A DNA stretch of 64,000 bases from a virus: positions 52,741 through 116,740 of the IMG/VR virus record IMGVR_UViG_3300025853_009406; one strand, 5' to 3'. This document shows, one piece after another, positions 1 through 64,000 of this stretch. Each line of letters starts with the position of its first letter. The first letter of the stretch is position 1. Below the pieces are notes generated by a model. That model was given only the letters and a program-made list of their open reading frames with translations, was not told the origin of the DNA and did not search any database. A program made the translations under genes and the position numbers.

Positions 1-336
1 GCAATAATCTTTTATTTGATCATTTAAAGATCTAGATGATCCTCTCTTTGAATGAGAAACAATAGCATCATAATAATCTCTAATAATAAGAGTTACTTTT
101 GAATCTTTGATAAGTTCTTTTTCATTGAGTGTTGGATCTACCAAATGAAACTTCCTAAGAATCGGAGGATTCTTAGGTTTAACTTCTAGGTTTCCACCAA
201 CCAGATAGTCGATTGCACTATCTGGAATGTCTTCATTAAAATCAACAACAACCCTTTCGGTAATGTATTCAATCAAAAACCTCAATAAAGTATTACCACT
301 TCTAGGGTAAGATATTAAACAGTTTGGTTCACTCAT
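1..336 (-). CDS. Sulfotransferase family protein, 3' end outside window
   Basis: Partial gene: the start is at 336 and the C-terminus lies beyond position 1. The N-terminus reads SEPNCLISYPRSGNTLLRF. SYPRSGNT is the 5'-phosphosulfate-binding loop of PAPS-dependent sulfotransferases. Further on, RDYYDAIVSHSKR resembles the second PAPS-contacting segment (RNPxDxxxSxY/H). The ATG overlaps the stop of the upstream fucosyltransferase gene as ATGA, so it belongs to the glycan operon. It probably sulfates a sugar or surface glycan made by the neighbouring enzymes; the acceptor is not known. The missing C-terminus limits confidence. Confidence 0.7.
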   Translation of the reverse strand, partial: MSEPNCLISYPRSGNTLLRFLIEYITERVVVDFNEDIPDSAIDYLVGGNLEVKPKNPPILRKFHLVDPTLNEKELIKDSKVTLIIRDYYDAIVSHSKRGSSRSLNDQIKDYC

Positions 337-1121
337 AACACAATCCAATCACTACAATATATATCCTTAGTTTCAAGGTGTGCATTATTTGGACCAAACC
401 ATTCCTTAGGAGCAACAATAGTTTTTGCCTCCGATATATAAGCTCCCCACCAACTAAAAGTACTACTAGCAGTAATGATATATTGACACTTTGTCATCAG
501 ACATAGGTCAAGATATGCATCATCAGTTTCAGAAACTAAGAACCTATCAGAAGAAAAAATAGATTGCTTTTTGCACCATGCAGGATCATCAGAAAAGATT
601 AGAACCTCACAATCTCCAGGAATCTGATTCAAAGCTAGTTGAAAATAGTTTTCATTCTGAGAGTTATGACTCGGATTATTTACATAATCAGTTCTTCTAA
701 TGTGAATAGCGGCAACGTTTTCACTAAAAGAATCTCTTACTTCAGTTGCAACAGATTCATATTCCGATTTAAATTTAAAATCTTTTTTGATTTCATCTTT
801 AATATGATCAAACCATTTAGCACTTTGAAAGAAACCAAATAAGTTTACGTTTCCTTCTGGTAGATTTTCAAATAACTCTGGATCAAATCCAAACCCTTTC
901 TCCTGAACAGTAGGAAAATCAGAGATACCACGTTGGCAAACAATGTCAAAGCAATCGTCAATATTACTTCTAAGTTTTGTATAATAATGTTTACCAAATA
1001 CCTCAGTTGGAGGAATCATAAAATCCTTACCATGCTTTACAGCAATACCTTTAGTAGCTGCGTACTGGAACATTTGATTTCCCAAATGTCCATTATTACC
1101 AAGATGATTAAACGATATCAT
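333..1121 (-). CDS. Alpha-1,2-fucosyltransferase-like glycosyltransferase (GT11)
   Basis: 262 aa, close to the usual length for bacterial GT11 enzymes. The N-terminal GHLGNQMFQYA matches the GT11 signature GxLGNQMFQYA. AAIHIRRTDYVNNP, near residue 136, is the HxRRxDY donor-binding motif. ITASSTFSWWGAYIS near residue 215 matches the conserved SSFSWWGA block. It should transfer fucose from GDP-fucose in alpha-1,2 linkage. It sits a few genes downstream of gmd and fcl, which make that donor. Its start overlaps the end of the GT10-like gene by 14 bp, and its stop overlaps the sulfotransferase start. Confidence 0.87.
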   Translation of the reverse strand: MISFNHLGNNGHLGNQMFQYAATKGIAVKHGKDFMIPPTEVFGKHYYTKLRSNIDDCFDIVCQRGISDFPTVQEKGFGFDPELFENLPEGNVNLFGFFQSAKWFDHIKDEIKKDFKFKSEYESVATEVRDSFSENVAAIHIRRTDYVNNPSHNSQNENYFQLALNQIPGDCEVLIFSDDPAWCKKQSIFSSDRFLVSETDDAYLDLCLMTKCQYIITASSTFSWWGAYISEAKTIVAPKEWFGPNNAHLETKDIYCSDWIVL

Positions 1122-1917
1122 AGTTTTCTAAAATAAAATCTTCTAGCACTCCAATCTTTTTAACACGCTCTAGATTATCTTCTATAGCATCCATTTTATC
1201 ATAATAGATTTCTTCAGAAACTTCAAACTCCTCAGTGAGTTCAATAATACCTTCTGCATTAAAATACTCACTGATAGAAGGAGATCCCATATAGACTGGA
1301 ATAGTTCCAGTTGCAAAACAATCTAAAATCTTTTCAGTATGATAGGAATCGTAGAATCCATTCTCAATCGCCACTGAAAACATATAATCACAAAGTCCTT
1401 CTTCTTTCAAAGGGATTTCATTAAATCCTCTACCAAAAAGATCCACTTGATCACCAATCATATCAACCCATTTTAGTCTGAGTTTATGTCCTGGTGTACT
1501 ATTTTTATTTGATGTAATAAAAGATAGCATCTTTGTTTTTGGATATACTTGTGGATCTTTAATCCAAGTTCCATTTGGAGGACACCATTTAAATCTCTCA
1601 TCAAGATCCAATAGTTCTTTATTGTGAGTGAAAATATATCTAAAAACTTCTAGATATTCTTTATAATCTCTTTTTACATCATTAACAATATCTGGAGTAA
1701 CATACTTTGACTCTAGCAACCACCCATATTTAATACCTTTTACATTATCAGAGAATGCTTGTGTCATGCTCCGATCAACATAAAATGAAATCCCATTGCT
1801 ATCATCAAAAACCCACTCTACAGTTTTTGCTTCTTTCCCATGAACAGAGTATCCTTTATTTCCATGAGTGAGATGGGTAAAAGAATCTCCAACCAAATTT
1901 AACTTAGTTTTACTCAT
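1108..1917 (-). CDS. GT10-type (alpha-1,3) fucosyltransferase-like protein
   Basis: 269 aa from the start chosen at 1917 (MSKTKLNL), which overlaps the preceding stop by 8 bp; a longer reading from 1986 would run deep into that gene. The C-terminal half has YHTEKILDCFATGTIPVYMG, the GT10 motif that binds the GDP-fucose donor (usual form Y.TEK....AGTVPV..G). The N-terminal half is poorly conserved, as is normal for acceptor domains. It probably adds fucose or a related GDP-deoxysugar to a glycan. The sequence FVTDG-type features of GT4 are absent, so GT10 is preferred. Confidence 0.8.
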   Translation of the reverse strand: MSKTKLNLVGDSFTHLTHGNKGYSVHGKEAKTVEWVFDDSNGISFYVDRSMTQAFSDNVKGIKYGWLLESKYVTPDIVNDVKRDYKEYLEVFRYIFTHNKELLDLDERFKWCPPNGTWIKDPQVYPKTKMLSFITSNKNSTPGHKLRLKWVDMIGDQVDLFGRGFNEIPLKEEGLCDYMFSVAIENGFYDSYHTEKILDCFATGTIPVYMGSPSISEYFNAEGIIELTEEFEVSEEIYYDKMDAIEDNLERVKKIGVLEDFILENYDIV

Positions 1918-2263
1918 CAAATACACCCTTGTAAAGTTTAACACTATCTTCCCTGATAGGAGTTCCATTAACAATGGAATCTTCAACTAGAAGATTAATA
2001 GCTTGGACCAGTTTAGGTCTTTTTACTTTGAAGCAGATATCGATCTTTTTCTTTAGTTGAGCAATCTCTTCATCAGTTGTTGCTTCCTGAATGGCATCTT
2101 CTAACATCCAAGTTCTAATATGAAGAATAGCAAGTTTCTCCACAACTTCCCCAAGATTATCTGTTGCAATATACTCAACATCAGGGATCTCTCTCTTGGA
2201 AAGAAATGTTTTAATAGTTTCTTGAAGACAATCTTCTAAAAGTGTTCCGAATGTAGTAATCAT
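1910..2263 (-). CDS. Small protein of unknown function in sugar cassette
   Basis: 117 aa starting MITTFGTLLED at 2263, one base after the previous stop; a longer reading from 2299 would overlap the upstream gene. Predicted helical and charged. The segment LAILHIRTWMLEDAIQ...IDICFKVKRPKLVQAINLL faintly recalls DUF4254 proteins, which occur in sugar-biosynthesis loci (pattern WHxED...ID..NxxRxxxIxxID). That similarity is weak and is only a pointer. It lies between two glycosyltransferase-type genes and is probably co-translated with them. Confidence 0.55.
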   Translation of the reverse strand: MITTFGTLLEDCLQETIKTFLSKREIPDVEYIATDNLGEVVEKLAILHIRTWMLEDAIQEATTDEEIAQLKKKIDICFKVKRPKLVQAINLLVEDSIVNGTPIREDSVKLYKGVFDE

Positions 2264-2264
2264 T

Positions 2265-3131
2265 TTAGTACATAATAGGTTTTTTGATTTCAGTTTCAAT
2301 CAAATCATATACAACATTTAAGTTGTGTTGATCTGTATTAACTTGCTTTGCTACTGAGTTGTCATACCAAATGCCTTCACTAGGATACTTAGAAAAACTA
2401 ATATAAGTTTTTGTCTTATCCAAAAGATTTTTTTTAGTATGTGTGTAGCAATATGGACCAGATGCCCTTCCAATTATTATATCACATGATATTGAAATAT
2501 ATGATATTAGGAGAAGGTCGCAATCGATATTACCAGTTATCTGAGGAACTCTGATAATGCTTTCATGATTTATCTTTGTTTTATTAGTCATCAAGAAAGC
2601 AACCTTAGGATATTCTTTAGCAAGGCGCTCTATAACTGGATCAAAATCAAAGTTTTTAATCTGACCAGACATGCAATCATTATTACATACCAAAACTATT
2701 TTGTCATAACAGGCTCTTATTGTACACAAATCATTGATTACATTATCTGGAACATATGGATCCATATCAAAGAACTTTACTGTAGGCAAAAGATCTTCTT
2801 CATGATCATATTTAATGCCATAGTATTGAAAGATTTCATCTGCTAGAGGAACATATCCCCTAAAAGAACATGCATCTTTTTTAACAAACTTTGCTTTTTC
2901 TTTCCCAATCCAAGTGTTGATAAGATTTTCCTTATAGTTGTTTGCACCTCTTGGGATATGAATATTTGGGTTTGTGGGACCAGCATACAATCCTGGATAA
3001 TCATTTAGAATTTTAGGATTCATTCTATGATAATACTTTACATCAAAATCATTTTTTAAAAACTGATCGATGATTATCCTAGAATAAAAAACATCACCAT
3101 TATGAAAATCATTATAAAGTTTAATAGTCAT
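2265..3131 (-). CDS. Possible glycosyltransferase, function uncertain
   Basis: 288 aa. The N-terminus MTIKLYNDFHNGDVFYSR has the look of GT-B heptosyl/ADP-sugar transferase-like proteins, where a GD dipeptide follows the first strand. The second half has alternating strands (KIVLVCNN, KVAFLMTNK) and CDIIIGRASGPYCY, which resembles the nucleotide-sugar-binding part of GT9-like folds (serine/glycine loop). No catalytic residue can be named. The position between the ColD-like gene (overlap ATGA at 3128) and two fucosyltransferases supports a role in glycan synthesis. It could instead be a surface-sugar modifying enzyme. Confidence 0.5.
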   Translation of the reverse strand: MTIKLYNDFHNGDVFYSRIIIDQFLKNDFDVKYYHRMNPKILNDYPGLYAGPTNPNIHIPRGANNYKENLINTWIGKEKAKFVKKDACSFRGYVPLADEIFQYYGIKYDHEEDLLPTVKFFDMDPYVPDNVINDLCTIRACYDKIVLVCNNDCMSGQIKNFDFDPVIERLAKEYPKVAFLMTNKTKINHESIIRVPQITGNIDCDLLLISYISISCDIIIGRASGPYCYTHTKKNLLDKTKTYISFSKYPSEGIWYDNSVAKQVNTDQHNLNVVYDLIETEIKKPIMY

Positions 3132-4288
3132 AATACTTCTAAAATATCAGATAAAAGTTGTAGATGATCTGGACCAACAAACTGACTGTTACCAATATAA
3201 ATCCCATTTTCATGAATAAGATCTACATTTAAAGTACCTTCTTTGTTACTGCAGATTTCATAGTTTAAGTATGGTTGTCGTAACAAGTTTCCACCAACAA
3301 CTGGTCGATATTCAACTCCACGGTCAATAAGAAGATCAATAAGACGCTTCTTAACTTCAACCGTTTTACAGATTAATGGAAAGCAAAAAGAACTATTTCC
3401 AAGGTTATGTGCAATGGGGTAAAGTTTAGAGCAGTTGTTTACAATATCAACATACTCATCATAGTTTTCTCTCCTAATATCAATAATTGTATCAAGACGT
3501 TTTAGTTGAGAAGATCCAAGCACGGCACCTAACTCAGTATTCCTAAAGTTATACCCATCAGTTACAAACAAAAAAGACTTTTCAATCTCTGGGTTTTGTT
3601 TAGAATAATAGTCAAAATGATCAGATGCTCTAGCAAGACCATGCGTTCTTTTCATCTTCATCAGATCATATAGCTCACTATTGTTAGTAGAAATCATTCC
3701 ACCTTCAATGGTTGACATATGGTGTCCAAAGTAAAAACTGAACGTAGATCCTAGACTATTAGAACCAACTTTTTCTCCAAGTAGTTCACATCCATGAGAT
3801 TCGCATACATCATCTAAAAAGATGGCGTCTGGAAAATAGGACTTATATACAGGAACATTGGCAGGAATACCAAGCAAGTGTGTTACAAAAACTAACTTAA
3901 TATCTGGATGTTGTTCTTTAACATACTGCAAGGATTCTAAATCAAATCCATAATCTTCCAAACTAACGTCACAAAAAATAGGAGTAAGTCCAAGTTGAAA
4001 GATGGGATTAATATTTGTCACCCATGTACATGCTGGTAGCAAAACTTTATCTCCTCTCTTGAGTCCATAAAGTTCCATAACTGCAGCAATAAGAAGAAAG
4101 TTTGCCGTACTGCCAGAGGTTACATAAAGAGAATGTTTACAACCTAACCAGTTAGACCACTCATCCTCAAACTTTTTTACTCTTTCTCCTTGAGTAAATC
4201 TATCTGACGTAAGAATAAACTTTGCTAATTTTAATCTGTCCATAAAAGACAGAGTATTTTTCATCAATGGCCAGTTATACCCTTTCAT
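3128..4288 (-). CDS. ColD-like PLP sugar 3-dehydratase (DegT/DnrJ/EryC1 family)
   Basis: 386 aa, full length for the family. It has the DegT fold landmarks: SGSTAN at residues 58-63, the CTW block near 87-89, DDVCESHG near 159-166, and a C-terminal R-PVVGGN motif. The position of the PLP-binding lysine in aminotransferases is occupied by histidine (SFYFGHHMST, His189/190). This replacement marks the dehydratase branch typified by ColD, which removes the 3-hydroxyl of GDP-4-keto-6-deoxymannose using PLP and glutamate. The cysteines of the iron-sulfur E1 branch (RfbH) are not evident. It overlaps fcl by 14 bp and is two genes from gmd, whose product would be its substrate. An ordinary aminotransferase role is unlikely without the lysine. 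Confidence 0.8.
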   Translation of the reverse strand: MKGYNWPLMKNTLSFMDRLKLAKFILTSDRFTQGERVKKFEDEWSNWLGCKHSLYVTSGSTANFLLIAAVMELYGLKRGDKVLLPACTWVTNINPIFQLGLTPIFCDVSLEDYGFDLESLQYVKEQHPDIKLVFVTHLLGIPANVPVYKSYFPDAIFLDDVCESHGCELLGEKVGSNSLGSTFSFYFGHHMSTIEGGMISTNNSELYDLMKMKRTHGLARASDHFDYYSKQNPEIEKSFLFVTDGYNFRNTELGAVLGSSQLKRLDTIIDIRRENYDEYVDIVNNCSKLYPIAHNLGNSSFCFPLICKTVEVKKRLIDLLIDRGVEYRPVVGGNLLRQPYLNYEICSNKEGTLNVDLIHENGIYIGNSQFVGPDHLQLLSDILEVL

Positions 4289-5219
4289 ATGTGCTCCTAT
4301 TCTTCAAGAACCAATCAATAGTAATCTTAAGACCATCTTCTAAATTTGTTTTAGCAGACCAGTTTAATGATTTCATTTTAGAAGTATCCAACGCTCTCCT
4401 CGGAGTTCCGTTGGGTTTTGACGTATCCCATGAGATAAGTCCTTCATAACCAACATACTTTGCAACGATTTCTGATAACTCCCTGATACTAACTTCCCGA
4501 TCTGGTCCAATATTTATAATCTCTGGATCATCATAGTTATTCATCAAAAAGATAAGACCATCTGCTAAATCATCAGAGAATAAAAACTCTCTAGTAGGAC
4601 TACCATCACCAAAACAAGTTACAATAAGACTATTATTATCTTTTGCAGTGATAAACTTATTAATAAAACTTGGAATAACATGACACTTTTCGATATTGAA
4701 GTTGTCATTGATTCCATATAGATTGTTTGGCATTACAGAAATAGTATCAAAACCATATTGCTCTGAATACTTTTTACACATAATGTAACCAGAGATTTTT
4801 GCCAGTGAATATGCAATGTTAGTCTCCTCTAAAGGAGAAGTCATTAAATATTCTTCTTTGATTGGTACTGGAGCATGTTTAGGATAGATACATGCTGATC
4901 CAAGAAATGCAAGTTTTTTAGCTGCGTTTTGATATGCTGCATCTATAACATTTGTTTGGATCTGTAGATTATCTCTAATAAAATCGGCAGGGATTGCTTT
5001 GTTATAACTAATACCACCTACTCTTGCAGCAGAAAGAAACACATACTCAGGTTTATGATATTCAAAAAAGTCTTCTACATCAACTTGACGAGTAAGATCT
5101 ACTTTTGATTTATCTGCTGTAATAATATTGGAATATCCTTGGTTTGTAAGTTGCCTGATTAGAGCAGATCCTACTAGACCTTTATGTCCTGCAACATAAA
5201 TTTTCGAATCATGATTCAT
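4275..5219 (-). CDS. fcl: GDP-L-fucose synthase (or ColC-like epimerase/reductase)
   Basis: 314 aa extended short-chain dehydrogenase. The NADP-binding loop is GHKGLVGSA at residues 12-20. GSACIYP carries the catalytic Ser and the Cys used for epimerisation; the Tyr/Lys pair is in YSLAK; the second epimerase residue, His, is in KCHVIPSF. The C-terminal [12 protein letters not shown] matches the E. coli enzyme region SKPDGTPRKLLD. It converts GDP-4-keto-6-deoxy-D-mannose to GDP-L-fucose. The related ColC acts on the ColD product, and because a ColD-like gene overlaps this one, use on both substrates is possible. It overlaps gmd by 11 bp. Confidence 0.88.
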
Positions 5220-6210
5220 TTTGACACATCTCCATAACTAGATCACAAAAAGATACAGTTGGTTCCCAACCAAGTTGTTCTTTTGCTTTTGTTGGATCTC
5301 CCAAAAGAGTTTTTACTTCTGCTGGTCGATAATATTTTGGATTAACTGTAACAATGGTTTTTTTAGTCTTTTGATCCATACCAATCTCATCTTCACCACT
5401 ACCATGCCACTCAATATCCATTCCAAAATAAGGAGCTGCTTTTTCTACAAACTCTCGAACAGAATGCTGAACACCAGTAGCAATGACATAATCTTCAGGA
5501 GTTTCTTGCTGGAGCATCATCCACATTGCTTTACAATAGTCTCTGGCATGTCCCCAATCCCTCTTTGCATCTAGATTTCCAAGTTGCAGAAGAGTTTGCT
5601 TCCCTTCAGAGATTGCTTTTAGTCCTCGTACAATTTTACGAGTTACAAATGTCTCACCGCGTCGTGGAGATTCGTGATTAAAAAGAATACCACTACAGGC
5701 ATACATTCCATATGACTCACGATAGTTCTTTACAATCCAATATCCATACAGTTTTGCAACACCATATGGAGAACGTGGATAAAAAGGTGTCGTTTCTGTT
5801 TGAGGAATCTCTTGCACCTTTCCATAGAGTTCGCTAGTAGATGCTTGGTAAATACGAATCTTATCTTCCATACCCAGAAGACGAACTGCCTCAAGGACTC
5901 TAAGAGTGCCCAGTCCATCAGTCTGTCCTGTGTACTCAGGCATCTCAAACGATACCTTGACGTGACTCTGAGCGCCAAGATTATAGATTTCGTCTGGTTG
6001 AACTTGCTGAATAACCCCTACTAGGTTAGTAGAATCAGTCAAATCTCCATAATGAAGATTAAGTTTATCGTAAATATGATCAATACGATGTGTGTTGATC
6101 AAAGAAGCACGACGAACAATACCATGAACTTCATAACCTTTTTCAAGGAGAAGTTCTGCGAGGTATGAACCGTCTTGTCCCGTAATACCAGTGATTAAAG
6201 CTTTTTTCAT
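5209..6210 (-). CDS. gmd: GDP-mannose 4,6-dehydratase
   Basis: 333 aa, usual length about 345. The N-terminus has the [23 protein letters not shown] signature ([10 protein letters not shown] at residues 7-16) and GIVRR for NADP binding. STSELYG holds the catalytic Thr/Ser-Glu, and [10 protein letters not shown] carries the YxxxK pair. [13 protein letters not shown] is the family's substrate and tetramer loop. It makes GDP-4-keto-6-deoxymannose, the branch point for both the Fcl and ColD-like enzymes just downstream. The gene starts three bases after the cupin isomerase stop. Confidence 0.93.
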
Positions 6211-6213
6211 AAA

Positions 6214-6555
6214 TCAAACTCTTCCAAAATCATCTTCAAGTCTAACAATGTCATCCTCATCGCAAGGATCACCAATCTGAACTTCAATAAGGGTTATTCC
6301 TGTTTCGCCTCCCGTAACTCTATGCACAGTAGTTCTTGGTACAAAAATAAAGTCTCCAACTTTTACATCTCTTTCAGACTCACCCACAATAACTTTAGCA
6401 TCTCCTTGAACAACTGTCCAGTATTCGTTTCTTAAGTTATGATACTGGAGAGAAAAACTTTTTCCAGGATCGACATAAAGTCTTTTACATTTATAGTTGG
6501 AGGTTTCGGAAAAAACTTCCTCATACCACCCCCAAGGTTTTTCAACTCTTTCCAT
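6214..6555 (-). CDS. Mannose-6-phosphate isomerase type II cupin domain (ManC C-terminal-like)
   Basis: 113 aa from the start chosen at 6555 (MERVEKPWGWYE), because the family begins at the RPWGxYE block. A longer open frame back to 6642 would run through a terminator hairpin. Motifs are QYHNLRNEYWTVVQG (metal-binding His/Glu of the cupin) and VPRTTVHRV (second His). The stand-alone domain corresponds to the isomerase half of bifunctional ManC, so it should convert fructose-6-phosphate to mannose-6-phosphate; no GDP-mannose pyrophosphorylase is seen here. It is the first gene of the sugar operon. Confidence 0.82.
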   Translation of the reverse strand: MERVEKPWGWYEEVFSETSNYKCKRLYVDPGKSFSLQYHNLRNEYWTVVQGDAKVIVGESERDVKVGDFIFVPRTTVHRVTGGETGITLIEVQIGDPCDEDDIVRLEDDFGRV

Positions 6556-6590
6556 GTACATAAACATAGTGACTATGATATGTATACAAG

Positions 6591-6619
6591 AAAAAAGGAG
6601 GGTTATTACACCCCCCTTT
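6591..6619 (-). terminator. Rho-independent terminator ahead of the sugar operon
   Basis: On the minus strand a 9-bp GC-rich stem with one mismatch and an 8-nt loop is followed by six T. It separates the sugar operon from the tRNA and small-gene region upstream. Confidence 0.7.
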
Positions 6620-6652
6620 GTAGGTCTTTTCATGCACGCCACTTGCTCTTTA

Positions 6653-6734
6653 GAGAAGCAAGAAACTCATATTAGGGTCATATGACTCCACCACACATTT
6701 TTGAGAGAAATGAGAAACTCCAGGGGTCAATGAC
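6653..6734. repeat. Pair of imperfect ~32-bp direct repeats
   Basis: Copies at 6653-6685 and 6705-6734 share GAGAA-n4-GAAACTC followed by an AGGGTCA/GGGGTCA-type segment and a palindromic end (GTCATATGAC in one copy, GTCATTGAC in the other, minus strand). They lie in a non-coding gap just upstream (in transcription terms) of the terminator before the sugar operon. Function unknown; they could be protein-binding sites. Confidence 0.5.
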
Positions 6735-6769
6735 CATCCCGACCAGGATTTTTATAGACTCTCCATGTC

Positions 6770-6985
6770 TTAGGCAACTTCAACAGTTTCAAGATCATTA
6801 TAAAGATATTCCATTAAAATCTCATAATCATCAAGAGGATCTCCAGAGAAAACTACTCCACTATTTCCATAAAAGCGTCGAACTTTTTTATAAAGTTTTG
6901 GATTTTTAACATCCAAAAAGATTTCTCCATTTGCAGCAGACCTAAGTGTATTGATGTCTTTTTTGAACTTTTCTGTAAGTGCCAT
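6770..6985 (-). CDS. Small conserved-type phage protein, unknown function
   Basis: 71 aa starting MALTEKFKKDIN at 6985. An in-frame ATG at 7003 would lie within a base or two of the transcription start predicted from the consensus promoter at 7008-7036, so the later ATG is preferred. The protein is charged, with an acidic C-terminal half (DPLDDYEILMEYLYND). No known domain is recognised. It is the only gene directly after a perfect sigma-70-type promoter and is probably expressed early. Confidence 0.6.
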   Translation of the reverse strand: MALTEKFKKDINTLRSAANGEIFLDVKNPKLYKKVRRFYGNSGVVFSGDPLDDYEILMEYLYNDLETVEVA

Positions 6986-7007
6986 TTTTTTGAGTGTTGA
7001 CATTTAT

Positions 7008-7036
7008 ATTATAATGGTTTGACAGTTTACTGTCAA
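7008..7036 (-). promoter_or_regulatory. Perfect consensus sigma-70 promoter
   Basis: Minus strand TTGACA (7031-7036), a spacer of exactly 17 bp, and TATAAT (7008-7013). It reads into the 71-aa gene ending at 6770. It is probably an early promoter used by the host RNA polymerase. Confidence 0.85.
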
Positions 7037-7060
7037 TAGGACATAAGTGGTTATGTCCAA

Positions 7061-7134
7061 TGCAGGTTAAGGGAATTGAACCCTTCTTAGCCGCTTTATG
7101 AGAACGGAGCATTCAACCAGATTGCTAAACCTGC
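7061..7134 (-). tRNA. tRNA with CAU anticodon (elongator Met or Ile2)
   Basis: A complete cloverleaf of 74 nt. The acceptor GCAGGTT pairs with AACCTGC, the D-stem is GCA/TGC, and the anticodon stem CCGTT/AGCGG (one G-T pair) encloses loop CTCATAA (anticodon CAU). The T-arm contains GGTTCAATTCC and the discriminator is A. The G1-C72 pair argues against an initiator tRNA. CCA is not encoded. It could read AUG, or AUA if the wobble C is modified to lysidine. Confidence 0.9.
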
Positions 7135-7157
7135 TCGTCTAGAAACTCTGCTAGAAG

Positions 7158-7349
7158 TCAAGATCCTTCTTGGTGATCTGTGTACAAGCGTATGAGTTCA
7201 TCATCTGCTGGAACCATAACTGCAGTTTGCTCATTTTCTTCGTTTTTGATTCCTATATGCTCCCCATTCTCAACTCTTTCAATCAAAGTTTCCCAGTTAT
7301 TTTGCCAATATTCCACTGTGTAAATTTCAATAGTTGTTGTATTTATCAT
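7158..7349 (-). CDS. Phd/YefM-type antitoxin-like protein
   Basis: 63 aa from ATG 7349 (MINTTTIEIYT). The pattern is typical of Phd/YefM antitoxins, with an N-terminal strand, a helix with WQNNWETLIERVENGE (usual form xxxxNFxxLLxxVxxGE), then HIGIKNEENEQTAVMVPADD (usual I...G.p.avl.p..). This part folds into the DNA-binding dimer of such antitoxins. It overlaps the preceding gene by 23 bp. No toxin of RelE or Doc type is seen next to it. It could regulate transcription or neutralise a host toxin. Confidence 0.72.
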   Translation of the reverse strand: MINTTTIEIYTVEYWQNNWETLIERVENGEHIGIKNEENEQTAVMVPADDELIRLYTDHQEGS

Positions 7350-7917
7350 ATGATTCAAAGAATATTTTTTTGTAATCAGAAATAAAATTATAGAATGCTT
7401 TTGAAGGTCTTTGAGATTTTAGATTAAATGTCAATGAAGTTGATATATGTTCTTTAGGAATAACATTTTCCAACTCGTAAACTTTTAGATAATCTATAAT
7501 AAACAAAGAACAGATTTCTGGATCTAAACTTTGCATGAATAATCTCTCAAGTCTTTCCGTAGATTCTTGACAGTTTTGAGGTATTTTATAATAGTTATCA
7601 GAAAAGTCTTTGGTTTCTATTCTATTGTTTTCTATGTGGTCTTCAATCGGGGATGTATTTTTTTCCAAATAATATCTGCAGAATCTTGTAAAGATATTTT
7701 CCATATAAACTGCATTATATTCTGCAACCTCATTGACATCTAGTTTAAAGTTCCAAGGCATTCCACTGAAGCAACATACGATATGTGCAATATCATGTGT
7801 TGGAGTTGTTGGAGGAACCTCATCACTATGTAAAGTTAAAACTTGATTGTCAGAATAAAAAACTTTAAAGAGTGTATTTCCTTTATCCCAAGACCAAAAA
7901 ATTTCTTTTACTTCCAT
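7327..7917 (-). CDS. Unknown protein, 196 aa
   Basis: Begins MEVKEIFWSWDKG. The segment THDIAHIVCCFSGMPWNFKLD (His, Asp, His, Cys, Cys) could bind a metal, but no family is recognised. The rest is helical, rich in Phe/Tyr and acidic residues. The antitoxin-like gene overlaps its end. Codon use resembles that of its neighbours. Confidence 0.6.
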   Translation of the reverse strand: MEVKEIFWSWDKGNTLFKVFYSDNQVLTLHSDEVPPTTPTHDIAHIVCCFSGMPWNFKLDVNEVAEYNAVYMENIFTRFCRYYLEKNTSPIEDHIENNRIETKDFSDNYYKIPQNCQESTERLERLFMQSLDPEICSLFIIDYLKVYELENVIPKEHISTSLTFNLKSQRPSKAFYNFISDYKKIFFESYDKYNNY

Positions 7918-7984
7918 CAGAATAATAAAGGGTAATCGGAATGACAGGATTGGAACGTCTCAAGTTCCTGATGTAGTAATCATA

Positions 7985-8170
7985 CTACTTTTTATGCCGT
8001 TTGTCAAATGGTTCCCAATGTTCCCATCCATATTTGTGAACTGCCCACATACCAAGGATAGGGACAAAGACGAGAGACGCTGAAAGAAATCCCATAGTCC
8101 ATGGATTATTTAGTACCCATCGAGAAAAATGTGCTACTTCATGTATCATGGATTTTAAGGTATAAAACAT
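7985..8170 (-). CDS. Small membrane protein
   Basis: 61 aa from ATG 8170 (MFYTLKSMIHEVAHFSRW). An alternative ATG at 8206 would overlap the upstream small gene. It has one or two hydrophobic stretches (MGFLSASLVFVPILGMWAV) and a basic tail (FDKRHKK). No homologue is recognised. It belongs to a run of very small, coupled genes expressed leftward from about 8760. Confidence 0.55.
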   Translation of the reverse strand: MFYTLKSMIHEVAHFSRWVLNNPWTMGFLSASLVFVPILGMWAVHKYGWEHWEPFDKRHKK

Positions 8171-8192
8171 GAAAGTAAAATTAAAGTTTCCA

Positions 8193-8318
8193 TTACATAC
8201 TCCCATTTCTAAATCCTACTATATACCCAAGTAGAAGTCCGCACATAAATGATACCCACAGGTATAGCACATGAGATGTAAATGCAATAAACTCCATCCA
8301 TTCAGTATACGTCATCAT
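8193..8318 (-). CDS. 41-aa membrane peptide
   Basis: Starts MMTYTEWMEF at 8318 (or at the second ATG, 8315). Almost the whole protein is one hydrophobic helix (HVLYLWVSFMCGLLLGYIVGF). It overlaps the end of the 36-aa gene upstream by 17 bp, in the coupling style of the neighbours. Function unknown. Confidence 0.55.
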   Translation of the reverse strand: MMTYTEWMEFIAFTSHVLYLWVSFMCGLLLGYIVGFRNGSM

Positions 8319-8412
8319 CCCCCTCGTAAAGTGGGCATGGTTCTTCGAATAACAATAGCATTCGCATCTCTTTAACTTTTTCCTGCAACTTTTCGTAGTC
8401 TTCTTCAGTCAT
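8302..8412 (-). CDS. 36-aa acidic peptide
   Basis: Reads MTEEDYEKLQEKVKEMRMLL and ends EGDDDVY. Its ATG overlaps the TGA of the 67-aa membrane protein gene as ATGA, which supports it as a real coupled gene despite its size. It has a charged helix and an acidic end. Function unknown. Confidence 0.55.
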   Translation of the reverse strand: MTEEDYEKLQEKVKEMRMLLLFEEPCPLYEGDDDVY

Positions 8413-8612
8413 AATGTGATGTTCATCCATGAGAATACGGGTGGTATTACTCCAATAAGTCGAAGTAAACCCTCAGCAAAAAGTGCAAGAACAACCCAAC
8501 CAACACACATACTAATAATCGAAGCATTCCGATTATGACGACGTATTGCAGCATCGATCATCTCCTGGACTTCACTGCGACTTACATAATCATCATCAAA
8601 AGGACTCATCAT
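8409..8612 (-). CDS. Small single-pass membrane protein
   Basis: 67 aa. An acidic/basic N-terminal part (SPFDDDYVSRSEVQEMIDAAIRR) is followed by a long hydrophobic segment (IISMCVGWVVLALFAEGLLRLIG). Two consecutive ATGs at 8610-8612 and 8607-8609 are possible starts. The first overlaps the upstream TGA as ATGA. Function unknown. Confidence 0.65.
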   Translation of the reverse strand: MMSPFDDDYVSRSEVQEMIDAAIRRHNRNASIISMCVGWVVLALFAEGLLRLIGVIPPVFSWMNITL

Positions 8613-8758
8613 TTCTCGTCCCCCAGATACTTTGCTGCTGGATCTTTTTTAGTCTTTACTATAGCACAAGCTCTTTTGTAAAACATGTTGTCTGTATTCC
8701 CAGACTCTTCAAAAACAGCTTTGACCTTTACCCAGTTTTGATAAGTATGATCGTCCAT
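8609..8758 (-). CDS. 49-aa soluble protein, first of a small-gene run
   Basis: MDDHTYQNWVKVKAVFEESG... ends KKDPAAKYLGDEK. Charged, helical, no known domain. It is the first gene of the leftward run of overlapping small genes that continues to 7985. Its stop overlaps the next ATG. Confidence 0.6.
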   Translation of the reverse strand: MDDHTYQNWVKVKAVFEESGNTDNMFYKRACAIVKTKKDPAAKYLGDEK

Positions 8759-8850
8759 GTGTTTTTAGCTTATTTACTAGTTATGATATTATTCTAGTGA
8801 CTAGTAAAAAACTTGCATGGTTTATATCGATACCGTAACACTGTTTAAGA

Positions 8851-8875
8851 AAATATTAAATATTAAATATTAAAT
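8851..8875. repeat. Short AT-rich tandem repeat in intergenic gap
   Basis: Three copies of a 7-bp unit (ATATTAA) lie in the 144-bp gap between the zinc-ribbon gene (ends 8903) and the small-gene run. The same gap holds a short inverted repeat (CTAGTGACTAG, about 8794-8804). No clear promoter was found. Confidence 0.5.
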
Positions 8876-8902
8876 AAAAAGGAAGATCAGGGATTCGAAG
8901 TT

Positions 8903-9163
8903 TTAGCGGACTTCAAAGTCCAACTTACGAACATTGCGTTGTCTTCTTGCCTCTTGCCAGGCAATATCTTCAGGACTTAAAACATTATTTGATTGCTTTG
9001 ACTTGTAAGTGTTTAACATAACTACCTGAGATAAGTCAACTGCAGAAATATTTTCATAATCTCTAATGGTTGCCATATTTGGACAACCACAAGTAACAGT
9101 TTTTCCGACAACCCCTAAAAGTTCTTTAGAACATGACTTGCATCTTATTTTTACAGGATCCAT
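8903..9163 (-). CDS. Small zinc-ribbon protein, unknown function
   Basis: 86 aa from ATG 9163 (MDPVKIRCKSC); an open frame back to 9292 runs through the tRNA-Ala gene and is not real. CKSC near residues 9-12 and CGC near 28-30 look like a small zinc ribbon. The rest is polar, with a basic C-terminus (EARRQRNVRKLDFEVR). It may bind nucleic acid. It lies directly after the tRNA-Ala gene. Confidence 0.65.
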   Translation of the reverse strand: MDPVKIRCKSCSKELLGVVGKTVTCGCPNMATIRDYENISAVDLSQVVMLNTYKSKQSNNVLSPEDIAWQEARRQRNVRKLDFEVR

Positions 9164-9192
9164 AATATAACATGCTTTCTTATTATTTATAA

Positions 9193-9265
9193 TGGAGAAT
9201 AGCGGACTCGAACCGCTGACAGCCTGCTTGCAAAGCAGATACTCTACCAACTGAGCTAATTCCCC
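9193..9265 (-). tRNA. tRNA-Ala (UGC)
   Basis: 73-nt cloverleaf. The acceptor GGGGAAT pairs with ATTCTCC (one G-U), the D-arm is GCTCAGTTGGTAGAGT, and the anticodon loop TTTGCAA lies in stem TCTGC/GCAGG. The T-arm is GCGGTTCGAGTCCGC with discriminator A. CCA is not encoded. Confidence 0.93.
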
Positions 9266-9322
9266 TTGCCCGTTAGGTTGGACTCGAACCAACTACTGAA
9301 TGTAAGGAACCAAAAGGTTCAG
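9266..9322 (-). pseudogene. tRNA relic (T-arm and 3' acceptor only)
   Basis: The 57 nt between the tRNA-Gly and tRNA-Ala genes contain a good T-arm (GTTGG, loop TTCGAGT, CCAAC) followed by CTAACGGGC, which looks like the 3' half of an acceptor stem. The expected 5' acceptor half and D-arm are absent. An upstream hairpin (CTGAA...TTCAG) replaces them. It looks like a decayed tRNA gene. Confidence 0.6.
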
Positions 9323-9393
9323 AGCGAAATACGGGATTCGAACCCGTGACACCAACTTGGAAGGATGGGATGTTACCACTACACCAATTTCGC
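9323..9393 (-). tRNA. tRNA-Gly (UCC)
   Basis: 71-nt cloverleaf. The acceptor GCGAAAT pairs with ATTTCGC and the anticodon loop is CTTCCAA. The stem CCATC/GTTGG has one T-T mismatch. The T-arm is CGGGTTCGAATCCCG and the discriminator U is normal for bacterial tRNA-Gly. CCA is not encoded. Confidence 0.88.
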
Positions 9394-9460
9394 ATTTGAT
9401 GGAGTAAGTGTGATATATCTCATAAGGATATAACAGTGACTTACCCTCTATCACTTTTAT

Positions 9461-9489
9461 ATATTACACCAGTTCTTGGATATTGTCAA
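9461..9489 (-). promoter_or_regulatory. Sigma-70-like promoter for tRNA-Gly/Ala
   Basis: Minus strand TTGACA (9484-9489), 17-bp spacer, TAATAT (9461-9466) preceded by TG. It lies at the 3' end of the HNH gene and reads into tRNA-Gly, tRNA-Ala and the zinc-ribbon gene. Confidence 0.65.
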
Positions 9490-9956
9490 GTCCAAAGGTT
9501 ATGGTCATATTCCCAGTGGCAATTTGGACATAATGGCATTATGTTTTCCTTTGAGTTTATAACACTAATCATAACTTCTTCACTAAAAGAAGATATTGGT
9601 TTTATGTGAGCAATTTCTATATGTTTATTATATCCACATTTAACACATTCGGTAAATCCAAGTTTTTTTCCAAATGCTCTTGCTCGTGTTCTTACCAAAG
9701 CAAATGCTGAGGACTTGTGATGTTTTTCATATATTGCTTCTTTAAGGGTCATATCTTTTACTTCTCTATCTTTTAACCATATCAAATAGTGTTCTTTACA
9801 ACGAGCACGATTTGCTGTTATTGCTTTTCCACAATCAATACATTTATGCTCTGGTTTTCTTTTAGGAACTTTTTTATTATTATAAGAAGCAGCACAACTT
9901 CTTCCACAAAATTTTGGATTTTTTGTTTCTACTTTACAAAACAAGCACTTATTCAT
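9486..9956 (-). CDS. HNH endonuclease with zinc ribbons (probable homing endonuclease)
   Basis: 156 aa. The N-terminal half has two Cys clusters, CLFC...CGRSC and CIDC...C, typical of zinc ribbons that precede phage HNH domains. The C-terminal HNH core is CVKCGY...IEIAHIKPISSF...NSKENIMPLCPNCHWEYDH, containing the HNH His, Asn and His and two CxxC zinc knuckles. It should nick or cut DNA. It sits between tRNA genes and has its own T4-type late promoter, as expected of a free-standing homing endonuclease. Its natural target could be a tRNA gene in related phages; this is inference. Confidence 0.85.
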   Translation of the reverse strand: MNKCLFCKVETKNPKFCGRSCAASYNNKKVPKRKPEHKCIDCGKAITANRARCKEHYLIWLKDREVKDMTLKEAIYEKHHKSSAFALVRTRARAFGKKLGFTECVKCGYNKHIEIAHIKPISSFSEEVMISVINSKENIMPLCPNCHWEYDHNLWT

Positions 9957-9978
9957 AATGGAACCTTAAAGTTATTTT

Positions 9979-9986
9979 TATTTATA
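9979..9986 (-). promoter_or_regulatory. T4-type late promoter TATAAATA
   Basis: Exact TATAAATA on the minus strand, 23 bp before the HNH gene ATG. It sits inside the loop of a 9-bp perfect inverted repeat (9961-9969 and 9991-9999). Expected to be read by the gp55 sigma. Confidence 0.7.
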
Positions 9987-10005
9987 AACCTTAAGGTTCA
10001 AAAAA

Positions 10006-10288
10006 CGTCTCAGGAGGGACTCGAACCCCCGACCAACTGCTTAGCTTACCACTACGGATTTCCCCGCCATTTCTGTTTGTGGTCTGGACTTTCTCTTTAC
10101 CATATCCTAAAAGGACTTAGGCACTTCCCGTCAAGTCTCTACACCTTCATCTTACGATGCTTGGCTCGGGATTATCATAGTCTTAAGACTTTAGAGTTCC
10201 CCGAATTTGAGAAGTTACATTTATAAAGTTTCCCTTATAAAGCTCCTTTGTTAAAGGCAGATGCTCTTTCCAACTGAGCTACTGAGAC
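10006..10288 (-). tRNA. tRNA-Arg (UCU) interrupted by a group I intron
   Basis: The 5' exon is 10254-10288 and the 3' exon 10006-10044. Joined, they give a 74-nt tRNA. The acceptor GTCTCAG pairs with CTGAGAC, the D-stem is GCTC/GAGC and the anticodon loop CTTCTAA reads UCU. The anticodon stem TCTGC/GCAGT has an outer T-T mismatch. The T-arm is GGGGGTTCGAGTCCCTC and the discriminator is G. The intron splits the anticodon after U34. The short variable loop rules out tRNA-Leu. The anticodon reads AGA/AGG codons, which AT-rich phage genes use often. Confidence 0.87.
10045..10253 (-). ncRNA. Group I intron (IC3-like) in tRNA-Arg anticodon loop
   Basis: 209 nt, no ORF inside. The conserved core is visible on the minus strand: a Q-type element AATCCCGAGCCAAG, an R-type element GTGTAGAGACTTGACGGG, and a later S-type element AGAGAAAGTCCAGACC that should pair with R to form P7. 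The intron ends in G (omega-G, position 10045). The preceding exon ends CUU, which can form P1 with GAG in the intron (U-G at the splice site). The order and wording of the core closely resemble the cyanobacterial tRNA-Leu(UAA) intron as I recall it. It is expected to self-splice. Confidence 0.88.
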
Positions 10289-10374
10289 AAGAGACCTCCC
10301 TGTTTGTGCATCGTTGAGAGGCATGGGAGGGGTGAGACTTATACGAAGTGTGGACCTTCGCTGCTCATAAGACA

Positions 10375-10403
10375 ATCATACCAGTTAAAGATTTGATTGT
10401 CAA
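10375..10403 (-). promoter_or_regulatory. Strong sigma-70-type promoter for the tRNA region
   Basis: Minus strand TTGACA (10398-10403), 17-bp spacer, TATGAT (10375-10380). It reads toward the intron-containing tRNA-Arg gene 86 bp on. Short hairpins lie between the promoter and the tRNA. Confidence 0.8.
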
Positions 10404-10470
10404 GTGTTTTGAGGTCTTACTGGATTTATGAAGTGGCCAGTTTCTACACTAGTTAAAACCTCATTTTTAT

Positions 10471-10656
10471 TTATTCATCGCCCAAAACAAGATATGTCAT
10501 TTCTTCTTGATCTGGAGGAATATTGATCCATTCATCAAACTCTTCTGCAATCGCTACTGCGTCAAACTGAGATTCAATATCACCTTCTGCAAGGTCATGG
10601 ATTCTATTGATTGACCATTCACGAATAAGTTTTACTGGTTCAATCGTCTTTTCCAT
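10471..10656 (-). CDS. 61-aa acidic protein, unknown
   Basis: Starts MEKTIEPVKLIREWSIN at 10656. A longer open frame back to 10923 only reads through the neighbouring GIY-YIG remnant in the wrong frame. The protein is helical and acidic (AIAEEFDEWINIPPDQEE). Its start overlaps the 3' end of the GIY-YIG C-terminal remnant by 17 bp, so it was probably coupled to that gene before it was broken. No known domain. Confidence 0.6.
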   Translation of the reverse strand: MEKTIEPVKLIREWSINRIHDLAEGDIESQFDAVAIAEEFDEWINIPPDQEEMTYLVLGDE

Positions 10657-10897
10657 AATAATCTTTTCTGAAGTATCTGCTGAGGATGTTACTATTGTAG
10701 TATGCTGGTTCTCCTGTGTCAAGGGATTCGGTGAGGACGTTGTTCTGGAAGAGTTGTTTTGTTTCTTCAAAGTTTGTTTTGCCTTTTGTTTTGTGGAGGG
10801 AGAGGATAGTCCGTCTGAATATCCCCTTGCCATATTTTTCCACATCTTCTTTAAGTTCTGGGCAAGATCCATAATAGTTTTTATAGGTGTTATCATC
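10640..10897 (-). pseudogene. C-terminal half of a split GIY-YIG nuclease gene
   Basis: An open frame after a TAA at 10898-10900 encodes YKNYYGSCPELKEDVEKYGK and on to YFRKDYYGKDD before TGA. This lines up with the middle of the plus-strand homing endonuclease (KNYFGSCDELNEDVKLLGK) and continues as a GIY-YIG-type C-terminus. It has no start of its own that would give a full domain. The N-terminal half is at 11664-11819 on the same strand. About 24 residues of the joined domain are missing between the two halves. An internal ATG (reading MEKYGKG at 10843) could in theory express a fragment. Confidence 0.75.
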
Positions 10898-10935
10898 TTA
10901 AGATATTTATGGAATAAAGTCAAGAATATTTTCAG

Positions 10936-10943
10936 TATAAATA
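10936..10943 (+). promoter_or_regulatory. Plus-strand late promoter TATAAATA
   Basis: Exact T4-type late motif on the plus strand, 23 bp before the ATG of the inverted homing endonuclease gene. It gives this gene its own late expression against the direction of all its neighbours. Confidence 0.75.
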
Positions 10944-10966
10944 TTTTTATGGTAGAAAATATTTTT

Positions 10967-11671
10967 ATGACTTGGAAGTATAACAGTGAAGATTTTATAG
11001 AGTCCCCAAAGGGGATAGAAGGATTTGTTTATCTAATAACAAACTTAACCAATGATAGAAAATATATTGGAAAGAAATCTTTTTGGACAAGAAGAAAAGA
11101 TAAAAAAACTGGTAGAAGAAAAACAAAAGAAAGTGATTGGAAAAATTATTTTGGTTCCTGCGATGAACTAAATGAAGATGTAAAACTTCTTGGTAAAGAT
11201 ATTTTTTTGAGGGAAATTCTTTATTTGTGCCCTCACAAAAAATCAATGTCTTACTATGAAACCATGGAACAATTCAAAAGAGATGTTCTAATGACTGATG
11301 ATTATTATAACACAAATATTGAAGGAAGATTTTTTGTTAGTGAAAGATCTGGAATATATGAAGTTGTTATGAAAAATGATAAGTTTTGTGATATGAGAAG
11401 TGAGAAAATGAAAGACAAATCATATAACCCAATGTATAAACCAGAAGTTCGTGAAAAATTTAGTAAGATGTATTCGGGTGAAGGGAATCCAATGTATGGA
11501 AGAAAACTCACAGAAGAACATAAAAAAACACTTACTACATCAAGAAATGTTAGAGTAAGTGATGGAGAAAATGTTTGGGAAAGTGTTACTTCATATATGA
11601 AAGATAAAAAAATTGGGTTTAAAAAATATAAAGCACAATTACAAGAGGGATTAATTTTTATCGTTAACTAA
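10967..11671 (+). CDS. GIY-YIG homing endonuclease, inverted insertion
   Basis: 234 aa from ATG 10967, chosen because the late promoter lies just upstream; ATG 10949 is also possible. The GIY-YIG domain is GFVYLITNLTNDRKYIGKKS (residues about 22-41) and continues through ESDWKNYFGSCDEL and later catalytic-region residues. The C-terminal part has the NUMOD3 DNA-binding motif GEGNPMYGRKLTEEHKKTL and a NUMOD1-like tail. This is the layout of the T4 Seg enzymes and related free-standing endonucleases. It is the only plus-strand gene in the window. It interrupts a minus-strand gene of the same family. Confidence 0.87.
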   Translation: MTWKYNSEDFIESPKGIEGFVYLITNLTNDRKYIGKKSFWTRRKDKKTGRRKTKESDWKNYFGSCDELNEDVKLLGKDIFLREILYLCPHKKSMSYYETMEQFKRDVLMTDDYYNTNIEGRFFVSERSGIYEVVMKNDKFCDMRSEKMKDKSYNPMYKPEVREKFSKMYSGEGNPMYGRKLTEEHKKTLTTSRNVRVSDGENVWESVTSYMKDKKIGFKKYKAQLQEGLIFIVN

Positions 11672-11819
11672 TTCTATTATATTTTCTCCCAACGTATTGT
11701 CGTTGGTTGGAGAGATTGGTAATGTTATAAACAAAACCAAAGTAGTCCCCAATATCATCGCTATTAAAAGCTCGTTCCATGTAAATCCAAGGATTTTCAT
11801 AATCAATATCGATATTCAT
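11664..11819 (-). pseudogene. N-terminal half of a split GIY-YIG nuclease gene
   Basis: 51-aa frame starting MNIDIDYENPWIYMERAF. FGFVYNITNLSNQRQYVGRKY matches the GIY-YIG N-terminal half. After GRKY only four unrelated residues (NRIS) follow before a stop, at the junction with the inverted homing endonuclease gene. The matching C-terminal half is at 10640-10897. The frame starts inside the end of the 53-aa gene upstream. Expressed alone, it would lack most of the nuclease domain. Confidence 0.75.
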
Positions 11820-11964
11820 CAAGTATATCAAGAACTTTGTTTAAGTATTTATGAGCAAGATCTCTCTCACCCTTCAATACTGATGAAGGTTCTTGATCTA
11901 CCTGAGTCTTTAATTTTAGCACACGAACCTTGAGTTCGTCTTTCTTTACTCCATTGCTTGGCAT
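11803..11964 (-). CDS. 53-aa protein, unknown
   Basis: MPSNGVKKDELKVRVLKLKT... ends YLNKVLDILDEYRY. Basic first half, amphipathic helix at the end, no known domain. It lies between the 49-aa gene after nrdB and the split GIY-YIG gene, overlapping the latter by 17 bp. Confidence 0.6.
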   Translation of the reverse strand: MPSNGVKKDELKVRVLKLKTQVDQEPSSVLKGERDLAHKYLNKVLDILDEYRY

Positions 11965-11987
11965 AAAAAATGTTGTATCTTCACTAT

Positions 11988-12137
11988 CTATGTTGTTATT
12001 CCAGTAAACTCATCAAGCACATCATGATTTCCAAACATAAAGTCATCATATTCTGCTGCTCGTTTATAAGCATCTAAACAAAGTTTAACTTCATCCTTGC
12101 TTGGTTTAGGAGGAGTCAATGGTTCGATTGAATCCAT
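11988..12137 (-). CDS. 49-aa protein after nrdB, unknown
   Basis: Start chosen at 12137 (MDSIEPLTPPKP) because GGGAG lies five bases upstream as a ribosome site and it avoids overlap with nrdB. A longer frame from 12206 overlaps nrdB by 38 bp. Proline-rich start, then helical and acidic. No domain recognised. Confidence 0.5.
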   Translation of the reverse strand: MDSIEPLTPPKPSKDEVKLCLDAYKRAAEYDDFMFGNHDVLDEFTGITT

Positions 12138-12168
12138 AAACTCCCACTCTTCTTTATATTTTTCTATA

Positions 12169-13350
12169 CTATAGCTTGAATCCTGAGAATGTGTTGGACT
12201 GGACATCTTGTTTAATTCCTCCTACTAAGTAAGATTCTGATTCAGTCTCCTGAGGAGCAACTTGAAGACCTTTGGAAGAAATCCAATGCTGCGTCCATGG
12301 GAGTGGATTATTATTCGCAGAAATATCATACTGAGGTTTTAACCCGATTGCTTTTAATCTCCTATTGGCAATCCATTCTACATACTGTTTTAGCAGTTTG
12401 TCGTTCAAACCAATCATAGATCCATCTTTGAACAAATAATCTGCCCACTTCTTTTCTTCATTTACGGCAAGATCAAATGCCTTATAAGTCCACTCTTGTT
12501 CTTCATCTATGATCTTTTTCATTTCAGGATCATCACCAGATTTCCATTTGTTCAAAATGTTTTGAGTAATTGCAAGATGCTGATTTTCGTCTCTGGCGAT
12601 GAGAGAGATAATCTTAGCGGATCCTTCCATAAGTTTGAGTTCTCCAAATGCAAACGAGCAAGCGAAGGAGACATAGAACCTAATACCTTCAAGAATATTG
12701 ACATTTGCAACTGCTCTGTACAGTTTTCGTTTGACATCATTGATCTCCCATTTAGAACTTGGTGAAGATCTGAAGTCTTCTTTCCACATATTGCCAGTGC
12801 CCCACATTTGAGCACTACGAATAAAGTCATCATATGCTTCTGTAACGCTTCTAGAACGCTCTAGAATACGCTCGTCAGTGACAATCTTATCAAATACTTC
12901 AGATGGGTCTGAATAAACGTTTTTAATGATGTATGTATAAGAGCGACTATGGATCATTTCCATGAATCCCCACACTTCTATACATGCCTCAAGTTCAGGG
13001 AGTGAGCAATATGGAAGGAATGCCATATTAGGTCCACGACCCTGAATAGAATCAAGCATGATCTGATACTTCAAGTTAGAAGTATAGATGTGTTTCTGTT
13101 CTGGTTCTAGTGTTTGATAATCTCCACGATCTTTTTGTAGTGAGACTTCCTCTGGTCTCCAAAAATATCCAAGTTGTTGAGTAGTAAGTTTATCAAAGAT
13201 TGGATATTTGTAAGAATCATATCTTTGTGGACCTAAAGGTTTACCAAAGAACATTGGTTGCTTTTTAGTGTTCACTTGTTCAGTATTAAATACTGTCATA
13301 CCTTCAATCGTATTAATCTGTTCTTTGGTTGTCAGAAAGTCGTATTGCAT
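12169..13350 (-). CDS. nrdB: Ribonucleotide reductase beta subunit, class I (NrdB)
   Basis: 393 aa (T4 NrdB 388). It holds the di-iron and radical site: the LDSIQGRG block, then MEMIHSRSYTYII with Glu, His and the radical-bearing Tyr of E. coli NrdB spacing. EGIRFYVSFACSFAF supplies another Glu ligand and RDENQHLAITQ the ExxH ligands. It generates the tyrosyl radical for NrdA and supplies dNTPs for phage DNA synthesis. It follows nrdA after 27 bp and is co-transcribed with it. Confidence 0.97.
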   Translation of the reverse strand: MQYDFLTTKEQINTIEGMTVFNTEQVNTKKQPMFFGKPLGPQRYDSYKYPIFDKLTTQQLGYFWRPEEVSLQKDRGDYQTLEPEQKHIYTSNLKYQIMLDSIQGRGPNMAFLPYCSLPELEACIEVWGFMEMIHSRSYTYIIKNVYSDPSEVFDKIVTDERILERSRSVTEAYDDFIRSAQMWGTGNMWKEDFRSSPSSKWEINDVKRKLYRAVANVNILEGIRFYVSFACSFAFGELKLMEGSAKIISLIARDENQHLAITQNILNKWKSGDDPEMKKIIDEEQEWTYKAFDLAVNEEKKWADYLFKDGSMIGLNDKLLKQYVEWIANRRLKAIGLKPQYDISANNNPLPWTQHWISSKGLQVAPQETESESYLVGGIKQDVQSNTFSGFKL

Positions 13351-13377
13351 TCGTTGCCTCGTTAAAATATAAAGTCG

Positions 13378-15675
13378 TTAGATTTTGCAGGATTCACAAT
13401 CCTCTTGTTCATACTCTTCTATTTGATTTAGTAAATCTTGAAGTTCTGATTTTTCTTCATCAACTTCATCACTCTTACTATCGTAAGTATTTTGATAATA
13501 AGATGTCTTCCAACCGTACTTGTATGTGGTTAGTAAGTCTTTTGCCATTTCCGAAACAGGCACTTCTTTGTTTGGATAGTTTTCTGGATTATAAGACCAG
13601 TTTCCACTGATTGCCTGATCAAAGAACTTTTGAATGACTGAAATGCACTTGATGTATCCGTCATTATTTTCCATATCCCATAGAAGAGTATAGTTATTCT
13701 TCAGTGTAGAATAGGATGGAACAATCTGCTTAAGAGGCCCTTGTTTTGACTTTTTAATGGACAAGTATCCTCTAGGAGGTTCGATTCCATTGGTAGCGTT
13801 TGACACAACGGAACTGCTTTCTGAAGGCATTTGTGCGGACAATGTTGAGTGCCTAAGACCGTGATCCAAGATGGATGCCCTAAGCTTCTCCCAATCACGT
13901 TCTAACTCCTGGTTGCTAATCTCGTCTACATCTTTCTTATATGTATCAATCGGAAGAATTCCATCTGCATACTTTGTACGACCAAAGTTTTCGCACCAAC
14001 CCTTTTCCTTTGCAAGTTGATTAGAAGATTTCAAGAGATAAAACTGAAATGATTCTGAGAGACCATGAATTGCATCCCATGCTTCCTGAGAGTCATATTT
14101 AAACCCTAGTTTAGCAAGGTAATGTGCTAGACCAATAAAACCAATTCCAAGGGATCTACGTGCCCTTGTAGCGCGTTCTGCTGCCTTCACAGGATACTCC
14201 TGGTAGTCAATCAGTTCTTCGAGTCCACGGACGGAAAGATCACACAACTCTTCAAGTTCAGAATCCGATTTAATCTTACCAACATTAATAGCAGAAAGAA
14301 TACACAGAGCAATCTCACCAAACTCATCATCAATATGAATGATAGGATCTGTTGGGAGTGTAATCTCTTGGCAGAGGTTAGACATGTTAACCTTGTCTTT
14401 AAAAGATGAGTGTGTATTGGAATGGTCGATATTCATAATGTAGATACGACCAGTCTCTGCCCTCTCCTTCAGAAGGTTTAGAATGAGTTCTTGAGCACCG
14501 ATAGTTTTTCTTGGAATAGACTGATCTGATTCATAATCATTGTATAGTGCATCAAATCTATCAGTACCAAAAGCATCATACAGAACAGGAACGTCGTGCG
14601 GACTGAAGAGGGAGATGTCTTGGTTGTTGATGAAACGCTCATAGAACAGCTTGCTGATTTGAATGGAGTAATCTAGTTTACGAACTCGGTTATCTTCTGT
14701 GCCTTTGTTGTTCTTAAGGACTAGAATGTCTTCGATTTCTTGGTGCCAGATTGGGAAGTGGACAGTCGCTGATCCACCTCTGATGCCATTCTGAGTGCAG
14801 CATCTGACAGTTGCTTCAAACTTTTTGAGGAAAGGGACAACGCCTGTGTGCTGAACTTCTCCGCCTCTGATTTTGCTGTTGATGCCACGGATGCGACCTG
14901 CGTTGATACCGATGCCCGCCCTTTGTGCAACGTATCTGCCAATAGCCATATCAGAGCTAAAGATAGAATCGAGGGTGTCATCAACATCAACAAGAACACA
15001 GCTAGCAAATTGTCGAAGTGGAGTTCGCACTCCCGCCATGATAGGTGTGGGAATGTTGATTTTGTGTTTGGAGATGGCATCGTAGTAATCCTTAACGTAT
15101 TTGAGACGTGTCTCTTTAGGATACTTGGAGAAGATGGTTGCCGCAATCAGAAGATACATGAACTGTGGCGTTTCGTAAAGAGAACCACTACTCCTATCTT
15201 GTACAAGATATTTATCTACAACTTGCCGTAATCCAGCATATGTAAACAAATAGTCACGACTATGATCAATCATTGATTGAAGTTTATCAAACTCTTCATT
15301 AGTATAAAGATCCGCAATTTCTGCATCATAAACTCCTTTTTTGATGCATTCATCTACATGTTGTTTTACAGTCGGAACCTCATGCATACGTCCATACAGT
15401 TGCTTTCGAGTGGCAAACAAAAGCAGACGTGCCGCAACAAACTGATAGTTGGGGTGATCGAGGTCAATTAGGTCACTTGCAGAACGAATCAGGATCTCCT
15501 GAATCTCTGCTGTAGTAATACCATCATAAAATTGAATACCAGATTGCATTTCAACCTGAGAAGCAGAAACTCCTGCCAGATCTTTACATGCTTCCTCCAC
15601 CATTACGTGAAGTTTATTTAAATCAAGAGGTTCAGTTTTTCCATTTCTTTTGACGACCTTTGTACCGTTACTCAT
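13378..15675 (-). CDS. nrdA: Ribonucleotide reductase alpha subunit, class I (NrdA)
   Basis: 765 aa from ATG 15675, which overlaps the primase stop as ATGA; a start 12 bp earlier is possible. It has an N-terminal ATP-cone region (VVKRNGKTEPLDLNKL). FASCVLVD carries the first redox Cys, NLCQEITLP the thiyl-radical Cys with its Glu, and ALCILSAIN the second redox Cys. QMPSESSSVVSNATNGIEPP is the substrate loop. The tail ends CESCKI, the thioredoxin-accessible Cys pair. Complete and apparently active; B12 is not needed by this class. Confidence 0.97.
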   Translation of the reverse strand: MSNGTKVVKRNGKTEPLDLNKLHVMVEEACKDLAGVSASQVEMQSGIQFYDGITTAEIQEILIRSASDLIDLDHPNYQFVAARLLLFATRKQLYGRMHEVPTVKQHVDECIKKGVYDAEIADLYTNEEFDKLQSMIDHSRDYLFTYAGLRQVVDKYLVQDRSSGSLYETPQFMYLLIAATIFSKYPKETRLKYVKDYYDAISKHKINIPTPIMAGVRTPLRQFASCVLVDVDDTLDSIFSSDMAIGRYVAQRAGIGINAGRIRGINSKIRGGEVQHTGVVPFLKKFEATVRCCTQNGIRGGSATVHFPIWHQEIEDILVLKNNKGTEDNRVRKLDYSIQISKLFYERFINNQDISLFSPHDVPVLYDAFGTDRFDALYNDYESDQSIPRKTIGAQELILNLLKERAETGRIYIMNIDHSNTHSSFKDKVNMSNLCQEITLPTDPIIHIDDEFGEIALCILSAINVGKIKSDSELEELCDLSVRGLEELIDYQEYPVKAAERATRARRSLGIGFIGLAHYLAKLGFKYDSQEAWDAIHGLSESFQFYLLKSSNQLAKEKGWCENFGRTKYADGILPIDTYKKDVDEISNQELERDWEKLRASILDHGLRHSTLSAQMPSESSSVVSNATNGIEPPRGYLSIKKSKQGPLKQIVPSYSTLKNNYTLLWDMENNDGYIKCISVIQKFFDQAISGNWSYNPENYPNKEVPVSEMAKDLLTTYKYGWKTSYYQNTYDSKSDEVDEEKSELQDLLNQIEEYEQEDCESCKI

Positions 15676-16643
15676 ATCTTTTTCCAATTGTTAAATTTAA
15701 TCTTTGCTTGTAAACCAGAATAGGTATTTAATTTTAACATAGACATAACATCATGTCCAGAAAGAACCATATCATTGATATCTTTTTCTATGATGTTGGT
15801 TGGCCAGATGACGACTTTTTGATTTCTTTCGATACATCGTTCAATCCTTCCAACAATTTCTCGATTCCTGGGCTCGTTATCATAAACAAAAATGAGATCG
15901 CTTCCCTCAAGATAACCCAGGTCACCATCACTACCACACAAAGCCACGCTATTGTTGACGAAAGTGCTGTCAAAGGGTCCTTCGACCACATAGACAGGTA
16001 ATTTTGTATTGATTGTGTCAAGTCCATATATCTTTGGTGCATTATCCGTAAGCATAATGGTGATATATTTATTGGGTGATTTATCTAGTGCTCTGCCCTG
16101 AAATCCCAATAAGTTCTTTTGCTCATCATAGAGAGGAATAATGATTCGACTATTGTCATAGTTGACATTATCGAAAGTTTGTTTCTGAGAATTTGTCCAC
16201 TTTTTAAACTTTGGGGCGAAATAAAACTTATCTGGATTAAGTTTACGATTCTCCAAATATTCTTTTGCGGCAGGAATCTCAGATGCTTTTGGTAGATCAA
16301 TAGATTGCTTAAATAATGGTTTTTTAAATTCAAACTTCGGTTCTTCTACAACAAAGTTTTTGCCAGTATGTCCCTCTTTAAATTTCTCAATTGTATATTG
16401 CTTATGAAGTGTTGTATCTAACTGCTTCAAAAAATTATTCAAAGACATGCTAGCACCACAGTTATGGCACTTAAAGTTACTGTTATTCTTTACCTGATAA
16501 ATGTAACCACGTGTCTTATTTTTATTTTTTTGAGAATCACCACAGATTGGGCAACGAAAATTGAAAAGATTGTTTTTTACTTTCTTAAATTTCTGAAGAC
16601 GGGTAGAAATTAGACTAATATATTTACTGTCAATAAGGTCCAT
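15672..16643 (-). CDS. 61: DNA primase subunit (gp61)
   Basis: 323 aa (T4 gp61 342). N-terminal zinc ribbon with CPICG near residue 32 and CHNCG near residue 59. A TOPRIM-type core follows, with YVVEGPFDSTFVNNSVALCGSDGD and DLIFVYDNEPRN. It synthesises RNA primers with the gp41 helicase on the lagging strand. It lies directly before nrdA and overlaps its start. Confidence 0.92.
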   Translation of the reverse strand: MDLIDSKYISLISTRLQKFKKVKNNLFNFRCPICGDSQKNKNKTRGYIYQVKNNSNFKCHNCGASMSLNNFLKQLDTTLHKQYTIEKFKEGHTGKNFVVEEPKFEFKKPLFKQSIDLPKASEIPAAKEYLENRKLNPDKFYFAPKFKKWTNSQKQTFDNVNYDNSRIIIPLYDEQKNLLGFQGRALDKSPNKYITIMLTDNAPKIYGLDTINTKLPVYVVEGPFDSTFVNNSVALCGSDGDLGYLEGSDLIFVYDNEPRNREIVGRIERCIERNQKVVIWPTNIIEKDINDMVLSGHDVMSMLKLNTYSGLQAKIKFNNWKKI

Positions 16644-17116
16644 TATTCACCGATTTCGTGGATTACTGGTTGTTCGTGAACAAGAACACGATATAGTTCA
16701 GGGTTATTTCCAGCACTTACAGGAATAAACTCTGTATCTGGATTAAACTCTGAGTCACGAACTGCCTGATTGATTACAATAGAACCATCTGGACCCGAAA
16801 TACTACGATGATATGTTCCGATAGGAACTACTAGTGCCCCACTCTTACGATTCATGTGAACAATGTGATAAGGAAACTTCCAATCAAAGTTCACAAGTTC
16901 AAACGTTCTTTCACCTGAGAGGACACGATTATGGTCCACTTGATGATGGTGGATGTAGAACTGTTTTGCACCGATGACATCGTCTGGTGGTGAAACTGCT
17001 GGTCCTTCGTGTACCACAAGATCAGATGCGTTTGAATCATCTACCGAAATATCATAAAAAACAACATCGGGGGTCTCACGAAACACCCGATGCTTACGAA
17101 ACTGAACCGAACTCAT
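16643..17116 (-). CDS. Cupin-like protein, unknown function
   Basis: 157 aa. QFYIHHHQVDHNRVLSGERTF places several His early in a beta-rich fold, and VPIGTYHRSISGPDG gives a later His, the arrangement of the two cupin motifs. It probably binds a metal; the substrate is unknown. It is the first gene after the consensus promoter at 17141-17169 and is joined to gp61 by a TAATG overlap, so it is likely early and co-expressed with primase and NrdAB. Confidence 0.65.
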   Translation of the reverse strand: MSSVQFRKHRVFRETPDVVFYDISVDDSNASDLVVHEGPAVSPPDDVIGAKQFYIHHHQVDHNRVLSGERTFELVNFDWKFPYHIVHMNRKSGALVVPIGTYHRSISGPDGSIVINQAVRDSEFNPDTEFIPVSAGNNPELYRVLVHEQPVIHEIGE

Positions 17117-17124
17117 TCGGAAAC

Positions 17125-17541
17125 CTACTTTGCTCCGTCAATTATAACCTGAGGTGGTTGACTTGTCAACAAAGATGGTATGAGATGACTTCCAGCAGTA
17201 ATGAGAGATACTGAAAGAATCAAAACTCCACCAAGTTGCCATCTAAATTTTAATAAACCTTTTATTTCTAATTGAACTTTATCAATTCTTTCATGCAATA
17301 CAGCGTGTGTCTTTTCTTCAGTCAACTTCATTTCATCAATCATTTTTATGATGATGCCATCAGTTTTAATACTTTGATCAATTCTCTCATCATGTTTTGT
17401 TAATATCTGTGCTATACGATTATTACCTTCCGAAATTTTATCTACAGCTGCTTCCAACTTCGCAAGCATCTCTCTAGAGAGATCTTCGTACATGTCTAAT
17501 TTAGATTCTAAGACTGCTATTTTGGGATTTTGACCAAACAT
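17125..17541 (-). CDS. Coiled-coil protein with C-terminal membrane anchor
   Basis: 138 aa from ATG 17541 (MFGQNPKIAVLESKL), coupled to the 63-aa gene. Residues about 10-95 form a long heptad-rich coiled coil, followed by a transmembrane helix (WQLGGVLILSVSLITAG) and a short tail. Layout resembles membrane-anchored lysis or envelope proteins, but no family is recognised. The last 15 codons contain a perfect sigma-70 promoter for the next gene. Confidence 0.6.
   Translation of the reverse strand: MFGQNPKIAVLESKLDMYEDLSREMLAKLEAAVDKISEGNNRIAQILTKHDERIDQSIKTDGIIIKMIDEMKLTEEKTHAVLHERIDKVQLEIKGLLKFRWQLGGVLILSVSLITAGSHLIPSLLTSQPPQVIIDGAK
17141..17169 (-). promoter_or_regulatory. Perfect consensus sigma-70 promoter inside a coding end
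   Basis: Minus strand TTGACA (17164-17169), 17-bp spacer, TATAAT (17141-17146), 25 bp before the cupin-like gene. Both hexamers are exact although they lie within the 3' end of the coiled-coil gene. It should drive cupin, gp61, nrdA and nrdB early. Confidence 0.85.
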
Positions 17542-17732
17542 TATTTGCCCCTTAAATATTGCAACCACCACTTACGAGAATTCAATCCACCTTTTGCATA
17601 AGTCTTTTTATTTCTTTTTCTGACAGGAGGCAAATCTCCAGCTTCATGAGTTCCAGCAATTTGACCAGAACCTAAAGTCATTCCCTCCTCATTTAGAGTT
17701 CTAACAATAGAAATAATCTTGTTTATATCCAT
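17541..17732 (-). CDS. 63-aa basic protein, unknown
   Basis: ATG at 17732 forms TAATG with the upstream stop. MDINKIISIVRTLNEEG, then TLGSGQIAGTHEAGDLPPVR, then a basic tail KKTYAKGGLNSRKWWLQYLR. No domain recognised. Clustered with late and virion-type genes. Confidence 0.6.
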   Translation of the reverse strand: MDINKIISIVRTLNEEGMTLGSGQIAGTHEAGDLPPVRKRNKKTYAKGGLNSRKWWLQYLRGK

Positions 17733-18103
17733 TAGATAGAGTTTAATGTGCGTGTACAATAATCATCATCAGGTATATTATTTAATTCAGTTTTTGGATA
17801 TTCTGGTATTCTTTTAAGAAAAATTAAAAAACTTTTTAGCGATGGCCACAAGTCTTCTTCCATATTATAGAAAAGCAAAGGAACTGCGGCATCATCAAAT
17901 ACATTAAATAAGACAGTTAAATGATTAAGTAAAAGATGGGACTTTAAAATCCCATCTTTTCTATATTTACGCAATAATTTTTTTATATATCGTATTCTCT
18001 TCAAATCCTCATCAAAATCATCCTTAGTCAAAGCTTGGGGATTATTATAAAATTTTATAGCGAAAAGCATATAATTACTTTCCGTCAATTCATTAAATCT
18101 CAT
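17732..18103 (-). CDS. Conserved-type phage protein, unknown
   Basis: 123 aa. N-terminal LTESNYMLFAIKFYNNPQAL followed by basic helices (RIRYIKKLLRKYRKDG) and LKSHLLLNHLTVLFNVFD. This pattern recurs in proteins of unknown function from T7-like and T4-like phages as I recall them. Helical, soluble. It may act in the late programme. Confidence 0.6.
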   Translation of the reverse strand: MRFNELTESNYMLFAIKFYNNPQALTKDDFDEDLKRIRYIKKLLRKYRKDGILKSHLLLNHLTVLFNVFDDAAVPLLFYNMEEDLWPSLKSFLIFLKRIPEYPKTELNNIPDDDYCTRTLNSI

Positions 18104-18119
18104 ATTACATCAGTCTAAA

Positions 18120-18644
18120 TCAAGAATCAGGTAAGATATCATCGTCTGCGGTTCCACCAGGACCAGCATCTCCAGTAATGTGGCTACCTGCAACTAATAC
18201 TTCAGTCTTAACTCTAAGTACTTGTCCACCAGCACCATCTGTTCCCATGTAGGTTGTAATTCCAACCCATCCAGCATGAGCAGGTTTGTATTGTGACCCA
18301 TCGTCAACGGCAGCAGTTTGCTCTGCTACATCTACACCATAAATTTCCTCACCACCCCAATTGGAGTCTTCATTGACATAAACTGGTTGCTCAGAAATGT
18401 TATATGTTACAGCACTAATTGCAGTTCCATCAAGACCAGTGGTATTGACGATTGTGCATGTGGTATTTCCTGTACGCTCATTTATAACTGCGCTTCCTTT
18501 ACCTGTAATGGTAATAACCGCACCCTCAATGGTGGCAGCAGCAGGAAGAGTGGCACCACCAGCGAAAGTTGCAACCTTAGTTGTAAGGTCAACGCTAACG
18601 GTACCAGTCGAGTATAAAGAGTCTGATGATCCCCAAAGAGACAT
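18120..18644 (-). CDS. Probable virion protein
   Basis: 174 aa, starting MSLWGSSDSLYSTGT. Rich in Thr, Gly, Ala and Val with predicted beta structure throughout (AVITITGKGSAVINERTG), as in small head-decoration or fibre proteins. Acidic C-terminus. MSLWG starts are common among cyanophage structural proteins. A T4-type late promoter lies 30 bp upstream. The exact role is unknown. Confidence 0.6.
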   Translation of the reverse strand: MSLWGSSDSLYSTGTVSVDLTTKVATFAGGATLPAAATIEGAVITITGKGSAVINERTGNTTCTIVNTTGLDGTAISAVTYNISEQPVYVNEDSNWGGEEIYGVDVAEQTAAVDDGSQYKPAHAGWVGITTYMGTDGAGGQVLRVKTEVLVAGSHITGDAGPGGTADDDILPDS

Positions 18645-18673
18645 GTTTTCTTACCTTTAATTCTTTATATTGA

Positions 18674-18681
18674 TATTTATA
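18674..18681 (-). promoter_or_regulatory. T4-type late promoter TATAAATA
   Basis: Exact late motif on the minus strand, 30 bp before the MSLWG virion-type gene at 18644. Confidence 0.7.
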
Positions 18682-18683
18682 AA

Positions 18684-18887
18684 TTATTCCGCTTCCCTGG
18701 CAAGAATCGCTTTCTTAACAACTTCAAGAAGTTGATCGTCCATATCAGTTTTAGTTAACTTAACCGCTTTACCCAAGATAATAAGACAGATCTCAACCAA
18801 CTTTTCACCGAGTTCTTCGTTTTCTGGAATTTTGTTAACGGCATCTGAGATTACCTTTGAGGCGATTGGGAGTAAAAATGCAAGCAT
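18684..18887 (-). CDS. 67-aa protein with hydrophobic N-terminus
   Basis: MLAFLLPIASKVISDAVNKI then LVEICLIILGKAVKL: one short and one moderate hydrophobic segment, with a charged helical end. A holin-like role has been considered, but the segments are short and no lysis gene is adjacent. Function unknown. Confidence 0.55.
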   Translation of the reverse strand: MLAFLLPIASKVISDAVNKIPENEELGEKLVEICLIILGKAVKLTKTDMDDQLLEVVKKAILAREAE

Positions 18888-18923
18888 GATCTTATACCAA
18901 ATGATCTACAAATATATAGGAGA

Positions 18924-19319
18924 TCATTTTTTATTTTTTGCTGCTTCCACTTCTTTTGTAAAGTCTTTGAATGATTTTCTTCCAGGAGAATCGGCATGTT
19001 TAAATGTACGTTTCTTTTTAGAAGACTTATCAATTTCCCTCATTTTCAAAGCATCGCTAACTTTTCTTCTCAAACTTGGTCTTCCTATAGGTGGTTTAGT
19101 CTTATCAATCGCTCTCGCAATTTTTAAACCAACACCTTCTTCAACTTTCTTCTTTTCAGGAAGACCTTTATGCTTAGTAGAAGCAAAGTCTTTTACATCC
19201 TTCTTTTTCATAGAGGCAGCAACTTCGGCAGTTTCGGGAGTTGTAGGTGCCATCTCACCTTTTTGGATGGCACGAACTATTCCAAAAAACTTTTGCTGGG
19301 CTTTAGATACTGCAGGCAT
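18924..19319 (-). CDS. DUF3008-like basic protein
   Basis: 131 aa from ATG 19319 (MPAVSKAQQKFFGIV), one base after the previous stop. MPAxSKAQQ at the start and DFASTKHKGLPEKK near residue 45-57 are the two marks of DUF3008 proteins. The C-terminal half is very basic (RPSLRRKVSDALKMRE..KKKRTFKHADSPGRK), which suggests DNA binding. It sits in a block with late or virion-type genes, so it may be packaged with the genome. Confidence 0.65.
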   Translation of the reverse strand: MPAVSKAQQKFFGIVRAIQKGEMAPTTPETAEVAASMKKKDVKDFASTKHKGLPEKKKVEEGVGLKIARAIDKTKPPIGRPSLRRKVSDALKMREIDKSSKKKRTFKHADSPGRKSFKDFTKEVEAAKNKK

Positions 19320-19320
19320 A

Positions 19321-20490
19321 TCACTTCCTTTGGGTTTTCTTTGCCATAACTGCTTTATCACCGTACTTTGCTTTAAGATCTCCAACTACTTTATCAAATG
19401 CAGACATTTGAGTGTCTCCAGATGATTTCTTCTTAGGACCTGTTGCTGTTCTGGGGGGACGACGATAATCAGTATTACCGTCAACACCACCACGCTCCAT
19501 ACGCTGATCTCTTAGACGATCTTCCGCAGATTCAATCATATCACCTTCCATATCATAAGACATTTTGATACCCATTGCTCTCAACTTGTTCCTACCAAGA
19601 TTAATTTTTGTCTTCATAGATCTTGGATCTTCATCATTGTTTTTCTCTTCAGGTTTACTAGAATCACAACCCTCACTATAATTCAAAGGAAGTTTTCCTT
19701 GCTTTTGCATTTGCATTGTCTGCCTTTGAAGCATCATTTTCTTCTGAAGCATTTTTTTCTTCATTTCAATTTCTTTTTGATCCTCTGGATTAGCAGACTC
19801 AACAGTTGGCTTCAAGTTAATATATTTTTTATTATTAACTTTTTTACCAGTTATTTTATCACCACAGGATCCACAATCTTTTTCATAGATAACTTCTTCA
19901 CCAACAGATTCTTTTCTAGTATCTTGCCCATCAGGTTTTCCACCCTTCTTACGCTGAATAGCGTTATGAACTGCACCAGCATGTTCTTTAGAAGAAGATT
20001 CTACTTTACCATCTCCATCATAATCTTTCTTTGCCTTTTTCTTAGTACTATCATAAGAAGTCATTTCAACTGAGGCAATATTTGGATTTGCGCGAAGTTC
20101 TGCAATCTTTGCACGAGTCGCATCTCTTGTGTATGAATTACCAGTCTTCTTATCAGTTACTCTAATATGATACTTTTGGTCCTCTTCTGTAAAAACTTTT
20201 TTAAAAACACTTTTTACAGTATCTTCTGCAAGTTGTGGAATATTATACTCTTCTTTTAATCCACCAGTAAGTTTTTTCTTTGCTAAAGCTTTAACAGCAG
20301 AGGGTGCTGGAGATTTTGCCAATTGTGCAAGATAAGCTTTTGCAACTTGAGCAGGATTAAGATTAGTTTGTCCACTCAGGGATTTTCTAACTTTGTATTT
20401 TACATCTGATGCAAGTTGGGATGCTTGCTTTTCAATATCAGTATCACCAGCGGCATGACCACGGCGAGCACCGCCTGTATTTTTAGACAT
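19321..20490 (-). CDS. Large charged protein, probable virion-associated
   Basis: 389 aa, low complexity with many Lys, Glu and Met (a Met/Gln-rich run near residues 240-265). YHIRVTDKKTGNSYTRDATR and IAELRANPNIASVEMTSY form a module seen, from memory, in several cyanophage virion proteins. KKDYDGDGKVESSSKEH has the DxDxDG calcium-loop pattern. A CGSCG cluster follows. Late promoter motifs precede it. Several IxE or LxE sites could be cut by the gp21 protease. No enzyme domain is seen. Confidence 0.6.
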   Translation of the reverse strand: MSKNTGGARRGHAAGDTDIEKQASQLASDVKYKVRKSLSGQTNLNPAQVAKAYLAQLAKSPAPSAVKALAKKKLTGGLKEEYNIPQLAEDTVKSVFKKVFTEEDQKYHIRVTDKKTGNSYTRDATRAKIAELRANPNIASVEMTSYDSTKKKAKKDYDGDGKVESSSKEHAGAVHNAIQRKKGGKPDGQDTRKESVGEEVIYEKDCGSCGDKITGKKVNNKKYINLKPTVESANPEDQKEIEMKKKMLQKKMMLQRQTMQMQKQGKLPLNYSEGCDSSKPEEKNNDEDPRSMKTKINLGRNKLRAMGIKMSYDMEGDMIESAEDRLRDQRMERGGVDGNTDYRRPPRTATGPKKKSSGDTQMSAFDKVVGDLKAKYGDKAVMAKKTQRK

Positions 20491-20505
20491 GGAAATCTCG
20501 TAATT

Positions 20506-21723
20506 CTACTTTTTTCTATATTTATTTATGAATTGCTTACTCCAACATCCTGGCACCATACCTTCAACATACTTCCTATAAGAATCTGTACCAACAAGTC
20601 TTTGATCTGCAGGAACTCCTTGTTTTGCTTTACTATTTACAACCGCTTCATTTACATCCTTAATCCAAGACTTAAACATAATCTTATCTTCAGTTACACA
20701 AATTAAGTAATTAGTTCCACGACGAATTATCTTACCAACTAATCCAGTATTTACATTCTCTACAATTTGACCTACTTTGAAAATTTTATTATTAACAAAG
20801 TTTTCACGAAGATTTTTCCAATCAAATTTAGGAGCAATCTCCCAGAGATTCCATCCTTCTTTAATTTGCATAGCAGTGCGAAGATTATTGTAAAGTTCTC
20901 TTGCCTGCTTATTATTCAAAGTTGATGGAACACCTTTGCGGAATGATGCAAAGTCTCCTTCTGCTGCTGCCTTTCTCTGCTTGGATGCAGACATGCCAGA
21001 AACATCATCACCATCAGGATCTCTATCACCTGCCGAACGAACTTCTACATTATCAAAAGCATATAATTTTCCATTATAATTGTTTGAAAGATTTTCAAAT
21101 TCTTTTACCCTGTCTCCACCACCGATAATACGAACACCAGAATATCCATCCATGTGCGCCTTCTTCAAGACATCAAATATAGTACGATTTTGTGGGTCAT
21201 TAACAATTTTCTCACTATGCTGAGGGAACATCTGACGCATCACAGATACTTTAGTATCAGCATCTAATGGATTTTTTTTCTTATCATTAGATCTTGAAGG
21301 GACAATAATATAATCACCATCATCAGAACTTGATGCTACGGTATCCAAAAGTTTTTCATGACCAGTTGTTGGTGGATTAAAACGTCCAAATGCAATAGTC
21401 AGTGTACCTTTAGTTTTTTCAACCTCTGGTGGAACCATAGGTGGTTTTTCTGATGTTGGTTGTTTTTGAGTTTCAACTCCTGCTGCTGGTTCTGAAGTCG
21501 TATTTGAAAGATTTTTTTCCTTATCAGTTTGTGGAGGATCTTGCTTCCCAACTCTTTGTCTTTTATTAAAAAACTTTAATCTTCCTTTTTCCGTTTTCGC
21601 TACAAATTCACCATCTTTATCATACCAACCACCATGACCATCACTCTGCAATCCCATTCTAGAAGCTTGTTGGACTGCTACTGATGCTGATGCTTCCTTG
21701 ATAAAATTTAAAAAACTTTTCAT
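20506..21723 (-). CDS. Nucleotidylyltransferase (NMNAT/cytidylyltransferase-like) with capsid-targeting-like N-terminus
   Basis: 405 aa. Residues 1-12 read MKSFLNFIKEAS, close to the T4 internal-protein capsid-targeting sequence MKTYQEFIAEA, which the prohead protease cuts after the Glu of IxE. A linker rich in Pro, Gln and Lys follows. From about residue 108 there is a nucleotidylyltransferase fold: AFGRFNPPTTGHEKLL (the GxFxPxHxGH-type motif, with TGHE) and MSASKQRKAA (the ISSTxxR-type motif). It could adenylylate or cytidylylate a small nucleotide. The C-terminal 120 residues are unassigned and basic. It is joined to the next gene by ATGA. See findings. Confidence 0.75.
   Translation of the reverse strand: MKSFLNFIKEASASVAVQQASRMGLQSDGHGGWYDKDGEFVAKTEKGRLKFFNKRQRVGKQDPPQTDKEKNLSNTTSEPAAGVETQKQPTSEKPPMVPPEVEKTKGTLTIAFGRFNPPTTGHEKLLDTVASSSDDGDYIIVPSRSNDKKKNPLDADTKVSVMRQMFPQHSEKIVNDPQNRTIFDVLKKAHMDGYSGVRIIGGGDRVKEFENLSNNYNGKLYAFDNVEVRSAGDRDPDGDDVSGMSASKQRKAAAEGDFASFRKGVPSTLNNKQARELYNNLRTAMQIKEGWNLWEIAPKFDWKNLRENFVNNKIFKVGQIVENVNTGLVGKIIRRGTNYLICVTEDKIMFKSWIKDVNEAVVNSKAKQGVPADQRLVGTDSYRKYVEGMVPGCWSKQFINKYRKK
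20519..20530 (-). promoter_or_regulatory. Late promoter motifs NATAAATA (two overlapping)
   Basis: On the minus strand CATAAATA and AATAAATA overlap at 20519-20530, about 30 bp before the start of the 389-aa virion-type gene. Confidence 0.55.
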
Positions 21724-22910
21724 TTATCCCAATTTTTCGCTACTGTAAAGTTCGCTTTACTAAATTCTAAACGATCTACAAGTTTTAATGCAGATCCAGA
21801 TTTGATTGCAACAAATCCTTCTGGTGAAGTCTGTCTGTAACCATCTTCGGTGTTTATAAACGTCCCGAGAGATTTAACCTTTTCAAGTTGTCTAATTACA
21901 ATTGTTTTTGCAGTTTGAAGATTCATATAAGAAGCAACTGTCATATAAACAGATTGCTTATTTTTTTGTATGAAATTCAAACCATCTATCTTCATCTTTA
22001 GATATTTATTCTTAGTTGTTTTTGTCTTTTTGGACATTATTTCTTTATCCAAGACATCAGAATAATAATTTGAAAATTGTGATGTTACTTCTCTAACGTT
22101 TGGCAAACGTTTTCCGTTCTTAACATAGGTATTGAAATACATTTTAAAAAGTTTTGACATGATGAATTTCGATTCGCCTGTAGATGTCAAAACATCTAAA
22201 AATTTAGAAGCTTGCTTTAATGATCCTTCAGCCCGATTTACTGCAGATATATATTTCCTATATTCTGGTTCAGTAAAATTAGCAATTCCAGTTGCATCAG
22301 TAAAAGAAGCAGATGCAACATAAACATCAGATGTTTTAGTCAAATTGGAAGTATTAGCACCAAATGAAGCAGACATTTCTGGAATAGTTTCTCCAGTATA
22401 TTTTGTATGGAATACTATTCCTATTTTTGCAGTTTTAATAATATCCGCTAATGGAGATTGAATATCGACAGCATATGTTATTGTATTTGGTCTAAAAGAA
22501 ATTACTCTTTCACCATTAATTGTTTGTACAGATTTATCATCAGTAAACAAAAGATCTCCTTGCAAAACTCCAGTTATGTTTAATTTTTTCAAGTGCTTCA
22601 AACATAATTTTAATTTTGCTGCCAATTGCCCAGTATACCAAAGATCAATATCTTCTTCATGATAGCATATCTTAGGTTCTGTTTTTGCAAAAACTGATTT
22701 CGTTCCAACAAAAAATAAATTTGTTTGTGGATCTACACCACAAACAATAGCTGGAGCACCATCCCATTTAGTGGTAACACTAATTGATGATGTTTTTTGA
22801 TGTAGCATATCACCAAGTTCTCTCAAAAATGCTATAGCATTTTTTCCACCATCGGATCCATTATTAAGAATGTCATCTTCTAAATGTTCTAAGTGTGTGT
22901 TCTTTGCCAT
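21720..22910 (-). CDS. KxDG nucleotidyltransferase (ligase/capping superfamily-like), unknown substrate
   Basis: 396 aa. It shows the ordered motifs of covalent nucleotidyltransferases. Motif I is TTKWDGAPAIV with Lys48 as candidate nucleotidyl-lysine. LQGDLLF at 116-122 resembles motif III (GEL), with YAVD further on. SPEGFVAIKS with Glu364 resembles motif IV (EGxV), and ALKLVDRLEF resembles motif V (xKxK/xKLxxxxF). The spacing between III and IV is longer than in T4 RNA ligases. The enzyme should use ATP or NAD to modify or join nucleic acid. The chemistry is an inference from motifs. It is coupled on both sides to unassigned genes. Confidence 0.65.
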   Translation of the reverse strand: MAKNTHLEHLEDDILNNGSDGGKNAIAFLRELGDMLHQKTSSISVTTKWDGAPAIVCGVDPQTNLFFVGTKSVFAKTEPKICYHEEDIDLWYTGQLAAKLKLCLKHLKKLNITGVLQGDLLFTDDKSVQTINGERVISFRPNTITYAVDIQSPLADIIKTAKIGIVFHTKYTGETIPEMSASFGANTSNLTKTSDVYVASASFTDATGIANFTEPEYRKYISAVNRAEGSLKQASKFLDVLTSTGESKFIMSKLFKMYFNTYVKNGKRLPNVREVTSQFSNYYSDVLDKEIMSKKTKTTKNKYLKMKIDGLNFIQKNKQSVYMTVASYMNLQTAKTIVIRQLEKVKSLGTFINTEDGYRQTSPEGFVAIKSGSALKLVDRLEFSKANFTVAKNWDK

Positions 22911-24274
22911 TATGCTTGAACTCCAAGTCTGTCGTTAAGTGGTGAACCTTTGGATGCTTTAGTTCTCAATACAAGTCTACTGTTTACATTAAATTCATTA
23001 TGAAACTTGTTCTCAATCTTGAACTCTGGCATCCCGTTGTTGTTAATCTTGAACTTATAATAAGACACTTTCTCCATGAGAAAGTCCCTAACAATTTCAA
23101 GATAGTTAAGACCACTAGTGCGTCTTTGACTAATCTTTCCTACAGCAACTGCCATTAGATAAGAAAGTTGATTGTACTTACCTTTCGCTCCAGTGGTCAA
23201 AGATGGATTGCTAAGATACCTTGCACCACTCATCCAAGTATCGTACATTGAATTCCAGGTTTCCATATTATCATCGATGATTGTATCAGTAAAATTTTGA
23301 TGTGAAGGGTTCTCTGGTATGATCTTATCTAGATTAGCAGGTAGAACGCTCTTAAAGGGTTGAGTCTGTGCCAGATATCTGATTGTCTCATATGTGGTCT
23401 CGGCAACGCCCTTATTGGTTTGACCTAAAAGACGAAGAACTTCATATTCTGGAGTATTCTTAAACTTAATGATAAAAGCATCTCGTGCATTATCATCCAC
23501 AAATTTCATTAGGTCTTGTGGTTTAATAACGTTAGTTGTGGAAGACATTGCTTTCACAGAGAAAGGATACTCTCTACCTTCAGTGTCATTTATTATAAAA
23601 TCAACCAAAGGATAATTTCCTGCTGTTGGCACAAATATAGATGCATTATTCACATTCAAATTGGCAAAACCCATCTTTACCAAATAGGAACTTCCTCTTT
23701 GTAAGACACATATTGGTGCTATTAATTCACTAAAATCTTTAATTATTAGATTGACACATGAACTATAAGCAGAATCATTTAGTAAAGAATATGCTGAAAC
23801 TAAATCTACTCTATCTCTCTGACTATGTGTATTACAATATTCAACCAATTGAATAAGATAGTTTTTTACAACATCTGGTAAATCAGATCTATTATTAATA
23901 GATCCCATTATATTATTATAATAGTCCGAAAAACTTAATCTAGTACCACCAACATTTGGAAAATCTTGTGGTTTTAATGAAAAACTAACTCTATTAGATC
24001 CAGTTGAAGGTTTTCTTATTCCTAAACTTCTAACCCAACCCTGTACTGGATCATTATCACCTTGCCTGTATGTAACAGGCATTCTGGGAATATAGTTTGG
24101 TGCATTTATTGGTCCAACATGTATTACTGCATTTTTAGGAATCGTACCAACTTTCTTAGCAGTTCTGCTACTACCATTATAGAGTATTAGATCTTCTTTA
24201 GATGTAGTTTGTACTCCTCTTCTAAAGGCAGAAACATATCTACTCCACACTTGATTAAGTGGTCTTGCAGACAT
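22910..24274 (-). CDS. Large unknown protein of the nucleotidyltransferase block
   Basis: 454 aa. The N-terminal 115 residues look SH3-like and beta-rich (KVGTIPKNAVIHVG...VTYRQGDNDPVQGWVRS). The rest is mixed alpha/beta, with FPLVDFIINDTEGREYPFSVK and MSSTTN. D-x(n)-ExK-type spacing (VDFIINDTEGREYPFSVKA) would fit a restriction-like nuclease core, but this is weak. It shares TAATG coupling with the KxDG gene and probably works with it. Codon use is like that of its neighbours. Confidence 0.55.
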   Translation of the reverse strand: MSARPLNQVWSRYVSAFRRGVQTTSKEDLILYNGSSRTAKKVGTIPKNAVIHVGPINAPNYIPRMPVTYRQGDNDPVQGWVRSLGIRKPSTGSNRVSFSLKPQDFPNVGGTRLSFSDYYNNIMGSINNRSDLPDVVKNYLIQLVEYCNTHSQRDRVDLVSAYSLLNDSAYSSCVNLIIKDFSELIAPICVLQRGSSYLVKMGFANLNVNNASIFVPTAGNYPLVDFIINDTEGREYPFSVKAMSSTTNVIKPQDLMKFVDDNARDAFIIKFKNTPEYEVLRLLGQTNKGVAETTYETIRYLAQTQPFKSVLPANLDKIIPENPSHQNFTDTIIDDNMETWNSMYDTWMSGARYLSNPSLTTGAKGKYNQLSYLMAVAVGKISQRRTSGLNYLEIVRDFLMEKVSYYKFKINNNGMPEFKIENKFHNEFNVNSRLVLRTKASKGSPLNDRLGVQA

Positions 24275-24304
24275 TTTTTAACAACACACTTTCTTTTATT
24301 TAGT

Positions 24305-24829
24305 TCAAGTAGCGAAAATTTGAATAGTACATCTAAAATCTTTTGCATGGGGTGATATTGGTGTCACCATATGTAATTGTTTTTCATCATTTATAATGAT
24401 CATATTTTCTTCTGGTACAACACATCTGAACATATCAATTTCACATTGTTCATCTTCTTCACTTTTCCACATAAAAAGACCACCATCATATGTCTCACTC
24501 GTATTCAGATATAGAGTAGCACCAAATATATAATCATGATCATTGTGATCAGAAATAGCAGAATAAGAATCCCAAATATAATATTGAAATGCCAAAGAAT
24601 TGTAAGTATAATTTTTAAAAATTACAGATAACTCTTCTTCTAGTTTTTCAACTATAGATTTATCTGTAATTGGTGTCATCATACATGGACCATCAATATT
24701 TTTTAATAAACTAGGTTCCCATCTGAAAGAACTAGATCCCCATACGTTTTCTTTTACTTTATTTGATATTAAATCTGTTTTACATGCATCCAGAAGTTGA
24801 TCACTTAAAACATCAATAAAAATTTTCAT
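24305..24829 (-). CDS. 2OG-Fe(II) oxygenase
   Basis: 174 aa, double-stranded beta-helix type. HNDHDYIFGATLYLN holds the HxD iron ligands and GGLFMWKSEEDE the following turn. HMVTPISPHAKDFRCTIQIF holds the distal His and the Arg that binds 2-oxoglutarate. This layout matches the prolyl-hydroxylase-like oxygenases common in cyanophages. The substrate is unknown. Its start overlaps the upstream stop as ATGA. Confidence 0.8.
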   Translation of the reverse strand: MKIFIDVLSDQLLDACKTDLISNKVKENVWGSSSFRWEPSLLKNIDGPCMMTPITDKSIVEKLEEELSVIFKNYTYNSLAFQYYIWDSYSAISDHNDHDYIFGATLYLNTSETYDGGLFMWKSEEDEQCEIDMFRCVVPEENMIIINDEKQLHMVTPISPHAKDFRCTIQIFAT

Positions 24830-25020
24830 TTGTTTTCTTCTGAAAGAAATTCATCAATCTGCTCATCAATATCATTAATTACATTACGAATTTCTACAAT
24901 TCGTGGTGGAACATACTTAGGATCATAAGTATATCCTTTGGTATCAGTAAAAAGTGATGCACGAACTGCTGCTGCCTGATATACAGACAGTTCTAATGTT
25001 ACTTTCTTTTCTTCACTCAC
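24826..25020 (-). CDS. 64-aa protein with GTG start, unknown
   Basis: GTG at 25020 overlaps the upstream TGA as GTGA, the same arrangement as the next gene upstream, so it is preferred to a longer reading from a TTG at 25044. Reads MSEEKKVTLELSVYQAAAVR and ends IDEQIDEFLSEENK. Helical, acidic, no domain. Confidence 0.55.
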   Translation of the reverse strand: MSEEKKVTLELSVYQAAAVRASLFTDTKGYTYDPKYVPPRIVEIRNVINDIDEQIDEFLSEENK

Positions 25021-25178
25021 AGGTCTACCCCCTTCACTTTCCAATCTGGGTCAAATTCTTTTCTTGCTTTGGACAAAACTTCAATCTTTTCTTTCAGTTC
25101 CTCTTCCGAATCTGCTTCAACAACCCAATCAGTAATACCTAAATTGGGGAGATTGATAGTTGCTGATACTTTACTCAC
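25017..25178 (-). CDS. 53-aa protein with GTG start, unknown
   Basis: GTG 25178 overlaps the mazG stop as GTGA. Reads MSKVSATINLPNLGITDWVV, then acidic EADSEEELKEKIEVL, ending WKVKGVDL. A compact beta-helix-beta protein. Function unknown. Easily missed because no ATG is used. Confidence 0.55.
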   Translation of the reverse strand: MSKVSATINLPNLGITDWVVEADSEEELKEKIEVLSKARKEFDPDWKVKGVDL

Positions 25179-25582
25179 AGGTCTCCCTCCGCACGATTTT
25201 CAGAATAGTATACATCAAATGCACCACCAGGATATCGTGCTTCAAGTTTCTTGACATTACGTGCAATCACTTCGTCAAAAGAAACTTCAAGTGCCATACA
25301 TGCCTGAGCAGCATACCACATAAGGTCACCAAGTTCAATAATCATGTGCTCACGATTATCTTCGTTGAACGGTTTACCTTGAAAAATCATCTTCTTAATG
25401 ATCTCAAGAAACTCACCACCTTCGGCATTGATACCTACACCAGCAGTCAGAAGACGTTCGATGTTTGCACCTTTCTCATCGAGTTCAACCAAGCGATCAG
25501 AAAGTGCCACAAAGTCTGTAGATGCTTCAGAAGTAACCGCATCTACAAATTTTTCGTAACGTTGAAAGTCAATTTTAGTCAT
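25175..25582 (-). CDS. mazG: MazG-type nucleotide pyrophosphohydrolase
   Basis: 135 aa, the short single-domain form. INAEGGEFLEIIKKMIFQG provides the ExxE pair and HMIIELGDLMWYAAQACM the second ExxD motif of the all-alpha NTP pyrophosphatase fold. KLEARYPGGAFD is the usual C-terminal end. Cyanophage MazG has been proposed to adjust (p)ppGpp or to hydrolyse dNTPs from host DNA. It overlaps genes on both sides by 4 bp. Confidence 0.9.
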   Translation of the reverse strand: MTKIDFQRYEKFVDAVTSEASTDFVALSDRLVELDEKGANIERLLTAGVGINAEGGEFLEIIKKMIFQGKPFNEDNREHMIIELGDLMWYAAQACMALEVSFDEVIARNVKKLEARYPGGAFDVYYSENRAEGDL

Positions 25583-25896
25583 ACTTCAAAAGGTTGTTGT
25601 TGATTTTGTTTCAGTTGTTTTAGTTTTGGGGAAGGGAACATCTCATCAAATTCTTCTTCAGAAACGTTTTTCCAAGAACCACCGACACCACCGTTCATAT
25701 TGACGACAATATCACTAGTTGGAAGTTGTTTATTGTTGGCAATATCAATTATATCACCAGGAAGAGGATTGAACATAAAGTAGTGTCCATCCCATCTTCG
25801 ATTTCTCATATTCATGAGATTGACTGCATCTCTTTCGATGCCACAGTCAACAATTTTTTCCCCTTTAGGATTAAATACAGAATAATAACCGTTCAT
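25579..25896 (-). CDS. 105-aa protein upstream of mazG, unknown
   Basis: MNGYYSVFNPKGEKIVDCG, central DGHYFMFNPLPGDIIDIANN, glycine-rich VVNMNGGVGGSWKN, then Gln-rich KLKQLKQNQQQPFEV. No domain recognised. It directly follows a sigma-70-like promoter and is joined to mazG by ATGA. Confidence 0.6.
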   Translation of the reverse strand: MNGYYSVFNPKGEKIVDCGIERDAVNLMNMRNRRWDGHYFMFNPLPGDIIDIANNKQLPTSDIVVNMNGGVGGSWKNVSEEEFDEMFPSPKLKQLKQNQQQPFEV

Positions 25897-25916
25897 ATTA
25901 TGTTATTTTCTTTTAA

Positions 25917-25945
25917 ATTTTAATTCCTTTTGTACTATTTGTCAA
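25917..25945 (-). promoter_or_regulatory. Sigma-70-like promoter for the mazG group
   Basis: Minus strand TTGACA (25940-25945), 17-bp spacer, TAAAAT (25917-25922), 21 bp before the 105-aa gene. Its -35 region overlaps the stop of the methyltransferase gene. Confidence 0.7.
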
Positions 25946-26517
25946 CTAATTTGATGTATCCAACAATATTCAGATACATCAAATTGTTTTATTTTTTCAT
26001 TAACTGCAGGATAAACACCACAGGAATCTTTATCATCAGGATTATAATCATGACCAGCTAAGATTCCTCCAATTTTTACTTTTGGTTTCCAATAATCTAT
26101 ATCATTACAAACGTCATCATATTCATGAGAAGCATCTAAAAATACAAAATCTAAACTTTTATCTTCAAAATGAGTAGATGCTTCCAAAGAAGACATTCTG
26201 AGAGGAGTATAATACTTTTCAACTGGTTTCATATTATTTAAAAAAGTATTATATAACATATGAATATTTGGTTCATATGCATGATGATTTCTATCATAAT
26301 GCTCTCTACTCCCCAACCAATGGTCAACGCAATAAAATTGAATATCTTTGTTGGAATTAGCAATTTCCACTGCCATAAACGAAGAAGATTTTCCTTTCCA
26401 GGATCCAACTTCAACAAATTTACTGCCAGATGAAAATTTTTCAACTACAGATTTATATAAATTTGGATAAGAAAACCAATGTTGTCCAAAGTTTGAATTT
26501 TGATAGATATGATCCAT
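25942..26517 (-). CDS. Class I SAM-dependent methyltransferase
   Basis: 191 aa. KFVEVGSWKGKSSSFMA is motif I (SAM-binding loop), IQFYCVDHW the acidic second strand, SLDFVFLDASHEYDD the motif with the Asp pair, and KIGGILAGHDY the following strand. This is the Methyltransf_24 layout. The target may be a sugar or small molecule; nothing nearby defines it. The gene lies two bases after gp41. Confidence 0.8.
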   Translation of the reverse strand: MDHIYQNSNFGQHWFSYPNLYKSVVEKFSSGSKFVEVGSWKGKSSSFMAVEIANSNKDIQFYCVDHWLGSREHYDRNHHAYEPNIHMLYNTFLNNMKPVEKYYTPLRMSSLEASTHFEDKSLDFVFLDASHEYDDVCNDIDYWKPKVKIGGILAGHDYNPDDKDSCGVYPAVNEKIKQFDVSEYCWIHQIS

Positions 26518-26519
26518 TA

Positions 26520-27893
26520 TTAAAATTTAAATCCGTCGAATGTTTTTTTAGGTTTATCTTCATATGTATACTCTTCTTCTTTGCCAGAATCAAGTATATC
26601 TTCCTGTGCAGTTTGCTCACAATCATATAAGCGCATCTTGGCACGATCAATACCAACAATAAATCTCTTATTAATAGAAATATCATTGTATCGATTCTTC
26701 AACTGCTTCACCATTATCTGACCAAGTTGTTCAAGTTCCTCAGTGCTAATAAGGGCAAACATAAGATCAGCAGTAGCAGGGAGACCAAAGGACTCAGAAG
26801 TGTCAGTAAGGTCAACGTCACTGCTGCCATAACCAGAACGAGTGGTCTGGGTGGCAGATACGATAGGGACCTCGGCTTCGACAGCCAACCCTCTAAGCTC
26901 CTCTGCAATAGATTTAATATAGCTATATGAATTGATAGAGCCGTTCTGCCTATAGCGGGAGGAAGCACATATATTAAGGTAATCAATGAAAATAATATCA
27001 GGTCTAAATGACTTCTTAAGTGCAAGTTCATTAAGAAGTGCCTTAAAGTGTCCACTGTGTGCGCTAGCAGTCGGATACTCTTTAATTATAAGAGTTCCTT
27101 GAGTCTTTGCTGCTAACTTAGTTACTTTGTTTTCAAACGAAGACCTGGGAAGATCAGTAAGATCTTGAATGGGTACGTTGAGCAAGTTTGCATCAATACG
27201 CTCAGCAATTTTCTCTTCTGCCATCTCCATTGTAATGTATAGCACGTTACGTCCACTAAGCAAAACGGAGCTAGCCATATGGCACATGAACAAAGACTTA
27301 CCGACACCTGTCCCAGCAAGAGCGACATTAAGAGTCTTGTTAGGAAGACCACCTTTCGTAATCTTGTTGAAATACTCAAGATCAAAAGGAATACGGTCTT
27401 CTTTCCTGTGGTAAGAATCGTATCTTGCTTCATAATCATTTAGATAGTCATGACCAATATGGTTGTCAAAAGATACTGCCAGAGCATCTGAAAGAATGCT
27501 TGGAATTGCATCCCGATTCTTTTTATCATCTTGCCCATCAGCAATGCTGATAGATTCCATCAAAGCAAGATAAATCGCACGATCACGGCACCACTTCTCA
27601 GTAGTATCTAGCAGCCATTGATGATCTACAGGAGAGTCATTGAAAGAATTACAAACATCTCTAGTCTCTTTAATTTCAGTCTCGTTTAGATCTGTTCTAT
27701 TCTCAACCTCAATATTTAATGCTTCGGTTGTAATTGCAGATCCATACTTAACAATGAACTGAGTAATCTCCTCAAAGATCACTTTTTCAGATCGTTGTTC
27801 AAAATATGATGGTTCAATAAATGGAATAACTTTACGAGAATATTCCTCATTGTGTATTAAATTTTTGAGAATAGTAGTCTCAATTCGTTCCAT
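26520..27893 (-). CDS. 41: Replicative DNA helicase (gp41)
   Basis: 457 aa from ATG 27893 (MERIETTILKNL); T4 gp41 is 475 aa. Walker A is LAGTGVGKSLFMCH, Walker B is DIIFIDYLNIC, and the downstream VSATQTTRSG is DnaB-type motif H3/H4. It unwinds DNA 5' to 3' ahead of the fork and works with gp61 primase. It overlaps the end of uvsX by 14 bp. Confidence 0.94.
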   Translation of the reverse strand: MERIETTILKNLIHNEEYSRKVIPFIEPSYFEQRSEKVIFEEITQFIVKYGSAITTEALNIEVENRTDLNETEIKETRDVCNSFNDSPVDHQWLLDTTEKWCRDRAIYLALMESISIADGQDDKKNRDAIPSILSDALAVSFDNHIGHDYLNDYEARYDSYHRKEDRIPFDLEYFNKITKGGLPNKTLNVALAGTGVGKSLFMCHMASSVLLSGRNVLYITMEMAEEKIAERIDANLLNVPIQDLTDLPRSSFENKVTKLAAKTQGTLIIKEYPTASAHSGHFKALLNELALKKSFRPDIIFIDYLNICASSRYRQNGSINSYSYIKSIAEELRGLAVEAEVPIVSATQTTRSGYGSSDVDLTDTSESFGLPATADLMFALISTEELEQLGQIMVKQLKNRYNDISINKRFIVGIDRAKMRLYDCEQTAQEDILDSGKEEEYTYEDKPKKTFDGFKF

Positions 27894-28887
27894 AAGAGAA
27901 TTCGTTTTTTGCAATCTCATCAAGTTTTAACATCACTTCTTCAGTGAAATATGTTTCTGGATCTTTCAAGATTTGTTTTGCATAGATTTTTTTACCATCT
28001 ATTTCATATCTACCAGCAACGTTTTTCCAAAGTCCGCCAATCTCACCAAGTTCAAGAAGACCATAATATCGATCAAGACCACGCTCATCGTAATAAAGAC
28101 GCACCGTAACATCCTTGTTCTCCTTGCTTAAACGCGACTTAGCAGTCTTTGCCTTAATAAGATTTCCGACAATTTCTGTTCCGTCTTTTTCTTTTTTCTT
28201 GCTGAGATAAATGATGGTACTGGCAGCATACTTAAGACCAGAACCACCGCCCATCTCTTTAGTAGGAACGTAAGCACCAATGACATCGTAGGTGTGGTTG
28301 GTAACAATCATAGGAATATTAGCCTGCCCCAACTTCAATGTCAACATCCTGAAAGCACCTTTGATAAGTTGAGATTTCGTCATGTCACGAACCTGCTTAT
28401 CATTCAGAGCATCATTAATTTCCTTTTCCGTTGAAAGCATTCCTAGAGAGTCTAAGACAAACATGCAGGGTTTGCGCTCATCTTCAGGTTTTTTTAAGTA
28501 AATATCAACTGCCTTGAGTGCCTTGGTACGGAACTCTTCAACAGTCACAACATTAACAACAACAGTCCTCTCAAGATCTACCCCACGACTTGCGAGTAGA
28601 GACTTATTAACAGCGGCTTCAGTGTCAAAATATAGGCAATACCCATCAGGGTTAGAATCCAAAAAGTTCTTGACGACAGCAAGGGAGAAAAAAGTTTTTC
28701 CAGTGCTAGACTCGCCAGCAATGGCAGTAATCTTATTCCCAGATACACCACCAAATATAGACCCTGAAACAAGTCCATTAAAAATGTAAGAACCTGTGTC
28801 AACATAAGTTTCAGTTTCATCAATATCTGATGCGAGTTTTGTATACTCATCTCCAATTTCTTTTACAATATCTTTAAGAAAGTCCAT
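27880..28887 (-). CDS. uvsX: RecA-like recombinase UvsX
   Basis: 335 aa (T4 391). Walker A is IAGESSTGKTFFSLAV, Walker B is CMFVLDSLGML, followed by NIPMIVTNHTYD and MGGGSGLKYAAS, the RecA motif region for ATP sensing. It drives strand exchange with UvsY and restarts replication. The start is overlapped by the 56-aa gene upstream. Confidence 0.95.
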   Translation of the reverse strand: MDFLKDIVKEIGDEYTKLASDIDETETYVDTGSYIFNGLVSGSIFGGVSGNKITAIAGESSTGKTFFSLAVVKNFLDSNPDGYCLYFDTEAAVNKSLLASRGVDLERTVVVNVVTVEEFRTKALKAVDIYLKKPEDERKPCMFVLDSLGMLSTEKEINDALNDKQVRDMTKSQLIKGAFRMLTLKLGQANIPMIVTNHTYDVIGAYVPTKEMGGGSGLKYAASTIIYLSKKKEKDGTEIVGNLIKAKTAKSRLSKENKDVTVRLYYDERGLDRYYGLLELGEIGGLWKNVAGRYEIDGKKIYAKQILKDPETYFTEEVMLKLDEIAKNEFSYGTN

Positions 28888-29044
28888 AATCTTTGTTTCT
28901 GTAGTTCATTTTCCAACACCAAAACTTCCAATAAAGTTTTGTTTCATCACCATTCCTTTTTAATGAGTCCATCAAACATTGCAACTCACTATCTGACAAA
29001 TCATTAGGAGTCCAATAATGATTCTTTTTAGACGACCATGCCAT
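28874..29044 (-). CDS. 56-aa protein before uvsX, unknown
   Basis: MAWSSKKNHYWTPNDLSDSE... ends NYRNKDYGLS. Rich in Trp, Lys and Asn. It overlaps the next upstream small gene by 17 bp and uvsX by 14 bp, like other coupled genes here. No domain recognised. The small size keeps confidence moderate. Confidence 0.5.
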   Translation of the reverse strand: MAWSSKKNHYWTPNDLSDSELQCLMDSLKRNGDETKLYWKFWCWKMNYRNKDYGLS

Positions 29045-29198
29045 ACTGCTCCCTTAGAATTTTTTTATAAGATCCACCAGGGTTTTCTTCACGGATCTCT
29101 TTCACAATCTTTAACTTTTGATATAGTGATGTATCTCCACCTAGACGGAGAGCATTCACGATCGTAGCAAGTTCTTTATCAGTAATAGGAAGTTCCAT
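29028..29198 (-). CDS. 56-aa protein, unknown
   Basis: MELPITDKELATIVNALRLG, then DTSLYQKLKIVKEIREENPG, ending REQYGMVV. Starts immediately after the previous TAA (TAA ATG). Helical and charged. The LRLGGDTxLYxKLK segment and the next gene's SLKRNGDETKLYWK share a pattern and may be related (see findings). Confidence 0.6.
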   Translation of the reverse strand: MELPITDKELATIVNALRLGGDTSLYQKLKIVKEIREENPGGSYKKILREQYGMVV

Positions 29199-29396
29199 TT
29201 ATTCCCAACGTAAGGTCTTAAGGTATTCTAGCACATTTTTACGAACATCCATCAACTCATGATAACATCTTTGATTGTGAGCACACTGTCTAAGTGCAGA
29301 ATCTGGTTTATGAACCGATTCAATGAAAATATCAAGTCCTCTATTCCATTTATCTTGTTTTGATTCTCCATCATCAATTACATACTTATCATTCAT
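29199..29396 (-). CDS. 65-aa protein after DNA polymerase, unknown
   Basis: MNDKYVIDDGESKQDKWNRG... ends NVLEYLKTLRWE. Charged and helical, with two Cys near the middle (QCAHNQRCYHE). Its ATG overlaps the gp43 stop. No domain recognised. Confidence 0.6.
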   Translation of the reverse strand: MNDKYVIDDGESKQDKWNRGLDIFIESVHKPDSALRQCAHNQRCYHELMDVRKNVLEYLKTLRWE

Positions 29397-31894
29397 AAGA
29401 AAAATTCCTCCAAGTTAATTTTTTTCTCAATATTCCACCCAATAGCATCAAGTATTGCCTTAAGTGGTTCTACAAAACTTTTTTCAAATTGTAGATCATA
29501 ATCAATATATTGTTCAAGATTAAGCTCTTTAGGAAAATCTTGAATAAAAGAGATAATATTCTCTTGTATAATATTTGGTTTTTTTAAATAGATAAATTTA
29601 ATTTTCTCACCATTGTTAATTAATGAATACTTTTTATCCAACTTATTTTGCTTAATATAATGATTAAACAATAAAGCTCCGCGACAATGAATGGGAGTAC
29701 CCTTTATATAGATATCAGAAGATGAATGGTATTTACGAATATCAGAAGCTGTTCTTGGAAAAGCGATAGATTCTGGTGGAAGTTCTTTAAATTCTTGACG
29801 ACACTTATCAATAAAATTAATTACGTCATCTTCAGTTCCATTCATCATCAACTTGAGTCCATCTTTAATCATCTTCCGACATGGTGCAGGAGTAGATGAT
29901 TTAACTGCCTCAATACCCATCATCTTGAGTTTGGGTTCATTATATTGAACTCCCTCACTATTCCATACGTTCAGAATGTATCGCTTCTTAGCAGTCCAGA
30001 TACCACGTTCTGCGATGTTCTCACGCTTCATGATCATTTTTTGTTCATATGCCTGAACATAATTCGCAAGTTCCTGATAAGATTGTTCGATGAATGGTTC
30101 CAACTTATCTTGACAGATCTTATCAAGTAGCGAAACAACTGCTGTTTTATCACCAGACTTGTTACTAAGAAATTTATCAACAAGAGGTCCCATATTAAGA
30201 TAGATTGAATCGGTGTCAGATGCAATGACATAATCCTCACCATCCGTTTGCAAAATCTTATTTAGATATCCATTCATCCTGTTCTCAATCCAGCGGATTG
30301 AAACCTGCCCAGAAAGAGTAATTGCTTCAGCATTAGCAAGTTTAAAATATCGAAAATACTGATTACCAATAGCACCATAGGCAGAGTTCAGTTGAATCTT
30401 ACGCGCCATCTGGATATTATTGCATCGAGAAATTTCTTTTTCGAGTGCTTTAGATGGATTTTTTTCATAATCTTGCTTTGCCTGAAGCATTTTCTTTTTA
30501 AAGATAGTTCTATCTTTATAAATCTTTTCCATCAGTTCTGGCAGAAATCCACGAACATCCTTCCGATACATGGCACCATTGGCACATACCGCGTTGTCCT
30601 TATACATCTCAAAAGTCAGTTCTTCATTAAGTATCTTATCAACGGTAGCACTTGGATGTCTGATATCCTGTAAAGTCTCTGGCGAGATGTTGTACTGCAT
30701 AATGAGATGAGGATACAGGCTGTTAAGGTCAAAACTAACAACCCAATCATACTTTCCTGGAATCGGTTCCTTGACATACGCTCCCGCATATTTGGAGTCT
30801 TTATCAGAACGTACTTTTGGTGGGATAGCAATTTTTCTATCCTTTAAATAGTTATAAATGATAGTATCCCACATTCGCACTTGTGAAAACACATCTTCAT
30901 AATTAGCTTTTGCGTCATATGCAAGAGTTAATGCCAAATCAATGAGTTTCATTTTGTCTTCCATGCGGTCAACAAGTTCCACGTCAATGATATTGTACTC
31001 TACAAATTTTTGCCACCCCTTTGTATAAAAATCTTTAAATGTATCAAACTCGGAGTGATCCAGTTTTTTCTGTCCAAGTTCTACACTCGCAATGTAGTCC
31101 AAACGATAAGATTCCTGCGCTTTATAAGTAAACTTCTTATAAAGATCCAAATAGTCGAGTTGAGAAACTCCACCAACATCGTATGAAATATTTTTACGAC
31201 CAGAAATATAAACCTCCTGCTCTGTAATCAATCCCCATGGAGAAATTCTTTTCATAAGTTTCTCGCCAAGAATGCGTTCAATTCTACGAACAAGATATGG
31301 AATATCATAAAGTTTACTATTCCACCCAGTAATAACTTCGGGAGTATTTCCCTCAATCATCCACCAATTGATAAAGTCATTCAGCAATTCATATTCAGTT
31401 CTAAATCCTTTGTAAGTAACATTTTGTTGCTTATTATTAAAAGGTCCAAGACCCCAGGTTCTGATCTGCTTCGTAGCATAATCCTGAATTGTAATCAACA
31501 ACACCTCTTCAGCAGCAGATTCCACATCAGGGAATCCATTCTCTGATGCAACCTCAATGTCGAGGGTTACTACTTTAATTTTACTAATATCAAATTTAAT
31601 TTCATCTTCTGGATACATTTCAGAAATGTACTGATAAATGTATCCTGTATTTCCATAAACTTTAAAATTTTCAACCCCATCATATTTTTTAATGAATTCA
31701 CGAGTCTCTCTTACAGTTCCAGGATTAATTGGATCAACGTACTCACCATTCAAAGTTGTATATTCTGTTTGCTTATTGGAAGGCACAAAAAGAGTCGGAA
31801 AAAACTTCTCTCGGGTTGCAAAATGTTTTCCATTTTCATAACCTCGGACCAAGAAGTGATCTCCGACCATTTGAACATTAGTATAAAAACGCAT
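29393..31894 (-). CDS. 43: Family B DNA polymerase (gp43)
   Basis: 833 aa (T4 898), undivided. Exonuclease motifs: VVTLDIEVASENG (Exo I), TGWNSKLYDIPYL (Exo II) and FVEYNIIDVELVDRM (Exo III). Polymerase motifs: DLNSLYPHLIMQYNISPET (A), KIQLNSAYGAIGN (B) and IASDTDSIYLNM (C). The C-terminal residues FFL could serve as part of a clamp-binding tail. It replicates the phage genome with gp44/62, gp45 and gp41/61. Confidence 0.97.
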   Translation of the reverse strand: MRFYTNVQMVGDHFLVRGYENGKHFATREKFFPTLFVPSNKQTEYTTLNGEYVDPINPGTVRETREFIKKYDGVENFKVYGNTGYIYQYISEMYPEDEIKFDISKIKVVTLDIEVASENGFPDVESAAEEVLLITIQDYATKQIRTWGLGPFNNKQQNVTYKGFRTEYELLNDFINWWMIEGNTPEVITGWNSKLYDIPYLVRRIERILGEKLMKRISPWGLITEQEVYISGRKNISYDVGGVSQLDYLDLYKKFTYKAQESYRLDYIASVELGQKKLDHSEFDTFKDFYTKGWQKFVEYNIIDVELVDRMEDKMKLIDLALTLAYDAKANYEDVFSQVRMWDTIIYNYLKDRKIAIPPKVRSDKDSKYAGAYVKEPIPGKYDWVVSFDLNSLYPHLIMQYNISPETLQDIRHPSATVDKILNEELTFEMYKDNAVCANGAMYRKDVRGFLPELMEKIYKDRTIFKKKMLQAKQDYEKNPSKALEKEISRCNNIQMARKIQLNSAYGAIGNQYFRYFKLANAEAITLSGQVSIRWIENRMNGYLNKILQTDGEDYVIASDTDSIYLNMGPLVDKFLSNKSGDKTAVVSLLDKICQDKLEPFIEQSYQELANYVQAYEQKMIMKRENIAERGIWTAKKRYILNVWNSEGVQYNEPKLKMMGIEAVKSSTPAPCRKMIKDGLKLMMNGTEDDVINFIDKCRQEFKELPPESIAFPRTASDIRKYHSSSDIYIKGTPIHCRGALLFNHYIKQNKLDKKYSLINNGEKIKFIYLKKPNIIQENIISFIQDFPKELNLEQYIDYDLQFEKSFVEPLKAILDAIGWNIEKKINLEEFFL

Positions 31895-32160
31895 TAGGAA
31901 ATAATATCAATATATTTTGTTAAAATGTCTTTGTTGGGATCAATAATTGTTAAAACACTATCAGAACTAATCAACATAGTGTCTTGAGATGTATATTCTG
32001 ATAACCATGGTGTTAAGTAAATACTATCTCCATTTTTATGGACTTCACATGGTTTTATCAGTTTACAATTAGGTTCACCAAGTTCAACATCAACTTCTTC
32101 AACCTGAGATACAATAGCACAATTTTCTCTAAGAATCAAACACTTAATTGTTGCTTCCAT
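31894..32160 (-). CDS. Sm-like small phage protein (copy A)
   Basis: 88 aa from ATG 32160 (MEATIKCLILRENCAIVS) with GAGGAA seven bases upstream. Follows the pattern of three other proteins in the window: strand KxLxL...ENxxIVSxV, middle LIKPCEV...IYLTPWL, end VLTIIDPNKDIL..Y. Probably a small beta-barrel. It is coupled to gp43 by TAATG. Confidence 0.6.
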   Translation of the reverse strand: MEATIKCLILRENCAIVSQVEEVDVELGEPNCKLIKPCEVHKNGDSIYLTPWLSEYTSQDTMLISSDSVLTIIDPNKDILTKYIDIIS

Positions 32161-32161
32161 T

Positions 32162-32467
32162 TCATTCCTCACCTTCGGTTTGATTCAGAGGTTCATACAT
32201 TTTCACCAATGATTCTACGGGATCTACAATTGTTACGACCCAATCAAAAGGAATGATCATTTGAGTATCTTTTGAAAGAATCATCCATCGTGAAAGAGAA
32301 ACATTCACAACACTTTCTTTTTCTGCTTCATTAAGAACGGGAGATTCGTAAGTAACTCGTTGTGGATTTGTGAAAAGATATCCAAATAGTTCATCTTCTT
32401 TTTGAACTTCTTTAATATCACTGATAACAGTTTCACCAGATTTGAGCAAAATCAACTTAACGGACAT
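32162..32467 (-). CDS. Sm-like small phage protein (copy B)
   Basis: 101 aa. SVKLILLKSGETVISDIKEV looks like the first two strands of an Sm/Hfq-like barrel (VxLxxGExVxG). PFDWVVTIVDPVESLVKMYE matches the common ending IxxxxVxxIxxPxxxLxxxY. Acidic tail. It lies directly before copy A and after a strong terminator, so a promoter is expected nearby, but none was clear. Confidence 0.62.
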   Translation of the reverse strand: MSVKLILLKSGETVISDIKEVQKEDELFGYLFTNPQRVTYESPVLNEAEKESVVNVSLSRWMILSKDTQMIIPFDWVVTIVDPVESLVKMYEPLNQTEGEE

Positions 32468-32510
32468 TTTTTATCAATAAAGACTAGTAGTATATATGCA
32501 TCTTAGCAAT

Positions 32511-32552
32511 AAAAAGGAGGGGTGTCAACTGGATTGTGCCAGTTACCCCTCC
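32511..32552 (-). terminator. Strong rho-independent terminator after hsp20
   Basis: Long minus-strand hairpin with arms GGAGGGGT...ACCCCTCC, an inner AACTGG/CCAGTT stem, and five T following. It closes the hsp20 transcript before the Sm-like pair and gp43. Confidence 0.85.
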
Positions 32553-32616
32553 GTCTGCGACGACGATATTCAATTTTATTTATCAAAGACCCAGATAGCA
32601 GAATTTAGTGAGGATA

Positions 32617-33051
32617 TCAGAACCAATCCTTTCTTTTATGATGATCAGGTACAATTCTACCGAGAGTTACACTCAGAAGCCCATCCTCAAAGCTAACTGA
32701 TCTAACTTCCGTCTCGTCACTGAGGGTCCATGCTCTAGTGAAAGATCTTTGAGCCACTCCTCTATGGATGTAATCTGTTCCAGTTTCTTTGTCCTCTTTT
32801 TGTCCTTCGACAAAGAGTTTACCATCTTGTGTGTAGACATTGACTTCTTTCTTTTTGAATCCTGCTAGTGCTAGTTCAAGTCTAGATTCTACGTTACTAA
32901 CTTGAACTAAATTGTATGGTGGATAGTTTTTCGTCGTTTCATGCAGATTAAACAGACGATCAAAGTATTCATCCATACCGATGCTATTCTTATTTATACG
33001 ATCCATGAGCGCAGGAAGATCTGCAGCAGTATACCTTGTGAGGTTAGTCAT
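32617..33051 (-). CDS. hsp20: Small heat shock protein Hsp20
   Basis: 144 aa. YPPYNLVQVSNVESRLELALAGF begins the alpha-crystallin domain; KLFVEGQKEDKE is its middle and VSFEDGLLSVTLGR the conserved end (usual form xxLxNGVLxIxLPK). It is a holdase chaperone found widely in cyanophages. A good ribosome site AAGGAG precedes the ATG. Terminators lie on both sides, so it is its own unit. Confidence 0.92.
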   Translation of the reverse strand: MTNLTRYTAADLPALMDRINKNSIGMDEYFDRLFNLHETTKNYPPYNLVQVSNVESRLELALAGFKKKEVNVYTQDGKLFVEGQKEDKETGTDYIHRGVAQRSFTRAWTLSDETEVRSVSFEDGLLSVTLGRIVPDHHKRKDWF

Positions 33052-33128
33052 TATTGTAGCTCCTTAAAAAGCGAGTTTGTATTTTGTGGACCCTTACGGC
33101 ATCCATAAGTATATATTAACACAAGTCA

Positions 33129-33153
33129 TAAAAAACGGGGTGTAGAACCCCGT
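33129..33153 (-). terminator. Rho-independent terminator after regA
   Basis: Minus-strand stem ACGGGG/CCCCGT with a 5-6 nt loop and six T. Ends the gp44-gp62-regA unit. Confidence 0.85.
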
Positions 33154-33159
33154 AATTTT

Positions 33160-33600
33160 TTATTCGGTTTCTTCAACCTTTTTTTTCTTAGATCCAATAT
33201 TATATTTTGTCTCTAATATCCAATCGGATTTATCTTTATATGCAAGAACTTTAATCTGATTCAGAGGAGCAATATCTTGAATTTTAGACACATCTACAAT
33301 ACCAATGAGCCCCCAATCAGCAAGCAGTTGAGCAATACGGTTACGACGTTGGACATCATTCTGGGTCAGATTTGCATATTTACCATCTAAAGCAAACAAT
33401 TCTTTAAAATGGACTAAAAAATATCTACCTTGCTTGTGCAGAATATGACAACTTTGATAGATTTTTTTCTCCTTTCTTGATGCAACACCAATTCTTGTTA
33501 ATGTTTCACGAACTTTTAGAAAATCATCTGGTTCATTCAGAATCACTTCTACCATTTGATCAGGCGACCATTTTACCTCAGTTTCTTGAACCACACTCAT
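33160..33600 (-). CDS. regA: Translational repressor RegA
   Basis: 146 aa (T4 122). FLKVRETLTRIGVASRKEKKIYQSCHILHKQGRYFLVHFKELF region matches RegA (short landmarks: RETLTRIG, YQSCHILHK, YFLVHFKELF). Basic C-terminal extension KKKKVEETE is specific to this phage. It binds early mRNAs near the start codon and reduces translation. Same gene order as in T4 (45-44-62-regA-43). Confidence 0.92.
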   Translation of the reverse strand: MSVVQETEVKWSPDQMVEVILNEPDDFLKVRETLTRIGVASRKEKKIYQSCHILHKQGRYFLVHFKELFALDGKYANLTQNDVQRRNRIAQLLADWGLIGIVDVSKIQDIAPLNQIKVLAYKDKSDWILETKYNIGSKKKKVEETE

Positions 33601-33977
33601 CTTTTTCCTCCAGTATCAAATTTTGATTTAATAAAATTAAGTTGTTCTTGGGTAAGAATTTTCAAAGCCTGCTTTGCCTTTTCATTACTATATCCATAAT
33701 AACGTTTGACATAATCAAGATCTTTGATCTTATCTTGTCGGATCCAGGGAGAAAATCTCTTCTTTTTCCTAACGATATTTATAAGAAAATCATATTGAAG
33801 TTTCTTAGGAAGAAAGTGATACTTATTCATTTCATTTGCGAAGATGATAGTATCAATGTGACCAGAAAAACAACGATTAATAATATAAGGAGGATATTCC
33901 TTCTCGGTAGAGGGATCTTCTTCAATTAGATGTTTCTTTGTCTGATTGATACTGTTCAACCAATCCTTCAATTCCAT
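33597..33977 (-). CDS. 62: Clamp loader small subunit (gp62)
   Basis: 126 aa from ATG 33977 (MELKDWLNSINQTK); an open frame to 34031 has no better start. T4 gp62 is 187 aa, so this is shorter, as in other cyanophages. LPKKLQYDFLINIVRKKKRFSPW is the best landmark. It bridges four gp44 subunits to load the gp45 clamp. It overlaps the Dam gene by 56 bp, more than usual in this genome. Confidence 0.85.
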   Translation of the reverse strand: MELKDWLNSINQTKKHLIEEDPSTEKEYPPYIINRCFSGHIDTIIFANEMNKYHFLPKKLQYDFLINIVRKKKRFSPWIRQDKIKDLDYVKRYYGYSNEKAKQALKILTQEQLNFIKSKFDTGGKR

Positions 33978-34800
33978 AATTAAAAAGTAATAGTTCTTTG
34001 CGTTTTTGTTGTTCTCGCATATATTCTCCAACAGATCTCATAGTATAAGTGAGATCAAATTCAGCAGCATTCCATTTAGAATCAGTAAATCTATCTCTAA
34101 CAAGTTGATCCGAATTATAACTCACTAACTGAGGCATAGAACAGGTAGAACAATCGTTAGCAAACTTGTCATGATCAAATTCTTTATGCATTGATCCTTT
34201 CTTACCATAAAGATTATCTTTAATGTCATAAGGAGGATCAAGATACACAAAAGTACTATCTTGTTCATTAAGAAGATAATCATATGAATAATTGCTTATC
34301 CTCCAATTTCTAATTATATTAGAATAACCAGGCAACTTATCAATTCCTCTCATAGAAAAATTGGAATCAGAAGCTTGTGGAGAAAAAGAAGAACTTTCAG
34401 TTAATCCAGAAAAACTACACTTGTTTATAATATAAAAACTAATGGCTCTCCAAAAATAATCAGTTTCACCACTATTCAAATAATCTTTAGATTCAAGAAA
34501 TAATCCTTTAGCAGAACCACGATCAGGATAACGAGATTTTAACTCTACAAGTTTATTTCTCATTTCTGGTCCAAACATCTGCAATTGTTGCCAGAAGTTT
34601 ACCAAAGGTTCATACAAGTCATTAACCCACACATTAAGATGTGGATACTTCTTAGTAATGTGAATTGCCACACTACCACCACCAAGAAATGGTTCTCTAA
34701 ATTCATCATACTCTCTCAGATCTGGAAAGTATTGATCCATTTTTGTACAAGCGCGAGACTTACCGCCAGGGTATCTCAATGGTGTTTTCAGGGATTTCAT
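33922..34800 (-). CDS. dam: DNA adenine methyltransferase (Dam-like)
   Basis: 292 aa. TPLRYPGGKSRA at the N-terminus (D12 class motif X), FREPFLGGGSVAI (motif I, SAM binding), and FVYLDPPYDIK (motif IV, DPPY catalytic). It methylates N6 of adenine, probably GATC, in phage DNA, which may protect against host nucleases. It lies between gp62 and a 78-aa gene inside the replisome cluster and overlaps both. Confidence 0.92.
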   Translation of the reverse strand: MKSLKTPLRYPGGKSRACTKMDQYFPDLREYDEFREPFLGGGSVAIHITKKYPHLNVWVNDLYEPLVNFWQQLQMFGPEMRNKLVELKSRYPDRGSAKGLFLESKDYLNSGETDYFWRAISFYIINKCSFSGLTESSSFSPQASDSNFSMRGIDKLPGYSNIIRNWRISNYSYDYLLNEQDSTFVYLDPPYDIKDNLYGKKGSMHKEFDHDKFANDCSTCSMPQLVSYNSDQLVRDRFTDSKWNAAEFDLTYTMRSVGEYMREQQKRKELLLFNYGIEGLVEQYQSDKETSN

Positions 34801-34996
34801 AATCAGGTTTGTTATACTTCAAATACTCCCAGAAGGTTAGTTTCATTTCCTTATGGGTCATACCACAATGTTTTGCGGCAGCGGGTAAAGTCATTTTAGC
34901 ACGAAACAATGCATCATTTGCTTCTGCAACATTCTGTGATGTAGTCTTTACTCTTGGTTCTACCAAAGTTTTATAATCATTTTTAAAAAAACTCAT
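34760..34996 (-). CDS. 78-aa protein, unknown
   Basis: MSFFKNDYKTLVEPRVKTTS, then a helix-turn-helix-like stretch (ALFRAKMTLPAAAKHCGMTHKEMKLTF has the AAxxxGMTxxxxK look of a DNA-binding turn). Ends PENTIEIPWR. It may bind DNA; uncertain. Overlaps dam by 41 bp. Confidence 0.55.
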   Translation of the reverse strand: MSFFKNDYKTLVEPRVKTTSQNVAEANDALFRAKMTLPAAAKHCGMTHKEMKLTFWEYLKYNKPDYEIPENTIEIPWR

Positions 34997-35202
34997 AGTA
35001 AATCTCCATAGGGAGTATCATCTTTATGAAGGAGAACTCCATCAACTTTATCCAAAAGTTCTCGCATGTCACCATGAAGAATATGATAACCAGTTCCAAC
35101 GTACCATTGCCCTGTAACAACGGCAACAGTAGCAATACCCCAGAAAATATAATAGAACCTAGACTTTACTTGTGCTCTCAATTTTTCTTTTTTCATAATC
35201 AC
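34993..35202 (-). CDS. 69-aa membrane protein
   Basis: Start is GTG at 35202 (overlapping the upstream TGA as GTGA) or ATG at 35196. Basic N-terminus, one transmembrane helix (YYIFWGIATVAVVTGQWYVG), then an acidic outer or inner tail (MRELLDKVDGVLLHKDD). Function unknown. Confidence 0.6.
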   Translation of the reverse strand: MIMKKEKLRAQVKSRFYYIFWGIATVAVVTGQWYVGTGYHILHGDMRELLDKVDGVLLHKDDTPYGDLL

Positions 35203-35495
35203 AAAATGAGTTTCTTTTCATCTGGAGTAATCAACTTACTACCATATATTTCATTATACTTTTTCTTAACAGGTTCTTCTAAATTTACCAGATAAACAAT
35301 ATGATTTCTTGAAATTTTAATTTCTGGATCATCTTTATCAATAACTGGTGCCCAAGGTGTAAATCCAATACTACCATTCTGTGTTGGGATAATGACCAGA
35401 GCATTTACTACTGTAACAAAATTATCATCTTCACTAATAAGTTCAGCGATAATTTCTTCACCCGTAATGATTCTCAAAAGTTTTGCATCAATCAT
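35199..35495 (-). CDS. Sm-like small phage protein (copy C)
   Basis: 98 aa. MIDAKLLRIITGEEIIAELI matches the first two strands shared with copies A, B and D. GSIGFTPWAP contains the shared PW pair and IVYLVNLEEPVKKKYNEIYG the shared ending. It lies between a membrane protein and a 74-aa gene just after gp44. Probably a small beta-barrel; role unknown. Confidence 0.62.
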   Translation of the reverse strand: MIDAKLLRIITGEEIIAELISEDDNFVTVVNALVIIPTQNGSIGFTPWAPVIDKDDPEIKISRNHIVYLVNLEEPVKKKYNEIYGSKLITPDEKKLIL

Positions 35496-35716
35496 TTAGT
35501 TTCTCCATGTTTTATACGTTTTTCATTTAAGAGTAAAAAATTTGAAAATTCTTCTTCAAGATTATCAGTTGAAGTATTACCTTGACTAACCCAAGTATGA
35601 CAAAATTCATACAAAAACTGAATTTCACTTAGGTTTAAATGATGTTTTAACTTTAGAAAAACATCTTGTCTGAGATTCATTCGTTCATCACTATAACGCC
35701 AATCAGAATCAATCAT
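35492..35716 (-). CDS. 74-aa protein after gp44, unknown
   Basis: MIDSDWRYSDERMNLRQDVF..., helical with acidic EEEFSNFLLLNEKR. ATGA coupling on both sides. No domain recognised. Confidence 0.6.
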   Translation of the reverse strand: MIDSDWRYSDERMNLRQDVFLKLKHHLNLSEIQFLYEFCHTWVSQGNTSTDNLEEEFSNFLLLNEKRIKHGETK

Positions 35717-36654
35717 TTGAATTCACACTCCACCATAATTTCAGTTAGACATGCAAGCATATTGATTTCTTGATCTGCTACGAATGCTGCCTGATACTGA
35801 TACTTAGCGAGAACAAGGACAGCAGCAGGAATGCTGCCAGGAACCAAGGCTTCGTAAAGAGAGTCATAAATGCGACGGAGAAGTACAGTAGTATCATTAT
35901 CCAAATTACTAACGATCCACTTTCGTACCTCAGCAAAGTTTTTAGTCTTGAGATTTTTGACAAGTTCATTTACAGCAACATCAGAAAACGTAGCAAGAAT
36001 GCCAGAATCAATTTTACCACTTACGGAGTAGCGTTGGCATTCATTCAGCACTCTCCTCCAATCAGGAAAGTGCTTATTGATGAGTTCTACCAGGACCTTG
36101 TTATCGTATTCAATACCTTCTGCACCCAAGATTTCTTGGATACGCTTGAAGAATTGTGCTGCAATTCCCTGTCTTTCTTTTCCCTTAATTCCGAATTCAA
36201 CCACTGCACATCGGGAGTGGAGAGGTTCAAGGATTTTATTTTTGTAATTACAGGTGAAGATGAATCGGCAGTTACCAGCAAACTCCTCAATAAACGCCCG
36301 TAGGAGGAGTTGTACATCATTGGACGTGTTATCTGCCTCATCAATGATGATGACTTTGTGTTTTGCATCTGAAGAAAGTGAGACGGTCGAAGCGAAGTTT
36401 TTCGCATTGTTTCGGACAGTATCCAAGAACCGCCCTTCATCGGATCCATTGATGACATAAACATCTACCCCCAGTTCGTTACAAAGTGCCTTTGCTACTG
36501 TAGTTTTACCAATACCAGGAGGTCCCGCAAGTAGCATATTTGGGATCTCACCTTTATCTAGGAAACTTTGAAATGTCTTCTTAGTTGCCTCAGGGAGAAT
36601 ACACTCTTCAATTGTTTTTGGTCGATACTTTTCAACCCAAATAAAATCGCTCAT
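35713..36654 (-). CDS. 44: Clamp loader large subunit (gp44)
   Basis: 313 aa (T4 319). AAA+ ATPase. Walker A AGPPGIGKTTVAKAL, Walker B VIIIDEADN, sensor 1 RFIFTCNYKNKI, and HSRC (SRC motif of clamp loaders). It uses ATP to open the gp45 ring and load it at primer ends, with gp62. Confidence 0.95.
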   Translation of the reverse strand: MSDFIWVEKYRPKTIEECILPEATKKTFQSFLDKGEIPNMLLAGPPGIGKTTVAKALCNELGVDVYVINGSDEGRFLDTVRNNAKNFASTVSLSSDAKHKVIIIDEADNTSNDVQLLLRAFIEEFAGNCRFIFTCNYKNKILEPLHSRCAVVEFGIKGKERQGIAAQFFKRIQEILGAEGIEYDNKVLVELINKHFPDWRRVLNECQRYSVSGKIDSGILATFSDVAVNELVKNLKTKNFAEVRKWIVSNLDNDTTVLLRRIYDSLYEALVPGSIPAAVLVLAKYQYQAAFVADQEINMLACLTEIMVECEFK

Positions 36655-36713
36655 AATAAATAAAAAGTTTTAGTTTTCAATCAATAGCAAAATTAAAGTA
36701 TAACATGTATTGA

Positions 36714-37274
36714 TCAAATATCATGAATTAAGTTAAAACTCACAGATATTCTATCATTATGCTGATTATCTTGTCCACCAGATCCATGCTTTAACCAGGA
36801 TGGAAACAACACTAACTGATTTATTTTTGGATAAACAACATGAATTTCCTGATATTTTGTATATTTTATCTTAGAAAAATAAAAAGTATTTTGATTTGGA
36901 TTTTCAAATACTAACTTGTTACTGTTTTGATTAACATTAAGATAAAGGCAACCAGAAACAATACTATCACAATGTAAATGTGATAGGAGATTGGTTTTTT
37001 TATTTTGAATAATAGACCAATATCTATCCATTTTTAATTTTTTTAAATGAATAGATTTTCCATACAAATTAGATACTTTTTCTATTCGTTTTATAATATT
37101 TTTATCTAAAAAATTATTATTTTCTACGTAATGATATGTTCCAAATCCATCACCATTTAAAAGATGATGGGAATGATATTTAAGTTTTTTGATTCTTTGT
37201 GTCAATATTTTATTTTCTTTTGGAGTTATAAAATTCTCCAGTATACCAATTGGTATTGAAAATATTTCACTCAT
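36714..37274 (-). CDS. 2OG-Fe(II) oxygenase, TIGR02466-like (copy 1)
   Basis: 186 aa. LSHLHCDSIVSGCLYLNVNQ carries the HxD iron ligands. INQLVLFPSWLKHGSG has the distal His, and RISVSFNL the Arg for 2-oxoglutarate. Paralogous to the overlapping upstream gene. The substrate is unknown. Confidence 0.8.
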   Translation of the reverse strand: MSEIFSIPIGILENFITPKENKILTQRIKKLKYHSHHLLNGDGFGTYHYVENNNFLDKNIIKRIEKVSNLYGKSIHLKKLKMDRYWSIIQNKKTNLLSHLHCDSIVSGCLYLNVNQNSNKLVFENPNQNTFYFSKIKYTKYQEIHVVYPKINQLVLFPSWLKHGSGGQDNQHNDRISVSFNLIHDI

Positions 37275-37867
37275 GATTCATCACTATAATCACGTATTAA
37301 ATTGAAACTAATAGAAACTCTAGTATCAGTTTCATTCATAATGTAATCAGAACCATGCTCTAACCAACCAGGAAATAATATCAAATCTCCATTTTGAGGA
37401 TGAACTTCATGCGTTGAAGTGTTATACTTATTTTGATGTGTATAATATCCACTTCCAATAAATGGATTTGGATTTTTAAAAACTAATGGATGAGAATTTT
37501 GATCAACGTTGACGTATATAACTCCAGAGATAGAAGAATTGGGATGATTATGTTCTTTCATTAAGCATCCTGGTGTTTCTATGACAGACCAATATGAAGA
37601 TAGCTTGACTTTTGGAATACCAATTTTATCAGCATAGTGATTGGAATGTTTTTCTATTCTAGAAATAATATCATTAGAAAGAAAATTTAATTTTTCACAA
37701 TTTCTGAAAGAACAAAAAGATTTACCAATGAGCATTGGATGATTGTCGTCATGCATTTCTTCATTGTCAAATATTCCATCAAATATACATTTTCTTTCAA
37801 TTTCGTCAATGAAGTTTGGAAATTGATATATTAATGTTGGAAATATTTCAATCATGTTTAAATCCAT
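37271..37867 (-). CDS. 2OG-Fe(II) oxygenase, TIGR02466-like (copy 2)
   Basis: 198 aa. MKEHNHPNSSISGVIYVNVDQ carries the iron ligands in an HxHxN/HP form, GDLILFPGWLEHGSD the distal His, and TRVSISFNLI the 2-oxoglutarate Arg. It overlaps its paralogue by 4 bp, so the pair probably arose by tandem duplication. The substrate is unknown. Note that the second ligand is Asn rather than Asp if HxN is the correct reading. Confidence 0.8.
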   Translation of the reverse strand: MDLNMIEIFPTLIYQFPNFIDEIERKCIFDGIFDNEEMHDDNHPMLIGKSFCSFRNCEKLNFLSNDIISRIEKHSNHYADKIGIPKVKLSSYWSVIETPGCLMKEHNHPNSSISGVIYVNVDQNSHPLVFKNPNPFIGSGYYTHQNKYNTSTHEVHPQNGDLILFPGWLEHGSDYIMNETDTRVSISFNLIRDYSDES

Positions 37868-38373
37868 TCTGGTTTTCTCTCTGGAATACGACGATAGTTA
37901 TCTTTTACCCAAGGTTTAGATGCAATATACATCTTATACTTGCTGTAGATGTCAACAGTATCATACTTGAATTCATCAGGACCAGCAAAAACAAATGGAG
38001 TCAACTTACTTCTATGTGCACCATCAATCGGAAATAGTTGATTTGCATATGCAAGAGTATGAAGACATGAATGAATCTTTGCATATCGATCAGAATACTC
38101 TTCACAAAGTGCTAATCCATGCCGAATCAACCACCGTGAATTCGCAAGCGTTTCGTTTGCCCACACAGTACATGGGTGATTACGAAAAGCACCCTTCTCC
38201 GTAGCATAGGGTGTGCCGTCTGCCTTGGGAAGAGTGCCATATCCATGCCCCCATTTCTCCGATGCCACAATAGAGAGCATCTGACAGCACTCTAGGGGCA
38301 TCTTGACGATATGCTTGTCAGGTAGGACCTTTGCCGAAACAACAGGGTCAGGGTCTGATACAAAGATGTTCAT
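37858..38373 (-). CDS. Conserved phage protein, unknown function
   Basis: 171 aa. MNIFVSDPDPVVSAKVLPDKHIVKM, then NHPCTVWANETLANSRWLIRHG and CEEYSDRYAK, then TPFVFAGPDEFK, and EPEWI-like end (RKPEWI). I recall proteins with this order of motifs from many tailed phages, always without an assigned function. Conserved His, Asp, Trp and Arg suggest an enzyme or DNA-binding role. Confidence 0.7.
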   Translation of the reverse strand: MNIFVSDPDPVVSAKVLPDKHIVKMPLECCQMLSIVASEKWGHGYGTLPKADGTPYATEKGAFRNHPCTVWANETLANSRWLIRHGLALCEEYSDRYAKIHSCLHTLAYANQLFPIDGAHRSKLTPFVFAGPDEFKYDTVDIYSKYKMYIASKPWVKDNYRRIPERKPEWI

Positions 38374-38582
38374 GATAAAAGTTTGCTAAAGCTGATTGCT
38401 AAGAGAAATCCTAGCATAACTACGATGTCCCATGATTTTGTTTTTACAAAATATGGAATTGAAATGGTGTCAGCAATAACATTCATTAAGACACCAGCAG
38501 TCAAATTAACATGTAAAACAACAAAATAGGCAGCAATAACTGTAATACTGCCTACGACTCTCATTGCCGTTAGTGTTTTCAT
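38370..38582 (-). CDS. 70-aa membrane protein
   Basis: Two hydrophobic helices: VVGSITVIAAYFVVLHVNLT and IVVMLGFLLAISF, separated by TISIPYFVKTKSW. ATGA coupling with gp45 and with the gene below. Function unknown. Confidence 0.65.
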   Translation of the reverse strand: MKTLTAMRVVGSITVIAAYFVVLHVNLTAGVLMNVIADTISIPYFVKTKSWDIVVMLGFLLAISFSKLLS

Positions 38583-39244
38583 CCAAATGTAGAATCAGGT
38601 TCCAGAGCAATATAGTACTTAAGATTGTGCTGAGTGTTGGTAAATTGTGACAAAAGTTTAGAAGACACTACAACGTCATAAGCACCAGGAATAATTTTGA
38701 TGTTCTCAACTTTAAAGTTAAAAGCAAACTCTTTGTCAGTCTCACCAACTACAATTGCATATTCGTTAGAAGTATCATTCTTCTTATCACGAACAACTAG
38801 TTTAATGACACCTGCCTCACCAATTGCGGAGAAATCGGGGAGTTGATAGACTTGTGCTGCTTTGACAAGTTTTTCAAGTGAAGCACTATCAAGTTGAAAA
38901 CAAATATCCTGAGATGGAAGATTAATTTCTTTTTCGGGAGGAGCAACAATCACATTAGGGTCAGCAAAGAAATACTTCACACGACGCTTACCTTCTTTAA
39001 TACTCAGGTAAGAAGGTTCCTGAAAATCGAGATCTGGATCATGGTGGAGAGATAATCCATTCAAAAATTGATTCAGATCGTAAATAGCAAAATCGCGAGG
39101 AAAGTCTTCTTTAATATCTGCTTCTGCAAGAATATTCTTAGCAACAGAAATTGTACGAAGACGATTACCCTCTTTTACCAGAATTGAATTATTAATTCCA
39201 GCAAAATTTTTGAGAATATTGAGGGTATTATCAGACAGTTTCAT
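38579..39244 (-). CDS. 45: Sliding clamp (gp45)
   Basis: 221 aa from ATG 39244 (MKLSDNTLNILKNFA, which lines up with T4 MKLSKDTTALLKNFA); T4 gp45 is 228. IYDLNQFLNGLSL, AAQVYQLPDFSAIG and the ending YIALEPDSTFG match the T4 clamp. It tethers gp43 and also activates late transcription with gp33 and gp55. Confidence 0.93.
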   Translation of the reverse strand: MKLSDNTLNILKNFAGINNSILVKEGNRLRTISVAKNILAEADIKEDFPRDFAIYDLNQFLNGLSLHHDPDLDFQEPSYLSIKEGKRRVKYFFADPNVIVAPPEKEINLPSQDICFQLDSASLEKLVKAAQVYQLPDFSAIGEAGVIKLVVRDKKNDTSNEYAIVVGETDKEFAFNFKVENIKIIPGAYDVVVSSKLLSQFTNTQHNLKYYIALEPDSTFG

Positions 39245-39264
39245 AGTTTTGGGTTTGAGTTTCA

Positions 39265-39771
39265 TCACTGGGGGTAGGTTTCACGTTGTGCATTTTTGTC
39301 ATTAAAATGCATCAGAAGAACAGCATAGTGCAGAATCTTCATAATGTCACGTCGTGCAGTGCCTTTCTTATCATAGCGAGAGGCATACTTGAGGATATTA
39401 CTGCGGCAGAAGGATTCACCATCGCCACACGCTTCAATCAGATCAAGTGTCTGAATTTTATCATCACCAGCAGAGTAGTGCTGATTGTATGTTGCAGAAA
39501 TATAATCGGACAGTTCTTTAAGAATAGTATCTTCACTATACTTAAATCGATTAGGATTATTACTAGTAGTCATATCAAGATCAAAGGAAATGTGGTCTTC
39601 ACCTAAACCCATAAAACTTTCATAGGGAACAGGTTGTGCTGCACCAAACGTAACAACATCATCTTGAGGGACATTGAACGAAATAGTATCACTACTTTCT
39701 CCACCTGGGAGAAAACTATTAGCATTTATGTTCTGATCACCCATAGACATAAAATTAAAACTTTCAGTCAT
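39265..39771 (-). CDS. DUF3310-like protein
   Basis: 168 aa from ATG 39771 (MTESFNFMSMGD). The N-terminal 90 residues are acidic and low in structure. The C-terminal part QHYSAGDDKIQTLDLIEACG...SNILKYASRYDKKGTARRDI has the DUF3310 pattern (HY....IQxxDxIEA.....xGNxxKYxxRxxxKG). Such domains occur in phage nucleotide-metabolism or unknown proteins. It follows a terminator and precedes gp45. Confidence 0.7.
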   Translation of the reverse strand: MTESFNFMSMGDQNINANSFLPGGESSDTISFNVPQDDVVTFGAAQPVPYESFMGLGEDHISFDLDMTTSNNPNRFKYSEDTILKELSDYISATYNQHYSAGDDKIQTLDLIEACGDGESFCRSNILKYASRYDKKGTARRDIMKILHYAVLLMHFNDKNAQRETYPQ

Positions 39772-39780
39772 ATTTAATGA

Positions 39781-39816
39781 AAAATAATAAAAGTAGAGGT
39801 GGTTTTTCACCTCTAC
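39781..39816 (-). terminator. Rho-independent terminator after cobS
   Basis: Perfect 9-bp minus-strand stem GTAGAGGTG/CACCTCTAC with a short A-rich loop, then TTTTATTATTTT. Confidence 0.85.
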
Positions 39817-39824
39817 AAATTATA

Positions 39825-40916
39825 TCAGGAGAAGTTGTGAGAGTCAAGGCATTCTTTCTGATCTTCAGAAGGCATCTGGAAATCAGCATCAACTTTGTCA
39901 TATAGTTCCAAAAATGCTTGCTTAGTCTCATCATCAAAACGGTTCACACATACTTGAATTGCCTTCGCTTTATCGTTAAAGATACGATATGCCTTAACAA
40001 TATGAACCAGGCGACGAGTACTGATAATTTCCTCAATGCCACCATCATAAAAGGTCTTACGAATAATATCTGCCCAATCAGAAAGACGCTTACAAAAATC
40101 GTCATCCTTACAAAATTTATTCAAGATCTTCTCTTCAATTTTCGGAGTAGGATACTCTTGTTCAAAAGTTACAGGGAATCGCTCAAGGAATGCTTCGTTG
40201 AGCACGTTAGTTCCAACGAATCGCCCATCATCTGAACCTTTACCTTTAGTGTTTGCGGTTGCGATGACATTGAAACCTGCAGCGGGTCGAACAAACTTGC
40301 CGATTTTTTTAAGGAAGACTCCATTTCCTTCAAGGATAGATTGGAGACAGAGAATTTTATTAGAGGCAAGGTCGATCTCGTCAAGGAGCAGGATAGCTCC
40401 TCGTTGAAGTGCTTCAATGACTGGTCCATTGTGCCAGACGGTTGCACCATCAACAAGGCGGAAACCGCCGATAAGATCATCTTCATCAGTTTCAATAGTA
40501 ATGTTTACGCGGATCAGTTCCCGTCCGAGTTGAGCACATGCTTGCTCAACAGAGAACGTTTTACCGTTGCCCGAAAGACCCGTGATAAACGTAGGGTAGA
40601 AAATACGGGACTCAACAATTTTTTTAATGTCGCCAAAATTACCAAACTTGACAAAGGAATCATCTTTTTGAGGAATAAGATTTTGTTCAATTGCAGGAAT
40701 TGCTGCAGGAGAATTATAAGTTACTTCCAGATCTTCAACTGTTTCCTTTGTTACTTCCAGGTTCCATTTACCACGACCTACTTTACAATCAGTAAGTTTA
40801 TTAGTAACAGTTTGATAGTTAGAACCATTCATAGCACACCAAGCACGAATATCTGCAGCAGTTACAGATTCTCCGTAAAGTTGCTGAAGAGAAGTGCGAA
40901 TGTATTCAGAAGACAT
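39825..40916 (-). CDS. cobS: CobS-like AAA+ ATPase (MoxR/cobaltochelatase type)
   Basis: 363 aa from ATG 40916 (MSSEYIRTSLQQL); a longer frame to 40943 is possible. Walker A is TGLSGNGKTFSVEQ, Walker B GAILLLDEIDLAS, sensor 1 VIATANTKGKG, and the arginine-finger region EAFLERFPV. It is the cyanophage core gene annotated as CobS. Two genes away lies a VWA/HExxH protein of CobT type, so together they may form a MoxR-VWA metal-insertion or remodelling pair. Real B12 function is unproven. Confidence 0.87.
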   Translation of the reverse strand: MSSEYIRTSLQQLYGESVTAADIRAWCAMNGSNYQTVTNKLTDCKVGRGKWNLEVTKETVEDLEVTYNSPAAIPAIEQNLIPQKDDSFVKFGNFGDIKKIVESRIFYPTFITGLSGNGKTFSVEQACAQLGRELIRVNITIETDEDDLIGGFRLVDGATVWHNGPVIEALQRGAILLLDEIDLASNKILCLQSILEGNGVFLKKIGKFVRPAAGFNVIATANTKGKGSDDGRFVGTNVLNEAFLERFPVTFEQEYPTPKIEEKILNKFCKDDDFCKRLSDWADIIRKTFYDGGIEEIISTRRLVHIVKAYRIFNDKAKAIQVCVNRFDDETKQAFLELYDKVDADFQMPSEDQKECLDSHNFS

Positions 40917-40961
40917 GGTCATGATGTAAGTTGTTTGTTTCAACTGAAGTTATTATAAATG

Positions 40962-40982
40962 AAAAAGGAGGAGTAGTCCTCC
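40962..40982 (-). terminator. Rho-independent terminator after the HeH-domain gene
   Basis: Minus-strand stem GGAGGA/TCCTCC with a 4-nt loop followed by TTTTTC. Confidence 0.8.
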
Positions 40983-40998
40983 CCAGTGTGCCAGTAAA

Positions 40999-41310
40999 TC
41001 AATTGGATAAAAACTCTTCCAATTCATTCAAGAGTGTTGCTTTGTTGTGTCTTCTATCTAACTCAAGACCAACAGTTCTAGCATATTCTTCAAGTTCTCT
41101 TTTGGTCATGTCATTGAGTGATACATCACTTTCATAACCATCTTCCTCAGATACTTCTCTAAGTTCTTCTTCAATTACCTCATCATAGTTTGTAGTATCT
41201 TCATCCACAATAGGAGATTCTACAACTTCTACAGTTTCTTCTACTACAGGTTCTGGAGCAGGTGTAGGAGGTGTCTTTTTACCTGCGAGTAAATCTCCAA
41301 ATCTAGACAT
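40999..41310 (-). CDS. Acidic protein with HeH/SAP-like C-terminal domain
   Basis: 103 aa. N-terminal Pro/Glu/Val-rich low-complexity linker (TPAPEPVVEETVEVVESP). C-terminal MTKRELEEYARTVGLELDRR and KATLLNELEEFL form a helix-extension-helix pattern used by SAP/HeH/LEM domains to touch nucleic acid. It lies between the VWA peptidase and cobS and may be part of that unit. A late motif (41336-41343) and a ribosome site AGGTAA precede it. Confidence 0.65.
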   Translation of the reverse strand: MSRFGDLLAGKKTPPTPAPEPVVEETVEVVESPIVDEDTTNYDEVIEEELREVSEEDGYESDVSLNDMTKRELEEYARTVGLELDRRHNKATLLNELEEFLSN

Positions 41311-41335
41311 TTTAATTACCTATAACTTATAAAAA

Positions 41336-41343
41336 TATTTATC
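41336..41343 (-). promoter_or_regulatory. Late promoter motif GATAAATA
   Basis: NATAAATA match on the minus strand, 25 bp before the HeH-domain gene and overlapping the stop of the VWA peptidase gene. Confidence 0.5.
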
Positions 41344-43468
41344 ACGCAATGAGTTCTACAAACTCACCCAAGATTTTTTTATTCATTTTTTTAGTTTTCA
41401 AACTTTTTGCAAAGGCAGACTTAATTTGTGTTTTAGTCGCATCATCAGAAACACTAAAATCACTATTCTTTGATAGAGAATTTGAAGAAATTCCAAAATA
41501 AAGATCGTATCCAGAATTTTTAATAGAAAACGATTTCATCTTTTTCCAATCCTTCATTGCAGTCTCATAACTTTTCCCACTATATCCACAATATCTGCGA
41601 ATAAAAGAACCAGAATCACGAGATACGAGAACACGCATACCAATAAAATTTACATCGGGAAATTTGTCTTTCAAATTCTTAAGAAGAATATCAGTGAACT
41701 GATGCCAATCACAATCTAGAGAATAAGTAGTACCAATTTTTCTATCACGAAGGACACAACGAGGTCCAATAGTAGCCAATCCAATATATGGCTCTTCTTC
41801 CCATGGTCTCTGAACTTCAGTATGACGCTTTAGGTCATATCCTTCACCATCAGTAAGAACAACACACTGAACTTTTTGAAGATTATTTTCTTTTTTGAAT
41901 TTTGGAAGAATTTGGTGTAGTGCAACCATACTTTCATTCAGAGGAGTACCCGAAAGACTCAGACCAGGAGGAACAGAATATCTTGCAGAACCCCATCCCT
42001 CAAAGCAGCGAGAAAGACGATAAATGGTTTTCATTTGTTCGTTAAGTTCTTTACCATTCACTTTACTAGTAAGAAGATTCATAAGGCTAAACCACTCACC
42101 AATATGGAAAATTCCTGCACGCTCTTTATAAGGGCGAGACCTTGTCACAAGGTTTCCATCTTCATCGTCAGAATTAATAGGATAATCAGATGTAAAAGCG
42201 TATACTTCAAAAGGAATTGAAACTTTTTTACAGAACCAAATCAAATTAAACAACTGTTTGACGGTATCAGAAATAACATCACACATAGATCCAGACCAAT
42301 CCAAAACAAATACCAAACCATGATTCTTACCATCAGCAAGAGTGGTCACTTTCTTGAACAAATCTTCATTGTACTTGTAGGTATGAAGTTTGGAGCAATC
42401 AAGAACACCAGTGCGAGCAGTCGTAGCACGAGCATAAGAATCTGCTGCTTTCTTACACTCAAACTCCTTGACTAGGTAATTAACTTCTTTCTGTGCAGTT
42501 TTTTTAAATTTTTCAAAGTCTTTGTCTACAAATTCAAACATCAAATGATCTCCAGTTTGTTTGGAGTATTCGTGCCAATAGTTATTACACCTTGTGTGAA
42601 TTTCACGGTTATCAACGATAACTTTATCGATATCAATTTCTGGAATTTCCAGATAAATTTTTTCACTAGCATTAAAATCTACAAGATTTTTAAGAGATTC
42701 TTCTAGAGAATCAGCAGTCTTAATATCAAGATCATTATCTTCTTGATCTACTTCATCTACAATTTCTTCATCAAATTTATTACCATCATCCTTATTTTCA
42801 GCAGTGCCACCATAGGATTCATTAGATTCTGGTTCAATAGAATCGTTATTGTTATCACTTTGGTCTTCAGAATCTGATTCTCCATTATTCTCAGAATCAT
42901 TCCGAGAAGACGAATTATTACTTTCAGATTTACAATACTTGTATAGCATTTCAGATGCTACAAGAACATCATCAAATGTTTCACAATTATCAATGTAATT
43001 GATAATTGTTTTCTCGGTTTCTTTAAAATTAATATCTACAAAATTACCAATCTTAAAATAAAGATTTACACGATCTGCAAGATTCATTGTATCAACATTT
43101 TCACCCTCAAGTTGAAAAAAATCTTGATCTGAAAGTTCTTGATAACCACGATAAAACGTTTTAGCAAGACCCACATATCGACGTTTCATCATCTTTTCGA
43201 TACGAGCATCTTCGACAATATTTACAATTTGTGGTGGAATATTCACCTCTTTCAACCAATTTCTGTCTGGAGTATAAAGAGCATGTCCAACCTCATGCCC
43301 AACAAGCATATCATATACATAACTACTGGCCTTTTCCCACATTGGGAGAGTTAGTACGCGGGTGTGAACGTTAAATTGTGCAGTTTCAACGTGACGATTT
43401 TCAACAACGAGATCTTCAGTAGCAAGAAGTTTAGCAAGTTGTGATTTGATTTCCTGATTAACTGCCAT
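41342..43468 (-). CDS. VWA-domain protein with HExxH metallopeptidase motif (CobT-like)
   Basis: 708 aa. N-terminal VGHEVGHALYT (His58, Glu59, His62) is a zinc metallopeptidase signature, and NIVEDARIEKMM could supply the third ligand. The middle, about residues 185-265, is acidic and low complexity (SESNNSSSRNDSENNGESDS). A VWA domain follows with LVFVLDWSGSMCD (MIDAS DxSxS) and later VVLTDGEGYD. This order, peptidase-acidic-VWA, resembles CobT and VWA partners of MoxR ATPases. It sits with the CobS-like ATPase. On its mRNA the bases just before ATG are CCTCCTCC, the reverse of a ribosome site. Confidence 0.82.
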   Translation of the reverse strand: MAVNQEIKSQLAKLLATEDLVVENRHVETAQFNVHTRVLTLPMWEKASSYVYDMLVGHEVGHALYTPDRNWLKEVNIPPQIVNIVEDARIEKMMKRRYVGLAKTFYRGYQELSDQDFFQLEGENVDTMNLADRVNLYFKIGNFVDINFKETEKTIINYIDNCETFDDVLVASEMLYKYCKSESNNSSSRNDSENNGESDSEDQSDNNNDSIEPESNESYGGTAENKDDGNKFDEEIVDEVDQEDNDLDIKTADSLEESLKNLVDFNASEKIYLEIPEIDIDKVIVDNREIHTRCNNYWHEYSKQTGDHLMFEFVDKDFEKFKKTAQKEVNYLVKEFECKKAADSYARATTARTGVLDCSKLHTYKYNEDLFKKVTTLADGKNHGLVFVLDWSGSMCDVISDTVKQLFNLIWFCKKVSIPFEVYAFTSDYPINSDDEDGNLVTRSRPYKERAGIFHIGEWFSLMNLLTSKVNGKELNEQMKTIYRLSRCFEGWGSARYSVPPGLSLSGTPLNESMVALHQILPKFKKENNLQKVQCVVLTDGEGYDLKRHTEVQRPWEEEPYIGLATIGPRCVLRDRKIGTTYSLDCDWHQFTDILLKNLKDKFPDVNFIGMRVLVSRDSGSFIRRYCGYSGKSYETAMKDWKKMKSFSIKNSGYDLYFGISSNSLSKNSDFSVSDDATKTQIKSAFAKSLKTKKMNKKILGEFVELIA

Positions 43469-43494
43469 GGAGGAGGTTCATTCGTATGTACGTA

Positions 43495-43641
43495 TCATAC
43501 AAAAGAACCCTGCTGTTTAGGCAGGGTCATGTGACGCTTTTTGAACTGGCGTAGTGCTTCTCGCCGCGCTCGCATTGCTTGTGGTTTTAATTTTCGTTTT
43601 TGCTCTTTCTTAGAATGGTGTTGCCAGTTAGGGGTGTTCAT
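43495..43641 (-). CDS. 48-aa very basic peptide
   Basis: MNTPNWQHHSKKEQKRKLKP, then MRARREALRQFKKRHMTLPK, ending QQGSFV. Almost a third of the residues are Lys or Arg, so it probably binds nucleic acid. Its last codons form a terminator hairpin. It is short, but has ordinary codon use and sits correctly between genes. Confidence 0.55.
   Translation of the reverse strand: MNTPNWQHHSKKEQKRKLKPQAMRARREALRQFKKRHMTLPKQQGSFV
43501..43527 (-). terminator. Terminator overlapping the end of the 48-aa gene
   Basis: 7-bp minus-strand stem ACCCTGC/GCAGGGT with a 7-nt loop, followed by TCTTTT. It lies inside the coding end of the small basic gene. Confidence 0.7.
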
Positions 43642-43795
43642 CAGAAATTCCTCTAATACGCTTCCAATCATTATACATTGCCATAAGACTCCAACTAGAT
43701 GACAAACTGTTTGGTCCTTTATCCAATAGTTCTAGTTGTCTCTTACCCAAAAGTTTCATTTGTTTATAATCTTCTTTCCAGTCAGTTTTGCTCAT
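43628..43795 (-). CDS. 55-aa protein, unknown
   Basis: MSKTDWKEDYKQMKLLGKRQ, ending DWKRIRGISDEHP. Its ATG overlaps the glutaredoxin stop (ATGA), and its end overlaps the start of the 48-aa gene by 14 bp. Helical and charged; no domain. Confidence 0.6.
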   Translation of the reverse strand: MSKTDWKEDYKQMKLLGKRQLELLDKGPNSLSSSWSLMAMYNDWKRIRGISDEHP

Positions 43796-44028
43796 TCAAA
43801 CATTCCTCGATCTTTCATGAAATTGAGTGTTTCTTTCAATCCACCTATATGTTTGAAACCAACATTGACCTGTGGGTATTCTGCTTCCTCACCAAATTCA
43901 GCAACAAAACCTCTCTGTGAGAAGTGCTGATTTAATTTATAAACATGAATTTGAAAATTAAGTTTTTCTAAAAGAATTTTAGCACGTTCACATTCCTGAT
44001 TGCCGTTGGAATAGATTACTGCTTCCAT
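43792..44028 (-). CDS. Glutaredoxin-like protein with altered active site
   Basis: 78 aa thioredoxin fold. AVIYSNGNQECERAKILLEKL sits where glutaredoxins have CPYC: the first Cys is replaced by Asn and the second is kept (N-Q-E-C). EYPQVNVGFKHIGGLKET contains the cis-Pro-type loop and the glutathione-side GG. Cyanophage glutaredoxins are usually thought to serve ribonucleotide reductase. Loss of the N-terminal Cys suggests changed or lost redox activity. Confidence 0.8.
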   Translation of the reverse strand: MEAVIYSNGNQECERAKILLEKLNFQIHVYKLNQHFSQRGFVAEFGEEAEYPQVNVGFKHIGGLKETLNFMKDRGMFE

Positions 44029-44258
44029 TACTTTTTGTCCTCCTCGTATTCGATTACAATTTTATATTTAACATTACCACGACTATCTTGTTCGACGTAC
44101 TTTTTAAGTTCGCCATCCAAATTTTCTGCGATTTGATGCAATTGCCACCAGGGAATAATTTTTTCCCTTTTACCCTCTACCATTTTAGATTGTTTATCAT
44201 CCCAAATGTAATTATGCAATTTACCATCTTTACCAATAACTTGATAATCATATTCCAT
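44028..44258 (-). CDS. 76-aa protein, unknown
   Basis: MEYDYQVIGKDGKLHNYIWD..., with KIIPWWQLHQIAENLDGELKK and an acidic end. Beta then helix. It touches the glutaredoxin gene (TAATG) and is 2 bp from the 104-aa gene. Confidence 0.6.
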   Translation of the reverse strand: MEYDYQVIGKDGKLHNYIWDDKQSKMVEGKREKIIPWWQLHQIAENLDGELKKYVEQDSRGNVKYKIVIEYEEDKK

Positions 44259-44260
44259 AA

Positions 44261-44575
44261 TTAATCTCTCTGTCGCCAGTCATCTGGTTTGTCTTGTTTG
44301 AACCAATCTACGATTTCATCCGCAGAATCAAACCCCGATTTGTAATTAGATGGGTCGGGGTCTCCTAATCCCATCTTATTCATAAAATCGTCCATACTAC
44401 CTTCCTCAATATCTTGTGATGCCTGGCGACGTGCTTTACGCAACCATTCTCTAGCAGTAGTATGACGTTTGGCAAGTTTCTCTGCCCAAATCATATCTTC
44501 AAGTTTGACTTCTTCCTTGTTAGCAATCTTCTTACAGATAAACTCCAGTCGGAGTCTGTATTGAGTGGATAGCAT
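44261..44575 (-). CDS. 104-aa protein, unknown
   Basis: MLSTQYRLRLEFICKKIANK, then a basic helix AKRHTTAREWLRKARRQASQ, then acidic C-terminus with DDFMNKMGLGDPDPSNYKSG. A 2-domain helical small protein; no known family. Confidence 0.6.
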   Translation of the reverse strand: MLSTQYRLRLEFICKKIANKEEVKLEDMIWAEKLAKRHTTAREWLRKARRQASQDIEEGSMDDFMNKMGLGDPDPSNYKSGFDSADEIVDWFKQDKPDDWRQRD

Positions 44576-44576
44576 A

Positions 44577-44774
44577 TTATTCTTCCGAGAGATAGTGCTC
44601 TAGTTGGTTGATCCTTTGAAACTCTTGATACGCTGCCTCAGAACGAACGTGAAGAATATCACGCAGGTCATCCATAATAAATGTTGGATCGATACCATCT
44701 TCTAGATATTTATCTATTGCTTCCTTGAGGTATCTGTATCTATGCCACTCAAGACTATACGGTTTATAGTTCAT
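44577..44774 (-). CDS. 65-aa protein, unknown
   Basis: MNYKPYSLEWHRYRYLKEAI, then IDPTFIMDDLRDILHVRSEA, ending LEHYLSEE. Helical and acidic. First gene after the promoter-like sequence at 44793-44824, so it may lead the leftward small-gene run to glutaredoxin. Confidence 0.6.
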   Translation of the reverse strand: MNYKPYSLEWHRYRYLKEAIDKYLEDGIDPTFIMDDLRDILHVRSEAAYQEFQRINQLEHYLSEE

Positions 44775-44792
44775 AATATATTAAATCATAGT

Positions 44793-44824
44793 ATTATAGT
44801 AGCAAAAATAATTAAACATGTCAA
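44793..44824 (-). promoter_or_regulatory. Possible sigma-70-like promoter
   Basis: Minus strand TTGACA (44819-44824). TATAAT (44793-44798) follows at 20 bp, or TACTAT (44796-44801) at 17 bp. Directly upstream of the 65-aa gene. Confidence 0.55.
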
Positions 44825-45613
44825 TCAATTCATAGACCAATCAATAACTGTTCTAATGCTTTGATTGTATTCCCAAACTTTTTGTAAAATATCAGAATTT
44901 ACACCGTTCTCTTCCATCTGAACTATAAGAGAATTTAAATCTTTAGGAAAACATGTTCCACCAAAACCACGATCATTATCAAATCCAGGAACTTTAGTAT
45001 GAGAAGATCCTATTCTACTATCGCTTGTAACTCCATCACAAACAATATTATAATCCATACCAGTAGACTGACAAAGGTCATACATCTTGTTAAAATAAGC
45101 AACTTTTGTTGCTAAGAAACTATTAGAAAAATACTTAATCGCTTCACTTTCATCAGATGTAGTTATTACACTGGGAGTTGATGGAAACACAGTTTTAAAG
45201 AAATTTACAAACTGTTTACACAATTTTATATCTCCACCAACAACATTTCTCTCAGAATTTCTGTAGTCCTCTACAGCATTTCTTGCGGTTAAAAATTCTG
45301 GGTTATGTATTACCTTGCGGTTTTTTGAAAATTTTTTCGTTGTTCCAATAGGAACAGTTGATTTAATTACAAATATACATTTGGTTTTCTTTGGCAGTTC
45401 TTCAAAAAAATTATTTAAAATACTGAGATCGCACTCGCCAGTAGATTTCATGGGTGTTGGTAAACACACAAAAACAAACATCTGTTCCAATACTTCACCA
45501 AGAGTATTAAAAGATTTGTTTTTGTCTACATCATAAACTTTACAATCAACTTTATCTCTCAAATTCTGATAAAGAGCGTTTCCAACAAAACCATTCCCAA
45601 CAATTCCAATCAT
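44825..45613 (-). CDS. Short UDP-glucose/GDP-mannose 6-dehydrogenase-like protein
   Basis: 262 aa, against about 390-450 for the family. IGIVGNGFVGNAL is the NAD loop. VFVCLPTPM and FVIKSTVPIGTTK are conserved in the Rossmann part, VIHNPEFLT carries the Glu, NSFLATKVAYFNKMYDLC the Lys/Asn, and GFGGTCFPKDL the catalytic Cys. The C-terminal sugar-nucleotide-binding domain is missing. With the catalytic residues intact it may still act with a different substrate, or it may be a partial enzyme. Overlaps gp46 as ATGA. Confidence 0.8.
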   Translation of the reverse strand: MIGIVGNGFVGNALYQNLRDKVDCKVYDVDKNKSFNTLGEVLEQMFVFVCLPTPMKSTGECDLSILNNFFEELPKKTKCIFVIKSTVPIGTTKKFSKNRKVIHNPEFLTARNAVEDYRNSERNVVGGDIKLCKQFVNFFKTVFPSTPSVITTSDESEAIKYFSNSFLATKVAYFNKMYDLCQSTGMDYNIVCDGVTSDSRIGSSHTKVPGFDNDRGFGGTCFPKDLNSLIVQMEENGVNSDILQKVWEYNQSIRTVIDWSMN

Positions 45614-47322
45614 TTTACCATCCTACTAAATCCTTTATTTTTATCAAATTTAATAATATTATCAAATTTGTCGTGCAAATCAGACTTATGTGATATAACA
45701 AAAATGTTTGCATCTTTAATTATATAGCAGATAATTTTAAGGAATTCATCTGTTCCAAATCCATCCAAAGACGAATCAAATACCTCATCCATAATCAGCA
45801 AGTTGGTGTTTACTGAGTTTTTGAGTCTAGCAACTTCCCTCCAAGTAAAAAGTAATGCTAGATCAATTCTCATTTTTTCACCTTCACTAAATGATGAATA
45901 AGAAAAATCTTCATGAATTGGAGATTTTACTGTTTCATTAAATTCTTCATTAAGATGGAAATTAATATAAAAATCCATCATTTGAAGATAACGATTAACC
46001 TGCTGATTTATGAACGGAAGATACTTCTTAATTATCTTCGTTTTTACGCCATCGTCCTTAAGTAAGGAATAAGCAAAATCGTAATAAACGATTTCTTGTT
46101 TTTTGTTTACTAATTCTTCGGTTGTTACATGGAGATTTTTTTTAAATTCATCTAACTTCTCATGTTCAGTATTTCTGTTTTGTAGGTTACTGGTAATAGT
46201 TTGAATTTCATGTTCAAGATCTCTGATTTGTCTCTGATTGAGGCTAATCCGAGTATTGTTTTGAGAAATGCCATGCGTTAGTTTCGTAATCTCCTTAGAA
46301 AGTGCAATGAATTGAAGCTCTCTTTGTTGTTCAGACTTAATTGTTTTCTCAAGTTCTTCATAACCATCTTTAAGTTCTTTTGCCTTATTTTGAGCATCTT
46401 CAATTCTATTTACACGAAACTCTTCCTCAATATCTTGAGTACAAGTAGGGCATACCGTATTTTCAGTAAAAAACTTATGTTCTTTTGTAATGGTTCCTAC
46501 TTTTTGGGATAATTTTCCTTTAAGATTGTTTAGTTTTACTAACTTATCTGCAGCACCAGTAACCTCTTCTTGCTCCTTAGTATATCGATGAATATCTTCT
46601 TCAAGACCCGTATTATCCTTCATAAAAATAACAAGTTCCTCATCTAACTTGGCAATTTTTTCTTTGTTGGCATTTATGTTGGCATTACCACGATTCTCAA
46701 GTTCTTCAATAAAATTTTGTTGCATCTTCATCTTATCTTTGAGAGTATCTTTCTTCAACTCTAAAGATTTGACTTGATCTCTCCGAACACGAATTTGATC
46801 TTTAATAAGACCATTCATCGCAGAAAAAATACGAATATCAAGAAGGTCCTCAATTACCTCACGGCGATTTGATGTCGTCAATTGCATAAAAGGCACAAAG
46901 GTGCTACTACCCAGAATTACGATTTGAGTAAAAGACTTATAGTTTACCTTGAGAATATTTTCTTCCAGAATACGTTGATTAGAACGATCATCTGCTTCCT
47001 TATGCAAAGGAACACCGTTTACCTCAATATCAAAAACATTTGGTTTGATTCCACGACGAACCAAATATTCTTTATTATTGACAGTAAATTCAATCTCAAC
47101 CACACAATCTTTCTCATTGGTAGCATTAACCAATTGTGGTTTGTTAATTTTACGAAATGGTTTATTAAACAATCCAAAAGTTAGGGCATCTAAAACTGTA
47201 GACTTACCCGAACCATTTGTTCCAATTATTAAGTTTGTATTATGTTTTTCAAAATCAACTTCCGTAAATTGATTACCAGTGGAAAGAAAATTTTTCCATC
47301 TAATTTTATGAAATAGAATCAT
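45610..47322 (-). CDS. 46: Recombination endonuclease large subunit (gp46, SbcC/Rad50-like)
   Basis: 570 aa (T4 560). Walker A IIGTNGSGKSTVLDALTF, zinc hook CPTC in NTVCPTCTQDIEEEF, ABC signature SFSEGEKMRIDLALLF, and Walker B TNLLIMDEVFDSSLDG. Two long coiled coils flank the hook. With gp47 it resects DNA ends to create the single strands used by UvsX. It degrades host DNA too in T4. Confidence 0.95.
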   Translation of the reverse strand: MILFHKIRWKNFLSTGNQFTEVDFEKHNTNLIIGTNGSGKSTVLDALTFGLFNKPFRKINKPQLVNATNEKDCVVEIEFTVNNKEYLVRRGIKPNVFDIEVNGVPLHKEADDRSNQRILEENILKVNYKSFTQIVILGSSTFVPFMQLTTSNRREVIEDLLDIRIFSAMNGLIKDQIRVRRDQVKSLELKKDTLKDKMKMQQNFIEELENRGNANINANKEKIAKLDEELVIFMKDNTGLEEDIHRYTKEQEEVTGAADKLVKLNNLKGKLSQKVGTITKEHKFFTENTVCPTCTQDIEEEFRVNRIEDAQNKAKELKDGYEELEKTIKSEQQRELQFIALSKEITKLTHGISQNNTRISLNQRQIRDLEHEIQTITSNLQNRNTEHEKLDEFKKNLHVTTEELVNKKQEIVYYDFAYSLLKDDGVKTKIIKKYLPFINQQVNRYLQMMDFYINFHLNEEFNETVKSPIHEDFSYSSFSEGEKMRIDLALLFTWREVARLKNSVNTNLLIMDEVFDSSLDGFGTDEFLKIICYIIKDANIFVISHKSDLHDKFDNIIKFDKNKGFSRMVK

Positions 47323-47575
47323 CTTTGGGGGGAACTACAATATCGTCAGGTGTAATAATTGCATATTTGTAATTATACATCTTACACGTTTTTACAGCAA
47401 GGTCATCATCAACTTCAACAACAATCATTTCAGTATCTTCTTGCTCTTCTAGTTGCATTGCATATCTTTCAGCATCATCCTCTTCTTCAAAAAGAAATAA
47501 GACTTTATGACCATATTGATCTTGAACAGCATATGCACCATCATCTTTTTTGTCTTTAAGGGTAAGAAGAAACAT
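47306..47575 (-). CDS. DUF3110-like protein
   Basis: 89 aa. VLFLFEEEDDAERYAMQLEEQ matches the core of DUF3110, a small family of cyanobacteria (usual form NVVLMFExxxDAxRYAxxLExQ). It also has the family's closing part VEVDDDLAVKTCKMYNYKYAIITPDD. It lies between gp47 and gp46, overlapping both. Its role is unknown; it was probably gained from a cyanobacterial host. Confidence 0.75.
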   Translation of the reverse strand: MFLLTLKDKKDDGAYAVQDQYGHKVLFLFEEEDDAERYAMQLEEQEDTEMIVVEVDDDLAVKTCKMYNYKYAIITPDDIVVPPKDDSIS

Positions 47576-48609
47576 TACTCAACTTCACATGCTTGTTTAT
47601 ATATTTCTTGGAAAATATTCTTAACTACTTTTTTATCGTAATTAAATTCCGACTCATCAATATAACGATTAAGTATTGAAATTGTATTTTCATCATCATC
47701 CACAGAAAATTCTTCATTTTCCTGAATTGTAAAATCCTCTACAATTTTTAGTTCTTGAACTCCAGCTGAATGAAGTTTATCAATAATTTTTTCAAACTCT
47801 TTCGGACGTGGTTTATTACGAACAACAATCTTAACAATTTTATTCTTGTAAGGTCTTGCATCTAATAGTGATGCAGATTCATCATTGTAATAGAGAACAT
47901 GAAAAAGTTTGAAAGGATTATCTATTGGATAATGTTCACAATTTTCTGTATCAAAGATGGTGAATCCTCTCCGATCACCGACATCGTTCCAGAACATTTC
48001 GTATGGATTTCCCAAGTAGTAGATCCGTCCATCATCCGATCTAGTGTGGTAGTGACCGCTGAAGACCTTCTTGAACTTTGCAAATAATTCGCCCGAAAGA
48101 CCATGATCCATGAGCAAGTTTTTATGAGCTCTAAATCCTTGGAGCTCAAGGTGCCCCATCGCGTAGTTGCAAGTTGTATCTTTAATAAGTTTAAAAGACT
48201 GTTTTTGATTAGATTCATTTATCCATGGAAGCAATAGAATATCTAGTCCCCCAATATTAACTTCTTTAGGTTCTCTATAAATTTTAATATTTGGATATGT
48301 TTGAAGAAGTAATTCTGGAGAGTTTACATCATTAGTATCTTTATAGTAAGTATCATGATTTCCCACAATCATATGAACATCATATTTTTTGAGTCTATCA
48401 AATACAACTTTTTTAGACCATTCCAAACTTTGATAATCAATTGATTTTCTACTATCAAAAGCATCACCCATATGGATGACTGTGGTAATTTTTTCTTTTT
48501 CTAATGAAGGAAAGAATACCTCATCATAAAACTTTTCAAAATAATCGTGTAAAAATTTTGATCCTTTTCTTGCACCATAATGAGTATCTGTTATAATCGC
48601 AACCTTCAT
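47575..48609 (-). CDS. 47: Recombination endonuclease small subunit (gp47, SbcD/Mre11-like)
   Basis: 344 aa (T4 339). Metallophosphoesterase motifs: ITDTHYGARKG, HMGDAFDSRK, MIVGNHDTYY, AMGHLELQGF, and FSGHYHTR. Nuclease partner of gp46. Overlaps the gp55 stop (ATGA). Confidence 0.95.
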   Translation of the reverse strand: MKVAIITDTHYGARKGSKFLHDYFEKFYDEVFFPSLEKEKITTVIHMGDAFDSRKSIDYQSLEWSKKVVFDRLKKYDVHMIVGNHDTYYKDTNDVNSPELLLQTYPNIKIYREPKEVNIGGLDILLLPWINESNQKQSFKLIKDTTCNYAMGHLELQGFRAHKNLLMDHGLSGELFAKFKKVFSGHYHTRSDDGRIYYLGNPYEMFWNDVGDRRGFTIFDTENCEHYPIDNPFKLFHVLYYNDESASLLDARPYKNKIVKIVVRNKPRPKEFEKIIDKLHSAGVQELKIVEDFTIQENEEFSVDDDENTISILNRYIDESEFNYDKKVVKNIFQEIYKQACEVE

Positions 48610-49079
48610 CGATTTCTATATTGGATGTTGTCTTTGATGGTATTATAGTCTGAACTACTATTAGAAAGCAAGCTATCGTCTACAACCATAACCTCATCAA
48701 ATCCTGTCTTTTCAATAATTTTATTTTTAATTTCTAACTGCTTTTTCTCTTTAGAAATTCTTCTCAAAAAAGCATAATGAATTATTTGAGTAAAGTATGC
48801 AAAAGGATTGCTACTTTTATTTGGATCAAAATTATGAATATACTGAATACAATTTTCTACACCATCAGAAATCATATCTTCCCGAAACATGTAATTGACG
48901 AAATTAGGTTTATATGAAAGATGAGTCGCTATTTTTAAAAAACAATCTCCAAGATAATTAGAAATTAGAGGTTTTCCCAAACCTTTTTCTTTATTATCCA
49001 AGTATTTTTTTCTGTAAACTATAATTTCTTCTAATAATTGCTTATTATTTACATAATGTTCGGATTTTTTCTTAGGCAT
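48606..49079 (-). CDS. 55: Late transcription sigma factor (gp55)
   Basis: 157 aa (T4 185). Sigma region 2-like core: FVNYMFREDMISDGVENCIQ, YIHNFDPNKSSNPFAYFTQI and IHYAFLRRISKEKKQ. It directs host RNA polymerase to TATAAATA late promoters, several of which are seen in this window. It has its own promoter-like region upstream and precedes gp47. Confidence 0.92.
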   Translation of the reverse strand: MPKKKSEHYVNNKQLLEEIIVYRKKYLDNKEKGLGKPLISNYLGDCFLKIATHLSYKPNFVNYMFREDMISDGVENCIQYIHNFDPNKSSNPFAYFTQIIHYAFLRRISKEKKQLEIKNKIIEKTGFDEVMVVDDSLLSNSSSDYNTIKDNIQYRNR

Positions 49080-49131
49080 GATTTTCTGTTTATATAGAAC
49101 TTATTCATTGCTGTAAACAACTTATGCATAT

Positions 49132-49142
49132 ATTATACCATA
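49132..49142 (-). promoter_or_regulatory. Extended -10 promoter for gp55
   Basis: Minus strand TATGGTATAAT: exact TATAAT (49132-49137) with an extended TG upstream and no good -35. It is 53 bp before the gp55 ATG, in the 138-bp gap that also holds the plus-strand promoter-like site. Confidence 0.65.
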
Positions 49143-49161
49143 TTTTAAATCATTACGCAGC

Positions 49162-49190
49162 TTGACAAAACCTCAAATAATAAGTAGAAT
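49162..49190 (+). promoter_or_regulatory. Plus-strand sigma-70-like promoter in gap
   Basis: TTGACA (49162-49167), 17-bp spacer, TAGAAT (49185-49190) on the plus strand. It points into the antisense side of the Sm-like gene and uvsW. No plus-strand gene follows. Confidence 0.55.
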
Positions 49191-49217
49191 ACCTTTGTTA
49201 GGTTTGGAGAACAAGCT

Positions 49218-49655
49218 TTAGCTTTCTCTATTATCTTTAATATCTATATCTTTTTTAAAGATATCTTCTAACTGTTTTCTAGCTTCTTTTACCGAAGATA
49301 TATATCCCATATTATCAGTTATATTAACTTTACCAGTTTGATTCGCAGAGTTATATTCAGCACTATCATCTTCATCACTTTCTAAGAATGCATTGTAACA
49401 TTCTATAATTTTTTCATTATTAACTTCAGTCATAGTAATAATTTTATCCATTCTTACCATATAAAAATCATCTGATGGTATATCCATCCATGGTTTTATT
49501 TTAATAAATTGACTATCTGGTCCAGTAATTACTTTTAACACAACTGGATTTTGCATAACAATTACTGGATCATCATCATTATCATCAATAAAAACTAATG
49601 AAAATATTTCTTCTCCAGTAATTAATTTTATGCTACTATAAAATTCTTCTCCCAT
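49218..49655 (-). CDS. Sm-like small phage protein (copy D, extended)
   Basis: 145 aa. SSIKLITGEEIFSLVFID is the first strand pair, VIVMQNPVVL and IKIKPWMDIPSDD the middle (shared PW), and MDKIITMTEVNNEKIIECYN the end. It has a C-terminal helical extension (SSVKEARKQLEDIFKKD) and acidic linker absent from copies A, B and C. It is joined to uvsW by TAATG-type overlap. Confidence 0.62.
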   Translation of the reverse strand: MGEEFYSSIKLITGEEIFSLVFIDDNDDDPVIVMQNPVVLKVITGPDSQFIKIKPWMDIPSDDFYMVRMDKIITMTEVNNEKIIECYNAFLESDEDDSAEYNSANQTGKVNITDNMGYISSVKEARKQLEDIFKKDIDIKDNRES

Positions 49656-51118
49656 TAGTTTTTTAGTGGTATGTTTACTATATCGTAATTAAAATTTTCT
49701 TCGTTATATACCTTTATTCTCTCAATTAGATGATTAAGTGTGTAGTTGTTCCTGGATTTATAGGATATGTCGTCAGCAATGTCATAGAGAGTTGCCTTTG
49801 TTTTGTTATTTCCTTTCCTGAGCACCCTTCCAATAGACTGGAGATTCCGAATTCTAGATTTGGATGGAGAAGCAAAAATAACATTATGGAGGTTCTTAAT
49901 ATTGATACCTGTACTAAATGTTCCGTATGAAGCGACAATAATCGCGTTGTTTTCCTTCTCAGTAATTTCTCTTACTAATTCTCTATTTTCTGTATCCACT
50001 CCACCATGGACAAAAAATACGTGACGATTTTCTACACTACCAGTATTTATCATATCGTATAGTGGTTGACCATGACCTTCAACTCTTGCAAAAAGAATTA
50101 AAGTATTTCCTTTCAAATCAAGAGCAAGATTTCTGATAAACTTGTTTCTACGTTCATGGTTAATGATATACTGGACTTCATCCTCAAATGTTTCAAATTT
50201 ATGTGCTGGGTGCTTCAGTAGAAGCACGTTAATATCCAGTTTGGCAACATGACCTTTTGCCATTAGTTCTTCTGTTCTTATAATTTTGTAACTTGGGCCA
50301 AATAAACCCTCCAGTACCCATTTATGAGTTTGAGTTCCATCAAGAGTCCCTGTAAAACCAAATCTGTATTTTGCATCTGAAAGTTTTGACATTATAGATA
50401 TTAATGATTTAGATTTAAACTGGTGCGCTTCATCCCCAACAACAACATTAAATCTAGAAAAATATTTTCGGGGGAGTTTATAAATCGACTGCCAGGTAGT
50501 GATAATAACTTGAGAGTTCGTTTCTCTTTCTCTACCAGCGTAAATTTTATGGCAATATGAACCTACATCCCAACCATAGTCTGCAAAATCTTTATACATT
50601 TGCTCTACAAGCGAAGTCGTTGGAACGACTATCAGAATATTTCGTTGCTTCTCAACGTGATATCTCACAATCGAATATATCATCAGAGACTTTCCAGAGG
50701 CAGTTGGGGATATCAGCAACCTTCTATTATGTTTTAATGCGTCGTAAACACCTTCTATTTGGTACTCACGTGGAGCGTACTTGCTAATCGCAGTCATATA
50801 ATCTTTCACACCTTCTTTTGAAATATGATCATTTGTTTCAAAAGGAAGACCATAAAACTTATTATCTACAAATTCATATGTGTATCCATGGTTATCACAA
50901 AACTGTGTAACCTTATCTAATAACCCAACGTATATTTCTCCTGTCTGGGTATTGAATAGACGAATTTTTCCATCCCAGTATTTACTTCGATACTGGGGCA
51001 TAAATTTTGCGCCTGGTACTTCAAAGGTAAATTGGTCTGCTAACTCGTAGTAGACATGTGGTTCCGCTTTTACCTGAAGAAAGACTTCATTCTTTTTTGA
51101 AATAATCAAATGAGACAT
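49655..51118 (-). CDS. uvsW: UvsW helicase
   Basis: 487 aa (T4 503), superfamily 2. Motif I LISPTASGKSLMIYSIV, motif II VVVGDEAHQFKS, motif III FGFTGTLDG, motif VI SIGRVLRKGN. It unwinds branched DNA and R-loops and turns origin-driven replication to recombination-driven replication. A late motif lies just upstream, fitting late expression as in T4. Confidence 0.95.
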   Translation of the reverse strand: MSHLIISKKNEVFLQVKAEPHVYYELADQFTFEVPGAKFMPQYRSKYWDGKIRLFNTQTGEIYVGLLDKVTQFCDNHGYTYEFVDNKFYGLPFETNDHISKEGVKDYMTAISKYAPREYQIEGVYDALKHNRRLLISPTASGKSLMIYSIVRYHVEKQRNILIVVPTTSLVEQMYKDFADYGWDVGSYCHKIYAGRERETNSQVIITTWQSIYKLPRKYFSRFNVVVGDEAHQFKSKSLISIMSKLSDAKYRFGFTGTLDGTQTHKWVLEGLFGPSYKIIRTEELMAKGHVAKLDINVLLLKHPAHKFETFEDEVQYIINHERRNKFIRNLALDLKGNTLILFARVEGHGQPLYDMINTGSVENRHVFFVHGGVDTENRELVREITEKENNAIIVASYGTFSTGINIKNLHNVIFASPSKSRIRNLQSIGRVLRKGNNKTKATLYDIADDISYKSRNNYTLNHLIERIKVYNEENFNYDIVNIPLKN

Positions 51119-51142
51119 GATTCATAAGCATCACCTATGAAT

Positions 51143-51150
51143 ATTTATTC
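51143..51150 (-). promoter_or_regulatory. Late promoter motif AATAAATA for uvsW
   Basis: NATAAATA match on the minus strand, 25 bp before the uvsW ATG, at the end of the 73-aa gene. Confidence 0.55.
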
Positions 51151-51366
51151 TCCTACTTGAAACTTATATTCTAAGATCATTCTATAAAAAAAATCTTTCA
51201 TTTGTTCTGTTCTTAATTTATCATATTCATCACCAAAAGTACCTTTTTCCTCATGGCACTGCAATGCTTTATAAATTTGGTGACAATCTCTAATATCTAA
51301 TTCCATCTGAATATATGGAACATCTTCCATTTCATTATAATCGCTTTCGTAATCGTAATCGCTCAT
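51145..51366 (-). CDS. 73-aa protein, paralogue of its neighbour
   Basis: Acidic N-terminus (MSDYDYESDYNEMEDVP), then IQMELDIRDCHQIYKALQCH and FFYRMILEYKFQVGE. The layout and the ending RMILEYKF match the next upstream protein (RMIMDYNF), so the two are probably duplicates. Unknown function. Confidence 0.6.
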   Translation of the reverse strand: MSDYDYESDYNEMEDVPYIQMELDIRDCHQIYKALQCHEEKGTFGDEYDKLRTEQMKDFFYRMILEYKFQVGE

Positions 51367-51560
51367 AGTTCTCTAAAGTTATAGTCCATAATCATTCTAA
51401 AAAGAGAATTACGCAAATACCAAAGATGCTCTTGTTCTGTAGCAGGTCTTCTAGGAGAACCTGGCCAATTTTTGATAGTTTCATCTACACAGTACTGTAG
51501 AAGACGTATGTCTTCTATTTTTAAATTAACTTGATAATCATAATCCTGCTCATCTTCCAT
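51363..51560 (-). CDS. 65-aa protein, paralogue of its neighbour
   Basis: MEDEQDYDYQVNLKIEDIRL, middle PGSPRRPATEQEHLWYLRNS, end LFRMIMDYNFREL. Acidic start and helical body like the 73-aa gene. Overlaps uvsY by 1 bp (TAATG) and its paralogue by 4 bp. Confidence 0.6.
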   Translation of the reverse strand: MEDEQDYDYQVNLKIEDIRLLQYCVDETIKNWPGSPRRPATEQEHLWYLRNSLFRMIMDYNFREL

Positions 51561-51991
51561 TAGTTAAATCCTGCTTGGAATCGATGCCACTCTATTGCAT
51601 TTTTAATTTGATATGTTCTATTAGAAATTGTTTTGATAATTTCTTCCAAAAACTTTAACATAACATCATAGTATCTAAGTTTCATATCTAATTTATTTAA
51701 CCTCTCATCGGCATCTAGGTGCCTCTGTAACGCCTCTTTATCCCTTACTTTGTATGGAAATGGTTCTTCTTCATAAACCTTTTGTGGCGCTTTTCCAGTG
51801 TAGTAGTTGTATCTCTCTAATCTAGTTCTATTGTAAGATTCTCTAGATTTCTCTCTCAACAAAGTAACTGTGTTGTATAATGTATAATACTTTGAATGAA
51901 GTTGTGGAATTTTTAAAGATTCATCATGTAAATTATCAGGATCAATTACAGAATCTTTTTTCCACATATCTTGAATATCTTCCAAATTCAT
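51560..51991 (-). CDS. uvsY: Recombination mediator UvsY
   Basis: 143 aa (T4 137). MNLEDIQDMWKKDSVIDPDN lines up with T4 MRLEDLQEELKKDVFIDSTK. ERYNYYTGKAP matches DYYSGRG and LRYYDVMLKFLEEIIKTISN the T4 helix. It loads UvsX on gp32-coated single strands. It lies between gp3 and the small paralogues before uvsW. Confidence 0.88.
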   Translation of the reverse strand: MNLEDIQDMWKKDSVIDPDNLHDESLKIPQLHSKYYTLYNTVTLLREKSRESYNRTRLERYNYYTGKAPQKVYEEEPFPYKVRDKEALQRHLDADERLNKLDMKLRYYDVMLKFLEEIIKTISNRTYQIKNAIEWHRFQAGFN

Positions 51992-52011
51992 AATATAGAG
52001 ATAGGTAGAGA

Positions 52012-52542
52012 TTATAATTCTACTATATCATAGATTGTGTATTTAAAAACAACCTCAGCAGTAAAATAATTGACATCATTATCAGAAGCTTCAAACTCTA
52101 ATGATGTGAGAGAAACTGGAAATAAATCATTAAAAACAATTCTACAAACACTATTATAGTTACTATTTAAGATATTTAATGTTCCATCACTAAATTGTTT
52201 TAGTGGATCTTCAACGGCATCATCACCAGTGACTAAATTTTTAAAATCATCATGTGTATCAGAAAATCCTAATGCAGTAATCCACCTATGAATTAAGATA
52301 TAATTTTCTAAATTTTCATCAACTAAAAATCTAAGTGAAAAATCACCATATTGTACTTGATCTCCAGGAACTTCTATCGCTTTAAATCTAGTTTGCTGTA
52401 CAGTGGTCCCCAAAGAAATGTCAGGTATTCTTAAGGCATTTGAAAAAAATGAAACTTTTTTATACTTTTCCAAAATAAATTGGAAACCTATGGGTGATAA
52501 AAAATTCCTATTTTGTATTTGACCATCAAAAACACTTGCCAT
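52012..52542 (-). CDS. 3: Tail tube terminator / tail completion protein (gp3)
   Basis: 176 aa, exactly the length of T4 gp3. It is placed right after gp23 as in other cyanophages. FLSPIGFQFILEKYKKVSFF, PGDQVQYGDFSLRFLVDENL and NYILIHRWITALGF are tube-like beta segments that also recall gp19. It caps the tail tube and holds the sheath. Assignment rests on position, length and pattern. Confidence 0.7.
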   Translation of the reverse strand: MASVFDGQIQNRNFLSPIGFQFILEKYKKVSFFSNALRIPDISLGTTVQQTRFKAIEVPGDQVQYGDFSLRFLVDENLENYILIHRWITALGFSDTHDDFKNLVTGDDAVEDPLKQFSDGTLNILNSNYNSVCRIVFNDLFPVSLTSLEFEASDNDVNYFTAEVVFKYTIYDIVEL

Positions 52543-52554
52543 TGTTTTTATTTG

Positions 52555-52562
52555 TATTTATT
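52555..52562 (-). promoter_or_regulatory. Late promoter motif AATAAATA for gp3
   Basis: NATAAATA match 12 bp before the gp3 ATG, after the gp23 terminator, so gp3 can be transcribed separately. Confidence 0.6.
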
Positions 52563-52611
52563 CAAAACTGGTTGACTTTTGGGATATATTCCATGTTTAT
52601 TCAATCCAAAA

Positions 52612-52640
52612 GAAAAAAAAGGGAGACCCGAAGGTCTCCC
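52612..52640 (-). terminator. Very strong terminator after gp23
   Basis: Perfect 8-bp minus-strand stem GGGAGACC/GGTCTCCC with a TTCG tetraloop, then eight T. Ends the abundant capsid transcript. Confidence 0.95.
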
Positions 52641-52664
52641 GTAGAAGTATGTGAACCAAATAGA

Positions 52665-54098
52665 TCACATAAGGTTCTCAACACGTACTCTTCTGTAGTA
52701 ACGGTTGGAGTTAACGTTCATGCGTCCGAGACCTGCAGTGGTTCCTTCAGCGAATGGGTTAGCAACAAGACCGTAGCGGGTCTTAAAGCCGATCTTAGGC
52801 TGGAAGGTGTTCTCTCCAACGGCACGAACCATCTGGAGGGGAACATATGGGCAATAGAACAGACCAGCGTCATAAGGTGAAGAACCCTTATAACCTGCAA
52901 CGTAGTATTGTCCACCACTAGCATTGGGGTTAGAACCACCAGAATAAGGATCGATATATACGCGATACTTACCAGCAAGTACACCAGCGAAGGTGTTACC
53001 AGTATCATCAACCTGGAGGTTAGCGTTAAGAGCAGGGGTGTAATCGAGTACACCAGCCATGGTCAGAGCGGAAGCAACGTCTGCAGAGCAGAGGATCATG
53101 TTGCCTTTTCCACGACGAGTTTCGGTTGCGATTGCGTTAGCATCACGCTCGATTTGGAAGATAAGTCCCTTGAACTTCTCAACACTCCAGCGACCGTTGG
53201 AGTCAACGTCGAGGTCGAAACGACCAGGGTTAGCAACATTGTGCTGAGCACCAGACTTAGCAGTCTTATAGATGGTGCGGATAACTTCGCGGTTGATCTC
53301 AGCAAGGATCTCAGTGGAGAGAATGTTTGCGAGTTCTGCTTCTGCATTCAGACCGTGGATCGCTCTCAGATCTTGGGCAAGCTCAAGGCTGTATTCTGCT
53401 TTCAGAGCACGGCTCTTAGCAGTAACAGCAACTTTCTCGATTGAGAAAGCCATCTGGTTGAAGTGATCTCCATCCTCAGAACCGAGTGCTTCAGCATCTT
53501 CGGTATTCATACCGCGTCCAACGGTATAAGCAGCCTGAGTGGAGTTGGAGTCTGGGCTCAGAAGACCAGGGTTAGATCCACCTTGTGCAGCAGTGGTACC
53601 AAATCCAACAGCACCACCAGAACTTGAACCTTCATTACCAGTATAACCAGCACTAGTGAGGTCACGTCCATCGTCTTGTGCGGAATATGCGGTATCTGGC
53701 TCGTTGAAGAATGCTTCGTCGGCAGATCCAGGTGCGCCATACTTAGAGCGCATTGCGAAGATCAGTCCAGTAGGACCATTCATTGGTTGAACGCCAGCGA
53801 GGTCATATGCGACCAGGTTAGGCATTGAACGTCTGATCAAAGAGATCAGAACGGGATCGAAACCAGCAACAGGAGCGGAAGCATCAGCAGAGAAACCTGC
53901 GGTTCCTCCCGATGAACCAGTGCTCATGTTTGGTGTTTCGTACAGGAACTCACGCTCCTCACGAAGTGATTTTTCTTGGTTCTCTAACAGGATTGCGGTA
54001 ACAGCTCTGCGATGGGAATCTTTGATCGAATCCATGCCCTCGTAGTCGAGGACTGGTGCCCACTTCTCCTGCAGAGCTTCAGCATTGAAACTTTGCAT
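52665..54098 (-). CDS. 23: Major capsid protein (gp23)
   Basis: 477 aa (T4 521), HK97-fold T4 type. N-terminal FNAEALQEKWAPVLDYEG and RRAVTAILLENQEK match the T4 prohead delta domain; FDPVLISLIRRSMPNLVAYD and GVQPMNGPTGLIFAMRSKYG the core start; FAEGTTAGLGRMNVNSNRYYRRVRVENLM-type C-terminus. The precursor is expected to be cut by gp21. Base composition is richer in GC than its neighbours, as is usual for highly expressed capsid genes. A ribosome site GAGG precedes ATG. Confidence 0.97.
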   Translation of the reverse strand: MQSFNAEALQEKWAPVLDYEGMDSIKDSHRRAVTAILLENQEKSLREEREFLYETPNMSTGSSGGTAGFSADASAPVAGFDPVLISLIRRSMPNLVAYDLAGVQPMNGPTGLIFAMRSKYGAPGSADEAFFNEPDTAYSAQDDGRDLTSAGYTGNEGSSSGGAVGFGTTAAQGGSNPGLLSPDSNSTQAAYTVGRGMNTEDAEALGSEDGDHFNQMAFSIEKVAVTAKSRALKAEYSLELAQDLRAIHGLNAEAELANILSTEILAEINREVIRTIYKTAKSGAQHNVANPGRFDLDVDSNGRWSVEKFKGLIFQIERDANAIATETRRGKGNMILCSADVASALTMAGVLDYTPALNANLQVDDTGNTFAGVLAGKYRVYIDPYSGGSNPNASGGQYYVAGYKGSSPYDAGLFYCPYVPLQMVRAVGENTFQPKIGFKTRYGLVANPFAEGTTAGLGRMNVNSNRYYRRVRVENLM

Positions 54099-54151
54099 TT
54101 GATTTTAACCTCTTTTTAGATTTGTTAGTTTGAATCTTTATAATTTAGAAC

Positions 54152-55300
54152 TCACTTTTTAGCAGATCTTGAGAGTGTCTCAAGGTACGCTTCCATTACA
54201 CCACCAACGGATGGTTGTGCTTCTTGGATTTCGGTACTTTCTGAGAGATTCTCAGAATCGTCCTTTTGAGTGCTAGCAGTTCTTGTAGGGAAATATGATT
54301 CTTTTAAAGTTGCCAGCTTCTCACGATATTTTTCTTCACTTTCAAACTCAACATTTTCTGCAAGAGAAGCGAGCTTGTCTTTCTGAGAAAGTGCGAGACC
54401 CTCAGTGACTTCTGCAAAAATTACATCTGCAACTGACTCTGCTAATCTTTGATTTAGAGCAATATTTGACTTAATCTGCTCGTTGAGTTTATCTTCCATT
54501 TCATCAAGTTTTTCTACCATGCTATTGAGTACATCATACTTATCTTCAGGGATTGTTACATAATGTTCTTCAAAAAGACCCTTCATTCCAGTAAGGAATG
54601 ATTCGGTCATTTCAGTCTTGAGACCGTGCTCAACAGCAAGTTGATTTTCGTTCATCCACTCTTGAGCAACATACTCAAGATAGGAATCTACACGTTCTAC
54701 AAGTTCAGTTTTAACAGCTAAAACTTCTTCTACCAATGCTTCTTCATAAGAAGATTTTAATTCTTCCTTAATTTCGGAAACCTTAGATTTGATAGCAGCT
54801 TCAAAAATGGTACGTGCTTTCTCTTGGAATTCTTCGGAAAGTTCCTCTCCTTCTAAGAGAGCAGTAACATCCTCCTCAACATCAATGTTGAGTTCTTCTG
54901 TTTCTTCTGCTTCGGCAACCACTTCTTCTTCAGTAGTTTCTTCTTCAGCAACTACTTCTTCTTCGGTGGTTTCTTCTTCAGAAACTACTTCCTCTTCAGC
55001 AACGATTTCTTGGTCTTCTTCGACTTCGATTTCTTCTTCTTCCTTAGCCATTTTAGGCATTGAATCTGCTGCTTTTGCGCCCTTATTGACAACATTTTTT
55101 ACTTGTGCCAACGTTGCGGAAGGATCCTTTAACTTTGCGGAATCATCGTCTGCACGATAATTTTCTGGAGTAGGACCGCCTAGATCTTCCACAGAACCTA
55201 ATTGAGTTCCTGGATCTGCCATTTTAGGCATTGGATCTGCAGGCTTAGCCCCTTTGGTTACTACGTTTTCCATTTCTTGTAAATTGCTACCAACGGACAT
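54152..55300 (-). CDS. 22: Prohead scaffold protein (gp22)
   Basis: 382 aa (T4 269), longer because of an acidic repeat-rich insert. The N-terminal 85 residues hold two copies of a VVxKGAKxADxMPKMA unit; residues about 86-136 are nearly all Glu, Val and Thr. The rest is a long coiled coil (AAIKSKVSEIKEELKSSYEE, KLDEMEDKLNEQIKSNIALN), as in the T4 core protein. It shapes the prohead and is later degraded by gp21. A TATAAATA promoter precedes it. Confidence 0.88.
   Translation of the reverse strand: MSVGSNLQEMENVVTKGAKPADPMPKMADPGTQLGSVEDLGGPTPENYRADDDSAKLKDPSATLAQVKNVVNKGAKAADSMPKMAKEEEEIEVEEDQEIVAEEEVVSEEETTEEEVVAEEETTEEEVVAEAEETEELNIDVEEDVTALLEGEELSEEFQEKARTIFEAAIKSKVSEIKEELKSSYEEALVEEVLAVKTELVERVDSYLEYVAQEWMNENQLAVEHGLKTEMTESFLTGMKGLFEEHYVTIPEDKYDVLNSMVEKLDEMEDKLNEQIKSNIALNQRLAESVADVIFAEVTEGLALSQKDKLASLAENVEFESEEKYREKLATLKESYFPTRTASTQKDDSENLSESTEIQEAQPSVGGVMEAYLETLSRSAKK
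54893..55045. repeat. GAA/TTC-rich tandem repeat in gp22
   Basis: Repeated codons encode SEEETTEEEVVAEEETTEEE and similar runs. Two to three near-identical 30-bp units can be read. The repeat is in frame and probably varies in length between related phages. Confidence 0.7.
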
Positions 55301-55332
55301 TTGATTAAGATATAATTGTATTAATCTATATT

Positions 55333-55340
55333 TATTTATA
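55333..55340 (-). promoter_or_regulatory. T4-type late promoter TATAAATA for gp22/gp23
   Basis: Exact late motif 33 bp before gp22. It should drive the scaffold and capsid genes up to the terminator at 52612. Confidence 0.8.
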
Positions 55341-55360
55341 AATTAAGATATTTAATGTAT

Positions 55361-56011
55361 TCAGAGGTTATTTAAAAAGTCTTGGAACAAGTTTAACTTA
55401 TGTTCATCAAGTCTTCTCTGATCGACGAGAGTATTAATTCTCTTTTGTGTTTTTTCGGCAAGTTGTTCGCGAAGAATTCCACCTTCCCAAACCCACTCTT
55501 TACCTTCCATGATTCCAGATACAAATGCATCGGGAGCAGAAGGATCAGCGACGATATCAGCAGCAGTTGCTAACATGAAATCTTCACCTACAATTTTGTG
55601 ACCTTCACTTGTTGTTTTTAATGATCCAACACCACGTGAAGAAACACCAAGCATTACACCTTCACCTAACAGTGAGGATGCAATTTTACCCATAGGAGTA
55701 TTTAAAATTTGTGCTTTTCCTTTAAAATTATTCCCCTCTCTAACAAGAGAAGTAATTTTATGAGAGACGCGATCAAGATTTACAGTTGGTCCATCTGGAT
55801 GTCCAAGTTCTCCAAGAGCACGACCTTTCACAACAAAATTTTCATTATAACGATCTACTTCACGAGAAAGGGTTGAAATAGGATACATTCTCCCATTTCT
55901 ATTTTTAATTTCACCTTGTAAAAATACACCTTCGATGTATAATTTTTTATCAGCACCCTTACCTTCGGTAACGATCTGTACGTTTGAAATTTCTTCTGTG
56001 ATAAGTTTCAT
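55361..56011 (-). CDS. 21: Prohead core protease (gp21)
   Basis: 216 aa (T4 212). FLQGEIKNRNGRMYPISTLSR start region, ALGELGHPDG with the catalytic His, and LGVSSRGVGSL with the catalytic Ser. It cleaves scaffold, capsid and packaged internal proteins after (L/I)xE during head maturation. It is placed between the gp67-like pair and gp22 as in T4. Confidence 0.94.
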   Translation of the reverse strand: MKLITEEISNVQIVTEGKGADKKLYIEGVFLQGEIKNRNGRMYPISTLSREVDRYNENFVVKGRALGELGHPDGPTVNLDRVSHKITSLVREGNNFKGKAQILNTPMGKIASSLLGEGVMLGVSSRGVGSLKTTSEGHKIVGEDFMLATAADIVADPSAPDAFVSGIMEGKEWVWEGGILREQLAEKTQKRINTLVDQRRLDEHKLNLFQDFLNNL

Positions 56012-56016
56012 TTTTC

Positions 56017-56292
56017 TTAATTTGTAAATGCTACTTGAGAACCAAATACTGTACCAGCACTAACTGCTCCACCTGCTGCAAGTTCAGGTGTAAGATTTGC
56101 TCCAATGTCTTTTTCAACAGAAAGTCTTTCTCCCCCTGCCATATGAATTTCATAAGATGAAGTTCCTGCAATAATCACTTTTATCGCAGCAGTATTTGTG
56201 TTGATAATTGATACTAATCTTGCAGAATCTAAATCATCAGCCTCTGTAGCGACACTAAGATCTTTACCAAGACTTATTGGTTTTACAGTCAT
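56017..56292 (-). CDS. 91-aa protein between gp67-like and gp21
   Basis: MTVKPISLGKDLSVATEADD, then SIINTNTAAIKVIIAGTSSY and HMAGGERLSVEKDIGANLTP. Beta-rich with small residues. It occupies the place of T4 gp68 but does not look like it (gp68 is a helical core protein). A small virion or assembly protein is more likely. ATGA coupling with the upstream gene. Confidence 0.65.
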   Translation of the reverse strand: MTVKPISLGKDLSVATEADDLDSARLVSIINTNTAAIKVIIAGTSSYEIHMAGGERLSVEKDIGANLTPELAAGGAVSAGTVFGSQVAFTN

Positions 56293-56456
56293 TCTCCAGT
56301 CTCCTCTTCTGGTGAAACATCAAACATTGAAGAAGCAACAGATGGACGGAGATCGTTTATTTTATTCTCAGCCTTAGCAAATAATGCATTTTTTAATGAA
56401 TCGGAAATCTCCGAAGCAGACGCATCAGATGCTATCAAATCTACAATATTTTCCAT
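56289..56456 (-). CDS. Short prohead core protein, gp67-like by position
   Basis: 55 aa: MENIVDLIASDASASEISDS, central ALFAKAENKINDLRPSVASS, acidic end SPEEETGE. T4 gp67 (80 aa) also starts with a helix of this kind (MEGLIEAIKSND), contains an A-R/K-x-I-x-x-I/L helix, and ends acidic, and it lies directly after gp20. A late promoter is found just before it. Too short to be sure from sequence alone. Confidence 0.6.
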   Translation of the reverse strand: MENIVDLIASDASASEISDSLKNALFAKAENKINDLRPSVASSMFDVSPEEETGE

Positions 56457-56480
56457 GAATTTATTATGTTTTTATTTAAT

Positions 56481-56488
56481 TATTTATA
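56481..56488 (-). promoter_or_regulatory. T4-type late promoter TATAAATA for gp67-like/gp21
   Basis: Exact late motif overlapping the end of gp20, 25 bp before the 55-aa gene. Confidence 0.75.
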
Positions 56489-58157
56489 TTTCTGCTTTTT
56501 TGGTATCTTTTTGGAAGTTTGCATCAACATCTTGAGATTGTGCTTCCAAATCTGGTTCCATTTGCATATCTCCCATCATTCCCATTTCTTCACCACCATC
56601 TGGGAGTGGTTCACCAGTGATTGGATCAATAGAATTTGGATCTGGAATTATTCCGTCTTTAATTTCCTTTTCAATTTGAGTATCAATTTCTTTAATTTCT
56701 TCATCAGTTTGGCGAAGAATTTTTCTTCTGACATAATCAACAGAATAATATTTACCAATATAAGGTTCAATAGTTGCTAATGTACCAAGACGTTCATTCA
56801 TTAGTTCAGATTCTTTTAATTCTGCAAACTGATTATCATACAGAAAATCATATTGAATATGATCTGAAATTTTATCCCAATCTTCTAATGATACAATATT
56901 TTTGAGAATCAATTGTGTCTTCAACATGTCCGTAAACATATTTGCAAAACGTTTACGCAATCTTCCAACAAATTTTGTGAACTTCAATTCATCTCTAAGA
57001 ATTTCTGATGAACGCCCTAAATTAAATCCACCATCAGCAGCAATTCTGGATTCTGGAACTCCAAGAGAACGATAAAGTTTTTTCTGGAAATATTCAATAT
57101 CCGAAAGTTCACCTAGATTTTGACCACCAGGAAGAGTTGTAATTTCGGTTCCTCTACCACCTTCGCGGCGAGGAAGCCAAAAATCTTCCAACATACTCAT
57201 AAATTTGCGGTCATCTCTAACCTCACCATTTTTGGAATCGTATACTAATTTATTTCTATATCTACTCATTACATCACGTAGATATTGTTCTGCCTTTACC
57301 TTGGGGAGATTGCCAACGTCAATGTAGAAAATTCTACGCTCAGGTGCGCGTGATAGTCTATAGATAACAAGAGAGTCTTCAATCATGCGGAGTTGATTGA
57401 GTGACTTGATTGCTTTATGCAAATATGAAAGTATAGTTCCTTTATTTCTATCTACTAATCCAGAAGTACAGTAAGTAATACTGTCTTTTGCAATTCTAAC
57501 CCCTTTATTTGTCGTAGATCCAGGTGACATTGTTCCAGGATATGTTGCCTGGGGAGTATATACATAATACTCTTCTATCTCTGGATTTATATCAAATTTT
57601 TCGTTAGTTTTATTAATTGGTTGTAATCGATTTTTATCCTTATCTTGTTTTTTCTGCTTTCTAATATGACGCATTTTCATGGGATCAATATATCTTATCT
57701 CTTGAATCCCATCAGATGCATTTTTTGGATCAATAATTTTTAAATAATAAATTCTACCATCAACATACCAATTTCTGAATATCTCATGACATTTTTTGTC
57801 AAAATCCATCAATTCTTTGATGTATCTAAATTCTTCTCTAATTTTTTCTTTTATTTTATCGCTAGCGTTTAAATTTGAAAGCTCAATTTCTACGGGAGAA
57901 TCGTATAAATCACTTACAATTGCTTCATTTACTACATCTTCAATAGCACCATCACATTCTGGATGGAGTGCCATTTCCCTATATCTTTTTATTAGATCAC
58001 TTTCTGTTCTATAAACACCTTCAATATCTAGGTATTGTCCATAAAACCCACTACTTACAAAATTATCAACCCCGTCCTCATTAGACTTGGGGACGGGGGA
58101 AATAATTTTGGATTTATCCTTCTGATCCTCAATAGAAAAACCAAATAGTCTTGGCAT
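56484..58157 (-). CDS. 20: Portal vertex protein (gp20)
   Basis: 557 aa (T4 524). FVSSGFYGQYLDIEGVYRTE and LIKRYREMALHPECDGAIED match T4 gp20; DVMSRYRNKLVYDSKNGEVR and MLEDFWLPRREGGRGTEIT are the most conserved block, with TLPGGQNLGELSDIEYF after it. It forms the 12-subunit ring through which DNA enters. Acidic Met-rich tail (MGMMGDMQMEPDLEAQ). Confidence 0.96.
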   Translation of the reverse strand: MPRLFGFSIEDQKDKSKIISPVPKSNEDGVDNFVSSGFYGQYLDIEGVYRTESDLIKRYREMALHPECDGAIEDVVNEAIVSDLYDSPVEIELSNLNASDKIKEKIREEFRYIKELMDFDKKCHEIFRNWYVDGRIYYLKIIDPKNASDGIQEIRYIDPMKMRHIRKQKKQDKDKNRLQPINKTNEKFDINPEIEEYYVYTPQATYPGTMSPGSTTNKGVRIAKDSITYCTSGLVDRNKGTILSYLHKAIKSLNQLRMIEDSLVIYRLSRAPERRIFYIDVGNLPKVKAEQYLRDVMSRYRNKLVYDSKNGEVRDDRKFMSMLEDFWLPRREGGRGTEITTLPGGQNLGELSDIEYFQKKLYRSLGVPESRIAADGGFNLGRSSEILRDELKFTKFVGRLRKRFANMFTDMLKTQLILKNIVSLEDWDKISDHIQYDFLYDNQFAELKESELMNERLGTLATIEPYIGKYYSVDYVRRKILRQTDEEIKEIDTQIEKEIKDGIIPDPNSIDPITGEPLPDGGEEMGMMGDMQMEPDLEAQSQDVDANFQKDTKKAEI

Positions 58158-58188
58158 AGTATAAAATTAGAATGAACTCGTTAGTAGT

Positions 58189-58196
58189 TATTTATT
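58189..58196 (-). promoter_or_regulatory. Late promoter motif AATAAATA for gp20
   Basis: NATAAATA match 31 bp before the gp20 ATG. Confidence 0.6.
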
Positions 58197-58215
58197 CAAC
58201 TAACTAACTTGTGGA

Positions 58216-58815
58216 TCAGCTGATTTCTGGTTTAGTGCTATCAGAAGTATCTGCTATAGCTTCCCAATATTGAACTTGGAATTCAACAGTATATTCTTCA
58301 ATAGTATCTGTTGAATCCATAGAAAGGTCAATTTGACCAACATTGGTTGGGAAAATACCTTCAAACTTGTATTCTCTCATTGAAGCACCAGCTCTGTCCA
58401 ACTGCTTAACAGTTGCAGACTTTTGATACGTATTTGGATCAACTTCTCCAGTAGCATCACTGATTCTACTGATTCCATTCATCCATTGCTCAAATGCAGT
58501 TCTGATTTTGAAGTCAACATCATTTAAAACTGTGATAGTCCAAGTATCAAATGTTCTTTCTCCAGCAACTTTAAGTGTTCTTCCTCTAAAAGGAATTTCA
58601 ACAGGAGTGATATTTGAAGCTGGAAGTTGTGCAGCTTTAACCATGAATGTTAAGAGACTCTCATTTCCAGTGCTAGTTGTAGGAGCAGTGATTGCTTGAG
58701 TCTCATCTCCAACTGCTAATGAATCTGGGAACGTAACACTAACCTCAAATAGATTAGGTCTTGCACCACCACCAATAAGTGCTGCCTTAAAATTGTCTAA
58801 CGTCTTTAATGCCAT
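58216..58815 (-). CDS. 19: Tail tube protein (gp19)
   Basis: 199 aa (T4 163). MALKTLDNFKAALIGGGARP, NLFEVSVTFPD, LLTFMVKAAQLPASNITPVE, IPFRGRTLKVAGERTFDTWT and NDVDFKIRTAFEQWMNGISR follow the T4 gp19 fold in order. It builds the inner tail tube. Directly after gp18. Confidence 0.94.
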   Translation of the reverse strand: MALKTLDNFKAALIGGGARPNLFEVSVTFPDSLAVGDETQAITAPTTSTGNESLLTFMVKAAQLPASNITPVEIPFRGRTLKVAGERTFDTWTITVLNDVDFKIRTAFEQWMNGISRISDATGEVDPNTYQKSATVKQLDRAGASMREYKFEGIFPTNVGQIDLSMDSTDTIEEYTVEFQVQYWEAIADTSDSTKPEIS

Positions 58816-58862
58816 TAATCTTTCCTCGTTTTAATTATTTTGAATAGGTTAATAAAGTGAAA

Positions 58863-61064
58863 TCAAACATTACCAACAACTTCATTAAACTCAATGCCAC
58901 TTCTTGTTGCAACGAATGTTAATCCAATAAAGTTAATAGAACGAGATGGTTTAATGTAGATGTCTGCAACAAATTCGTTGTTATCGATAATTGCGGCAGT
59001 GTTGTTCGTTCTGTCACAAACAACTCTATAATCCTGAATACCTCTTTGTGCCTGAATGTTTCTGAGGAAAGGATCAACAATGTTTACGAAGTTAGATCTT
59101 GTTATGTCATCATTGAATTCAAATAACTGATCATCAGCAGCTGCTCTAATTGCATCTTCAACATAGATGAACAATCTACGAACATTAATACGATCAAATG
59201 CAGATGCTTTAGCAAGTCCTGTTTTATCACCAAACAGAATAATTCCAGATCCTGGTGAGAAAATTACAGGGTTAATTCTTGCAGAATAAAGGCGATCTCT
59301 TTCAGTCTTAGATGGATTATATGCAAGTTTAACTGCATTTAATACTGCACCTCTAGAAGTTCCTGCAGGAGAGACCCATGAAGCATTTGTTACATCATTT
59401 CTTGCACAAATTCCCGCAATATCACCATTTAAAGGTACATATCTAAAGGTCTTTGCAAATCTATCATACATGTACTTATATCCACTATCAAAAATGGCAT
59501 AAGACGATGATGGAACTGAAGAGTAGAAAGAAACTACATTATCAGTCATTGAAGTTGAACTTAAAGGAGTATATTCCTTACTACCAGAGTTTTTCAGAAT
59601 AGAACCCTTATTTGGACTAATAAATGCAACAGCATCCTGTCTTTGTTCAGCAACTGAAATTAACTTTGAAGCAAGTGCTTGTCCTTCTTCTTTTGTATGT
59701 GCTGCAGAACCCATGAGTAAGAAATCTACATCATAGAGTTCAGTATTGGTTAATAGATCATAACCAGCAACTAAACCAGATAATTCCGCTTTAAGTGCAC
59801 CAGTGGTTCCTAAATCATATTTACCGTCATAGTTTAAACCATCACCTAATTTGAATGTTGTGTTTCCAAGCATTCTGTAGGCTTTTCCATCAACTACAGG
59901 TGCATTCCAAGCAGTTCCTGTATCAACAGCGTTATTTGCGGCAAGTCCAATATCAGTAGTAGATGTTAAACCAACCCATCCTGCGGATGCACCACCACTC
60001 ATTGCTGCTACACCACGTGGTTCTGCACCAGTGAAGATATATTCAGAATTTTCTGAAATATACTTATTCCAGTAAGAAGAACTACCTGCAGCGTAAATGG
60101 CATCGGATGCCTTGGAAAGAGAAACGTGCTTCTCTAAAATAGTATTTCTGTTTCCAGTAATTGATCCAGTTCCGTCGATTACTACAACGTGAACTTCATC
60201 AAATCTTGCTCCACGATCAGCAGCAAATCTAGATGTTCCTGGTCTAGGTGCTAATGTATTCCAAGAAATTGTGGTATTTCCTAAAGTAACCTTTTGTGCA
60301 TCAAACCAATCACTTTGTGCTGTGAATGATGGTGATGCTGCTACTACATTCGAGTTGTTGAATACAGTAACATCTCCCGAATCTTTGAATCTATATACAC
60401 CACGTGGTTCATAATCGGTAACTACGGCAGTTCCACCTGCAGCAGTGTAATCCAATACTTTAACATCTAATGTGCTGGAACCAACTCCAGTAACAACACC
60501 CCTCAATACACCATCAAGTTCAGATGTAGTTCCAGAACCAACTGCAACAACGCCACTAAGGCTCATTGTTATACCAAAACCAACTTCTACACTAGCTGTA
60601 GCAATACCACTAAGGATTTGATCAGCACGTCCATCAATGATGGCAACATTCAAACCATTTGCCCATGATCCTGGGTTTCTGGCAGATGCAATTTGTGACA
60701 TTGCAGTTTCATTATATCCTTTATTGATATAATCTTGCTCACTATTAATTTTTGCGGATGTTCCAACTCCAACTGTTGCGTTTGATAAGCTGGTACCATC
60801 TGATCTAATGACCATCAATCTTCCACCATATGCCATATATGATGATCCTGTAAACCATGACTCGTAGTGACCATCTACCTGTCTTGGTTGACCGTAATTA
60901 GACAGCAACTCCTGCTCATTATCAATAACAAAACCTTCTTCAACTGGACCTTTTTCAAAAGGTGAAACAATGGCTGCTACGGCATCTGAAGTTGGATCTA
61001 CTCTACCAATGGTTACATCAACTTCCTTTAAAACAACTCCAGGAGATGCTAAATTTAACGGCAT
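58863..61064 (-). CDS. 18: Tail sheath protein (gp18)
   Basis: 733 aa (T4 659). The N-terminal NLASPGVVLKEVDVTIGRVD and WFTGSSYMAYGGRLMVIRSD and the C-terminal GSGIILFGDKTGLAKASAFD and INVRRLFIYVEDAIRAAADD are the conserved inner domains. The central part (outer domain) is variable and rich in Gly/Ser/Val. It forms the contractile sheath. A late motif lies upstream. Confidence 0.96.
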   Translation of the reverse strand: MPLNLASPGVVLKEVDVTIGRVDPTSDAVAAIVSPFEKGPVEEGFVIDNEQELLSNYGQPRQVDGHYESWFTGSSYMAYGGRLMVIRSDGTSLSNATVGVGTSAKINSEQDYINKGYNETAMSQIASARNPGSWANGLNVAIIDGRADQILSGIATASVEVGFGITMSLSGVVAVGSGTTSELDGVLRGVVTGVGSSTLDVKVLDYTAAGGTAVVTDYEPRGVYRFKDSGDVTVFNNSNVVAASPSFTAQSDWFDAQKVTLGNTTISWNTLAPRPGTSRFAADRGARFDEVHVVVIDGTGSITGNRNTILEKHVSLSKASDAIYAAGSSSYWNKYISENSEYIFTGAEPRGVAAMSGGASAGWVGLTSTTDIGLAANNAVDTGTAWNAPVVDGKAYRMLGNTTFKLGDGLNYDGKYDLGTTGALKAELSGLVAGYDLLTNTELYDVDFLLMGSAAHTKEEGQALASKLISVAEQRQDAVAFISPNKGSILKNSGSKEYTPLSSTSMTDNVVSFYSSVPSSSYAIFDSGYKYMYDRFAKTFRYVPLNGDIAGICARNDVTNASWVSPAGTSRGAVLNAVKLAYNPSKTERDRLYSARINPVIFSPGSGIILFGDKTGLAKASAFDRINVRRLFIYVEDAIRAAADDQLFEFNDDITRSNFVNIVDPFLRNIQAQRGIQDYRVVCDRTNNTAAIIDNNEFVADIYIKPSRSINFIGLTFVATRSGIEFNEVVGNV

Positions 61065-61096
61065 CTTCTTGACTCCTATCAGAAATATTCTAAAAT

Positions 61097-61104
61097 TATT
61101 TATT
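61097..61104 (-). promoter_or_regulatory. Late promoter motif AATAAATA for gp18
   Basis: NATAAATA match 32 bp before the gp18 ATG, in the gap after the zinc-ribbon gene. Confidence 0.6.
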
Positions 61105-61145
61105 AAAATGGGTAGTTCTGATGGGGAAACACTACGCGAACACTA

Positions 61146-61424
61146 TCACCAGTCTGGATAGTCTTGCATCATATATTTTTCATATTTTTTATCATACAGT
61201 TCTTTTGCTTTTTTGTTCCTAGCTCTATTTTTTCTTATTCTTTGAATTGTACATTCTTTACATTCATATGAATACGAAGATGGTAAAGATTTTCTATCCT
61301 TATAAGATAAGTAAAAATCATCCAATAGATTTTTTCTTTTACCACAAACTCTACAAGTTCTTTCATGAAACAATAAGTGTTCCAAATTAATTTGATCTAC
61401 AAAATTATCTTCGTCAAGATTCAT
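61146..61424 (-). CDS. Zinc-ribbon protein between gp17 and gp18
   Basis: 92 aa from ATG 61424, which overlaps the gp17 stop (TAATG). CRVCGKRKNLLDDF and YECKECTIQRIRKNRARNKK form a four-Cys zinc ribbon of the kind found at the start of phage HNH or endonuclease VII-like proteins, but no catalytic His/Asn domain follows. Very basic C-terminal helix. It might assist terminase or be a reduced homing endonuclease. Confidence 0.65.
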   Translation of the reverse strand: MNLDEDNFVDQINLEHLLFHERTCRVCGKRKNLLDDFYLSYKDRKSLPSSYSYECKECTIQRIRKNRARNKKAKELYDKKYEKYMMQDYPDW

Positions 61425-63073
61425 TAGTAATAATCCCACATATAACTTCTATCGCCATATTCATCAGCATACCAAGTATCACCATCTTTATCTGTAAATG
61501 TAGTCATATCATTAATACCATCCTGTATAAATCCAAACGGTGCCATATCAGCTTCTATTTGCTCTTCTTGCTCTTCATATATTCTTTTACGAATATCATC
61601 ATCAGTCATTTCTTTAAAATATGGTTGAGCAACTAACCATGCAAAAATAACCAAACACATCATTAAATCATCATTACATCCTTCTTCAGCCATAAAAGTA
61701 TTACTTTTATGAATAAACGTAGTCATCTCACTGATGATATCATAATCACATGTCATCAATTTATCATCTTCAATTAAAGTTCTTAAATTTGAACATCCCA
61801 ATTTTTTTACAGCTGCAGTCATTCTAATTCCTAGATATGACTTTTTACCACTAAATCCAGTACCCACTATTTGACCAGATCTACCTCTTTGGGAACACAT
61901 TAGAATATTTTCATATTCTAAGTCGTAGTGTAAAATATTTGCTATTTGATCTCCAATATCATTAATTTCTACCAATATCCAAGAATTGTTATATGCCTTT
62001 GCTACAGGTTCTATAACACTTGGAAATAACATTGGTTTTATTTCATTATTTCTATACTTTGCAACAATATTGTACGGAAAAGATGTAATATCAAAAACTA
62101 CAAAAGCAGAGTAATCTCCACCAACTCCACGTGCAACATCAACAGTGATCATATATGAGTGGTCTTCTTTAGGGTGAGAATAAATATCCAATCCCTTATT
62201 TCTTTGAATCGGATCCTCATATACTAAATTTCTAAGTTTTGCTGGATTGATGAGAGTATCAACAGATCCTAAAAACTCACACTCAAACTCAACTTTGAAT
62301 TGTTGCTCTGAAGTATTTGCTATTGTTTGTTCTTTCCACTCAGCATCTCTCCCAGGAACTTCACTCCAATGAACATCTGTAGGTACATACTCATTTTTAC
62401 CGCGCTGTGAATCATGCCACATTCTGTAAAAATGATTCATACCCCTAGGGGTAGAAACAATAATTACCTTTGTGCTCTGTCCAGAAGAAATAGTAGGATA
62501 AACAGAGGCAAAGAAGTCATCAGCAATGTGATTCGGGATGAACGCGAACTCGTCAAGAAAGATGACATTATAGGATCCGCCTCTGACAGCAGATGAAGAA
62601 GTAGAGTTAGCCGAAATTTTGGAGCCATTTTCTAATTCCAGGGAACCCTTATTCCAAGATATAATACCTTGCTGCATCCATTTTGGCAAGTTTTCGTATG
62701 CAAGTTGTAACCTACCAAGAAGGTCTCTTGCCGTTGATGCCTTGTTTGCTAGGATGGCGATATTAACATTATCGTTAAAAACAGCGTAGTGTAGAAGATA
62801 TGATACACAAGTAGTAGACTTACCAGTCTGACGTGGCATCTTGCATATATTAAACCTATTCTTATGGAAATTATCAATTAACTTTTCCTGAAAAGGATAC
62901 ATGTTAAATGGAACTAATCCATGATCAAGAGAAACAATCTTAATATAATTTCTTGCAAAATAAACAGGATCTTCCTTACACCTCATAAATTCAATGATAT
63001 CTTCTTCAGTGAATTCAATCGGCGTATTTGCTTTTTTTAAATTAGGATTACCAAGATAAACGTTATCACTCAT
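61424..63073 (-). CDS. 17: Terminase large subunit (gp17)
   Basis: 549 aa (T4 610). ATPase: Walker A CKMPRQTGKSTTCVSYL, Walker B VIFLDEFAFIP, coupling motif IIVSTPRGMNHF. Nuclease (RNase H fold): MITVDVARGVGGDYSAFVVFD, LVEINDIGDQI, and CNDDLMMCLVIFAWL carry the acidic triad. It cuts concatemers and pumps DNA through gp20. Complete. Confidence 0.96.
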   Translation of the reverse strand: MSDNVYLGNPNLKKANTPIEFTEEDIIEFMRCKEDPVYFARNYIKIVSLDHGLVPFNMYPFQEKLIDNFHKNRFNICKMPRQTGKSTTCVSYLLHYAVFNDNVNIAILANKASTARDLLGRLQLAYENLPKWMQQGIISWNKGSLELENGSKISANSTSSSAVRGGSYNVIFLDEFAFIPNHIADDFFASVYPTISSGQSTKVIIVSTPRGMNHFYRMWHDSQRGKNEYVPTDVHWSEVPGRDAEWKEQTIANTSEQQFKVEFECEFLGSVDTLINPAKLRNLVYEDPIQRNKGLDIYSHPKEDHSYMITVDVARGVGGDYSAFVVFDITSFPYNIVAKYRNNEIKPMLFPSVIEPVAKAYNNSWILVEINDIGDQIANILHYDLEYENILMCSQRGRSGQIVGTGFSGKKSYLGIRMTAAVKKLGCSNLRTLIEDDKLMTCDYDIISEMTTFIHKSNTFMAEEGCNDDLMMCLVIFAWLVAQPYFKEMTDDDIRKRIYEEQEEQIEADMAPFGFIQDGINDMTTFTDKDGDTWYADEYGDRSYMWDYY

Positions 63074-63081
63074 AAATTAAT

Positions 63082-63894
63082 CTAGTTATCAACAATCAGT
63101 AAATCAAACATTGATGAGACAGTTGCATTACTACCAGTATATGTCCTTACTTCAAGATCTGTTTTTTCGGTGAAGTAAAGTGGAATACTGAAAGTAGTGT
63201 GCATATTACTATTATATAGATTCAATTCGCTAGCGAGTCTGGATACACCACCATCTGGTTTTTTCTGGAATAATCTAACAGTATTCTCTTGATTTTTATT
63301 CATGGTTGCGGCAAATGCCCTTAAGTATCCACTCTTACCTGCTGGAATGGTATAGAAAGTAACTTGAGATTGACCCATTCCCGCTGCAATCTGACAAGTA
63401 ACTCCAACACTATGAGTGAAGTTAATAGCACCTACGTTATTATTGTCATTGTTACCAGTAAGAACAAATGCTCTATGAGTTCTTAAAAATTCTACCGTTC
63501 CAGCAACACCGACAGTTCCATTAAGAGTAAAATCTTCTTCTACTTCATTATAGTTCGCATCAAGACCTTGAAGTCTAACTGTAAGTGCTCCCGTTCCGCC
63601 AGAATCATCCTGAGCAGAACTGGAAGTTACAGTAACAATTCCTGCGGAGGATGGAAATGTGTAAGCACCACCATAAGACCAAACGGTATCATAAGTTGCT
63701 GATGTTGTAACTACTGCACCAAACTTATGAACATTTGCCATCTGGGTGGTAATACCTGCAGCAATATTCAAATCAAACTGAGTATCACCACCACAAGCAC
63801 CAATGTTGCCATACTTGTCGGCACACATATAGACTTCAAATAGACTTCTCTCTTGATTGAGATAGTCTTGTGTATTTTTATTCCACTGAGCCAT
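63082..63894 (-). CDS. Virion structural protein, unknown position
   Basis: 270 aa. MAQWNKNTQDYLNQERSLFE then a long beta-rich region with many Thr, Gly, Val and Asn (GALTVRLQGLDANYNEVEED). PAGKSGYLRAFAATMNKNQE and IPLYFTEKTDLEVRTYT are found near the C-terminus. Several cyanophages have a structural protein of this form near gp17, from memory. It could be a neck, fibre or decoration protein. Confidence 0.65.
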   Translation of the reverse strand: MAQWNKNTQDYLNQERSLFEVYMCADKYGNIGACGGDTQFDLNIAAGITTQMANVHKFGAVVTTSATYDTVWSYGGAYTFPSSAGIVTVTSSSAQDDSGGTGALTVRLQGLDANYNEVEEDFTLNGTVGVAGTVEFLRTHRAFVLTGNNDNNNVGAINFTHSVGVTCQIAAGMGQSQVTFYTIPAGKSGYLRAFAATMNKNQENTVRLFQKKPDGGVSRLASELNLYNSNMHTTFSIPLYFTEKTDLEVRTYTGSNATVSSMFDLLIVDN

Positions 63895-64000
63895 TAGTCA
63901 CTCCAACTTAATCTTTCTGGTCTATACCTTTGTGCGCTTTTAATTTTTGATGGTGAATAACTTCCTGGATAAATGTTCTGAATAATTGCTCCAGGATATT
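63894..64000 (-). CDS. C-terminal end of a gene, rest outside window
   Basis: The last 34 residues are visible: YPGAIIQNIYPGSYSPSKIK then SAQRYRPERLSWSD and TAA, which overlaps the next ATG as TAATG. The repeated YPG and the basic-aromatic ending fit a virion protein, but the gene cannot be identified from this piece. Confidence 0.5.
   Translation of the reverse strand, partial: YPGAIIQNIYPGSYSPSKIKSAQRYRPERLSWSD

What the first reader, a model, noticed from the sequence alone, without database searches (positions are those of the whole stretch)
20506..21723. Nucleotidylyltransferase carrying a T4-like capsid-targeting sequence
The first residues MKSFLNFIKEA match the T4 internal-protein targeting peptide MKTYQEFIAEA (shared M-K-S/T-F/Y-x-x-F-I-x-E-A), which is cut by the prohead protease after Glu. 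This phage encodes that protease (gp21). A linker then leads to an NMNAT/cytidylyltransferase-like domain. If right, the enzyme would be packed in the head and injected with the DNA, like T4 Alt and the IP proteins, to act on host nucleotides or RNA at once.
Basis: partly seen in the sequence, partly recalled or inferred. Interest (0 to 1): 0.78.

Follow-up and report, generated by a model that had tools for sequence, protein, structure and literature searches.

The report
Head-packaged cyanophage enzyme with targeting tag
A nucleotide-modifying enzyme of T4-like cyanophages, already seen in purified virus particles by others, begins with the same short "pack me into the head" peptide that phage T4 uses, and part of this tag recurs on other enzymes that these phages carry in their particles, so it looks like a general delivery signal for proteins injected into cyanobacteria.

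Summary
The 405-aa ORF at 20506-21723 (-) starts MKSFLNFIKEA. The residues that T4 IPIII genetics identified for head targeting (4, 7) and cleavage (8, 10) are those conserved in the family: 98 of 103 non-redundant homologues match, against 3 of 2,081 ATG frames in two phage genomes. The same pattern run over T4 finds only ipII, ipIII and 61.1.

Residues 12-52 are not a linker. They form a conserved module that also occurs on an APH-like kinase, a Cas9-like nuclease and a 980-aa protein of other cyanophages.

In S-CREM2, whose virion proteome is published, a genome-wide scan for the peptide finds four genes, and all four products are virion proteins. The Cas9-like protein, also in the virion, carries the peptide behind a 17-residue extension.

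Presence of this enzyme family in virions is already published (S-SM1, S-SCSM1, S-CREM2). The S-CREM2 authors could not exclude carry-over. The targeting peptide and shared module give a mechanism that I found nowhere in the searchable literature.

The enzyme domain is a HIGH-type adenylyltransferase closest to NMN adenylyltransferases; its substrate is unproven. Cleavage after Glu10 and injection are inferred.

The parts
20506..21723 (-). adenylyltransferase-like virion protein, 405 aa (phrog_395 family, T4-GC190)
   Evidence: ORF; Pfam PF01467 1.8e-8; phrog_395 1e-109; P-SSM2 orthologue annotated T4-GC 190
21694..21723 (-). capsid-targeting-like sequence, residues 1-10 MKSFLNFIKE; predicted gp21 cut after Glu10 (between 21694 and 21693)
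   Evidence: conserved in 98/103 non-redundant homologues; matches T4 ipII/ipIII; key positions from IPIII genetics (PMC9026906)
21568..21690 (-). residues 12-52, conserved small helix plus beta module (ASRMGLQSDGHGGWYDKDGEFVAKTEKGRLKF), shared with other virion enzymes
   Evidence: A3/A5 alignments; model pLDDT about 77-90 over residues 11-50; HMM of NMNAT-family rows only hits S-CREM2 gp14 1e-21, gp12 8e-13 and ACG-2014f gp179 2.7e-21
21412..21567 (-). residues 53-104, variable low-confidence linker
   Evidence: highest entropy (2.35 bits) and lowest pLDDT (40-48 in 61-90)
20914..21411 (-). residues 105-270, HIGH-superfamily adenylyltransferase domain; TTGH at 119-122 and SASKQR at 245-250
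   Evidence: invariant G113 R114 P117 G121 H122 S245 R250; Foldseek hits to PPAT, NadM, NadD and archaeal NMNAT, E 9e-6 to 1e-3; NCBIfam NadR-type NMN adenylyltransferase 6.9e-6, below cut-off
20644..20820 (-). residues 302-360, C-terminal small beta domain, also found alone with the targeting peptide in phage DSL-LC03
   Evidence: DSL-LC03 90-aa protein MKSFLEFISEA...+ this domain; split off as its own gene in S-H9-2, ACG-2014h, S-RIM44
21720..22910 (-). upstream neighbour DUF6267 (T4-GC71), start/stop overlap of 4 bp, frequent partner
   Evidence: PF19782 1.2e-133; phrog_455 profile spans DUF6267 and this protein; T4-GC_71 precedes T4-GC_190 in several phages
55361..56011 (-). gp21 prohead protease, 216 aa
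   Evidence: Peptidase_S77 E 4.6e-38; sequence
54152..55300 (-). gp22-like prohead scaffold, presumed docking partner of the tag
   Evidence: position between protease and capsid genes and similarity to the annotated S-SCSM1 scaffold
52665..54098 (-). gp23 major capsid protein; predicted cut EFLYE|TPN
   Evidence: corresponds to SFLAE|APT in S-SCSM1 and GLLTE|APT in S-CREM2

Best explanation
The protein is a virion-packaged adenylyltransferase (most likely NMN/NaMN adenylyltransferase-like). Its first ten residues work like the T4 capsid-targeting sequence: they dock the protein on the gp22 core during prohead assembly, gp21 cuts after Glu10, and the enzyme stays in the head and is delivered with the DNA. 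Residues 12-52 are a second conserved piece of the tag that also occurs on other virion enzymes, so the two together form a portable packaging/delivery signal of cyanophages. Once inside, the enzyme probably rebuilds NAD+ (or a related dinucleotide) from host NMN at the very start of infection, against NAD+ depletion or NAD+ use. Shown: sequence conservation, modularity, association with published virion lists. Inferred: cleavage, ejection, substrate, purpose.
For: Conservation of exactly the IPIII-defined positions 4, 7, 8, 10. Positive control: the degenerate pattern hits only ipII, ipIII and 61.1 in T4. Blind scan of S-CREM2: 4 of 3,854 start frames match, and all four (gp6 SAM lyase, gp13, gp14 kinase, gp154 this family) are among 52 virion proteins of about 219 (p 0.003, or 0.012 leaving out gp154). 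The Cas9-like virion protein gp12 carries RFASFMAEA plus the module behind a 17-aa extension. The peptide survives when the rest is rearranged: S-CREM2 lost the module, DSL-LC03 lost module and enzyme. Predicted capsid-protein cut sites (SFLAE|A, GLLTE|A) resemble FL.E|A. Family in virions of S-SM1, S-SCSM1, S-CREM2. Stand-alone relatives in jumbo enterobacterial phages lack the tag.
Against: No peptide with a new N-terminus at residue 11 is reported, and the S-CREM2 authors warn of possible carry-over of abundant proteins. Several S-SCSM1 virion neighbours lack the peptide. P1' is Ser or another residue in about half the family, and Phe in the S-CREM2 SAM lyase. Some cyanophages have an untagged split version (S-H9-2, ACG-2014h). 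NCBIfam hits are below curated cut-offs and PPATs score as well as NMNATs in the fold search. No NadV-type gene was found in 12 related genomes or in this record, so NMN would have to come from the host.
Confidence: 0.72

Rival explanations
1. The enzyme acts only in the infected cell as an ordinary metabolic gene; its detection in virions is carry-over, and the N-terminus is an unrelated amphipathic helix.
For: The S-CREM2 and S-SCSM1 authors raise carry-over; the gene lies in the replication region between mazG and gp61.
Against: Detected independently in three phages. The peptide matches T4 at the functional positions and sits on other virion enzymes of unrelated fold. It persists without the enzyme in DSL-LC03.
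Confidence: 0.12
2. The peptide targets the protein to the head, but the protein works as a core or scaffold-associated component inside the prohead and is not delivered to the host.
For: Neighbouring hypothetical proteins in the same cluster are also virion proteins in S-SCSM1, and DSL-LC03 keeps tag plus C-terminal domain without the enzyme.
Against: Catalytic motifs are invariant; co-tagged proteins are enzymes with plausible host targets, such as a SAM lyase; T4 IPs with this tag are ejected (established T4 knowledge).
Confidence: 0.16
3. It is packaged and delivered, but the substrate is not NMN: it could be a phosphopantetheine adenylyltransferase, FAD-synthetase-like enzyme or a transferase acting on RNA or another nucleotide.
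For: Best Foldseek hit is PPAT (8.8e-6), and NadM, NadD and PPAT are mixed; NCBIfam coaD matches 8 of 22 members.
Against: More members match NMN/NaMN families (14 and 12 of 22); weak profile matches to 1f9a, 2qjo and 9rpk NMNATs.
Confidence: 0.35

Closest known systems
T4 internal proteins IPII and IPIII with their capsid targeting sequence
   Same: Ten-residue N-terminal peptide with K2, aromatic 4, F7, I/L8, E10, A11; gp21 and scaffold encoded by the same phage; virion location known for relatives
   Different: T4 IPs are small basic proteins without this enzyme domain or the 40-aa module; T4 cleavage is proven, here only predicted
T4 Alt ADP-ribosyltransferase (head-packaged, injected enzyme)
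   Same: Works like: an enzyme of nucleotide/NAD+ chemistry carried in the head
   Different: Unrelated domain; Alt consumes NAD+, this one would make it
Cyanophage virion 'cytidylyltransferase/NMNAT' (T4-GC190; S-SM1, S-SCSM1 ORF91, S-CREM2 ORF154)
   Same: This is the same family; orthologue in nearly the same gene neighbourhood
   Different: Those reports, as far as read, describe no targeting peptide and no shared module
Phage NAD+ salvage NadV-NadM/NadR enzymes
   Same: HIGH-type adenylyltransferase domain; possible NAD+ restoration
   Different: No NadV partner found, no Nudix or kinase domain, and it carries a packaging tag

Membership tests
T4-type capsid targeting sequence (CTS) proteins | short N-terminal peptide with the functional residues 4, 7, 8, 10 of IPIII | tested here: met
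   F4, F7, I8, E10 in the window protein; conserved in 98/103 homologues
T4-type capsid targeting sequence (CTS) proteins | phage encodes gp21 protease, gp22 scaffold, gp23 | tested here: met
   gp21 by Pfam; gp22/gp23 by position and similarity to annotated S-SCSM1 genes
T4-type capsid targeting sequence (CTS) proteins | protein present in the virion | tested here: met
   published mass spectrometry for orthologues; not for this uncultured phage
T4-type capsid targeting sequence (CTS) proteins | proteolytic removal of the peptide after Glu10 | not testable with these tools
   needs semi-tryptic peptide data; only motif similarity to predicted capsid-protein cut sites
T4-type capsid targeting sequence (CTS) proteins | peptide alone suffices to package a foreign protein | not testable with these tools
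   indirect support only: same peptide on unrelated virion proteins
NMN adenylyltransferase | (H/T)xGH nucleotide-binding motif and ISSTxxR-type motif | tested here: met
   TTGH 119-122 and SASKQR 245-250, G121 H122 S245 R250 invariant
NMN adenylyltransferase | passes curated NMNAT family cut-off | tested here: not met
   TIGR01526 25.5 bits against cut-off 341; TIGR00482 21.3 against 112; so filed as HIGH-type adenylyltransferase, NMNAT-like
NMN adenylyltransferase | fold match specific to NMNAT rather than PPAT | tested here: inconclusive
   PPAT, NadM and NadD structures all hit with E 9e-6 to 1e-3

The most novel reading that the evidence does not exclude
Cyanophages use a portable two-part packaging signal (T4-like targeting peptide plus a roughly 40-aa DGHGGW module) to load a set of unrelated enzymes (adenylyltransferase, protein-kinase-like, Cas9-like nuclease, HNH-like protein), with the peptide alone used on others such as a SAM lyase, into the head and inject them as an immediate counter-defence or takeover cocktail; the adenylyltransferase would protect the NAD+ pool before any phage gene is expressed.
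Probability: 0.5. Interest if true: 0.85.

Novelty: new variant of a known kind. Interest (0 to 1): 0.72.

Why it matters
Virion-associated enzymes have been reported repeatedly in cyanophages, with the reservation that they might be contaminants. A conserved targeting signal answers that reservation with a testable mechanism, and lets injected effectors be predicted from genome sequence alone across one of the ocean's most abundant virus groups. Sullivan et al. list this family among core genes of cyanobacterial T4-like phages, so an injected NAD+-related enzyme would be a general feature of their attack on Synechococcus and Prochlorococcus.

Tried and rejected
Chance N-terminal similarity: rejected by homologue conservation and by background scans. 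Conservation forced by the 4-bp overlap with the upstream gene: rejected, as the peptide is also conserved where the upstream gene differs or is absent and uses synonymous codons. 'Cytidylyltransferase': not favoured by fold or family searches. NAD+-recycling pair with a NAD+-dependent ligase (DUF6267): only suggestive; DUF6267 has KWDG, EGFV and KLV motifs like covalent nucleotidyltransferases, but the fold search gave only a DNA ligase at E 0.13 and nothing by sequence, and S-SCSM1 lacks it directly upstream. NadV co-occurrence: none found. Papers naming 'cytitidyltransferase' or DUF6267: none.

Full report
Observation. It carries a CTP_transf_like domain at residues 110-211 (PF01467, 1.8e-8) and belongs to phrog_395 (1e-109). 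There are 557 phage records with relatives, mostly cyanophages, and at least 335 in one scan of environmental virus contigs. The best named relative is S-SKS1 at 78%.

The N-terminal peptide. Across 135 unique homologues the logo is M-K-[SNT]-F-x-x-F-[LIF]-x-E-[AS]. K2, F4, F7 and E10 are each 94-98% conserved and position 8 is L/I/F, whereas 3, 5, 6 and 9 vary; the entropies are 0.34 against 1.67 bits. A review of the T4 head gives IPIII residues 4 and 7 as important for targeting and 8 and 10 for processing (PMC9026906), so the conserved set is the functional set. Among 103 non-redundant members 98 match the strict motif, against 3 of 2,081 ATG frames in this phage record and S-SCSM1, two of which are members of this family; synonymous codons vary freely. 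As a positive control the degenerate DNA pattern was run on T4: its only hits are ipII, ipIII and 61.1, and IPII and IPIII read MKTYQEFIAEA.

What follows it. Residues 12-52 are a second conserved element with a confident model (helix 15-22, strands 32-34, 40-45, 48-51), followed by a disordered linker. An HMM built only from rows of this enzyme family, searched against six-frame translations of S-CREM2, S-SCSM1, this phage and an ACG-2014f stretch, also finds an APH-like kinase (S-CREM2 gp14, 1e-21, two copies), a Cas9-like nuclease (gp12, 8e-13) and a 980-aa ACG-2014f protein (2.7e-21), and nothing else below E 0.01 except this family. tblastn with the S-CREM2 modules brings up annotated serine/threonine kinases of S-CRM01, S-H34 and others.

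Link to virions. Sullivan et al. detected T4-GC190, a core cyanophage gene, in S-SM1 virions (PMC3037559); the P-SSM2 and S-SM1 genes are labelled T4-GC 190. S-SCSM1 ORF91 (PMC9602691) and S-CREM2 ORF154 (PMC10665884) were also found, and it was already proposed that the protein might enter the host. A scan of the whole S-CREM2 genome for the strict peptide (all start frames of at least 50 codons) gives 4 of 3,854 frames: gp154, gp14, gp13 and gp6, all in the published list of 52 virion proteins. The chance of 4 of 4 is 0.003; leaving out gp154, whose family supplied the motif, 3 of 3 is about 0.012 (my arithmetic from the same counts). gp12, also in the virion, has RFASFMAEA after 17 residues plus the module. 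Thus all four non-structural, non-endolysin enzymes of that virion carry the peptide. gp6 is a SAM lyase (PF23780). Its authors could not rule out carry-over; a shared signal argues against that.

Natural rearrangements. S-CREM2 gp154 keeps the peptide but lacks the module; DSL-LC03 keeps only the peptide and the C-terminal domain (90 aa); jumbo enterobacterial and Pseudomonas phage relatives are stand-alone and untagged; S-H9-2 and ACG-2014h have an untagged, split enzyme. The peptide therefore behaves as a separable unit.

Protease. gp21 is encoded. Predicted capsid-protein cut sites EFLYE|T here, SFLAE|A in S-SCSM1 and GLLTE|A in S-CREM2 resemble FIKE|A and FLTE|A of the enzyme. Cleavage itself is inferred.

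Enzyme. Catalytic motifs TTGH and SASxxR are present, with G121, H122, S245 and R250 invariant. Foldseek matches PPAT, NadM, NadD and archaeal NMNAT structures; NCBIfam favours NMN/NaMN adenylyltransferases but below cut-off. I call it NMNAT-like with unproven substrate. No NAPRTase/NadV was found in 12 complete cyanophage records or this one, unlike the NadM phages surveyed in PMC9503650, where NadM always comes with NadV.

Novelty. Virion presence and the injected-NMNAT idea are published. I found no paper in the library that joins cyanophages with capsid targeting beyond one T4 review; subscription papers were not searchable. The new parts are the targeting peptide, the shared module, and their link to the published virion lists.

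Noticed in passing
window 21720-22910: DUF6267 (T4-GC71), the frequent partner, has invariant KWDG, QGD, EGxV and K motifs resembling covalent nucleotidyltransferases (DNA/RNA ligases); the model's top fold hit is a DNA ligase but only E 0.13. phrog_455 spans DUF6267 and the adenylyltransferase.
   Followed up: partly
L094 44215-44535; S-SKS1 112701-113009; DSL-LC03 118339: A second family of about 105 aa beginning MK[TSN]FxQF[LM]SES next to terL in S-SCSM1 and S-SKS1, with the same targeting-like peptide: candidate small internal protein.
   Followed up: partly
T4 record 18966-19130: T4 gene 61.1 (54 aa, MKTFKEFIKED..., hypothetical) carries the targeting-like peptide and lies next to gene 61, the same neighbourhood as the cyanophage cluster.
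   Followed up: no
L088 3539-10488: The whole S-SCSM1 mazG-gp61 interval holds at least seven annotated virion proteins (89-93, 95, 97), several homologous to window genes 18120-19322; most have no targeting peptide.
   Followed up: partly
L109 3001-3049: Phage Bellamy gp170 is annotated 16 codons too short and so omits the targeting peptide MKSLFQFLNEA.
   Followed up: yes
DSL-LC03 record (W10) 20694 and 84509: DSL-LC03 has four peptide-bearing genes, including 412-aa and 257-aa proteins of unknown function.
   Followed up: no
L087 2460-5402: 980-aa ACG-2014f protein with the tag contains an HNH-like stretch (TIDHLEGRS...N...VNWAK) seen by eye; no Pfam hit.
   Followed up: no
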